Assembly (NCBI GenBank): GCA_026981985.1
Contig: JALSHZ010000136.1
Coordinates: 1-40,005, forward strand
Length of the DNA: 40,005 bases
DNA from: Gammaproteobacteria bacterium
GTDB taxonomy: Bacteria > Pseudomonadota > Gammaproteobacteria > UWMA-0217
Direction: 5' to 3'
The notes beneath the pieces are model-generated. The model was not told the origin of the DNA. It worked only from the letters and a program-made list of their open reading frames with translations, and searched no databases. The translations under genes were made by a program, and so were the position numbers. Positions 1 to 40,005 of this stretch are shown piece by piece; positions within the stretch are counted from its first letter, which is position 1, and the number at the start of each line of letters is the position of its first letter.

Positions 1-134
1 GACGGCAATACGCCCTGACAGGTGCTTCGTCCGAAAAAAGCGGGCTACGGGGCGGCAGCCATTCTATCTTTGTTATAAACGGGCCATGTAAATCAATGAC
101 TTGGGGCTTAACTTAATGGCATTGCTCTCAGGAG

Positions 135-494
135 GTGGAAAAATACAGTTACCGCTATTTGCGTGAGGAACCCTGTGGCGAGTGGCAGTGCCATGTCATC
201 GAGCGCAAGCCGAAATACAAGTATTCCGGCTACACGCGGCAGCTCGTCTGGATCGATAAGGATAAGTACCGCATCCAGCGGGTCGAATTTTTCGACCGCA
301 AGAACAAGCCGCTCAAGACACTGGAATTCAGTGGCTACCAGCAATACCTCGACCACTATTTCCGTCCTGACAAGATGGCGATGCGTAACCTGCAAAACGG
401 CAAGAGTACAACCCTGGAATGGAAGAACTACAAATTCCAGACCGGACTGAAGGACAAGGACTTCAACAAGAACAAGTTGAAGAACCTTCGCTGA
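135..494 (+). pseudogene. 5'-truncated outer-membrane lipoprotein-sorting protein (LolA-like)
   Basis: The 119 residues match the C-terminal half of the LolA-like outer-membrane lipoprotein-sorting family: EVEKYSYRYLREEPCG, SGYTRQLVWIDKD, FFDRKNKPLKTLEFSGY, and a tail ending TGLKDKDFNKNKLKNLR. Family members are usually about 250 residues with a signal peptide. Here the resemblance stops a few codons before the GTG at 135 (Ser-Gln-Glu is still readable at 126-134), and an in-frame TAA lies at 114-116. The signal peptide and about 130 N-terminal residues are missing, and the GTG has no spaced ribosome binding site. In relatives this gene usually follows an MMPL/RND-type permease and precedes an outer-membrane barrel gene like the one at 508. 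I read it as a remnant left by a rearrangement just upstream. I recognise nothing in bases 1-120. Confidence 0.65.
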
Positions 495-507
495 GCAAGG
501 ACGGTTA

Positions 508-1710
508 ATGAGACGACTTTCTTCTGCGTGGCTGGCCATTGCGTTTACGCTGGCGGCCGCAGCGACGATTGGCGATGCTACCGCTGCGTGGCGTGGCAAT
601 GCCGCGTTGGAGGCGCGCTATTTTCTCAATGACGGGCTGTATTCAGAACAGGAAAACTTCTATCCATCGGTCTCGATGGAGGCTGAGTACTATCACGCGT
701 TTGAGGATAGCGATTATTCGCTGACAATCACGCCATTCTACCGTTACGACGCTATCGATGATGAACGTACTCATTGGGATTTTCGTGAATTTCGCCTGCA
801 TGTGGCCAGGGGAGAGTGGGAGTGGGATGTTGGTTTGATCAAAGTGTTCTGGGGTGTCACCGAATCACGCCATCTCGTCGATATCATCAATCAGACCGAT
901 CAGATCGAAAATATCGACGGTGAAGACAAACTGGGTCAGCCCGCAGTGCATGGGCTGTGGTATCGCGACTGGGGTACGGTCGAGTTGTTCCTGATGCCCG
1001 GGTTTCGTGAGCGGACATTTCCTGGTGACAAGGGTCGCTTGCGTGGCCCGCTGGCAGTCGATACCGATAACGCCAGCTATGAGTCGGATGATGAAGAAAG
1101 TCATCTCGATGTGGCGCTGCGCCTTGCAGGCACGGTCAAGGATGACTGGGACGTTGGCTTGTCCTTTTTCTCCGGCACCTCCCGCGAGCCGGACCTGGTT
1201 GTTGATATGTCCGGGGCGGCCCCTCGTTTGACGCCATTCTATCCACTGATCGACCAGATCGGTCTCGATGTGCAGGCAACGCTAGACAACTGGCTATGGA
1301 AATTCGAAGCCATTCACCGCGAACAGGCAGATGCACGTTTCGATGCTGTCGTCGGTGGTTTTGAATATACCTTCTACGGTATCGCTGAAGGCGCGTCCGA
1401 TCTGGGCGTATTGCTGGAATATCATCATGACAGCCGGGGCAAGTCCGCGCCGACACCGTTTCAGAATGATGTGTTTGTCGGTGCGCGCTGGGCATTGAAC
1501 GATGCCCAAAGCACTGACTATCTCGCCGGCGGCCTGTTCGATGTCGATCTCGGCAGCCGTAGTTTTCGCGTCGAATTCAACCGGCGCCTCGGGCAGAACT
1601 GGAAGTTGACGGGAGAAGCGCAGCTGTTTTCACAGATCGACAGCGAAGATATTCAATATGCGCTGCGTCAGGATGATTTTATTCAGATCGAACTGGCGAG
1701 GTATTTCTAA
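508..1710 (+). CDS. Outer-membrane beta-barrel protein of unknown function
   Basis: The 400-residue protein starts with a clear signal peptide (Arg-Arg, hydrophobic run, cleavage near AAA/DATA-AW, about residue 26). The rest alternates polar and aromatic residues as in outer-membrane beta strands and ends in an aromatic residue (IELARYF), a typical barrel C-terminus. The motif GLIKVFWGVTESRHLVDIIN is typical of a porin-like family encoded beside LolA-like sorting proteins and RND/MMPL permeases. The start is supported by AAGGACGG shortly upstream of ATG 508. It follows the truncated sorting gene by 13 nt, so the two were probably one operon. Transport of a lipid or small hydrophobic substrate is plausible from that context, but no substrate can be named. 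Confidence 0.7.
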   Translation: MRRLSSAWLAIAFTLAAAATIGDATAAWRGNAALEARYFLNDGLYSEQENFYPSVSMEAEYYHAFEDSDYSLTITPFYRYDAIDDERTHWDFREFRLHVARGEWEWDVGLIKVFWGVTESRHLVDIINQTDQIENIDGEDKLGQPAVHGLWYRDWGTVELFLMPGFRERTFPGDKGRLRGPLAVDTDNASYESDDEESHLDVALRLAGTVKDDWDVGLSFFSGTSREPDLVVDMSGAAPRLTPFYPLIDQIGLDVQATLDNWLWKFEAIHREQADARFDAVVGGFEYTFYGIAEGASDLGVLLEYHHDSRGKSAPTPFQNDVFVGARWALNDAQSTDYLAGGLFDVDLGSRSFRVEFNRRLGQNWKLTGEAQLFSQIDSEDIQYALRQDDFIQIELARYF

Positions 1711-1746
1711 AGGGTGCCACATACTCGATTTTCGGAGCCGGTTGGT

Positions 1747-1783
1747 CCCCTCTCCCCGCGCGGGAGAGGGTTGGGGAGAGGGG
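1747..1783. repeat. CCCTCTCCC-type palindromic repeat
   Basis: CCCCTCTCCCC at 1747-1757 is the exact reverse complement of GGGGAGAGGGG at 1773-1783. A second copy of the 3' arm (GGGAGAGGG, 1762-1770) sits inside, so the left arm can pair with either. It lies 36 nt past the barrel gene and could act as a 3' transcript structure. Similar units occur at 27402-27440. Confidence 0.7.
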
Positions 1784-1854
1784 TGGCCCAAGGCTGAATC
1801 AAGGAATGTCGCTGGTATCAACGCTGATGAATGCCGAAACTCGACTGATAAAAT

Positions 1855-2100
1855 ATGGATGACCAAGGCCATTTGAAGTGGCGCTGCCGGCGCGGCGTGC
1901 GTGAGTTGGATGTCGTACTTGATGCATGGCTCAACAACGCTTATCCCACGGCCTCATCTGCGCAGCGGCTTGCGTTTGCCGAGTTGCTGGCTATGAGTGA
2001 CCCGCAGTTGTTCGATGTGTTGCTGGGTCGGGCCGATGTTGCCGATGTGGTACAGCGGGAGGTCGTGGCCGAGCTTCGCCGCTTGTCCCGGAGACGCTGA
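1855..2100 (+). CDS. sdhE: FAD assembly factor SdhE
   Basis: The 81-residue protein belongs to the SdhE/YgfY (DUF339, SDHAF2) family, cytosolic factors that promote covalent attachment of FAD to SdhA. The signature RGxxE is present as Arg13-Gly14-Val-Arg-Glu17 within WRCRRGVRELD, followed by LDAWL and the family pattern of a short acidic helix (DPQLFDVLLGR). Length is as expected for the family. The start ATG at 1855 has no strong Shine-Dalgarno; a shorter form is unlikely because the conserved block begins at residue 8. It lies about 10 kb from the sdhCDAB operon it should serve and next to fumarase, so its supply is not coupled to its client by operon structure. Confidence 0.85.
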   Translation: MDDQGHLKWRCRRGVRELDVVLDAWLNNAYPTASSAQRLAFAELLAMSDPQLFDVLLGRADVADVVQREVVAELRRLSRRR

Positions 2101-2101
2101 C

Positions 2102-2316
2102 AGCCCGGATTTCTCACCGGATTGACGAGCCCTCGCTTGTTCTTTGAATCCACAAGGGATTTTTTTCAGGCCGCTGCCGGCATCCTGCCTTACGCGGCAC
2201 TTGTACTTCCCTGTACATCGTCGGAAAGACACATTGTTATTCCGCTCCTTCACAAAATCCCTCATGAATCCAAAGCCCTGCGCGATCATCTCGCCACCCG
2301 GTGAGAAATCCGGGCT
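2102..2316. repeat. 215-bp element with 19-bp perfect terminal inverted repeats
   Basis: AGCCCGGATTTCTCACCGG at 2102-2120 is the exact reverse complement of 2298-2316. Moving inward, both arms keep resembling each other for about 70 bp (CTTTGAATCCA versus CTTTGGATTCA, AGGGATTTT in both), so the whole unit is an imperfect palindrome. It fills the gap between sdhE and fumarase. No direct target repeats are visible. A short related piece (GCCCGGATTTCGCATCGG) follows fumarase at 3901. Confidence 0.7.
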
Positions 2317-2379
2317 AGCAGTTGCATCCAATCCGCTATCATGGGCATTATCGAGTTCCAAGTAATCCGAAGTGCCGCC

Positions 2380-3900
2380 ATGACCCTGATACGCAACGAA
2401 GATCTCATCGCCAGCATCGCCGATGCGCTGCAGTTCATTTCCTATTATCACCCCGAGGATTTCGTCCGGGCCATGACGCGGGCCTGGGAGCAGGAAGAAT
2501 CGCCTGCCGCCAAGGACGCGATCACGCAGATTCTCGTTAACTCACGCATGGCGGCAGAAGGACACCGGCCAGTCTGTCAGGACACCGGCATTGTCGTTGT
2601 CTTCATGCGCATTGGCATGGACGTGCAATGGGAAGGTGGCATGAGCGTTGAAGATCTGGTTAATGAAGGGGTGCGCCGTGCTTACCTGTGGCCGGACAAT
2701 GTGCTGCGTGCGTCGATCTTGACCGACCCCGTGGGCGAGCGGCGCAATACTGGTGACAATACCCCGGCGGTGATCCACATGTCCGTTGTGCCGGGTGATA
2801 CGGTCACGGTGGAAGTCGCGGCCAAGGGTGGTGGTTCGGAAAACAAGGCGCGCCTGGCAATGCTCAATCCCAGTGACAGTGTTGTCGATTGGGTGCTCGA
2901 TACGGTGCCGACGCTGGGTGCCGGCTGGTGTCCTCCAGGCATTCTCGGTATCGGCATCGGTGGTACAGCGGAAAAAGCCGCGCTGCTTGCCAAGGAAGTG
3001 ATGATGGAGCCGATCGATATTCACGAACTGAAAGCGCGTGGCCCACGCAATCGCGTCGAGGCGCTGCGGCTTGAGCTGATGGACAAGGTCAATCAGCTGG
3101 GTATCGGGGCGCAGGGCTTGGGCGGTTTGACCACGGTACTCGACGTCAAGATCAAAGACTATCCCACCCACGCGGCTTCGCTGCCGGTCTGCCTGATCCC
3201 GAACTGCGCTGCGACCCGCCATGCCCAATTTGTACTCGACGGGCGTGGGCCAGCCTTGCAGACGCCCCCCGATTTGTCGATCTGGCCGGATATCAGCTAC
3301 GAAGCGGCGCCGGGCTCACGCCGGGTCGACCTCGACAGCGTGACGCGTGACGATGTCAAAAGCTGGAAGCCCGGCGAGGTGCTGCTGCTGTCGGGAAAAA
3401 TGCTCACTGGCCGTGATGCCGCGCATAAGCGGCTGATCGAACTGCTCGACAAGGGCGAACCACTGCCAGTGGATCTGCGCAATCGATTTATCTACTACGT
3501 CGGTCCGGTCGATCCGGTGCCGGGTGAGGTCGTCGGCCCGGCGGGGCCGACCACGGCGACGCGCATGGACAAGTTTCTGGAACGGATTCTTGCCGATACC
3601 GGCTTGCTCGGCAGCATTGGCAAAGCGGAGCGGGGGCCATCTGCAATCGAAGCGATCAAAAAATATCAATCGGTTTATCTGATGGCGGTTGGTGGTGCCG
3701 CCTATCTGGTGTCGAAAGCGATCACCGATGCGCATGTCGTCGCTTTCCCCGAACTGGGCATGGAAGCGATCTATGAATTTGAAGTGAAAGATATGCCGGT
3801 TACCGTCGCGGTGGATTCCAATGGGACGTCAGTACACCAGACGGGGCCAGCGCAATGGAAAAAAATCATTTTCGAGAAAATGGATAAATCGGCGTTTTAG
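2380..3900 (+). CDS. fumA: Fumarate hydratase, class I ([4Fe-4S])
   Basis: This 506-residue protein interconverts fumarate and malate in the TCA cycle using an oxygen-sensitive [4Fe-4S] cluster. The N-terminal domain has PVCQDTG (Cys66) and GWCPPGILGIGIGGTAEKA (Cys184); NCAATRH supplies Cys276. The 118- and 92-residue spacings fit the three cluster ligands of class I fumarases. The C-terminal domain contains GKMLTGRDAAHKR and GPTTATRMD. The frame opens at 2341, but ATG 2380 gives the expected family N-terminus (MTLIRNEDLI). It is flanked upstream by the 215-bp repeat and downstream by a GST. Class I enzymes are typical of low-oxygen or iron-replete growth; no class II fumC is present in the window. 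Confidence 0.93.
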   Translation: MTLIRNEDLIASIADALQFISYYHPEDFVRAMTRAWEQEESPAAKDAITQILVNSRMAAEGHRPVCQDTGIVVVFMRIGMDVQWEGGMSVEDLVNEGVRRAYLWPDNVLRASILTDPVGERRNTGDNTPAVIHMSVVPGDTVTVEVAAKGGGSENKARLAMLNPSDSVVDWVLDTVPTLGAGWCPPGILGIGIGGTAEKAALLAKEVMMEPIDIHELKARGPRNRVEALRLELMDKVNQLGIGAQGLGGLTTVLDVKIKDYPTHAASLPVCLIPNCAATRHAQFVLDGRGPALQTPPDLSIWPDISYEAAPGSRRVDLDSVTRDDVKSWKPGEVLLLSGKMLTGRDAAHKRLIELLDKGEPLPVDLRNRFIYYVGPVDPVPGEVVGPAGPTTATRMDKFLERILADTGLLGSIGKAERGPSAIEAIKKYQSVYLMAVGGAAYLVSKAITDAHVVAFPELGMEAIYEFEVKDMPVTVAVDSNGTSVHQTGPAQWKKIIFEKMDKSAF

Positions 3901-3944
3901 CCCGGATTTCGCATCGGATAAAAACAAAGATCGGGTGATGCAAT

Positions 3945-4574
3945 ATGAAATACAAGGTGTATGGTGATATTCAGTCCGGCAACTGCTACAAGGTAAAGCT
4001 GCTGCTGTTATTTCTTGGCATCGAGCATGAATGGCAGGCCGTTGATATTCTTGCCGGGGAAACGCAGACCGAAGCATTTCTTGCGATGAATCCCAACGGC
4101 AAGATTCCTGTGCTGGTACTGGAAAATGGTGATAGCCTGAGTGAGTCCAACGCTATTTTGAATTTTCTTGCCGAAGGCACATCGTGGCTACCAAAGGAGC
4201 GTTTGGCTAGGGCGCGGGTGCTCGAATGGCAATTTTTTGAACAGTACAGCCATGAACCCTATATCGCCACTGCGCGATTTATCAATAAATACCTGGGCTT
4301 GCCTGATGATCGTCTCGAAGAATATCAGGCGAAACAGCAGGGCGGTCATCAGGCGCTAAAGGTGATGGAGCAACAGCTTGCGCGATCCCCGTTTGTTGCG
4401 GGCGAGCAGCCGAGCATCGCCGATATCAGTCTCTATGCCTATACGCATGTTGCGCACGAGGGTGGGTTTTATCTTGCGGGTTATCCGGCTATTGGTCGTT
4501 GGCTGGAAGCAGTGGAAGCATTGCCAGGGCATGCGACGATGGCCAGCCTGATGACAGAGGCAGCATGTCAGTGA
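3945..4574 (+). CDS. Glutathione S-transferase family protein
   Basis: The 209-residue protein has the two GST domains: a thioredoxin-like N-terminal half (about residues 1-78) with NPNGKIPVL carrying the cis-proline and LSESNAIL of the glutathione site, and an all-helical C-terminal half with the PSIADISLYAY capping motif. The N-terminal SGNCYKVKLLL region offers Ser/Cys candidates for the catalytic residue. Substrate cannot be predicted. The stop overlaps the sbcD start by 10 nt, so the two are co-transcribed and probably translationally coupled. The start ATG follows AAAGATCGGGTGATGCAAT, a weak ribosome binding site. Confidence 0.88.
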   Translation: MKYKVYGDIQSGNCYKVKLLLLFLGIEHEWQAVDILAGETQTEAFLAMNPNGKIPVLVLENGDSLSESNAILNFLAEGTSWLPKERLARARVLEWQFFEQYSHEPYIATARFINKYLGLPDDRLEEYQAKQQGGHQALKVMEQQLARSPFVAGEQPSIADISLYAYTHVAHEGGFYLAGYPAIGRWLEAVEALPGHATMASLMTEAACQ

Positions 4575-5797
4575 AAATTCTCCACACCTCCGATTGGCAT
4601 TTGGGACGAACGCTCTATGGCCGCAAACGCTACGATGAATTTGAAGCGTTTCTCGACTGGCTTGGGCAAATAATAGAAGCTGAGTCTGTCGATGTGCTAC
4701 TGGTTGCGGGTGATATTTTTGACACCGCTGCGCCGAGCAATCGTGCTCAGGCGCTCTACTACCAATTTCTTTGCCGCATTGCCGGTTCGAGCTGCCGCCA
4801 TGTTGTCGTTATTGCCGGCAATCACGATTCCCCCTCGTTTCTCGATGCGCCGCGCGAACTGCTGAAGGCATTGTCCGTGCATGTCGTGGGCGCCGCCGCT
4901 GATGATCCGCAACAGGAAGTCATCGTATTGCATGATCGTGACGGCAGGCCCGAGCTGATCGCCTGTGCCGTGCCTTATTTGCGCGATCGGGATATTCGGC
5001 TGGTGGAGGCGGGTGAGAGCCCTGCCAGCAAGGAGCAGAAGCTGGTGGAGGGTATTCGTCGGCACTATGAGGTGGTGGGTGAGGCTGCTTCTGCTGTACG
5101 TGCAACGCTTGGCGGTGACATTCCCATCGTCGGCATGGGTCACTTGTTTACCGCCGGCGGGCAAACCATTGAAGGCGACGGCGTGCGGGAACTCTATGTC
5201 GGTTCGCTGGCTCACATCACTGCCGCGATCTTTCCCGACTGTTTCGACTATGTTGCCCTTGGCCATCTTCATGTGCCGCAGAAGGTGGGTGGCCATGAGC
5301 ACATACGATATTCCGGTTCGCCATTGCCGATGGGGTTTGGTGAAGCAAGGCAGCAGAAGTCAGTCTGCCTGATCGATTTCGACGGCTGTCAGCCCAAAAT
5401 CCGAACACTGGATATCCCCTGTTTCCAAGCCCTGTGCCGGTTCAGTGGAGACTGGGAGGCGCTTGCAACCGGCATTGCCAAACTCGTCGATGACAACAGT
5501 AATGCCTGGCTTGAGATCAACTATGATGGCGAAGATGTCATCTCAGACCTGAGGCAGCGCTTGGAAACCGCCATCGAAGGCAGCAATCTGGAAATTCTCC
5601 GTATCCGCAACAACCGCATCGTCGAAAGAGCTCTGGGCCGCATGCGAGAGGATGAAACGCTGGATGACCTCGACGTTTTCGACGTGTTTCAACGCTGTTT
5701 AGATGCGCACGACATCGCTACCGATCAGCGCGAACTGCTGCAAAATGCCTACCATGAAACGGTGATGTCGCTGCAAGAAGAGAGTGACGCCAACTGA
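4565..5797 (+). CDS. sbcD: Exonuclease subunit SbcD (Mre11-type nuclease), without adjacent sbcC
   Basis: SbcD is the manganese-dependent nuclease of the SbcCD complex that cleaves DNA hairpins and protein-blocked ends. The 410-residue protein carries the calcineurin-like phosphoesterase motifs in order: HTSDWHLGRTL (Asp10, His12), VAGDIFD (Asp50), AGNHDSP (Asn86, His87), GMGHLF, and ALGHLHVPQKV. A C-terminal cap of the usual length follows. The frame opens at 4499, but ATG 4565 gives the canonical MSVKILHTSDWHLG start. In most bacteria the ATPase gene sbcC follows and overlaps sbcD; here a tRNA on the other strand begins 4 nt after the stop. The partner must be elsewhere or absent. Confidence 0.9.
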   Translation: MSVKILHTSDWHLGRTLYGRKRYDEFEAFLDWLGQIIEAESVDVLLVAGDIFDTAAPSNRAQALYYQFLCRIAGSSCRHVVVIAGNHDSPSFLDAPRELLKALSVHVVGAAADDPQQEVIVLHDRDGRPELIACAVPYLRDRDIRLVEAGESPASKEQKLVEGIRRHYEVVGEAASAVRATLGGDIPIVGMGHLFTAGGQTIEGDGVRELYVGSLAHITAAIFPDCFDYVALGHLHVPQKVGGHEHIRYSGSPLPMGFGEARQQKSVCLIDFDGCQPKIRTLDIPCFQALCRFSGDWEALATGIAKLVDDNSNAWLEINYDGEDVISDLRQRLETAIEGSNLEILRIRNNRIVERALGRMREDETLDDLDVFDVFQRCLDAHDIATDQRELLQNAYHETVMSLQEESDAN

Positions 5798-5801
5798 AAA
5801 G

Positions 5802-5878
5802 TGGTCGGAGTGAGAGGATTCGAACCTCCGGCCCCTGCCTCCCGAAGGCAGTGCTCTACCAGGCTGAGCTACACTCCG
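5802..5878 (-). tRNA. tRNA-Pro (anticodon CGG)
   Basis: Read on the minus strand, the acceptor stem CGGAGTG pairs with CACTCCG. The D arm is GCTCAGCCTGGTAGAGC. The anticodon stem CTGCC/GGCAG encloses loop TTCGGGA with anticodon CGG. The T arm GGAGGTTCGAATCCTC follows, then discriminator A and an encoded CCA (5802-5804). It is 77 nt including CCA and decodes CCG proline codons. It converges with sbcD, with only 4 nt between. Confidence 0.96.
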
Positions 5879-5900
5879 AGTTGAATTTTTTCGGAGACAG

Positions 5901-5906
5901 ATTGTA
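5901..5906 (-). promoter_or_regulatory. Probable -10 box of the tRNA-Pro promoter
   Basis: On the minus strand TGCTACAAT is an extended -10 (TGn-TACAAT) placed 22 nt before the mature tRNA 5' end. This leaves a short leader for RNase P removal. The -35 region (TCGTTT) is a poor match, which an extended -10 could offset. Inferred from sequence only. Confidence 0.5.
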
Positions 5907-5929
5907 GCATGGCGTTTCGGTAGAAACGA

Positions 5930-6001
5930 ACAGCCTCTGTTATCGATCCAATTCCTACCCGTGGGTCGATGACAGAGGCTGTGGCCATAGGGAAACTATG
6001 G
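5930..6001 (+). other. Two adjacent strong hairpins in the 302-bp gap before the GT61 gene
   Basis: Bases 5930-5949 pair with 5963-5982 over 20 bp and a 13-nt loop; the only non-Watson-Crick pairs are two that read as G-U in plus-strand RNA. Two bases later CCATAG (5985-5990) pairs perfectly with CTATGG (5996-6001) around GGAAA. There is no T-run for a simple terminator. Apart from these hairpins and the tRNA promoter, I see nothing recognisable in 5879-6180. Confidence 0.55.
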
Positions 6002-6180
6002 ACAATCTTGAGAAGCTGGTCACGGACTGATCTTTGAGTTGGCTGTTCGTCTTGGTGCGGGCTTCGTGATGAATGGCTGCTTTGCTAGACTCCGGCGGGG
6101 TTCAGGGCGTCGGCGTGTGCCGGTCGTTTTGCTAGGTCAGGATATCCGGGGCCTGCTTGAAGGACAACGGGGAAGGAACT

Positions 6181-7407
6181 ATGAGTAAGAGCTATAGCCA
6201 GGCAGTAAAGAACAGGCTGAAAAATTTTGTCAAAAAAACAGTCCCTTATCGGATACATTTACAGCCTTGCGGCACGATCGCCCCTGAAGACCTGGCGGCG
6301 CGAGAAGGTGCCGCCAAGGTAAATTATCTGCGCGTGTATGAGGACTACGAGACGATTCTGCCGCTTCCGGTCGAGTTAAGTGACAATCTATCGACGTTTG
6401 CTTGTTATGACGAAGTCCATTCACGTCCTGATGGACATAAATATCTGGCATACAGAGACAGCTATGAGGTAGTCAGTATTTCTGGTGGACGGCTGTCTTC
6501 GAACAACATGTCCAATATTTCAATAATTACTGATCAGAATGAGATCGTTGAGAGGGTTTCTTATCAGTACAGAGTAGATCGCAGAGCGTCTGCATCCGAG
6601 AATGATCTGTTTCAGCAGCGTTATTTTACCGAGCCTGAATATATCGACGGCACTGTTGCAACATTACTGGCAGGCCATGGTGCGACGCATAATGTGAGTC
6701 ATTGGTTATATGATTCGATTCCTCGTATCCATCTTCTCATGGAAGCAGGGGTGTTTGATGAAATCGACTACTTCGTCGTTCCTGCCTATAATACCGAGTA
6801 TCATGAATATACACTTGGTCGTTTCGGAATCGATAAAAGCAAGGTTATTCCCGGATCGAGAGATATGCATCTCGTCGCGAAAAGACTTGTCGCCACATCA
6901 CATCCACGGGGAAACAGGAGTTTTATTCTCCCGACTTGGGTATACGAATTTATTCGCTCAAGCTATCTGGATACGCAAGAAGATGGGAGTGGACAGAGGA
7001 AGCGAATTTATATCAGCCGCAAAGACTCAGGCTATCGAGGAATTATCAACGAAGCGGAAGTAGAAAGCCTATTGAAAAAATATGGTTTCGAGAGCGTCGT
7101 GCTTTCAGAGCTGTCTATGGGTGACCAAGTGACCTTATTCAGTTCTGCCGAGATAGTTGTATCTGCGAGTGGTGCAGGTCTTTCCAAGCTTTTTTTCGCT
7201 CCCCATGACTGCGCAGTTATCGAATTGTTTTCAACGGGATTTGTGCATACCGCATTTTACAATGTTGCGTATCTCGGTGGGTTGAATTACAAAGCGTTGG
7301 TTACCGATGTCGACAACCCGGCTTCCACCATGGCCGCGGGGCAGAGGGAAAGTTTTGCTGTCGATATCGACAAACTCAAAACAGCTCTTGACGGCTTTCT
7401 CTCATGA
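6181..7407 (+). CDS. Glycosyltransferase family 61 protein
   Basis: The 408-residue protein fits the GT61/DUF563 family, whose bacterial members are linked to capsule or surface polysaccharide synthesis. The N-terminal part of the family domain has GHGATHNVSHWLYDSIPRIH (about residues 165-184). The C-terminal part has IYISRKDSGYRGIINEAEV, a Leu-rich segment, then VSASGAGLSKLFFAP (about 328-341) and VIELF. No signal peptide or membrane segment is visible, so it is probably cytoplasmic. A frame opens at TTG 6157, but ATG 6181 follows a good GGGGAAGGA site. Base composition is visibly more AT-rich than its neighbours, suggesting transfer. No other polysaccharide genes are nearby. It is convergent with the next gene, the two stops being interlocked within 6 nt. 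Confidence 0.8.
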   Translation: MSKSYSQAVKNRLKNFVKKTVPYRIHLQPCGTIAPEDLAAREGAAKVNYLRVYEDYETILPLPVELSDNLSTFACYDEVHSRPDGHKYLAYRDSYEVVSISGGRLSSNNMSNISIITDQNEIVERVSYQYRVDRRASASENDLFQQRYFTEPEYIDGTVATLLAGHGATHNVSHWLYDSIPRIHLLMEAGVFDEIDYFVVPAYNTEYHEYTLGRFGIDKSKVIPGSRDMHLVAKRLVATSHPRGNRSFILPTWVYEFIRSSYLDTQEDGSGQRKRIYISRKDSGYRGIINEAEVESLLKKYGFESVVLSELSMGDQVTLFSSAEIVVSASGAGLSKLFFAPHDCAVIELFSTGFVHTAFYNVAYLGGLNYKALVTDVDNPASTMAAGQRESFAVDIDKLKTALDGFLS

Positions 7408-9837
7408 CCTCCGAAATAGGCGTATTCCAAGTAACAGCAAAGGCATTACCCAATGCCACACACCGCCGCCCTGGGCTGTGAATCTCCTGGCGCCTGAGTC
7501 GCCTTTAACCGAGACGACGACGCGCGATTCGCTATCCGCGCCGGGCACGACGTTGAGCAGGATGCGGTGCGCCGTTTCCCTGCCGCTGTCATCTTTGACC
7601 CAATAGCTGAAGGCGTCGGGGCCGGTGTAGCCAGCGGTTGATGCATAGGTGCCGATATTCCCGTTGAGCGATACGGTGCCATGTAAGGGTTGGCTGACGG
7701 CGCTGATGAGGCCGCTCAGGTCTGCTTCAGCGGTCAGGTCTATTTCTGTCGGTTCGCCAGAGATGGCGATCAAGCGGGGTTGCTCAGGCGCTGGCGGAGC
7801 GGGTTTTGCAATCTCTGGTAGTACGGTGATCTGAAAGCTTTCTTCACCGCAATAGTATTCCTTGCCGCCGGTGGCGTAGTCGACCACTTCGTAATAGACG
7901 GTGGCACTGCCACTGGCGTTGGGTTTCAGCGTGTATTCGAGGCTCCAGGATGGATAGCTGACGTGCGGGAGCACGTCGAATAGCGCGGTATTGTCGGTTC
8001 GGGTGATCCAGAGGGTGTCGTTTGGCTGCTCTTCGTCGTCATCGCGTGGACTCATCGCCCATTGTGGGATGTGGACGTTTCCTGCGTTTTCGATATTGAT
8101 CTGATCGATGGTCGTGGCGCAGAAGCGCTCGGAAAGATCGATGTCGCGGCTGACGGCATTACCGGCAAGGTCGCGAATGATCAGTCGACCGCGACCGGGC
8201 AGGTTATCGTCGCTGCGGCGGATGCTGAAGCGGGCTGCCTTCGCACCAGGTGTGAAGGGTGTAACGTCGAGCACCAGGTTGTCCGATGTCGAATCCAGGG
8301 TGAGCGATGCCAGGCCGGTATCCTGATTCAGCAGGCCGTCACCGTCGATATCTTCGTCGGGTTCGAGCTGCCCATTGCTGTTGCTGTCCTCGCTGCGGAA
8401 ATCGATGGCGCCATTGCCGTTCAGGTCCTCCCGCGGGGACAGGGTGCCGCTGAGATCGAGGTCTTCACTGTCGCCGGCAAAGCCCTCGAACCCGTTGTCG
8501 CCGCGACGCAGAATGACGTTGGGTGGCCAGTTGTCGACAGCACCATTCGATACTGCTTCGCCAAACCGCCCCAGGTAGATGCGGCCGTCACCGGTAGCGG
8601 GATCGTCGTCCAGGTCGGTTGATGTATTGCCGAGTACAAACACGGCACCCGAGGTGGTGGCTGCAATGCTGTTGGGCTGATTGAAACCACGACCACCATA
8701 TTGATCGACGCCAAGAAACTCGCCTTCGGGTGTCCATGCGGCAGTAAAGGCATCGTAGTTGCCACTGCGGTCGTTGTTGCCGAGTGTGCCGTGGGTGTAG
8801 CCGGTGACGAACAGGGTTCCATTCTTGCCAATGGTCATGGCTTTGGGGATATCCGACGCATCGCTGCCCAGGCTGCGTGTCCACAGCCGCTCGCCGCTGG
8901 CGGTAGTACGGCTGATGAAGATATCGGCGTCGCCCTGGTTGGGCAGTGCCTCCAGATCCCCATAACTGTAGCTGGTGAGAAAGAGATCACCATTGTCAGC
9001 GGGCGCGAGCGCGACTGCATAGTCGGGGCGGGCCGTGCCAAACTGCCTTGACCAAAGCGCTTTCCCATCGGTTGAGAACGCGCGCAATACGATGTCGGGT
9101 TTGCGGTTGCTCGGGCTGCCGTCGAGCTTGCCACGGCTGTTGCCAGCCAGATAGATGGTATCGCCGATGCGTGTCAGCGCGGTGGCAATGTCGGATTCGG
9201 CGGTGCCGAACTGACGCAGCCAGCGCTGCTCGCCGGTTGGTGTGAAACTCGCCAGATACATATCGTGACCACCCAAGGACCCGGCCTCCGTCAACGCACC
9301 GCCAGTGCGGCCCGCAACATAGATATTGCCCTCACCATCGCTGGTGATTGCCTGGCTGTTGTCATATTCGCTGGAGCCGAACTGGCGTGTCCAGACAATA
9401 GAGCCGTCGGCATCGAGCCGTGAGATGAACACATCAAAGGAGCCAGCAGGTTCGGCCTCTGTCATTGCACCGGGTGTCGTACCGGTAATATAGAGATTGC
9501 CATTGCCATCGACGGTGCTGGCACCGATATAGTCGTGGTCGTCGCTGCCCAACACGCGTGACCACAGACGCTCGCCCCGCACCGAGAACGCCGTGACGAA
9601 CACATCGCTGCCACCGTGGCTATCCTGGTTGTCGATGCTGCCGAGAAACTCGCCTGCGACATAGAGACCGCCGCTGGGGCTTGCCGCCAATGATTCACCC
9701 GAGGCGTTGTCACCGTATTGCCAGATCGTGCCTGGTGCCAATTGTTGTTCCGCCGCATTCAACGCGAGGGGGCTGAGCATGGTCAGCGTCAGCAGTGTTC
9801 TAGTGAAAGAGGGGCGCGATGTGTTCATGGCTGTCAT
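7402..9837 (-). CDS. Secreted SBBP-repeat beta-propeller protein with Ig-like domain and GlyGly-CTERM-like tail
   Basis: The 811-residue protein begins with a signal peptide (hydrophobic LLTLTMLSPLALNAA). About seven repeats of roughly 55 residues follow (residues 33-430), each with a GN-L/IYVTG-like strand and a W-[ST]-R-x-[FL]-G turn, as in SBBP repeats; seven copies suggest a seven-bladed propeller. Next comes an Asp/Asn-rich calcium-type stretch (DLNGNGAID, DSNSNGQLEPDEDIDGDG). A cadherin/Ig-like domain follows near residues 690-765 (GTYASTAGYTGPDAFSYWV). The tail is GGG, a hydrophobic run with LLLL, then Arg-Arg, resembling the GlyGly-CTERM signal handled by rhombosortase after type II secretion. 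It is probably an exported surface or adhesive protein; no enzymatic role is visible. An alternative start is ATG 9828. Confidence 0.75.
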   Translation of the reverse strand: MTAMNTSRPSFTRTLLTLTMLSPLALNAAEQQLAPGTIWQYGDNASGESLAASPSGGLYVAGEFLGSIDNQDSHGGSDVFVTAFSVRGERLWSRVLGSDDHDYIGASTVDGNGNLYITGTTPGAMTEAEPAGSFDVFISRLDADGSIVWTRQFGSSEYDNSQAITSDGEGNIYVAGRTGGALTEAGSLGGHDMYLASFTPTGEQRWLRQFGTAESDIATALTRIGDTIYLAGNSRGKLDGSPSNRKPDIVLRAFSTDGKALWSRQFGTARPDYAVALAPADNGDLFLTSYSYGDLEALPNQGDADIFISRTTASGERLWTRSLGSDASDIPKAMTIGKNGTLFVTGYTHGTLGNNDRSGNYDAFTAAWTPEGEFLGVDQYGGRGFNQPNSIAATTSGAVFVLGNTSTDLDDDPATGDGRIYLGRFGEAVSNGAVDNWPPNVILRRGDNGFEGFAGDSEDLDLSGTLSPREDLNGNGAIDFRSEDSNSNGQLEPDEDIDGDGLLNQDTGLASLTLDSTSDNLVLDVTPFTPGAKAARFSIRRSDDNLPGRGRLIIRDLAGNAVSRDIDLSERFCATTIDQINIENAGNVHIPQWAMSPRDDDEEQPNDTLWITRTDNTALFDVLPHVSYPSWSLEYTLKPNASGSATVYYEVVDYATGGKEYYCGEESFQITVLPEIAKPAPPAPEQPRLIAISGEPTEIDLTAEADLSGLISAVSQPLHGTVSLNGNIGTYASTAGYTGPDAFSYWVKDDSGRETAHRILLNVVPGADSESRVVVSVKGDSGARRFTAQGGGVWHWVMPLLLLGIRLFRRS

Positions 9838-10040
9838 CCGTGGTTGTGAAATGGGCTCCGTTGCCCGTAGTTGGCCAGAGACGGGAGACCCGCAGCCAGT
9901 GTGAACATCAAGCGACTGCCGAGGTCAGAACAGTGATCACACCGATTCGTATGATTCGCTAGCGACGGCTGTCGGCTGGCCGTGACGCCGGTGGTGGAAG
10001 ATGGTAGGGCGGGTATTGGTGTTTTTTATGTTCATTATCA
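9838..10040. other. First part of the non-coding gap 9838-10463
   Basis: This is the upstream region of the SBBP gene (minus strand) and holds no gene I can support. The rest of the gap consists of the first MITE copy (10041-10192) and 10201-10463, the probable leader of the zapE-sdh operon. No confident -35/-10 pair was found in either part. Confidence 0.5.
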
Positions 10041-10192
10041 GTAACTACTCAGCTCACCACTGAAACACGTCATCTCTGCGTTGGGAAATGGTCATTTACC
10101 CATGTAAACTCACATTTCCCGCCTTGATCTGACGCGTTTCAGCGGCAATCTGAGCAGTTACGCTTCTATTTTTCTGCCTACTGAATAGTTAC
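10041..10192 (+). mobile_element. 152-bp palindromic MITE, copy 1 (IS66-like ends)
   Basis: Ends are GTAACTACTCAG and CTGAATAGTTAC, the second being the reverse complement of GTAACTATTCAG. Flanking direct repeats are CATTATCA (10033-10040) and CATTATCG (10193-10200), 7 of 8 bases identical. The first 121 bp (to 10161) form a near-complete palindrome with GGGAAATG/CATTTCCC and TTTAC/GTAAA stems; a 31-bp tail supplies the outer right end. There is no coding capacity. Ends starting GTAA with 8-bp target duplications are characteristic of IS66-family elements, so a helper transposase elsewhere is inferred. It lies 271 bp upstream of zapE. Confidence 0.85.
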
Positions 10193-10463
10193 CATTATCG
10201 GTGTGCGAGGGTGAGATATTGTGTGCAGGCAGGTCGCCGCTCTTGCTACCATGGGCGGACACTAAAGCGCTTCCAGCCGCGTATCACTCAACATAAGTTT
10301 CAGTATCCACCGACTCCCGGGGGAGAGGGGAAGCAGTGCGTCGGCAGGTTGGGTAAAGTGCAGCGTGCCCAACAATCGTGGCACGGCTCTGATAAGCGGC
10401 GAAGCCTGAGGTACAAGAACCACAACGATGAACGAGTCAGCCAACATGCCAGACGGAGATAAC

Positions 10464-11645
10464 ATGCAGCCCGCAAAGGCTGCGATGTTGCCTCGCGCCG
10501 AGACTGGCCCGATGATGGCTGATTACCAAGCTCGGCTGGCATCGGGCGAACTGGTGGCGGATGCCTGGCAACATGGCATCGTAGAGCGGCTCGATCAGCT
10601 CTGCCAGGAACTCTCTGTGCAGCGGGAAGCATGGCTGGGTGCGAAGTCGGGGCCAATGAAGTGGCTGGCGTTGATCGGTTTGACCAAACCCACGCGTCCT
10701 GCACCCGTCACCGGGCTCTATCTCTGGGGTGGAGTTGGCCGCGGCAAGACGTATCTGCTGGATCTTTTTTTCGACACGCTCCCGTTTCATGAGAAGCTGC
10801 GTCTGCATTTCCACCGTTTCATGCAGATCGTCCATGATGAGCTGAAGCTATTGGGCGATCTGGAAGATCCACTGGAGCCCGTCGCCGAGCGAATGGCGGC
10901 ACGGGCGCTGGTGATCTGTCTCGATGAATTGCAAGTAAACGATATCGCCGACGCCATGCTGTTGGGGCGCTTGTTCGAGCATCTGTTCAACCACGGTGTC
11001 ACGTTGGTCGTCACGTCGAACGAACAGCCGCGCGACCTTTACCGCGACGGCCTGCAGCGGGCGCGTTTTCTCCCTGCCATCGATCTGCTGGAGCGTTACT
11101 GCAAGGTGGTGGAATTTGGCGGTGACATCGATTACCGGCTGCGGCTGATGGAGCAGCTCGATGTCTGGCTGCCTTCCGGCGATGATCATTCAGAAACATT
11201 GATGCGGCAGCATTTCATGAAACTGCGCGGCATCAACCTGCATGCGGATCGCACCGATATCATCATCAACCACCGCCGCATTCCGGTAAAGATGTGGGCC
11301 GATGGCATAGTCTGGTTCGCCTTCGAGGAATTGTGTACTACTGCCCGGGGCACCAGCGATTACATCGAAATCGCCACGTTTTTTCATACCGTGATGATTT
11401 CCGATATTCATGTCATGGATGCAATGCAGGATGACGTCGCGCGTCGCTTCATCAATATGGTCGATGAATTTTATGACCGCAATGTCAATCTGATTGTCTC
11501 GGCAGCCGCTTCGCCGGAGGGGCTTTATACTGGCAGCCGGCTCAGGGAAGTGTTTCAGCGCACCAGCAGCCGCTTGATCGAAATGCAATCACGGGAATAT
11601 TTTGCCCGTCATCACCGCGAGACGCCCTATGAGCTGGAACGATAA
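10464..11645 (+). CDS. zapE: Cell division protein ZapE (AFG1-like ATPase)
   Basis: ZapE is a cytoplasmic P-loop ATPase that acts on the FtsZ ring, mainly under low-oxygen or stress conditions. The Walker A motif is GGVGRGKT (residues 89-96) and Walker B is ALVICLDEL (about 147-155). TSNEQPRDLYRDGLQR forms the sensor region and FFHTVMISDIHVM the C-terminal conserved block, all as in AFG1-type ATPases. In-frame ATGs exist at 10428, 10446 and 10464; the last has GGAG five bases upstream and gives 393 residues. Its 3' end overlaps sdhC by 17 nt, placing it at the head of the succinate dehydrogenase operon. Confidence 0.9.
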   Translation: MQPAKAAMLPRAETGPMMADYQARLASGELVADAWQHGIVERLDQLCQELSVQREAWLGAKSGPMKWLALIGLTKPTRPAPVTGLYLWGGVGRGKTYLLDLFFDTLPFHEKLRLHFHRFMQIVHDELKLLGDLEDPLEPVAERMAARALVICLDELQVNDIADAMLLGRLFEHLFNHGVTLVVTSNEQPRDLYRDGLQRARFLPAIDLLERYCKVVEFGGDIDYRLRLMEQLDVWLPSGDDHSETLMRQHFMKLRGINLHADRTDIIINHRRIPVKMWADGIVWFAFEELCTTARGTSDYIEIATFFHTVMISDIHVMDAMQDDVARRFINMVDEFYDRNVNLIVSAAASPEGLYTGSRLREVFQRTSSRLIEMQSREYFARHHRETPYELER

Positions 11646-12006
11646 ACGCCCGATGTCTCCCCATTTGCAGGTCTACGACCTGCCCATGACCGCGCGCCTG
11701 TCGATTCTGTTTCGTGCCGCCGGGGTGCTGCTGTATTTTGTCATGGTAGCGCTGGTTGTGGTGCTGGGCATCATCGCTGCCGGCGAGGCTGCCTGGTCGT
11801 GGCTGCAACGATTATTGTTATCCACGCTGGGAAAAAGCGCTCTGTTTCTGGTGACGCTGATATTTTATTACCACCTCTGCAACGGCGTTCGTCATCTCGT
11901 CTGGGATACCGTGCGAGGGCTGGAATTGTCGTCGTTGCGCAGTTCGGGCTATATCGTTATTGCCGCGACCGTGCTGTTGACGTTGCTAACCTGGGGGTTG
12001 GCCTGA
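11629..12006 (+). CDS. sdhC: Succinate dehydrogenase cytochrome b556 subunit
   Basis: SdhC is one of the two membrane anchors of complex II and helps bind heme b and ubiquinone. The 125-residue protein has the family start [11 protein letters not shown], three hydrophobic segments (about residues 30-51, 68-84, 104-123), and the heme-ligand region [14 protein letters not shown] with His82 aligned to E. coli His84. In the quinone-site motif Ser25 and Arg29 are kept, but the intervening His of SIxHRxTG is Phe28. ATG 11629 is chosen because it gives the usual short polar N-terminus; it lies within the end of zapE. It shares one base with the sdhD start. Confidence 0.9.
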
Positions 12007-12344
12007 TGCGCGGCAGCCGTCATTTTCTGTCGCAGCGCCTGACTGCGTTGGCGCTGATTCCGCTGGTGATCTGGTTTTGTTTTTTTCTGGCAAAACTGCC
12101 CGGCGCCAATTACGCAGATATCGTGGCCTGGTTGCAGCTGCCTCGCAATGCCATTTTATTTGCGTTGACGCTGATGCTGGGTTTATATCATGGCGAACTG
12201 GGTGTGCAGGTGGTGATCGAGGACTATATTTCCCCCGGACGATTCCAGCGCTTCCTACTTGCATCGCTCAAGTTTCTGCGGGTTTTTCTGATAATGCTTG
12301 GATTGTTTTTTCTTTTTCGCGTCATGCAGGTGCAGCCATCGTGA
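12006..12344 (+). CDS. sdhD: Succinate dehydrogenase membrane anchor subunit
   Basis: This is the second membrane anchor of complex II, 112 residues with three transmembrane helices (about 14-30, 46-62, 87-107). The helix 2 end [16 protein letters not shown] provides the heme-ligand His and the Asp-Tyr pair of the quinone site seen in SdhD proteins. The start ATG overlaps the sdhC stop by one base (TGATG), and the stop overlaps the sdhA GTG start by 4 nt (GTGA), so translation of C, D and A is likely coupled. The N-terminus [13 protein letters not shown] is typical of the family. Confidence 0.9.
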
Positions 12345-14131
12345 TCAGCCACAGTTATCCCATCGTCGAGCATTTTCACGATGTCGTCATCGTCGGTGCG
12401 GGTGGGGCAGGGCTGCGCGCCACCCTCGGCATGGCAGCTACCGGCTTGTCCACCGCCTGCATTACCAAGGTCTTTCCCACCCGCAGCCACACCGTGGCGG
12501 CCCAGGGCGGCATTTCCGCCGCACTCGGCAATATGGGTGAAGACAGCTGGCAGTGGCATATGTACGACACCGTCAAGGGCTCCGACTGGCTCGGTGATCA
12601 GGACGCCATCGAATACATGTGCCGCGAGGCCATTCCAGCTGTCATCGAGTTGGAGCATTTCGGTGTCCCGTTTTCGCGCACCGAGGATGGACGCATCTAT
12701 CAGCGTCCTTTTGGCGGCATGACGACGCACAATGGCGAAGGCGTCGCCCAGCGTACCTGTGCCGCCGCCGACCGCACTGGCCATGCGATTCTACACACGC
12801 TGTACCAGCAGTCGCTCAAGCATGGCGCCGAGTTCTACATCGAATATGTGGTCATCGACCTGCTGATGGATGATGGTGTCTGCAAAGGCGTGCTGGCCTG
12901 GGATCTGGCCGGCGGCACGCTGCACCGGTTTCGCGGTCATCGAGTTGTGCTGGCCACCGGCGGGGCAGGGCGCTGCTACTTCTCCGCCACCTCGGCGCAT
13001 ACCTGCACTGGCGATGGCAACGCCATGGTGCTGCGCGCCGGGCTGCCATTGCAGGACATGGAATTTGTCCAGTTCCACCCCACCGGCGTGTATGGCGCTG
13101 GTGTCCTGATCACCGAGGGCGTGCGCGGCGAGGGCGGCTATCTGACCAACGCCGATGGCGAGCGTTTCATGGAACGCTATGCGCCGAATGCCAAGGACCT
13201 CGCCTCGCGCGATGTCGTCTCACGGGCGATGACGTTGGAGATCAATGCTGGTCGCGGTGTCGGGCCGCACAAGGATCATCTGCATCTCAATTTGATGCAC
13301 CTCGGGCGTGAGGTGATCGACGAACGCCTGCCGGGCATCGCCGAAAGCGCGCGAATTTTCGGTGGTGTCGATGTTACCCGCGAGCCGATCCCGGTGCTGC
13401 CGACGGTTCATTACAACATGGGCGGTATTCCCACCAATCACCACGGCGAAGTCGTCTGTCCGCAAGATGGGGAGTCAGAGGCCGTCGTGCCGGGGCTGAT
13501 GGCCATCGGCGAAGGCGCTTGCGTCTCGGTCCACGGTGCCAATCGGCTTGGCTCCAATTCACTGCTGGACATTATCGTTTTTGGCCGCGCTGCTGCTTTG
13601 CGTGCTGCGGAACAGTTGCAGCCGGGTCAGCCTCACGCAGCGCTGCCGGATGCCGTTACCGACGCCGTGCTCGACCGCTTCGACCGCCTGCGTCACGCCG
13701 ATGGCGAGCATCCCACCGCCGCCATCCGTGACCGCATGCAGCGTACCATGCAGCAACACGCTGCCGTTTTTCGCAGTGGCGAAATCCTGCAGCAGGGCAT
13801 CGCTAAAATGCGTGAGATCGCCGCCGAATTTCGTGACGTGCGTGTCACCGACCGGGGCATGCAATGGAATACCGACCTGGTCGAAACGCTGGAACTGGAA
13901 AATCTGCTGCAACAAGCGCAGATCATTATCCACGGTGCCGCCAATCGAACCGAAAGCCGCGGCGGCCATGCCCGCGACGACCACCCCGACAGGGACGATG
14001 AAAACTGGATGAAACACACCCTCGCCTGGTTGCATGAATCGGGCGAGGTGCGTTTCGACTACCGCCCGGTTCACCTCTACACCCTCACCGAGGAATGCGA
14101 AGTGATACCGCCAAAAAAACGGGTGTATTGA
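12341..14131 (+). CDS. sdhA: Succinate dehydrogenase flavoprotein subunit
   Basis: SdhA oxidises succinate to fumarate with covalently bound FAD on the cytoplasmic face of complex II. The 596-residue protein has the dinucleotide-binding motif [12 protein letters not shown] and the flavin attachment segment [10 protein letters not shown] (His50). Active-site segments [15 protein letters not shown] and [11 protein letters not shown] follow, and the capping domain contains [11 protein letters not shown]. The start is GTG 12341, overlapping sdhD; the frame stays open upstream, but that part is the sdhD coding region. FAD attachment should depend on SdhE at 1855. The stop shares a base with the sdhB ATG. 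Confidence 0.96.
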
Positions 14132-14907
14132 TGGCTGAATTCCGCCTCCCCGCCAATTCCGTGGTCAAGCCGGGAAAAACCTGGCCTGCGCCTGACAACG
14201 CAAAAAATATCCGCCGCGTCATCGTCTATCGCTATGATCCCGAAGACGAGCAAAATCCCCGCACCGATACCTACACGATCGACATCGACCACTGCGGCCC
14301 GATGGTGCTCGACGCACTGCTGAAAATAAAAAACGAGATCGACCCGACGCTGGCGCTGCGACGCTCCTGCCGCGAAGGCATCTGCGGCTCCTGTGCGATG
14401 AATATCGATGGCCGCAACACCCTGGCCTGCACCAAACCCATTGCCGATATTGCCGGTGACATCAAAATCTATCCGCTACCCCACCAACCGATCATCAAGG
14501 ATCTGGTTTCCGATCTCGACAACTTCTATCGCCAATACGCCTCGGTAGAACCGTGGCTGAAAAATGATGCGCCAGCCCCTGAACGCGAACGGCGCCAGAG
14601 CGTCGAACAGCGCAAGCAACTCGACGGCCTCTACGAATGCATCCTCTGCGCCTGCTGCTCCACCAGCTGCCCCAGCTACTGGTGGAACCCCGATCGCTAC
14701 CTAGGCCCCGCCGCCCTGCTCAACGCCTGGCGCTGGATCGCCGACTCCCGTGACGACGCCAGCCAACAACGCCTCCAAGCCCTAGACGACCCCTTCAAAC
14801 TCTACCGCTGCCACACCATCATGAACTGCACCGACGCCTGCCCCAAAGGACTTAACCCCGCCAAAGCGATTGCGGAAATCAAGAAGAAGTTGGTGCTGAA
14901 AGAGTGA
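14131..14907 (+). CDS. sdhB: Succinate dehydrogenase iron-sulfur subunit
   Basis: SdhB carries electrons from FAD to quinone through three clusters. The 258-residue protein shows the [2Fe-2S] ligands [10 protein letters not shown] with Cys100 (Cys80, 85, 88, 100), the [4Fe-4S] motif [12 protein letters not shown] (Cys170-180), and the [3Fe-4S] motif with Cys227, Cys233 and CPKG (Cys237). It is slightly longer than E. coli SdhB because of an extra N-terminal stretch of about 20 residues before [13 protein letters not shown] 14131 directly overlaps the sdhA stop. It is the last gene of the zapE-sdhCDAB chain; a weak hairpin without T-run follows at 14911-14938. Confidence 0.95.
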
Positions 14908-14997
14908 CACCAGCCTCCCGAGTCGGATTGGAAGGCTGATCTAGCATCGTTTAGTATAGAGTTTTACCGTAATAACAGCTGATCGGGCAGGTGTCGA

Positions 14998-15024
14998 GTT
15001 AGGGGTGTTCGTTGTAGAGGGAGG
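14998..15024 (+). other. Cassette-junction-like leader before mrr
   Basis: GTTAGGG at 14998-15004 is followed by GTGTTCGTTGTAGAGGG. The same arrangement, GTTAGGC then GTAAATTGTAGAGGG, follows the attC-like site at 16061. The shared leader before mrr and before hicA suggests both entered by the same recombination route. No full attC or attI is recognisable upstream; TAATAAC lies 25 nt before it. Confidence 0.35.
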
Positions 15025-15105
15025 GGCTGCTGAAGAGATTCTCAGGATTCAGGTGTGGTTGTCGAGAGACTTAAGAATGATTTGTTGTGCCCTAAAAGGA
15101 AAGAC

Positions 15106-15975
15106 ATGAAAGAAATTCCTACATTCGATTCGCTGATGAATCCACTACTGAAAGCACTCAGTCAGTTGGGTGGTTCAGGGTCAATCGATGAAATATACGA
15201 AAAGGTTGCGGAGATAGAAGATATTGGCGAGGAAATACTATCTGTTCCTCATAATCCTGAGAAAAGCAATCAAACGGAAGTGGCTTATCGGTTGGCATGG
15301 GCTAGAACATATCTCAGAAAATACGGCTTTCTTGAAAATTCAAGCAGGGGAATCTGGACGCTCACGCAAAAGGCAAAAAAAGAAAAGGAAGTTTCGCCAG
15401 AAAAGGTACTCAAATATGTTCGGGCGCTGGATAAAAAAGAACCCAACCAAAAAAAGAAAAGAGCGGGCGCGAATATTGAATTAGCCGATAACGAATCTCC
15501 GGAAGAAGCGAAAGTATGGAGAGAGGAATTACACCACCTTCTTACGAAGGAAATTAGTCCTGATGCTTTTGAGCGTCTTACGCAAAGGCTTCTAAGAGAA
15601 TCGGGATTCGTTCAAGTGGAAGTTACTGGAAAGACTGGAGATGGCGGAATAGATGGCAAAGGTATAGCTAGAATAAATGGTTTAATGAGTTTCCACGTCA
15701 TTTTTCAATGTAAAAAATACCAAGGTTCTGTTTCCGCTGGTGCAATTAGAGATTTTCGTGGGGCAATGGTTGGTAGAGCAGATAAAGGGCTTTTCATTAC
15801 AACTGGAACATTTACCCCGGCCGCAATCAAGGAGGCCACCAGAGATGGTGCGCCACCTGTAGATTTAGTTGATGGTGAGAATTTAGCTGAAAAGCTAAAG
15901 GAGTTAAATCTTGGGGTGCAAACAGAAATGGTAGAGAAAGTGAGTATTGATAGGCAGTGGTTTCTGAATCTATAA
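15106..15975 (+). CDS. mrr: Mrr-type (type IV) restriction endonuclease
   Basis: Mrr enzymes cut modified foreign DNA. The 289-residue protein has the winged-helix Mrr N-terminal domain (about residues 5-88) and, after a Lys-rich linker (108-120), the Mrr catalytic domain (about 150-260). The nuclease signature is GDGGIDGKG (Asp183) followed by FQCKK (Gln201-x-Lys203). ATG 15106 has AAGGAAAG just upstream and is preferred over the in-frame GTG at 15055. The gene is markedly AT-rich beside the GC-rich sdh and acn genes, indicating horizontal acquisition. It stands without a methylase or specificity subunit, as expected for type IV. It is followed by an attC-like site and hicAB. Confidence 0.88.
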   Translation: MKEIPTFDSLMNPLLKALSQLGGSGSIDEIYEKVAEIEDIGEEILSVPHNPEKSNQTEVAYRLAWARTYLRKYGFLENSSRGIWTLTQKAKKEKEVSPEKVLKYVRALDKKEPNQKKKRAGANIELADNESPEEAKVWREELHHLLTKEISPDAFERLTQRLLRESGFVQVEVTGKTGDGGIDGKGIARINGLMSFHVIFQCKKYQGSVSAGAIRDFRGAMVGRADKGLFITTGTFTPAAIKEATRDGAPPVDLVDGENLAEKLKELNLGVQTEMVEKVSIDRQWFLNL

Positions 15976-15978
15976 ATG

Positions 15979-16067
15979 GCATAACAATCTAAATGCGCTC
16001 GGACGTAAAAAAGAGCCGATTTGTTTTTCGCGCTGCTTTTTGTCGTTGCTGATTTGCGGCGTTAGGC
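15979..16067 (+). other. Integron attC-like recombination site
   Basis: The site runs from GCATAAC (15979-15985, R''-like) to GTTAGGC (16061-16067, matching the attC core GTTRRRY). The outer heptamers are complementary at 6 of 7 positions. Inside the left end, TAACAATCTAAATGCGC then TCGGACG resembles the usual TAACAA...CGGACG start of attC sites. The interior pairing is imperfect, and no integrase is in the window. Length (89 bp) is within the attC range. Confidence 0.45.
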
Positions 16068-16104
16068 GTAAATTGTAGAGGGTTAGGGGATCAGGAATTG
16101 CCAA

Positions 16105-16365
16105 ATGGGAAAGTACTCAAGACTCAGAGAAAAAATACTGTCAGGAAGTGCAGATGGCAATATCTATTTTTCTGCTTTGTGTCATTTGCTGATGCGCTTA
16201 GGTTTCAACGAGCGCGTAAAGGGTGGGCATCATATTTTCACCCATGATGATGTGGATGAGATTATCAATTTGCAGCCTAAAGGCAGCAAGTCCAAACCGT
16301 ACCAGATCAAACAGGTAAGAATGATTCTAGTGAAATATCATTTGGGAGAGAGCAATGTCGATTAA
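16105..16365 (+). CDS. hicA: HicA-family mRNA interferase toxin
   Basis: HicA toxins are small double-stranded-RNA-binding-fold RNases that cleave mRNA and stop translation when not bound by HicB. The 86-residue protein has the fold's order: KILSGSADGNIYFSALCHLL, LGFNERVKGGHHIF with the catalytic His (His42/His43), INLQPKG, and YQIKQVRMILVKYHL. GGA lies about 8 nt before ATG 16105. Its 3' end overlaps hicB by 11 nt, the usual toxin-antitoxin coupling. Together with mrr it forms an AT-rich defence or stability islet between sdhB and acnB. Confidence 0.88.
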   Translation: MGKYSRLREKILSGSADGNIYFSALCHLLMRLGFNERVKGGHHIFTHDDVDEIINLQPKGSKSKPYQIKQVRMILVKYHLGESNVD

Positions 16366-16567
16366 GTATGAGTTAATTGTTTACTGGAGCGAAGAGGATC
16401 AGTCGTTTGTGGTTGAGGTTCCCGAGTTGCCAGGATGCATGGCTGATGGAGAGAGCTATGAGCAAGCAGTAGCCAATGCTCAGTTGGTTATTGAGCAATG
16501 GATAGAGACCGCGAAGGAACTTGGCCGCAAGGTGCCGGAGCCAAGGGGTCGGCTTATGTATGCATAA
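16355..16567 (+). CDS. hicB: HicB-family antitoxin
   Basis: The 70-residue protein is the compact form of HicB: YELIVYWSEEDQSFVVEVPELPGCMADGE, with the PELPGC hallmark, followed by a helix (SYEQAVANAQLVIEQWIETA). It should bind and inhibit HicA. No C-terminal DNA-binding domain is visible after residue 62, so autoregulation by this protein alone is doubtful. It overlaps hicA by 11 nt. The next 200 bases before the acnB stop hold no gene and no second attC that I can recognise. Confidence 0.88.
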   Translation: MSIKYELIVYWSEEDQSFVVEVPELPGCMADGESYEQAVANAQLVIEQWIETAKELGRKVPEPRGRLMYA

Positions 16568-16676
16568 GGAATCATTCTAGCCGACACAGTAAAATGCGCG
16601 GCTGGGTTTAGTTGCTGGCGGAGGTCTCGGGGGGGGCAGGTCTTGATCAAGCGCATGATTCCCCGCCCGGTGGTTT

Positions 16677-16693
16677 GCCGGCAGGATGCCGGC
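16677..16693. repeat. GCCGGC hairpin
   Basis: GCCGGC, loop AGGAT, GCCGGC forms a 6-bp stem downstream of acnB (and of hicB on the other strand). There is no T-run, so it is more likely a REP-like hairpin than an intrinsic terminator. Confidence 0.4.
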
Positions 16694-16771
16694 GGTCCCA
16701 GGGGCGTTTTCTTTGAGGGTGTCGTATTTAGCTGAACTTTTGTGCCGTGATACTTGGATCGCCTGTCGTTG

Positions 16772-19384
16772 TCAGACCACTGCTTCGATCGGGATGACTT
16801 TCCTGGCGGCTTCCTGGTAGCTGTCGATCTGGTCGAAGTTGAGGTAGCGGTAGACGTCGGCGGCCATGGTGTCGATTTTTTCTGCGTATTCCATGTATTC
16901 ATCGAAACTGGGGATGCGGCCGATGATGGCTGCGACGGCGGCCAGTTCGGCGGAGGCGAGGAAGACATCGGCGTTGTCGCCGAGGCGGTTGGGGAAGTTG
17001 CGGGTGGAGGTGGAGACGACGGTGCTGTTCGGTGCGACGCGGGCCTGGTTGCCCATGCACAGCGAGCAGCCGGGTACTTCGGTGCGGGCGCCGGCGCGGC
17101 CGAAGATGCTGTAGTAGCCTTCTTCGATCAGTTGCTGCTCGTCCATTTTGGTCGGCGGTACGATCCACAGCCGGGTGGGTACAGCGCCACTGGTTTGTTC
17201 GAACATCTTACCGGCAGCGCGGAAGTGGCCGATGTTGGTCATGCAGGAGCCGATGAAGACTTCGTCGATGCCGCGCCCGGCGACTGCTGACAGTGGTTTG
17301 ATGTCGTCCGGGTCGTTGGGGCAGGCGAGCAGCGGTTCGGTGATCTCGCTCATGTCGATTTCGATGACTTCGGCATATTCGGCATCGGCGTCGGCTTGCA
17401 TCAGTTCAGGATTTTCCAGCCAGGCCTGCATTTTGTCGATGCGCCGCTGGATGGTGCGGGCGTCGCCATAGCCACTGGCCAGCATCCATTTGAGCATGAC
17501 GACATTCGAGTTGAGGTACTCGATGATCGGTTCCTTGTCGAGCTTGATTGTGCAGCCGGCGGCGGAGCGTTCGGCCGATGCATCGGACAGTTCAAAGGCC
17601 TGTTCGACCTTCAGTTTCGGCAATCCTTCGATTTCCAGAATGCGACCGGAGAAGACGTTTTTCTTGCCTTCCTTGGCCACGGTCAGCAGCCCTTTCTGGA
17701 TGGCCGCGTAGGGAATGGCGTTGACCAGGTCGCGCAGCGTGATGCCGGGCTGCATTTCACCCTTGAAGCGCACCAGCACCGATTCCGGCATGTCCAGCGG
17801 CATGACGCCGGTGGCTGCGGCAAAGGCGACCAGCCCGGAACCGGCCGGGAAGGAGATGCCGATCGGGAAGCGGGTGTGGGAGTCGCCGCCGGTGCCGACG
17901 GTGTCGGGCAGCAGCATACGGTTGAGCCAGGAGTGGATGACGCCATCGCCGGGGCGCAGCGAGATGCCACCGCGGTTCATGATGAAGTCGGGCAGCGTAT
18001 GCTGGGTGTCCACGTCCACTGGCTTGGGGTAGGCGGCGGTGTGACAGAACGACTGCATTACCAGGTCAGCGGAAAAGCCGAGGCAGGCGAGATCCTTCAG
18101 CTCGTCGCGGGTCATCGGCCCAGTGGTGTCCTGCGAGCCGACGGTGGCCATCTGCGGTTCACAGTACATGCCCGGGCGCACGCCCTCCATGCCGCAGGCC
18201 TTGCCGACGATCTTTTGCGCCAGGGTAAAGCCCTTGCTGCTTTGTGCCGGCGTTTCCGGTGTGCGGAACAGGGTCGACGGTGGCAGGCCGAGCGCTTCGC
18301 GGGCGCGTGCGGTCAGCGCGCGGCCAATGATCAGCGGAATACGGCCACCCGCACGAACTTCGTCGAGAATGACATTGGGTTTGAGCTTGAACTGGCTGAT
18401 GACTTCGTCGCTGTCGTGACGTTTGACCACGCCTTCATAGGGATAGATGTCGATGACATCGCCCGTTTCCATTTTCGATACGTCCAGCTCGATTGGCAGC
18501 GCACCGGCGTCTTCCATTGTGTTGAAAAAGATCGGTGCGATCTTGCCGCCCAGGCAGTAGCCGCCGGCGCGTTTGTTGGGGATATGCGGAATATCGTGTC
18601 CCATGTGCCACAGTACGGAGTTGGTGGCCGATTTGCGTGACGAGCCGGTGCCGACCACATCGCCGACATAGGCCAGCGGATAGCCTTTTTCCTTGAGCTT
18701 TGCGATGGTGCTGATCGGGCCGATCTCGCCCGGCTTGTCCGGGGTGATGCCGTCGCGCGGCATTTTCAGCATGGCCAGCGCGTGCAGCGGAATATCAGGC
18801 CGCGACCAGGCATCCGGGGCTGGGGAGAGGTCGTCGGTATTGGTCTCGCCGGGAACCTTGAACACCGTGACGGTAATTTTTTCCGGCAGCTCGTCTTTAG
18901 AGGTAAACCACTCGCCCTCGGCCCAGGACTCCAGAACCCGCTGTGCATGCGGGTTGCCAGCATCAGCCTTTTCCTTCACATCATGGAAGGCGTCGAAGAT
19001 CAGTAACGTGTGGGACAGCGCGTCAGCCGCTTTGGATGCCAGCGCGTCGTCGTCGAGACACTGGATCAGCGGCTCGATATTGTAACCACCCAGCATGGTG
19101 CCCAGCAGTTCGACCGCTTTTTCCTTGTCGATCAGCGGTGATTCGGCCTCGCCACGGGTAATGGCGGCAAGAAACCCAGCCTTCACATAGGCGGCTTCGT
19201 CCACACCGGCCGGCACCCGATCGCTCAACAGTTCGAGCAGAAATGCCTCTTCGCCAGCGGGTGGCTGCTTCAGCAGTTCGACCAGGTCGGCGGTTTGCGT
19301 GGCGTTGAGCGGCAGCGGCGGAATACCCTTGGCTTCACGTTCGGCGGCATGGGCGCGGTAGGTTTCAAGCATGTTTGTGGTCAT
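16772..19384 (-). CDS. acnB: Aconitate hydratase B
   Basis: AcnB isomerises citrate to isocitrate in the TCA cycle. At 870 residues it has the AcnB size and order: an N-terminal HEAT-like domain (about 1-160), the swivel domain ([34 protein letters not shown]), then the catalytic domains. Cluster ligands lie in [12 protein letters not shown] and in [11 protein letters not shown]; active-site segments include [11 protein letters not shown]. The start ATG at 19384 gives [12 protein letters not shown], the usual N-terminus. In other bacteria iron-free AcnB binds mRNA, so a regulatory role is possible but not visible here. It is separated from gltA by a 339-bp repeat-bearing gap and probably has its own promoter. 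Confidence 0.96.
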
Positions 19385-19704
19385 GGTGTTCCTTGGAAAT
19401 GGGTTATTTCGACGGGAGCGTTCGTCCGTCGTGACATTGATCAGTTGTGCAGGGCGGTATCCTGATGCGGCAGGACTGAGACCCCGGCATGGAAAGCAAT
19501 TCAGGTTCGGAGTTCATCGGTTCAATGTTGGCGCTATTCGCCAACATTGCTGCTTGCCCTGACAGCTTCCCCCTTTTTCAAAGGGGGGTTTGAGGGAGAT
19601 TTTCAAGGGCTTGCTGTGAACTCGACGCTGTTCAAAACCCCCCTCGCCATTTGGCAAATAACGGGGTCTCTCTCAACTCCATTATAGCGTAGTCGGGTGG
19701 CTAC
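19385..19704. other. Non-coding gap between acnB and gltA with two inverted repeats
   Basis: An 11-bp perfect hairpin (19523-19533 with 19539-19549, loop CTATT) lies in the middle. It is followed by a CCCCCTTTTTCAAAGGGGGG palindrome near 19570 and a related inverted stretch (AACCCCCCTCGCC, near 19636). The region should contain the acnB promoter on the minus strand, but I could not pick a convincing -35/-10 pair. No gene is seen. Confidence 0.55.
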
Positions 19705-19736
19705 ATCTCAGCGCTGCGAAATCTCAGCGCTGCGAA
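19705..19736 (-). repeat. 16-bp tandem duplication covering the gltA stop
   Basis: The 16-bp unit at 19705-19720 is repeated exactly at 19721-19736. The inner copy encodes the last residues and stop of gltA (ISQR-stop); the outer copy is a silent duplicate immediately downstream. Confidence 0.8.
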
Positions 19737-21025
19737 ATCGGCACATAGTCGCGTGTCGCCTCGCCAACATATAGCTGCCGCGGGCGGCCGATGCGGGATT
19801 TCTCGTCGCTCATCATTTCATTCCATTGCGAGATCCAGCCGATGGTGCGGGCCATCGCGAACAGCACGGTGAACATGTTCAGTGGTATGCCCATCGCCAC
19901 GAAGATGACGCCGGAATAGAAATCGACATTGGGGTAGAGGTTGCGCTGCTGGAAGTACGGATCGTTGAGCGCAATTTCTTCCAGTTTCATCGCGGTGTCG
20001 AGCAGCTTTTGGTGTTCACCATCGGTTTCGCTGTCGAGGATGTCGTGGCAGATCTTGCGGATGATGCGGGCGCGTGGGTCGTAGGTTTTGTACACGCGGT
20101 GGCCGAAGCCCATCAGGCGGAAGCGGTCGTTTTTGTCCTTGGCGCGTTCGACATAGTGTTCGATGGGTTTGCCGGATTCATTGATCTCCTGCAGCATGCG
20201 GATCACCGCCTCGTTGGCGCCGCCATGCGCCGGCCCCCAGAGCGTGGCGATGCCGGCAGCGACGGCGGCGAAGGGGTTGGCCTCCGAGCTGCCAGACAGC
20301 CGTACCGTTGAGGTGGAAGCGTTCTGTTCGTGGTCGGCATGCAGGATCAGGATCAGATCCAGCGCCTTGGCAAATTTCGGATCGGGCGTATAAGGCGCGG
20401 TGGGATTGGCGAACATCATGTGAAGAAAGTCTTCTGCATAGCTCAGCTTGGCGCGCGGATACATGAACGGCAGGCCCTTGGCGTAGCGGTAGCTCCAGGC
20501 AGCGATGGTCGGCATCTTGGCGATCAGCTGGTGGGCGACGATCTCGCGGTCGTGGGGATCGTGGATGTTCATGTGCTCGTGGTAGAACGCCGACAGTGCG
20601 CCGACCACCCCCATCATGATCGCCATCGGATGGGCATCGCGCCGGAAACCACTGTAGAAGCGCTTCAGTGCCTCGTGCACCATCGTGTGTTGGTTGATGG
20701 TGTCGATGAAAGTGTCGAGTTCGGCGGCGGTTGGCAGGCGGCCATAGTAGAGCAGATAACAGGTTTCCAGATAGCTGCTGTGCTCGGCGAGCTGTTCGAT
20801 CGGGTAGCCGCGATATTGCAGCACGCCTTGCTCGCCATCCATGTAGGTAATGGTGCTGGCGCAGCTGGCGGTGGAGACGTAGCCCGGATCGTAGGTGAAG
20901 TACCCCAGCGCCTTGTAGAGCGGGCGCACATCAATGGTAGGCGGGCCAGCGGTGGGTTCGAGCACATCCAGTTTGATCTCGCGGCCGGTGCTGTCGTCGA
21001 TCAGGGTTACGGTTTTTTTCGTCAT
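19724..21025 (-). CDS. gltA: Citrate synthase (type II)
   Basis: Citrate synthase condenses oxaloacetate and acetyl-CoA, the entry step of the TCA cycle. The 433-residue protein has the N-terminal extension of type II (hexameric, NADH-sensitive) enzymes and the motifs [43 protein letters not shown] (active-site His), [14 protein letters not shown] (second His) and NVDFYSG (catalytic Asp). The last codons are part of a 16-bp tandem duplication. It is transcribed on the minus strand between sucD and acnB, with about 180 bp upstream, so it is likely its own unit. Confidence 0.96.
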
Positions 21026-21203
21026 ATCGGTATATACGTTCGCCGCAGCAGCGCGGACGAAGAACTAGGAAACAGCAGCGATTTTACCCTACCGGGACTG
21101 GTGTTGCGGAAATTTCGGCAATTGGTCGGGATATTTCCAATCGCCAGAAACATGGCTGCGCATCCCGGGACCGCCGCCGTCCCGGCGGCATTGCCGGCAG
21201 CGA

Positions 21204-22076
21204 CTACCAGCCCGTGGCTTTGGCGACGCCCTGACCCAGCAATGCCGGTGAGCGTACCGTGTGGACACCCGCTTTCTCCAGCGCGGCGAATTTCTCCTCC
21301 GCAGTGCCCTTGCCACCGGCGATGATCGCACCGGCATGGCCCATGCGCTTGCCCTTGGGCGCGGTGACACCGGCGATATAGGCGGTCACCGGCTTGCTCA
21401 CTTCGCTTTGGATGAACTCGGCGGCTTCTTCCTCGGCGGTGCCACCGATCTCGCCCACCATCAGGATGGCTTCGGTCTGCGGGTCGGCCTCGAACAGCGC
21501 CAGCGCATCGATAAAGCTCATGCCGGGGATTGGGTCACCGCCGATGCCGATGCAGGTGCTCTGACCGTAGCCGGGGTCGGAAGTCTGTTTGACGCATTCG
21601 TAGGTCAGGGTGCCGGAACGCGAGACCACGCCGACCTTGCCAGGCTGGTGGATCAGGCCGGGCATGATGCCGATCTTGCATTCGCCGGGGGTGATGATGC
21701 CGGGGCAGTTGGGGCCGATCAGGCGCAGGCCGAGGCTGTCCACCACCATTTTTGCTTCGAGCATGTCCAGCGCCGGAATACCCTCGGTGATGCAGACGAT
21801 CAGCTCGATGCCAGCTTCGGCAGCCTCGATGATCGAATCCTTGCAAAATGGCGCCGGTACGTAGATGACGCTGGCATCGGCGCCAGTCTCGGCCACGGCA
21901 TCCTTCACCGTATTGAATACCGGCAGGTCGAGGTGTGTCTGCCCGCCCTTGCCGGGGGTCACGCCGCCGACCATCTGCGTGCCGTATTCGATGGCCTGGC
22001 GGGAATGGAAGGTGCCTTGCTTGCCTGTAAAACCCTGGCAGATGACTTTGGTTTCCTTGTTGACGAGTACGCTCAT
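21204..22076 (-). CDS. sucD: Succinyl-CoA synthetase, alpha subunit
   Basis: This subunit carries the phosphohistidine and CoA site of succinyl-CoA synthetase, which makes ATP or GTP from succinyl-CoA. The 290-residue protein has the Rossmann CoA-binding domain ([22 protein letters not shown]), the nucleotide-loop segment [20 protein letters not shown], and the phosphorylated His247 in [18 protein letters not shown]. It overlaps sucC by 4 nt (ATGA), so the subunits are translationally coupled for equal dosage. Confidence 0.96.
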
Positions 22077-23242
22077 GATGCAGCTCCCACGGCAGCGACG
22101 ATCTTGTTGGCGGCGTCGGTGAGGTCGCTGGCGCTGATCAGTGAAACATCGCTCTGCTCCAGCAGCGCTGCCCCTTCGGCGGCATGATTGCCTTCCAGAC
22201 GCACCACCACCGGCACGTCGATATGCACCTCCTTGACCGCCGCGATAATGCCTTCGGCAATCAGATCACAGCGCACGATGCCGCCGAAAATATTGACCAG
22301 TATGCCCTTCACCTTATCGTCGGAAAGAATGATCTTCAGCGCCTCGGCGACGCGCTCAGCCGTGGCCGAACCGCCCACATCGAGAAAGTTGGCCGGTTCG
22401 CCACCCTGCAGCTTGATGATGTCCATGGTTGCCATTGCGAGCCCGGCACCGTTGACCATGCAGCCGATATTGCCGTCCAGCGCCACATAGTTCAGATCCC
22501 ATTCGGCGGCACGGATCTCGCGCGGATCTTCCTGGCTTTTGTCACGCATCGCCACCAGATCGGGGTGACGGTACAACGCACTGCCATCGATATTGATCTT
22601 GCCGTCGAGGCACAGCAGGTCACCGCCCGTTGTCACCACCAGCGGATTGATCTCCAGCAGCGACAGATCCTTTTCCTTGAACAACCGCGCCAGCCCCGCC
22701 AGCAACTGGCCGAACTGCTTGACCTGGGCGCCTTCCAGACCCAGCGCAAAAGCCAGTTCGCGGCCCTGGTAGGGCATCAGCCCGACGATCGGGTTGATGC
22801 GGGTCTTGTGGATTTTCTCCGGCGTCTCGGCGGCGACCTTCTCGATCTCCATGCCGCCCTCGGTGGAGGCCATGATGGTGATGCGCCGCGCGGCACGATC
22901 GAGTACCGCACCGAGATAGAGCTCACGCCCGATCTCGCAGGTCTCCTCGACCAGTACGCTGTTGACCGGTTGGCCGTTGGCGTCCGTCTGAAAGGTCACC
23001 AGTCGTGTGCCGAGCAGTGTTGCCGCCACCTCTGATGCTTCCTCGGGCGAGTTGACCAGCTTCACGCCGCCGGCCTTGCCGCGTCCGCCAGCGTGAACTT
23101 GCGCTTTGACGACAACCCGTTCGGTACTCAACTCCGCAGCAGCGGTTTCTGCCTCTTTGGCTGTGGTGGCGACAATGCCTGCCGGCACCGGCATGCCATA
23201 GTCACGAAACAGCGATTTGGCCTGATATTCGTGCAGATTCAT
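22073..23242 (-). CDS. sucC: Succinyl-CoA synthetase, beta subunit
   Basis: This is the ATP-grasp subunit that binds nucleotide and succinate. The 389-residue protein starts [20 protein letters not shown] and contains [58 protein letters not shown], and the C-terminal power helix region [13 protein letters not shown]. Length matches E. coli SucC (388). The frame remains open upstream to 23608, but that part is a hairpin repeat and is not coding. In this genome sucCD is separated from sucAB, unlike the sucABCD arrangement of enterobacteria. Confidence 0.96.
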
Positions 23243-23364
23243 GTTGTTGTTCTCGTGCTTGGGCGGGCAGCGCTCGGCTGCTGGCCTGGGTAGATATTGG
23301 TTCTTTGGTCGCTTCCTCGAAACTATAGTGTGGATCATATCATGAGGGCGCGAAGCGGTAGCGA

Positions 23365-23600
23365 GCCTGTTTGTGTCCCCGTTTGCCTGCCCGAGCATCG
23401 CAGTGTTCAGCCGGATCAGCCCGCAGGGGCGGGCCAGGGAAGGCCCGCGTTGGCCGCGCGAATGGACGCGTCGGCCAACCCCGGCTGAACGCGAGAAGCG
23501 CAGGAAGCGGCAGGCAAGTCGGGCGGCTTTTCTTTGGTTACTTTCTTGCAGCTGTTGGCAAGAAAGTAACTCGCCCCACGGGAGGGGGCGAAACCCGCAG
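23365..23600 (+). repeat. Two-hairpin dispersed repeat, copy A
   Basis: The first hairpin has GCGGGCC and GGCCCGC arms with a 6-nt loop (23429-23448). The second, 90 bp later, pairs GTTACTTTCTTG (23537-23548) with CAAGAAAGTAAC (23559-23570), 12 perfect pairs. The block starting GCCCGAGCATCGCAG also occurs, inverted, in copy C near 26050. It occupies part of the 638-bp gap 23243-23880, which otherwise holds the sucC upstream region and MITE copy 2; no gene is seen in the gap. Confidence 0.75.
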
Positions 23601-23681
23601 GACGCCAATGCTGGCTGGGAATGTACTGATTCTTTAAACGCCCCCTGAGGTCTGCTGAAGGCGCGTTTTATAGGCCAGGCT

Positions 23682-23833
23682 GTAACTACTCAGCTCACCA
23701 CTGGAATGCGCCATCTCTGCGTTGGGAAATGGTCATTTACACGCGTAAACTCACATTTCCCGCCTTGATCTGACGCATTCCAGCGGCAATCTGAGCAGTT
23801 ACGGTTCTACTTGAGCGAGCGCTGAATAGTTAC
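23682..23833 (+). mobile_element. 152-bp palindromic MITE, copy 2 (IS66-like ends)
   Basis: Ends and length match copy 1 (GTAACTACTCAG ... CTGAATAGTTAC). Perfect 8-bp direct repeats GCCAGGCT lie at 23674-23681 and 23834-23841. Compared with copy 1, both palindrome arms changed together: TGGAATGCG on the left is matched by CGCATTCCA on the right, where copy 1 has TGAAACACG and CGCGTTTCA. It lies just downstream of lpdA. Confidence 0.88.
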
Positions 23834-23880
23834 GCCAGGCTTTGGTTTGTTTGGCACCAACCAAGATCATCAACTATCAC

Positions 23881-25317
23881 TTATCGTCGTCGATTGACCC
23901 CATGAATCATCCTGCCATCCACGGCGAGCGCGGCTTCGTGCAGGGCTTCCGACAGGGTGGGGTGGGCGAAGATGCTGCGTGCCAGGTCTTCCGCTGTGTT
24001 TTCCGATTCGATGGCGATGACGGCCTGGCCGATCAGTTCGGAGGCCATGGGGCCGATGATGTGAACGCCGAGGATGCGATCGGTTTGCGCATCGGCCAGG
24101 ACTTTCACTTGACCAGTGGCAGCTTGCATGGCCGTGGCGCGGCCGTTGGCGGCGAAGTTGAAGCTGCCGCTGCGGTAGTCGGTGCCGGCGGATTTGAGTG
24201 TTTGCTCGGTGGCGCCGACCCAGGCGATTTCAGGCTGGGTGTAGATGATGAAGGGAATGGCGTCGTAGTTGATGTCGGGCTTTTGGCCCGCGATTCGTTC
24301 GGCTACGGCGATGCCTTCTTCCGAGGCTTTGTGGGCGAGCATCGGGCCGCGCACGGCGTCGCCGATGGCCCAGATGCCGGGCTGACCGGTCTGGCAGAAC
24401 TCATCGACCTCGATACGGCCGGCGTCGTCCAGCGTAATGCCTGCGTCAGGGCTGATGCAGTCGGCGGTGTTGGGCTTTCTGCCGACGGCGACGATCAGGC
24501 GATCCACGGTTAGCGACTGTTGGCCCTTGCTACCGCTGTAGGTCAGCGTGACTGCGTTGCCGTTTGTCTCCGCGCTTTCCAGCTTGGCGCCGAGGCGGAT
24601 GTCGAGCCCCTGCTTGCTCAGTTCACGTTTGGCCAGCCGGGCGATCTGCGTATCGGCTGCAGGCAGGAAATTCTCCAGTGCTTCGAGAATCACGACCTTG
24701 CTGCCGAGGCGTCGCCACAGGCTGCCGAGTTCCAGCCCGATGACGCCTGCGCCGATGATGCCGAGTCGTGGCGGCGCAGTCGTCCAGTCGAGCGCGGCGC
24801 TGCTGTCAACGATACGGTCGCCGTCGAACGGGGCCGACGGCAGTGCTGCGGGGATCGAGCCGGGTGCCAGGATGATGTTGTCAGACCGCAGCGTTTGCTC
24901 GTCGCCATTGTTCAGCAGCAGCGCCACCTGATGGTCTGCCAGCAGGGTGCCGTGGCCCTGGTGCCAGTCGATCTTGTTGGCCTTGAACAGTTGCGCGATG
25001 CCACCGGTCAGCTCGCTGACGATTTTCTCCTTGCGCGCGATCATGGCGGCGATGTCGATGCGGATATTGTCGGCGCTGATGCCGTGGGCAGCGGCATGGC
25101 CGGATTTTAGCTCCTCAAAGCGTTCCGAGCTTTCCAGTAGCGCTTTCGATGGAATGCAGCCGGCGTTGAGGCAGGTGCCGCCGAGTGCGGGGTCGCCGCC
25201 GGGCCGGATCCATTTTTCGATCACGGCGGTTTTCATGCCGAGCTGGGCGCAGCGAATGGCGGCAACGTAGCCACCGGGCCCGCCGCCGATGATGATGACA
25301 TCGTAGTTTGTCGTCAT
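23881..25317 (-). CDS. lpdA: Dihydrolipoyl dehydrogenase (E3)
   Basis: E3 reoxidises the lipoyl group of 2-oxoacid dehydrogenases with NAD+. The 478-residue protein has the FAD motif IIIGGGPGGYVAAIR, the redox disulfide GGTCLNAGCIPSK (Cys49, Cys54), the NAD motif IIGAGVIGLELGSLW, the second FAD motif WAIGDAVRGPMLAHKA, and the dimer-interface catalytic pair in HPTLSE (His452, Glu457). A strong GGAGG precedes ATG 25317. Only a few bases further upstream lies an isolated IS66-type end (25333), so its original promoter or link to sucB may have been interrupted. It most likely serves SucAB. Confidence 0.95.
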   Translation of the reverse strand: MTTNYDVIIIGGGPGGYVAAIRCAQLGMKTAVIEKWIRPGGDPALGGTCLNAGCIPSKALLESSERFEELKSGHAAAHGISADNIRIDIAAMIARKEKIVSELTGGIAQLFKANKIDWHQGHGTLLADHQVALLLNNGDEQTLRSDNIILAPGSIPAALPSAPFDGDRIVDSSAALDWTTAPPRLGIIGAGVIGLELGSLWRRLGSKVVILEALENFLPAADTQIARLAKRELSKQGLDIRLGAKLESAETNGNAVTLTYSGSKGQQSLTVDRLIVAVGRKPNTADCISPDAGITLDDAGRIEVDEFCQTGQPGIWAIGDAVRGPMLAHKASEEGIAVAERIAGQKPDINYDAIPFIIYTQPEIAWVGATEQTLKSAGTDYRSGSFNFAANGRATAMQAATGQVKVLADAQTDRILGVHIIGPMASELIGQAVIAIESENTAEDLARSIFAHPTLSEALHEAALAVDGRMIHGVNRRR

Positions 25318-25332
25318 GACTTAAACCTCCAG

Positions 25333-25347
25333 GTAACTACTCAGCGC
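25333..25347. mobile_element. Isolated IS66-type terminal sequence
   Basis: GTAACTACTCAGCGC matches the outer end of the three MITEs for 13 bases and is identical over 15 bases to the end at 39881. No matching opposite end or 8-bp duplication was found before sucB, so it is probably a relic. It abuts the lpdA ribosome binding site. The gap 25318-26119 has no supportable gene; it holds this end and two hairpin repeats. Confidence 0.5.
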
Positions 25348-25475
25348 CCCAGCCCGCGTAGCAGGCACACACCGAAAAGTAACGAAATGATACTGAGCCA
25401 GCCATTCAATAGCCACCCGGCCACTTGGTTTTTTTCCCCTTCACACGCGCCGCTGACGGGTGCGCTTGGAGGGGG

Positions 25476-25640
25476 CAACCGGCCATGGATGGCCGGTTGA
25501 AGCTTGCGCGGCAGGAAGCCGCTCAAGCTGACCCCGGAAGGCGTACCCGGCAGCGGAATCAAGCGTGTGTGGGGCGTCCTTTTTTGGGTTCCGTTTTTTG
25601 GACGAGCAAAAAATGGAACTCGCGCTGTGCGAGAATCGGT
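25476..25640 (+). repeat. Two-hairpin dispersed repeat, copy B
   Basis: CAACCGGCC and GGCCGGTTG form a perfect 9-bp stem with a 6-nt loop (25476-25499). After 88 bp GTTCCGTTTTTTG (25588-25600) pairs with CAAAAAATGGAAC (25607-25619), with one G-T pair. The spacing and layout are those of copy A, but the stem sequences differ and co-vary. Confidence 0.65.
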
Positions 25641-25799
25641 TGGAAGAATCGTAGCGCTGATGAGCGCGAAACCTATACCACCTTGCTTGATATAAATAGT
25701 GAGGACACCAAGTGGAAGATCAGGTTTGTTGGCCTCAGAACTTGGAAAGCGTGGTGGCATTGTTTCGTGGCCTATCAAGCTTTGCTGCTTCCGCCCCGG

Positions 25800-26085
25800 C
25801 TCTCTGCCACGGCCCCGAGTACCTTTTTGTCAACAGCAACAAAAAGGTACCAAAGCGCTGCTCTCTTGCATCCTGCAATCGCAGCATTCAGTACATCCCT
25901 GTACATCAATATCGCCCCGATTCCCCGCTGGTTCCTGCGCTTCTCGGCCCAGCCGGGGGTCGGCCGACACGTCCCTTCGTGACGGCCGACGCAGGCCATC
26001 CATGGCCTGCCCCTTCGGGCTGATCCCGACTGAGCCTGCGATGCTCGGGCGGGCAAAGGGGGAAACGAGGTTGCCATGCGACCGG
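25800..26085 (-). repeat. Two-hairpin dispersed repeat, copy C (inverted)
   Basis: This copy is opposite in orientation to copy A. GCAGGCC (25991-25997) pairs with GGCCTGC (26004-26010) around a 6-nt loop; GTACCTTTTTGT (25819-25830) pairs perfectly with ACAAAAAGGTAC (25839-25850). The outer block matching copy A (read in reverse) includes GCCCGAGCATCGCAG and CGAGAAGCGCAGGAA. Copies A and C flank lpdA as inverted repeats. Confidence 0.72.
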
Positions 26086-26119
26086 TTTGGTGAGAAGTTA
26101 CTTGGAAGCACAATGCCGG

Positions 26120-27301
26120 CTACACCTCTAGCAGGATGCGGGCGGGATCTTCGACCAGTTCCTTGATGGTACGCAGAAACAGCACGGCGCTCTTGCCGTC
26201 GATGATGCGGTGATCGTAGGAGAGGGCGACATACATCATCGGGCGAATCACCATCTCATCGTCTTCCACCACGACACGTTTCTGGATCGCGTGCATGCCG
26301 AGAATGGCGCTCTGCGGTGGGTTAAGAATGGGCGTGGAAAACAGCGAGCCGAATACGCCGCCATTGGTGATGGTGAAAGTGCCGCCGGTGAGGTCGCCGA
26401 TATCGAGCTTGCCGTCGCGTGCCTTGGCCGCAAAACTGGCGATGCTGCTTTCGACGGTTGCCATGCTCATGGTTTCGGCATTGCGCAGAATTGGCACCAC
26501 CAGCCCGCGCGGCGATGAGACCGCGATGCCGATGTCGCAATAGCTATGGTAGATGATGTCGTTGTCGTCGATCGAGGCGTTGACCTCGGGAAAGCGTTGT
26601 AGCGCAATGGCCGCCGCCTTGACGAACATCGACATGAAGCCGAGCCGGGCTTGATGTGTCTTCTCGAACTGATCCCGGTAGCGGCTGCGCAGATCCATCA
26701 GCGGCTGCATATTGATTTCGTTGAAAGTGGTCAGCATCGCGGTGGTCTGGGTGGCTTCCAGCAGACGTTCGGCGATGCGCTGACGCAGGCGCGTCATGGG
26801 GGCACGTTTTTCTTCGCGGCCGCCAGCCGAGTCGTGAGATTCGGGTGCCGTGACGGTGGGCTTTTCTGTCGCGGGCGCTGCTGCGGCTGCCACATCCTGT
26901 TTCAGAACCCGGCCATGTTTTCCCGATCCCTGAACATCAGCGGCATCCAGCCCGGCTTCGTTCAGCGCCTTGCGCACCGCAGGGCTGGTCTGGCCGGTTG
27001 TTTTCGTGGTGCTGTCGCCGGCTTTGTTATCGTCTGCTGATGCCTGGGAATCGCTGGTGCTGGCTGTATCATCGAGAACAGCGAGCAGTTCGCCGGAGGT
27101 GACGGTTGCCCCTTCTTCGGCCGCGATCGAGGTCAGCACGCCGGAGGCAGGGGCGGGCACTTCGAGCACAACCTTGTCTGTCTCGATATCCACCAGGGGT
27201 TCGTCACGTTCGACCGGATCGCCTGCTTTTTTGTGCCAGGTTGCCACGAGTCCGTCGGCAACCGATTCGGGAAGGGCGGGGGTTTTTATCTCGATGCTCA
27301 T
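26120..27301 (-). CDS. sucB: 2-oxoglutarate dehydrogenase E2 (dihydrolipoyl succinyltransferase)
   Basis: E2 forms the core of the oxoglutarate dehydrogenase complex and transfers succinyl groups to CoA. The 393-residue protein has one lipoyl domain (residues 1-75, lipoyl Lys43 in [10 protein letters not shown]), an Ala/Ser/Asp/Thr-rich linker, a peripheral subunit-binding domain ([14 protein letters not shown] to GRVLKQDV, about 104-140), and the acyltransferase domain with the active-site His364 and Asp368 in [12 protein letters not shown]. The frame opens at 27352, but ATG 27301 gives the family start [13 protein letters not shown]. sucA lies divergently on the other strand, an unusual split of the usual sucAB operon. 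Confidence 0.95.
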
Positions 27302-27735
27302 GCTGATGCCTGGTGGTGGTTGACGGGTTGGTGCTGATGCGCTCTGTCCCATGGGTGGGGGGGTTAATAATCAAATAACCTGATACTTGTGCCGCAGCTT
27401 CACCCCTCTCCCCAACCCTCTCCCCTCAAGGGGAGAGGGAGTATTGACTGCAACCCTCTCTCTGCGAAGGGAGAGGGAGTATTGACTGCAACCTTCTCTC
27501 TGCGAAGGGATAGGGTGCATTGAGTGCCAAATATCGCACCAACCGGGGAAAAATGTAATGGCTGTTTTTCCCGGGATAGATATTCCCAATGTTCATTATT
27601 GTCCATCGGTGCCAGGCTGTTTCGAGTGGCGGCGACTGGCTATGCTTGGTAAAAGCATAACCAGTTGCTGGCGCTTGAGTCCGGGATGACCGAGTATTCG
27701 TTTATACAGGTAGGTTTCGACAACGGGAAACAGAC
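27302..27735. other. Divergent sucB-sucA intergenic region with repeats and hairpins
   Basis: CCCTCTCCC-type repeats occupy 27402-27440. A 38-bp direct repeat follows, with GTATTGACTGCAACC at 27441 and again at 27479. GGGGAAAAA (27545-27553) with TTTTTCCC (27565-27572) forms a hairpin. TATGCTT...AAGCATA near 27642-27660 forms a second, perfect 7-bp hairpin nearer sucA. The region must hold both promoters, but I could not assign boxes confidently. No gene is supported. Confidence 0.55.
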
Positions 27736-30558
27736 GTGACGCGCATGCCACCACATCCGCTCGATGAGTTGCTGCAGGAATCTCATCTGGACGCCAATAG
27801 CGCGGCCTGGATCGAGTCATTGTATGAGGTGTGGCTGCGAGATCCGGCCAGCGTCGATAGCGACTGGCGGCGTTTTTTCTCCAGCCTTGGCGCTGATCGT
27901 AGCCACGAGCCGCTGCATTCCGCGATTCGGGATGAATTCCGCAATCTTGGTTTGCGGCATGTCGGTGGCAGCGAGGAGTGCGCTTTTAGTGAAAAGCAGG
28001 TTCGGGTACTACAGCTGATCAATGCCTATCGCTTCAATGGGCATCGCAAGGCGCGTACCAATCCGCTGCAAGAGGCAGCGCCCGAAGTGCCTGAGCTGAC
28101 CCTGGCCTATCACCATCTCTCTGAAGACGACCTGACGCTGGAATTCAATACCGGCTCGCTGGTGGCACCGGCGCGCTTGCCGCTGCGGGAAATTGTCGAG
28201 CGTCTGGAAAAAGCATACTGCGACACGCTCGGTTCGCAGTACATGTACATTTCGCGCAACGAAGAAAAACGCTGGGTGCAGCAGCGTATCGAGGATCTGC
28301 CATCACGGCGTCGATTTTCCGCCGAGGAGCGGATCGAAATTCTGGAAAAGCTGGTGGCGGCGGAAACGCTGGAGCGTTATCTGCATTCGAAATATGTCGG
28401 CCAGAAGCGGTTTTCGCTGGAAGGGGCCGACAGCCTGATTCCGTTGCTGCACGAGCTGATTCAATACGCTGGTGAATCGGGCACCAATGAAATCGTCATC
28501 GGCATGGCGCATCGTGGCCGGCTGAACGTGCTGATCAACGTCATGGGCAAGTCGCCCGACCAGTTGTTCCATGAATTTTCCGGTGATGTGGATTACCACG
28601 GCCGCACTGGCGATGTGAAATATCATCTGGGTTACGCTTCCGACATGAACACGCCGGGCGGGCCGGTGCATATTGCGCTGGCGTTCAATCCGTCGCATCT
28701 GGAAATTGTCGGCCCGGTGGTCGAGGGCGCGGTGCGCGCCCGTCAGGATCGGCGCGATCCCGGCAGCTCGCGTGACGAGGTGGTGCCGGTCATTATTCAT
28801 GGCGATGCCGCGCTGGCCGGGCAGGGCGTCAATATGGAAACGCTGAACATGGCGGGGACGCGCGGTTATCGCACCCACGGCACGGTGCATATTGTTGTCA
28901 ACAATCAGATCGGTTTTACCACCAGCACCGTGGTTGATACCCGCTCGACGGAATATTGCACCGATATTGCCAAAATGGTTGGCGCGCCGGTTTTTCACGT
29001 CAATGGAGACGACCCTGAAGCGGTGGTGGCGGCCACGCGCATGGCGATGGATTACCGCAACACCTTCCATAAAGATGTATTCATCGATCTGGTTTGTTAT
29101 CGCCGGCAGGGGCACAACGAGGCCGATGAACCCTTGGCGACGCAGCCGATGATGTATCGCAAGATCAGCAAGCTGCCGACGACGAAAACACAATATGCGC
29201 AACGCCTGATCAGCGACGGTGTTGTCGATCAGAATCGTGTCGATGGGTTGGAGACGGCCTATCGTCGTGCGCTCGATGCCGGTATGCCGACGGTCAGCGA
29301 TTTGCTGGTGCCGAAAAGCTGGAAGAATCGCTATCCGGTCAATTGGCATCGGTTTCGCGATGGTCGCTGGGATGAGCCGGTGGATACCCATGTCGATGCG
29401 GCGCGTTTTCGCCATTTCGGTGAGCGCCTGGCGACTGCGCCGGAAGGGTTTGTCGTCAATCCGCGGGTTGCCAGCATCCTCGACAAATGGCGCAAGATGG
29501 CACGCGGCGAACTGCTGGCCGATTGGGGTTTTGGAGAGAATCTGGCCTATGCGGCACTGGTGGCTGAAGGTTATCCGGTGCGGCTCTCCGGTGAAGATTC
29601 AGGGCGCGGTACTTTTTTTCACCGCCACGCGGTATTGCACGATCAGGAAACAGGGCGGGCGTGGATTCCACTGCAATACATCAAGCCCGATCAGGCCAAT
29701 TTTCTGGTGATCGACTCGCTGTTGTCGGAAGAGGCGGTGCTGGCCTTCGAATATGGCTATGCCACCACCGAACCCGACAAACTGGTGTTGTGGGAGGCGC
29801 AGTTCGGCGATTTTGCCAATGGTGCGCAGGTCGTCATCGACCAGTTCATCTCCTCGGCAGAACAGAAGTGGGGCTTGCTCAGTGGTTTGACCATGTTGCT
29901 GCCACATGGATACGAAGGCATGGGGCCGGAGCACTCCTCGGCGCGGCTGGAACGTTACATGCAGTTGTGTGCGCAGGAGAACATTCAGGTCTGCGTGCCC
30001 AGCACACCGGCGCAGATGTTTCACCTACTACGTCGCCAGATGCTGCGTCGCTATCGCAAGCCGCTGATCGTGATGACACCCAAGAGTTTGCTGCGGCATC
30101 CGCTGGCGGTCAGCCCGCAGCAGGCATTTACCGAAGGCGGGTTCGAAACGGTGATCGACGAGATCGACGCCGCCATCGGGTCGGATACCCGGCGGCTGGT
30201 ATTCTGCTGCGGAAAAATCTACTACGAACTGCTGGAACAGCGCCGGCATGCCCGCATCACCGATATCGCCCTGATTCGGCTGGAACAGATCTATCCCTTC
30301 CCCGAAGAACAACTTTGCAAGCTGCTCGAACGCTATGCGCATGTCGAGGAATTCGTCTGGTGTCAGGAAGAGCCATTCAATCAGGGCGCCTGGCTCAGCA
30401 TCCAGCCCTGGTTGCGCAAGGTGCTGGGCGGTTATGCCCGCCTGCAAGTCGTGTCGCGTCCCGCCATGGCAGCGCCGGCCGAGGGTACCTGGAAGATGCA
30501 TGTCGCCGCGCAACAGAAAATCATTCGCGAGGCGCTGTTGCTACCTGATGAACCCTGA
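27736..30558 (+). CDS. sucA: 2-oxoglutarate dehydrogenase E1
   Basis: E1 is the thiamine-diphosphate decarboxylase of the oxoglutarate dehydrogenase complex. The 940-residue protein has the N-terminal E2-binding segment (SAAWIESLYEVWLRDPASVD), GMAHRGRLNVLINVMGK, HGDAALAGQG, the TPP-site region with INVDD-type NGDDPEAVV and YRRQGHNEADEP, and the C-terminal transketolase-like half with SGEDSGRGTFFHRHA and LPHGYEGMGPEHSSARLER. GTG 27736 has GGGAAA a few bases upstream; ATG 27745 is an alternative. It is divergent from sucB and lies 51 nt before the malic enzyme gene, likely in the same transcript. Confidence 0.95.
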   Translation: MTRMPPHPLDELLQESHLDANSAAWIESLYEVWLRDPASVDSDWRRFFSSLGADRSHEPLHSAIRDEFRNLGLRHVGGSEECAFSEKQVRVLQLINAYRFNGHRKARTNPLQEAAPEVPELTLAYHHLSEDDLTLEFNTGSLVAPARLPLREIVERLEKAYCDTLGSQYMYISRNEEKRWVQQRIEDLPSRRRFSAEERIEILEKLVAAETLERYLHSKYVGQKRFSLEGADSLIPLLHELIQYAGESGTNEIVIGMAHRGRLNVLINVMGKSPDQLFHEFSGDVDYHGRTGDVKYHLGYASDMNTPGGPVHIALAFNPSHLEIVGPVVEGAVRARQDRRDPGSSRDEVVPVIIHGDAALAGQGVNMETLNMAGTRGYRTHGTVHIVVNNQIGFTTSTVVDTRSTEYCTDIAKMVGAPVFHVNGDDPEAVVAATRMAMDYRNTFHKDVFIDLVCYRRQGHNEADEPLATQPMMYRKISKLPTTKTQYAQRLISDGVVDQNRVDGLETAYRRALDAGMPTVSDLLVPKSWKNRYPVNWHRFRDGRWDEPVDTHVDAARFRHFGERLATAPEGFVVNPRVASILDKWRKMARGELLADWGFGENLAYAALVAEGYPVRLSGEDSGRGTFFHRHAVLHDQETGRAWIPLQYIKPDQANFLVIDSLLSEEAVLAFEYGYATTEPDKLVLWEAQFGDFANGAQVVIDQFISSAEQKWGLLSGLTMLLPHGYEGMGPEHSSARLERYMQLCAQENIQVCVPSTPAQMFHLLRRQMLRRYRKPLIVMTPKSLLRHPLAVSPQQAFTEGGFETVIDEIDAAIGSDTRRLVFCCGKIYYELLEQRRHARITDIALIRLEQIYPFPEEQLCKLLERYAHVEEFVWCQEEPFNQGAWLSIQPWLRKVLGGYARLQVVSRPAMAAPAEGTWKMHVAAQQKIIREALLLPDEP

Positions 30559-30609
30559 CACCTCAGTTACGGTAGAATCCCGCCACATCCCCGCCAACCG
30601 AGTAATCTG

Positions 30610-31839
<1,230 letters not shown>

Positions 31840-31880
31840 TTCGGCAGCGCGGGCAGGCGAATGAATTCGCCCCAACACGT

Positions 31881-32120
31881 AGGGGAGAATTCATTCGCCC
31901 TACCAAGCCACGAAGAATATAGGGGCGAATTCAATGGCTGCGCCGAGCCGCTAAGAATGTAGGGGCGAATTCAATGGCTGCGCCGAGCCGCCAAGAATGT
32001 AGGGGCGAATTCATTCGCCCTACCAAGCCGCGAAGAATCTAGGAGCGATTTCAATCGCCATACCAAGGCGAGAAGAATATAGGGCCGAATTCATTCGCCA
32101 TACCAAGCCGCAACGACAAC
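31881..32120. repeat. Six exact 40-bp tandem repeats with internal palindrome
   Basis: Units begin at 31881, 31921, 31961, 32001, 32041 and 32081, a strict 40-bp period. Each starts AGGGGCGAATTCA or a close variant; units 1, 4 and 6 contain GCGAATTCATTCGC-type palindromes, and units 2 and 3 share a variant middle (ATGGCTGCGCCGAG). There are no unique spacers, so it is not CRISPR. It lies in the 587-bp gap after the malic enzyme, which otherwise holds only MITE copy 3 and the aor leader. Confidence 0.85.
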
Positions 32121-32229
32121 ACTCCCAAACGCACCCCATCCCCTCGGTAGATTGTCAATGTCGCCCACGCCGTCACCGTGGCAGAATAGCAGCGCATCTA
32201 TTCCGGTGAGTCGTTACCTTTGGCGCAAC

Positions 32230-32381
32230 GTAACTATTCAGCAGGTAGAGAAATAGAGCCGTAACTGCTCAGATTGCCGCTGAAACGCGTCAGATCAAGG
32301 CGGGAAATGTGAGTTTACGCGTGTAAATGACCATTTCCCAATGCAGAGATGGCGTGTTTCAGTGGTGAGCTGAGCAGTTAC
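32230..32381 (-). mobile_element. 152-bp palindromic MITE, copy 3 (IS66-like ends)
   Basis: This copy is inverted relative to copies 1 and 2. Plus-strand ends are GTAACTATTCAG and CTGAGCAGTTAC, flanked by perfect 8-bp direct repeats GGCGCAAC at 32222-32229 and 32382-32389. Its right end is 45 bp from the aor-family ATG, inside the presumed promoter or leader of that gene. Confidence 0.9.
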
Positions 32382-32426
32382 GGCGCAACAAACCGAATAA
32401 CCACCACGATCAAGGAACGGCAACTC

Positions 32427-34412
32427 ATGCAACACGACATCGAACAACGTGAACTCGTCATCAATCTTGCGACGGGTGGCTGGCAGGTCAATACCTTACA
32501 CATCAATCAGAATATTTTTGGTCCGGTGGATTACGGCTGGTGGCGCTACAAGCAGTATCCCGACAGCTTCACCTTCGGCCAAGGCCTGCTGGCGGGGAGT
32601 TCGATTCCGGGGTCACGGCGGCTGGTGTTTTGTGCCTTCAGTCCACAGTGGGACGGGTTCTATGTGTCGAGTATGGGTGGGGCTGCCTATACCTTCCATG
32701 GCCTCGGCGTCGATTATGTTGCATTGCGGGGGCGTTGTGCCGAGCCGAGCGTGATGATCATGAACTACAAGGATCACAAGCTGGAGGTGCGCCTGGAGCC
32801 GATCGACCCGAAACCTTACTGGGAGGGGTATCAGGGTAGTGCAGACGAGGAGCTGGTTGGTTTCTTTGGTTTGCAGATGGCGTTATTCGATAAATATGGT
32901 GGGGAATACAATCCCAAAAAGCTACGAATTTTTGCCGTCGGTCCGGCTGCCGCCAATACCCCGGAAGGCATTATCGGTTCGAGCACGATTGCCAAGGGAA
33001 AAATCACGCCGGTGGTGGACTGGTGTGGCCGTGGCGGGCTCGGCAGCCGCCTGTTGCAGCAGCATAATGTGGTCGGTTGTGTTTTCGGTGGCGACTGGAA
33101 AGACCCTGATCTGCTGACATCGAAGGAGCTGGATGGCTACTTTCTGGAGCACTTCGGACAGAAAGTGGTCAAGGCCGATCTGGCGGTGACGGAAAAATAT
33201 CGCTACTCGGAGAAGTTTCAAACTGGCGGTACGTTCGGCGTCAACATGTATCAGGTTTCCGATCGTCTGCTCAGTTTCAATTACACCAGTGCCTATGCGA
33301 CCGAGGAAGAGCGACGCGAGCAGCATCAACAGTTCATTCTCGATCACTACCTGAAACAGTACAATGAAGAAATCATCAAGCCCAAGAACTTCCAGCACTG
33401 TGGTGAGCCCTGCGCGGTGGCCTGCAAGAAGGTCAATGGCAAATACAAGAAAGACTACGAGCCGTATCAGGCGCTTGGGCCGCAGACGGGGATTTTCGAT
33501 CAGCGTGCGGCGGAGATCCTCAACGACCATGTCGATGCAATGGGGCTGGATGCCATTCAGACCGGTGGCTATCTGGCGTGGATCATGGAGTGTCTGCGCG
33601 ATGATCTGATTCCGGCGGAGGCGTTCGGATTCCCGCCGCCGAGCGAGATGGCCTTTCGTTTTGCCAGCAACAGCGAAGATTTCGATATTGTCGAAGACAG
33701 CATGAAGAATGCGCTGTACGCCAAGGCGCTGGTCGATGCAATTCTATTCGACGAGCGTGCGGCGGTTTTTCGCCAGGGCATTCGTGGTGCGGCTTACGAA
33801 ATGGAGCGCCGCTACGATACGCGGCCACTGCATCGGGCGGTATTCCTTTCTCACGGTGAGTATGGCTACATGGTGCCCAACCAGTATTGGGTGCCCGGCA
33901 TGGGCAGCCCGATGCCGATCATGGGTAAATACTATGTGTACTATGGCCCTGAATTCCTCATGCCAGCGGCATTGGGGAAAAAGAATGTCGAGCGCATGAC
34001 CTATGAATTGTTCAGTGACAACACTGGCATCTGTCGTTTCCATCGGAAATGGTCGGAGTCGCTGACCGATGAAATTCTCAAATCCCATTTCAAACTCAAT
34101 ATCGATTACAAGGCGCATCAATTCAATCTGGCGCGTGAAATTCACGAGTGTGAATCCATCAAGTCGATACCGTGGGAAACGGAGCGCATGGCCGATCTGC
34201 TGCTGACCTTCCTCGAATACTGGGGAGACTTTGGTCTCAAGGATCCGGACTTGCAGCGCTGGATGAAGCTTGCCGAGAAGGACAAGCTGTTGGCGGCGCA
34301 GGCGTTCTGGCAGGCGATTTTCCAGGGTCAGAGCGATGCCTTCGACGCGGGAGCCGAGATGATTCCGGAAATACTGACCCCGGCACAGGCGGCGGCCAGT
34401 TCGGAGATCTGA
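32427..34412 (+). CDS. Aldehyde:ferredoxin oxidoreductase family protein (tungsten/pterin enzyme)
   Basis: Members of this family use a tungsten bis-pterin cofactor and one [4Fe-4S] cluster to interconvert aldehydes or other carbonyl compounds and acids. The 661-residue protein has the N-terminal family domain, LGSRLL, the cluster cysteines in HCGEPCAVACKK (Cys325, 329, 333), the pterin-side motif GLDAIQTGGYLAWIMEC, and a fourth Cys536 in NTGICRFHRKW. The first spacing is CX3CX3C, whereas classical AOR has CX2CX3C. The frame opens at 32349 inside the MITE; ATG 32427 is the natural start, with AGGAAC upstream. No ferredoxin-like or NADH-oxidising subunit is adjacent. Substrate is unknown. Confidence 0.85.
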   Translation: MQHDIEQRELVINLATGGWQVNTLHINQNIFGPVDYGWWRYKQYPDSFTFGQGLLAGSSIPGSRRLVFCAFSPQWDGFYVSSMGGAAYTFHGLGVDYVALRGRCAEPSVMIMNYKDHKLEVRLEPIDPKPYWEGYQGSADEELVGFFGLQMALFDKYGGEYNPKKLRIFAVGPAAANTPEGIIGSSTIAKGKITPVVDWCGRGGLGSRLLQQHNVVGCVFGGDWKDPDLLTSKELDGYFLEHFGQKVVKADLAVTEKYRYSEKFQTGGTFGVNMYQVSDRLLSFNYTSAYATEEERREQHQQFILDHYLKQYNEEIIKPKNFQHCGEPCAVACKKVNGKYKKDYEPYQALGPQTGIFDQRAAEILNDHVDAMGLDAIQTGGYLAWIMECLRDDLIPAEAFGFPPPSEMAFRFASNSEDFDIVEDSMKNALYAKALVDAILFDERAAVFRQGIRGAAYEMERRYDTRPLHRAVFLSHGEYGYMVPNQYWVPGMGSPMPIMGKYYVYYGPEFLMPAALGKKNVERMTYELFSDNTGICRFHRKWSESLTDEILKSHFKLNIDYKAHQFNLAREIHECESIKSIPWETERMADLLLTFLEYWGDFGLKDPDLQRWMKLAEKDKLLAAQAFWQAIFQGQSDAFDAGAEMIPEILTPAQAAASSEI

Positions 34413-34434
34413 ACAGCTAGGGAAGCCGTCCGCC

Positions 34435-34563
34435 GTAGGGTGGCGCGCGCAGTGTGCTCACCATTGCTGGCTATCTGCTGCGCACCTGACGGCGCACACC
34501 CTACAGGTGATCTGGAAAGCGCTTGTCTATCGGCGGCCCGTAGGGTGGTGCGCGCAGCGTGCC
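34435..34563. repeat. GTAGGGTG/CACCCTAC repeat
   Basis: GTAGGGTGG followed by GCGCGCAG occurs at 34435 and, with one change, at 34540. The inverted partner CACCCTAC is at 34497-34504, so the first copy can form a hairpin with it. The repeats fill the gap between the aor gene and lptD. Confidence 0.65.
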
Positions 34564-34629
34564 TACTGTGCCAACTTGCCCGGTGCGGGCGCATCGCGTA
34601 TAAGACCCCCTTCATCATGTTTCCTCTGC

Positions 34630-36846
34630 ATGTCATTGAATCTTCTGTCGCATCACAGTGCTGTCCTCATTCGCTGGCTACTTGTTGGCGCTGCTTTGCT
34701 GCCGCAGTGGGTTGGCGCGGCGGGGCCTGACTGGTCCTATTGCAAGCCGTCCGATGCCGAGTTGGCGGCGGGTTTCGATGCGGTGTTGGCGGCGGATGAC
34801 AATATTCATGTCAGTGCAGAGTCGCTGAACAGCAGCGGTACAGATGCGCTGGTGTTCGAGGGTGAGGTTGAGCTGCGCGGGCAGGGGCGATTGTTGCGGG
34901 CTGACCAGATCCGGGTGTTCGATGCGCCACGGCGATTCGAGGCCTCGGGTGGGATCGAGCTGCGCAGCGATGGTTTGCTGATTCGCAGCCAGTCGGCGGT
35001 GTTGTCCGAGGCTGATCGTCGTGGTGTGTTCGAGGACGTGGAATACGCGCTGCCGCAGCGTCATGCTTTTGGACGGGCCACCCGGGTGTTGACCGCGGAG
35101 TCGGAGCTGACGCTCAAGCAGGCGAGTTACAGCAGTTGTGAGGGAAATGACCCCGATTGGGTCATTCGCGCCAGCAAAATTCACCTCGATCGCGAGGCTG
35201 GACAAGGCTCGGCGCGCAATGCGACGTTGCGTTTCCTGGGGGTGCCGCTGGTGTATCTGCCCTATATCAGTTTCCCGATCGACGATCGGCGTCGTAGTGG
35301 CTTGCTCTACCCGGTGCTGGGCTCCACCGAGGTGTCCGGGCTGCAGCTGTCGTTGCCGTTCTACTGGAACATGGCGCCCAACTACGACATGACGATCACG
35401 CCCCGTTTCATGGAGAAGCGCGGCACGATGCTGGTCGATGAATTCCGCTACCTGGGGCGCAATACGCGCAGCAAGCTGAATCTGGAATATCTCGGCGATG
35501 ACCGTGTTGCGGATGCGGTACGCTATCGCTATGCCATCGACCATGAGAGCCGCCTGAGCCGTCACTGGAACCTGAAGTTGAAGGGCTCGGTGGTGTCGGA
35601 CAACGACTATCTGACGGATTTTTCACGCGGCCTGGACAGCACCAGCCGGACCCATCTGGAACGCTATGCTGATTTGCTATACCAATCGCGTCATTGGAAA
35701 GGCGTGATTCGCAATCAGGTCTACCAGACCGTCGATCCGACCATACCACTGGCCGAGCGCCCTTATCGTCGCTTGCCACAGGTAACGGCCGAGGGCGTGC
35801 TGCCGCTGTTCGATGACCGGCTGCGTCTGGGCATCAAGACGGATATGACGCGCTTCGCCCATGGCTTCGCCGTTGAGGGCCGGCGATTCGATATCGCCCC
35901 GGCGCTGAGCTCGGAATGGGCAACGCCGGGGCTGTTTTTCCGTCCGACGCTGTCCTGGCGTTATACCTATTATGATCTGGAAGCTTTCGAAGAGACGCCG
36001 GCGCGAACCATCGAGCGCGAGCTGCCGGTCGCATCGATCGACAGTGGTCTGATTCTTGAGCGTGATATGCCGAATGACAACACGCTGACGCTGGAGCCAC
36101 GGCTGTTCTATCTGTATGCGCCTTTTCGTGACCAGCGCGACATTCCGGTGTTCGATTCGAACGAGCCGGCGTTCATCTTCTCCAGCCTGTTTCGCGACAA
36201 CCGTTTCAGCGGATTGGACAGAATTGGTGATGCCAACCAGTTGACAGTGGCGCTGACCAGCCGCATGTTCGACAACAGCAGTGGTCGCGAGCTGTTTCGT
36301 GCCAGCCTGGGGCAGATCAACTATTTCAAGGATCGCCGGGTCACCCTGCCGGACACTGGAGTGGAAACCGCAACGCGATCGGACTACCTCGCGGAAGTCG
36401 CTGCAAGACCGGCCGAGAAGTGGATCATCAGCGGTCACCTCGTCAGCGACAGCGAGCTGAACCGGGCTGAAGTCGCCACGGCCAATGTTGGCTATCGTGG
36501 CGGCAAGCATCGCGTCGCCAATATCGAGCACCGCTTTCGCCGTGCCGATGATGTCAATCAGACGGCTTTGTCCTGGGGATGGCCGTTAAGTCGAAACTGG
36601 AAATTTCTCGGCCGCTGGCTGTTTTCCCATACCCGCGACTTGGATCTGGAAGTGATCGCCGGGCTGGAGTATGAAAGCTGCTGCTGGAAGGCGCGGCTGA
36701 TTTCACGCCGTTATATCCTCGATGAGCAGGAAGAATATAATAACGGTTTTTATGTGCAACTGATTCTCAAGGGGTTGGCGTCGTTCGGAACCGGCACCAC
36801 CCTGATCGAACAGAGTATTTCGGGATACCAAATCAATGACCAATAG
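34630..36846 (+). CDS. lptD: LPS-assembly protein LptD
   Basis: LptD is the outer-membrane barrel that inserts lipopolysaccharide into the outer leaflet. The 738-residue protein has a signal peptide (cleavage near VGAA-GP), an LptA-like jellyroll (about 55-160, DALVFEGEVELRGQGRLLRAD), and the barrel with FLGVPLVYLPYISFPIDDRRRSGLLYP. The disulfide cysteines are in place: Cys38, Cys170 (YSSCEG) and the Cys684-Cys685 pair (YESCCWKARL). The open frame begins at 34507, but ATG 34630 puts the signal peptide at the start. It overlaps surA by 11 nt, and SurA is itself a chaperone for LptD folding. Confidence 0.93.
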   Translation: MSLNLLSHHSAVLIRWLLVGAALLPQWVGAAGPDWSYCKPSDAELAAGFDAVLAADDNIHVSAESLNSSGTDALVFEGEVELRGQGRLLRADQIRVFDAPRRFEASGGIELRSDGLLIRSQSAVLSEADRRGVFEDVEYALPQRHAFGRATRVLTAESELTLKQASYSSCEGNDPDWVIRASKIHLDREAGQGSARNATLRFLGVPLVYLPYISFPIDDRRRSGLLYPVLGSTEVSGLQLSLPFYWNMAPNYDMTITPRFMEKRGTMLVDEFRYLGRNTRSKLNLEYLGDDRVADAVRYRYAIDHESRLSRHWNLKLKGSVVSDNDYLTDFSRGLDSTSRTHLERYADLLYQSRHWKGVIRNQVYQTVDPTIPLAERPYRRLPQVTAEGVLPLFDDRLRLGIKTDMTRFAHGFAVEGRRFDIAPALSSEWATPGLFFRPTLSWRYTYYDLEAFEETPARTIERELPVASIDSGLILERDMPNDNTLTLEPRLFYLYAPFRDQRDIPVFDSNEPAFIFSSLFRDNRFSGLDRIGDANQLTVALTSRMFDNSSGRELFRASLGQINYFKDRRVTLPDTGVETATRSDYLAEVAARPAEKWIISGHLVSDSELNRAEVATANVGYRGGKHRVANIEHRFRRADDVNQTALSWGWPLSRNWKFLGRWLFSHTRDLDLEVIAGLEYESCCWKARLISRRYILDEQEEYNNGFYVQLILKGLASFGTGTTLIEQSISGYQINDQ

Positions 36847-38152
36847 AATGCTTTCCGTGCTGACCTTGATGCTGGGCCTGTTGTGCTCCGCTGGCAGCTA
36901 CGCCGCCGTGCAGTGGATCGATGAGGTAGTGGCTGTTTCCGGGCAGGATGTGATTCCCCGCAGCGAGCTGGAGATGCAGATGAAGATCATCGCCGGGGAA
37001 CTCGGTGCCTCGGGCAAGTCACTGGAGCGCAAGCTGCTGCTCAAGCAGGTGCTCGATAAGATGGTGCTTGAAAGTCTGCAAGTGCAGCGCGCCAAAAGCA
37101 TGGGCATTCGCGTCGATGATACGCAGCTGGATCAGACGATTCGCAAGATCGCCGCCGAAAACCGGATGGACCTGCCGCGCTTTCGCCAGGCATTGCAAAA
37201 AGAGGGTCTGGACTTCGAAGCCTTTCGTGAAAACATCCGTCGCGAGTTGATGATCTCGCAGCTGCACAAGCGTGTGCGCGCGTCGCAAGTCAACGTCAGC
37301 GACCGGGAGATCGACGACCTGCTGGCCACCAACACGGCGCAGGGAGATGCCAACAAGCGTTACCGGCTGCGACATATTCTGATTGCCGTGCCCGAGGCGG
37401 CAGCACCGGAAACCCTGGAGAAGGCGCGCAAACAGGCTGAAAAGGTGCGCAGCCGGGCCGTAGAAGGCGGGGACTTTGCCCGTCTGGCCGCGTCGTTTTC
37501 CAACGGCAGTAATGCGCTCAAGGGGGGTGACCTTGGTTGGCGTGCTGGTGATGAGTTGCCAACGCTGTTTGCTGACACGGTGCGCAAAATGAAGGCTGGT
37601 GATGTCAGCGAGGTCATTCACAGCCCCAGCGGTTTTCATATCATCAAGGTCGAAAAGGTCGAAGGCGATGCCGGCACGCCCAGCGTCGAGCAAACCCGCG
37701 CACGCCATATTCTCATTACCACCAACGATGTGATCACCGACAGCAAGGCACGCGAGACCCTGGCAGCATTGCGTGCCCGGATTCAGCGCGGTGACGATTT
37801 CGGCAAGCTGGCGAAGCAGTATTCCGATGACGAAGGCAGCGCAAAGCTAGGGGGAGAGCTTGGCTGGGCGATTCCTGGCACCTATGTCCCCGCATTCGAA
37901 AAAACGCTGGCCATGTTAAAGCCTGGTGAGATCAGTAAGCCGTTCAAGTCGACATTCGGTTGGCATATCGTCCAGTTGCAGGAGCGTCGTGTGGCACCGA
38001 TCGACAAGGGTGTGCTGCGCCAGCGTGCTCGCAGCTTCCTCGTCAAGCAGAAGCAGGACGAAGCCCTGGAGCGCTGGTTGCGTAGGCTGCGCAATGAATC
38101 CTTTGTCGAGTATCGCCTGCCAGAGCTGAAAGACGCGCAGGAGGGTGGCTGA
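36836..38152 (+). CDS. surA: Periplasmic chaperone/peptidyl-prolyl isomerase SurA
   Basis: SurA escorts unfolded outer-membrane proteins, LptD among them, through the periplasm. The 438-residue protein has a signal peptide ([10 protein letters not shown]), the N-terminal chaperone domain (about 24-170), and two parvulin domains: [12 protein letters not shown] to [13 protein letters not shown] (about 178-278) and [12 protein letters not shown] to [13 protein letters not shown] (about 290-385). A C-terminal helix follows. It overlaps lptD and is 2 nt from pdxA, matching the lptD-surA-pdxA order of many Gammaproteobacteria. Confidence 0.95.
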
Positions 38153-38154
38153 CA

Positions 38155-39117
38155 ATGATTGCGTTGACGCCAGGTGAGCCAGCCGGCATTGGTCCCGATC
38201 TTGTTGTCCAGCTCGCTGCAACGGGTGCGCTGGAAGGGGTTGTCGTCATTGCCGATCCGGCGTTGCTGGCGCAGCGCGCCGAGCAGCTCGATATCGAACT
38301 CGATATTGCCACGTTCAGGCCTGGCGCTGTGTTGAACCCTGGTGCATTGGCGGTGCTGCCGGTCGAACTGGCTGCGCCGGTGACGCCGGGAAAGCTCGAC
38401 AAGCGCAACGCGCAGTATGTGCTGGCGACGATCGAGCAAGCAGTAAAAGGCTGTCTCGATGGCAGCTTCGATGCGCTGGTGACCGGGCCGGTACACAAGG
38501 GCGTCATCAACGACGCGGGCATTGCGTTCACCGGACATACCGAGTACCTGGCGGAACTCTGTGGCAAGGGGCACCCGGTGATGATGTTGGTGGCCGATGA
38601 CCTGCGCGTGGCGTTGGTGACCACGCATTTGCCGCTGCGTGACGTGGCGGACGCAATCACCGTCGAGCGTCTGATCACGGTGCTGTCGGTTCTCCACCAC
38701 GACCTCCAGACCCGTTTCAGGATCGATGATCCGCGCATTCTGGTCTGTGGCCTCAATCCGCATGCCGGGGAGGGCGGGCATCTGGGCCGGGAGGAAGTTG
38801 AGACCATCGAACCGGTGATCGATTCGCTGCGGCAGCAGGAAGGCATGCTCCTGCGCGGGCCGCTGCCCGCTGATACAGCATTTACACCACGGCTGCTCGA
38901 ACGCGCCGATGCCGTGCTGGCGATGTATCACGACCAGGGTTTACCGGTGCTGAAATATGCCGGTTTCGGGCGTGCAGTGAATGTGACACTGGGGCTGCCC
39001 ATTGTGCGTACCTCGGTCGATCATGGTACTGCGCTGGAACTGGCAGGCAGCGGCAAGGCCGAGACCGGCTCTTTTCTCGCGGCCATCGAGACAGCACGAA
39101 CCATGGCAGCGGCATGA
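38155..39117 (+). CDS. pdxA: 4-hydroxythreonine-4-phosphate dehydrogenase
   Basis: PdxA oxidises 4-phosphohydroxy-threonine in pyridoxal phosphate synthesis. The 320-residue protein starts [15 protein letters not shown]. It shows [11 protein letters not shown] and the metal-binding histidines in [27 protein letters not shown] and [12 protein letters not shown], ending with [27 protein letters not shown] lies upstream of ATG 38155. The 3' end overlaps the next gene by 4 nt (ATGA). In enterobacteria rsmA/ksgA follows; here a MoeB-type gene takes that place. Confidence 0.95.
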
Positions 39118-39869
39118 CGCCGCAGCAGCAGGAGCGTTATAGCCGGCAGATTCTGCTCAAGGACATCGGTGATGCCGGGCAGGAAAAACTGCTGGCGGCG
39201 CGGGTGCTGGTGATTGGCATGGGGGGGCTCGGTTCGCCGGTGGCCTCTTATCTGGCAGCGGCCGGTATCGGTCAGCTCGTACTCAGCGATTTTGATGTTG
39301 TCGATTTGAGCAACTTGCAGCGCCAGGTCATTCATACGATGGCGGATATTGGCAAGTTCAAGGTTGAATCCGCTGCCGACACCATTGCTGCGCTGAATCC
39401 CGATGTCAGCGTGACCGCGCTGCCGCTGGCGCTGGAAGGCGAGCAGTTGTGCGAGGAGGTGGCAAAGGCTGATGTCGTCGTCGATTGCAGTGACAATTTC
39501 TCCACCCGTTTCGAGCTGAACCGGATTTGCGTCGCCAGCCGTACCCCGCTGGTCTCCGGTGGTGTTATCCAGTTCGAAGGGCAGGTCAGTGTGTTCGATT
39601 CGCGGGATGAAGCTTCACCGTGCTACCAATGTCTCTACAAACCCGTCGCCGAAGGCGAAGGTGAAACCTGCAGCCGCATCGGCGTACTCGCCCCCGCACC
39701 TGGCATCATCGGCAGCATCCAGGCTGTTGAAGTACTGAAGCTGCTACTTGAGCTGCCAACCCTCACCGGCAAGCTACTGCTGATGGATGCCAAAAGCATG
39801 GAATGGCGCGTGATTGGGTTGCCGAAAGATCCGAATTGCCCGGTTTGCAGCGGCTCGCAACCGGCATAG
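39114..39869 (+). CDS. moeB: MoeB/ThiF-family adenylyltransferase
   Basis: MoeB adenylates the C-terminal glycine of MoaD, the sulfur carrier of molybdopterin synthesis; the close relative ThiF does the same for ThiS. The 251-residue protein has the ATP site IGMGGLGSP (35-42), the [13 protein letters not shown] segment, and zinc cysteines Cys170, Cys173, Cys242 and Cys245. Cys186 sits at the conserved cysteine position in GETCSRIG. This numbering is almost that of E. coli MoeB. There is no rhodanese domain. Choosing between MoeB and ThiF is not certain from sequence. The pterin route would also serve the tungsten enzyme at 32427. Confidence 0.85.
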
Positions 39870-39880
39870 TTCATCCTCGT

Positions 39881-40005
39881 GTAACTACTCAGCGCAAAAA
39901 AACCATAAAAAAAGCTTGACAGGGTTTTTGCGTATTTTTCCTGCTTTTTCGGCAATCCAGGGATTAGCTTCAAACCCCTGCCTCAGAAGCATCATCATTC
40001 TATAG
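39881..40005. mobile_element. Possible end of an IS66-type insertion running out of the window
   Basis: GTAACTACTCAGCGC at 39881-39895 repeats the isolated end at 25333 and the MITE termini. Beyond it the composition changes to AT-rich. On the minus strand a frame stays open from the window edge to a stop at 39885-39887; its end (NPVKLFLWFFCAE) is not a protein I recognise. The opposite end, if any, is outside the window. Confidence 0.4.

Follow-up and report, generated by a model that had tools for sequence, protein, structure and literature searches.

We interpret the AT-rich islet between sdhB and acnB as a two-cassette CALIN, with an mrr cassette (15085-16061) followed by a hicAB cassette (16062-16611), stranded away from the integron platform of its own genome, a reading to which we give a probability of roughly 0.8. 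The window, which is the whole 40,005-nucleotide contig C136 of a 3.35-Mb draft genome (G000; 149 contigs), holds the two loci at 42-44% GC within surroundings of about 56-62% GC, such that base composition and the profile matches of the flanking genes (Table 1) agree with the setting that a preliminary description, made from the letters of the window, had proposed. Because sdhB and acnB both flank the islet on one contig, unbroken from sdhB through the islet to acnB, its isolation is not a contig-end artefact; passages of PMC9024848 describe how draft assemblies split integrons and so inflate CALIN counts.

Table 1. Features of the islet and its chromosomal flanks (window positions).
Feature	Position	Strand	Basis
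sdhB, left chromosomal flank	14095..14907	+	NF004616 372.8 bits, cut-off 228
Most likely left junction of the mrr cassette, G/TTGTGC, cassette from 15085	15084..15090	+	end match, suggestive
Gene cassette 1: 21-bp leader, mrr, attC	15085..16061	+	
mrr, Mrr-family (type IV) restriction endonuclease, 289 aa	15106..15975	+	PF04471 + PF14338
attC of cassette 1, worn; crossover expected G16061/T16062	15979..16067	+	score, alignment (A2) with four array attCs
Probable gene cassette 2: 43-bp leader, hicA, hicB, decayed attC	16062..16611	+	
hicA toxin (mRNA interferase family), 86 aa	16105..16365	+	PF07927 25.3 bits, E 1.6e-5
hicB antitoxin, short form, 70 aa	16355..16567	+	PF15919 44.7 bits
Probable decayed attC of cassette 2; R' = G16611 + chromosomal TTGCTG	16562..16617	+	left-half profile, alignment
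acnB, right chromosomal flank	16772..19384	-	TIGR00117 1560 bits

Evaluating the cargo genes, we found both domains of Mrr type IV enzymes in the mrr product (Mrr_cat, 107.5 bits; Mrr_N, 68 bits), together with PADLOC matches to mREase_IV (83.5 bits) and PDC-S02 (up to 93.8 bits) and, by eye, the motif TGDGGIDG...QCKKY. We took its start as the ATG at 15106, while the open reading frame list begins the gene at a GTG at 15055. The hicA and hicB genes are adjacent with an 11-bp overlap and carry HicA and HicB domains, the HicA score being just under the Pfam cut-off of 27; we keep the name hicA despite this weak score because position and relatives in other genomes (66% and 62%) agree with it, and HicB matches a solved HicB (6g1c, E 0.0024). 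Mrr is probably a modification-dependent DNA cutter and HicAB probably a toxin-antitoxin pair.

The evidence for integron ancestry centers on the 89-bp site between the two loci, which starts 4 bp past the mrr stop and ends in GTTAGGC. To score such sites, we collected 80 integron-integrase loci and selected 31 of 53 scan hits, by eye, as array attCs for training; the resulting scorer uses the two R boxes (R'' and R'), the pairing of the L boxes and the GAC motif. The site scored 32.9, the best in the 40-kb window (next non-overlapping place, 20.4) and in the upper half of the training attCs (range 21-41), and all of 25 order-1 Markov windows stayed below it (best scores 13.3 to 25.2). Among 1.85 million control strand-bases a single place exceeded 32.9; it lies in an integron locus (L120) and resembles a real attC, as do several lower-scoring hits of that locus, so the control is not a clean one. 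Taken by halves, the site ranks first (right) and third (left) among about 80,000 window positions. Its R''/R' boxes (GCATAAC / GTTAGGC) pair at 6 of 7 positions and fit RYYYAAC / GTTRRRY except for the third base of R'', which is A where the consensus has Y, and its L''/L' boxes also pair at 6 of 7, with spacers of 4/4.

The strongest evidence is homology to attCs in arrays. Four of 85 library attCs align with the site over its full length, with identities over ungapped columns of 75.9% (L056_1515), 79.3% (G003 C175:3006-3088), 71.3% (L118_1936) and 72.0% (L124_949); three of these come from intI loci (L056, L118, L124) and the fourth from an array in a genome of the same family. The best alignment scored 92.5, and none of 500 shuffled cores with ends kept was as good (highest score, 62). 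The five-sequence alignment has a shared stem with 4 pairs changed on both sides; 87.9% of its cells are paired, a share that falls to 51.5% or less when the stem partners are slid. In the shuffle control of this stem, 4 of 500 shuffles matched or exceeded the covariation score, 58 the paired cells and 180 the two-sided-change pairs, so that this control is not decisive for the latter two; as for further pair types, 493 of the 500 had at least as many. A blastn search against plasmids yielded no attC relative and no useful close DNA relative of either site or of the hicAB piece. Judged by sequence, then, 15979-16067 is a real integron attC.

It is also a worn one. The stem kept in the homologues is weakened at several pairs in the window copy: in this sequence only, columns 20/72 form C-C and columns 19, 23 and 24 form G-U, positions at which the homologues have Watson-Crick pairs, and we read these differences as decay. 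A stable bottom-strand hairpin was not found at the site, 145 of 200 dinucleotide shuffles folding equally well; with simple shuffles its fold z was -0.89, a value lower in 28 of the 31 training attCs and weaker still in 3. A covariance model (R1) built from 21 array attCs gave 14.2 bits, the top match of the window, with E-values of 0.16 in the window and 0.92 over 19 sources, and a genome-wide run of R1 did not return the site. For scale, array-strand hits go as low as about 11 bits among the 67 R1 matches in the 19 sources. Homology to array attCs can thus rescue a site that a covariance model places near noise.

To locate the left end of the mrr cassette, we used an end-match rule, under which the leading end of a cassette is the reverse complement of its own R''. 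Across 34 consecutive array attC pairs, 28 agreed at all 4 variable positions and 33 at 3 or more, against 7% at 4/4 and 39% at 3 or 4 in mis-paired controls. The R'' of the mrr attC predicts a leading end of GTTATGC, and 15084, which lies 21 bp ahead of the mrr ATG, is the sole 3/4 match among 21 GNT positions in 14905-15106. This one fit among 21 tries is suggestive of a left end at 15084/15085. The boundary at 14999 that was proposed earlier for a cassette running to 16061 fails the rule, since 14998 agrees at only 2/4 whereas 33 of 34 array cassettes reach 3 or 4; used in this way, the match between leading end and own R'' can correct cassette boundaries. That boundary had drawn on a common leader, and both leaders do hold GTTAGG...TTGTAGAGGG, with a shared 10-mer at 15012-15021 and 16073-16082. 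Genome-wide, TTGTAGAGGG occurs 8 times against 4 for the reversed word, which is near chance, and the loci around the other six copies hold no attC scoring 20 or more; on these two counts we dropped the leader as a sign of a cassette. Separately, a 17-nt inverted repeat (15074-15090/16562-16578) raised the prospect of an extra attC ending at 15090, which we rejected on a best relaxed score of just 4.0.

Turning to hicAB, the attC left-half profile places 16562, at the hicB stop codon, first among the roughly 80,000 strand positions of the window (16.4 bits), and 15 of 1,834,444 control positions were as high. The stretch that begins there aligns best with a 58-bp array attC (L056_4730; score 34.2, maximum 31.7 in 500 shuffled cores, 0/500 as good). 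Its right half is non-canonical (rank 30,088), its R'' ends in AAG rather than AAC, and its R' is likewise non-canonical. By eye, three of the four variable positions agree between TTAGGC and the leading end predicted from this R''. We consider it quite probable that hicAB is a second cassette whose right end runs into the chromosome. The suggestion of a lone off-integron cassette therefore stands in part: attC homology and the unbroken contig uphold an off-integron mrr, while "lone" gives way to a probable neighbour. Against the CALIN criterion of at least two attCs with no intI nearby, the islet holds one supported site and one decayed, with intI on another contig.

That intI is full-length (TIGR02249, 476 bits; C36:82821-83756) and the single match over the cut-off in the genome, so that the earlier remark of no integrase nearby is right for the neighbourhood and wrong for the genome. 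Its product aligns end to end with 2a3v (E 1.4e-98), which we take to be a Vibrio integrase. Contig C36 ends 43 bp past the upstream end of the intI match, which leaves attI and the array unassembled. Three further strong attCs occur in the genome, on C55, C59 and C84, each at about 31 bits with R1 against 14.2 for the window site; a candidate on C69 (20.2 bits, R1) was set aside, as it is apparently coding sequence with no high score from the scorer. Of four further family members, two (G001 and G004) carry intI, and a third, G003, in which intI gave no hit, has attC arrays. In G001 and G004 (L206 and L207) we noted CTGTTAGCTG upstream of intI, shortly before the contig end, as a candidate attI core.

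The surroundings of these other attCs varied. On C84 (L161, 514-1069, minus strand) the attC immediately precedes a cassette of two genes (79 and 93 aa), presumably a DUF4160/DUF2442-like pair; toward the contig end there follows, by eye, another attC-like stretch that is damaged, with chromosome on the other side and no intI seen at the locus. On C59 (L160, 6196-6292, minus strand) the attC is strong (33.0, fold z -10.3), sits about 245 bp from the contig end and adjoins a gene resembling, by eye, that of a glycosyltransferase; it may mark where the unassembled array ends on its distal side, or else be a further stranded cassette. At C55 (L020, 1-2057) and at a locus of G003 (L210, C175:532-2452), an IS91-type transposase (Y2_Tnp, Zn_Tnp_IS91) and a tyrosine recombinase gene adjoin an attC, the distance from recombinase start to attC being about 85 and 112 bp and the R'' boxes GTTCAAC and GTCCAAC, respectively. 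IS91 elements insert beside GTTC-like targets, and the element seen at these two loci may target attC sites.

The form of an attC that IntI recognises is its folded bottom strand, and the recombination partner can be attI, another attC or a genomic site. As to how and when the islet arose, we infer that the resident IntI or its ancestor would most likely have joined the cassettes to a chromosomal site, after which wear would have cost the mrr attC several stem pairs and the hicAB attC its canonical right side; as the sites are worn, the genes would probably now be fixed in place. Overall, the islet is probably either the work of the resident integrase or the remainder of an older array, and we lean toward direct insertion. 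The older-array account, in which the islet is the remnant of an ancestral integron at this position or an array piece moved by genome rearrangement with no cassette insertion, is a serious though less than even possibility. It is consistent with both attC sites being worn, with the proposal, in passages of PMC9024848, that CALINs are degraded integrons, and with the fate of the flanks: a search for an empty site found none in the two relatives compared, G001 and G003, where sdhB and acnB are non-adjacent (in G001, 309 bp separate sdhB from a contig end, while acnB is on a different contig, followed by another gene; in G003 they are likewise apart), a lack of conservation that fits rearrangement. 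Set against it is the full-length intI kept elsewhere in the genome, with none found in the islet. Extending direct insertion to the whole genome, we tentatively suggest that the resident integrase might have scattered small defence or toxin-antitoxin cassettes to several loci (here, C59, C84 and possibly C55), whose attCs decay while the cassettes become fixed defence genes; were this so, the islet would present two decay stages side by side.

A narrower account would make mrr the sole cassette, starting at 14998/14999, and hicAB an ordinary chromosomal toxin-antitoxin locus, and here relatives elsewhere bear on the question. Of 12 other hicA loci (three of them read with 1.5-kb flanks only), one has an attC nearby: in G198 a 48% hicA relative is followed by its own attC (scan 19.0, R1 24.2 bits). 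Scanner-only hits of 18.7 and 19.2 in two other hicA regions were not accepted as attCs because they do not follow hicB. That hicA relatives are mostly outside arrays, and that the attC between mrr and hicAB is real, both accord with mrr as the only cassette. We nonetheless consider that account unlikely, given the G198 relative, the placement of the window's best attC left half at the hicB stop, and the poor end match of 14998 already described.

The mrr relatives are similarly distributed. Among 369 genomes we found 4 other mrr copies, one of which has an attC near it, with the same-genome paralogue read with 1.5-kb flanks only. In G211 (L153, C191:730-2367) an Mrr relative, 37% identical, has an attC of 29.8 bits upstream of it, and a further attC-like right half (GGCGGCTTAACGTGAGCGTTTAGGC) ends, by eye, about 20 bp before the gene. 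No convincing attC was seen at the other three copies, including the 67% identical paralogue (L154, G000:C17, 1501-2349), which by eye lies beside a transposase-like gene and at which no attC scored. It appears that mrr and hicAB can travel as cassettes but mostly do not. The preliminary description had named two outcomes as telling against it, of which the missing attC score did not occur, while attC neighbours are indeed absent from most relatives of mrr and hicAB.

A history with no integron at all, in which a chance palindrome separates two independently acquired genes, would account for the weak fold and low covariance-model score of the mrr attC but is very improbable beside its full-length alignment with four array attCs (equalled by none of 500 shuffles), its position 4 bp after the mrr stop and its 79% relative in an array of a same-family genome.

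Comparison with known systems places the islet within familiar territory. In work by Loot et al. (2024), cassettes are reportedly inserted by the integrase at genomic attG sites, off-integron, in chromosomes; the likeness is in the off-integron chromosomal cassettes, whereas for the islet insertion is putative and an empty site was looked for in two relatives and not found. Genomic attG insertion is cited in parts of PMC12444791 and PMC12901181, and the former also reports that roughly half of Xanthomonas genomes have attC clusters distant from intI. Like a CALIN, the islet has chromosomal attC sites and cassette genes with no integrase nearby; it differs in having two sites only, one weak and one decayed. 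As default software needs two attCs to call a CALIN (according to passages of PMC9024848), the islet may go unreported by it.

The cargo has precedents as well. HicAB is described as integron cassettes in Treponema denticola (in sections of PMC4909258), the same cargo. There the antitoxin ORF has a listed size of 405 and the cassette is inside the integron; the hicB of the islet, at 213 bp, belongs to a probable off-integron cassette. Integron-borne phage-defence cassettes, as presented in portions of PMC12409362, include small type IV restriction genes; the shared feature is small defence genes, those being in arrays while the mrr here is stranded and its activity predicted. Because CALINs and cassettes of HicAB and type IV restriction genes have already been described, the islet fits a known arrangement, here with worn sites, and we regard it as an ordinary case among integron-bearing bacteria. 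Its wider interest is that single or worn attCs outside integrons easily escape standard tools and mark defence genes leaving the integron store for the chromosome.

Beyond the cassettes, an Rfam scan at gathering thresholds returned a tRNA as its sole match, and a promoter scan gave 4 matches, all on the minus strand, against 2.8 expected. The sequence GCGTTAGGC occurs twice in the genome, its other copy being, by eye, within coding sequence. A palindrome-like GCCGGCAGGATGCCGGCGGTCCCA is seen by eye near attC sites on three contigs of the genome (at 16660-16710 of the window, in L020 and in L157) and may be a common REP-like repeat.
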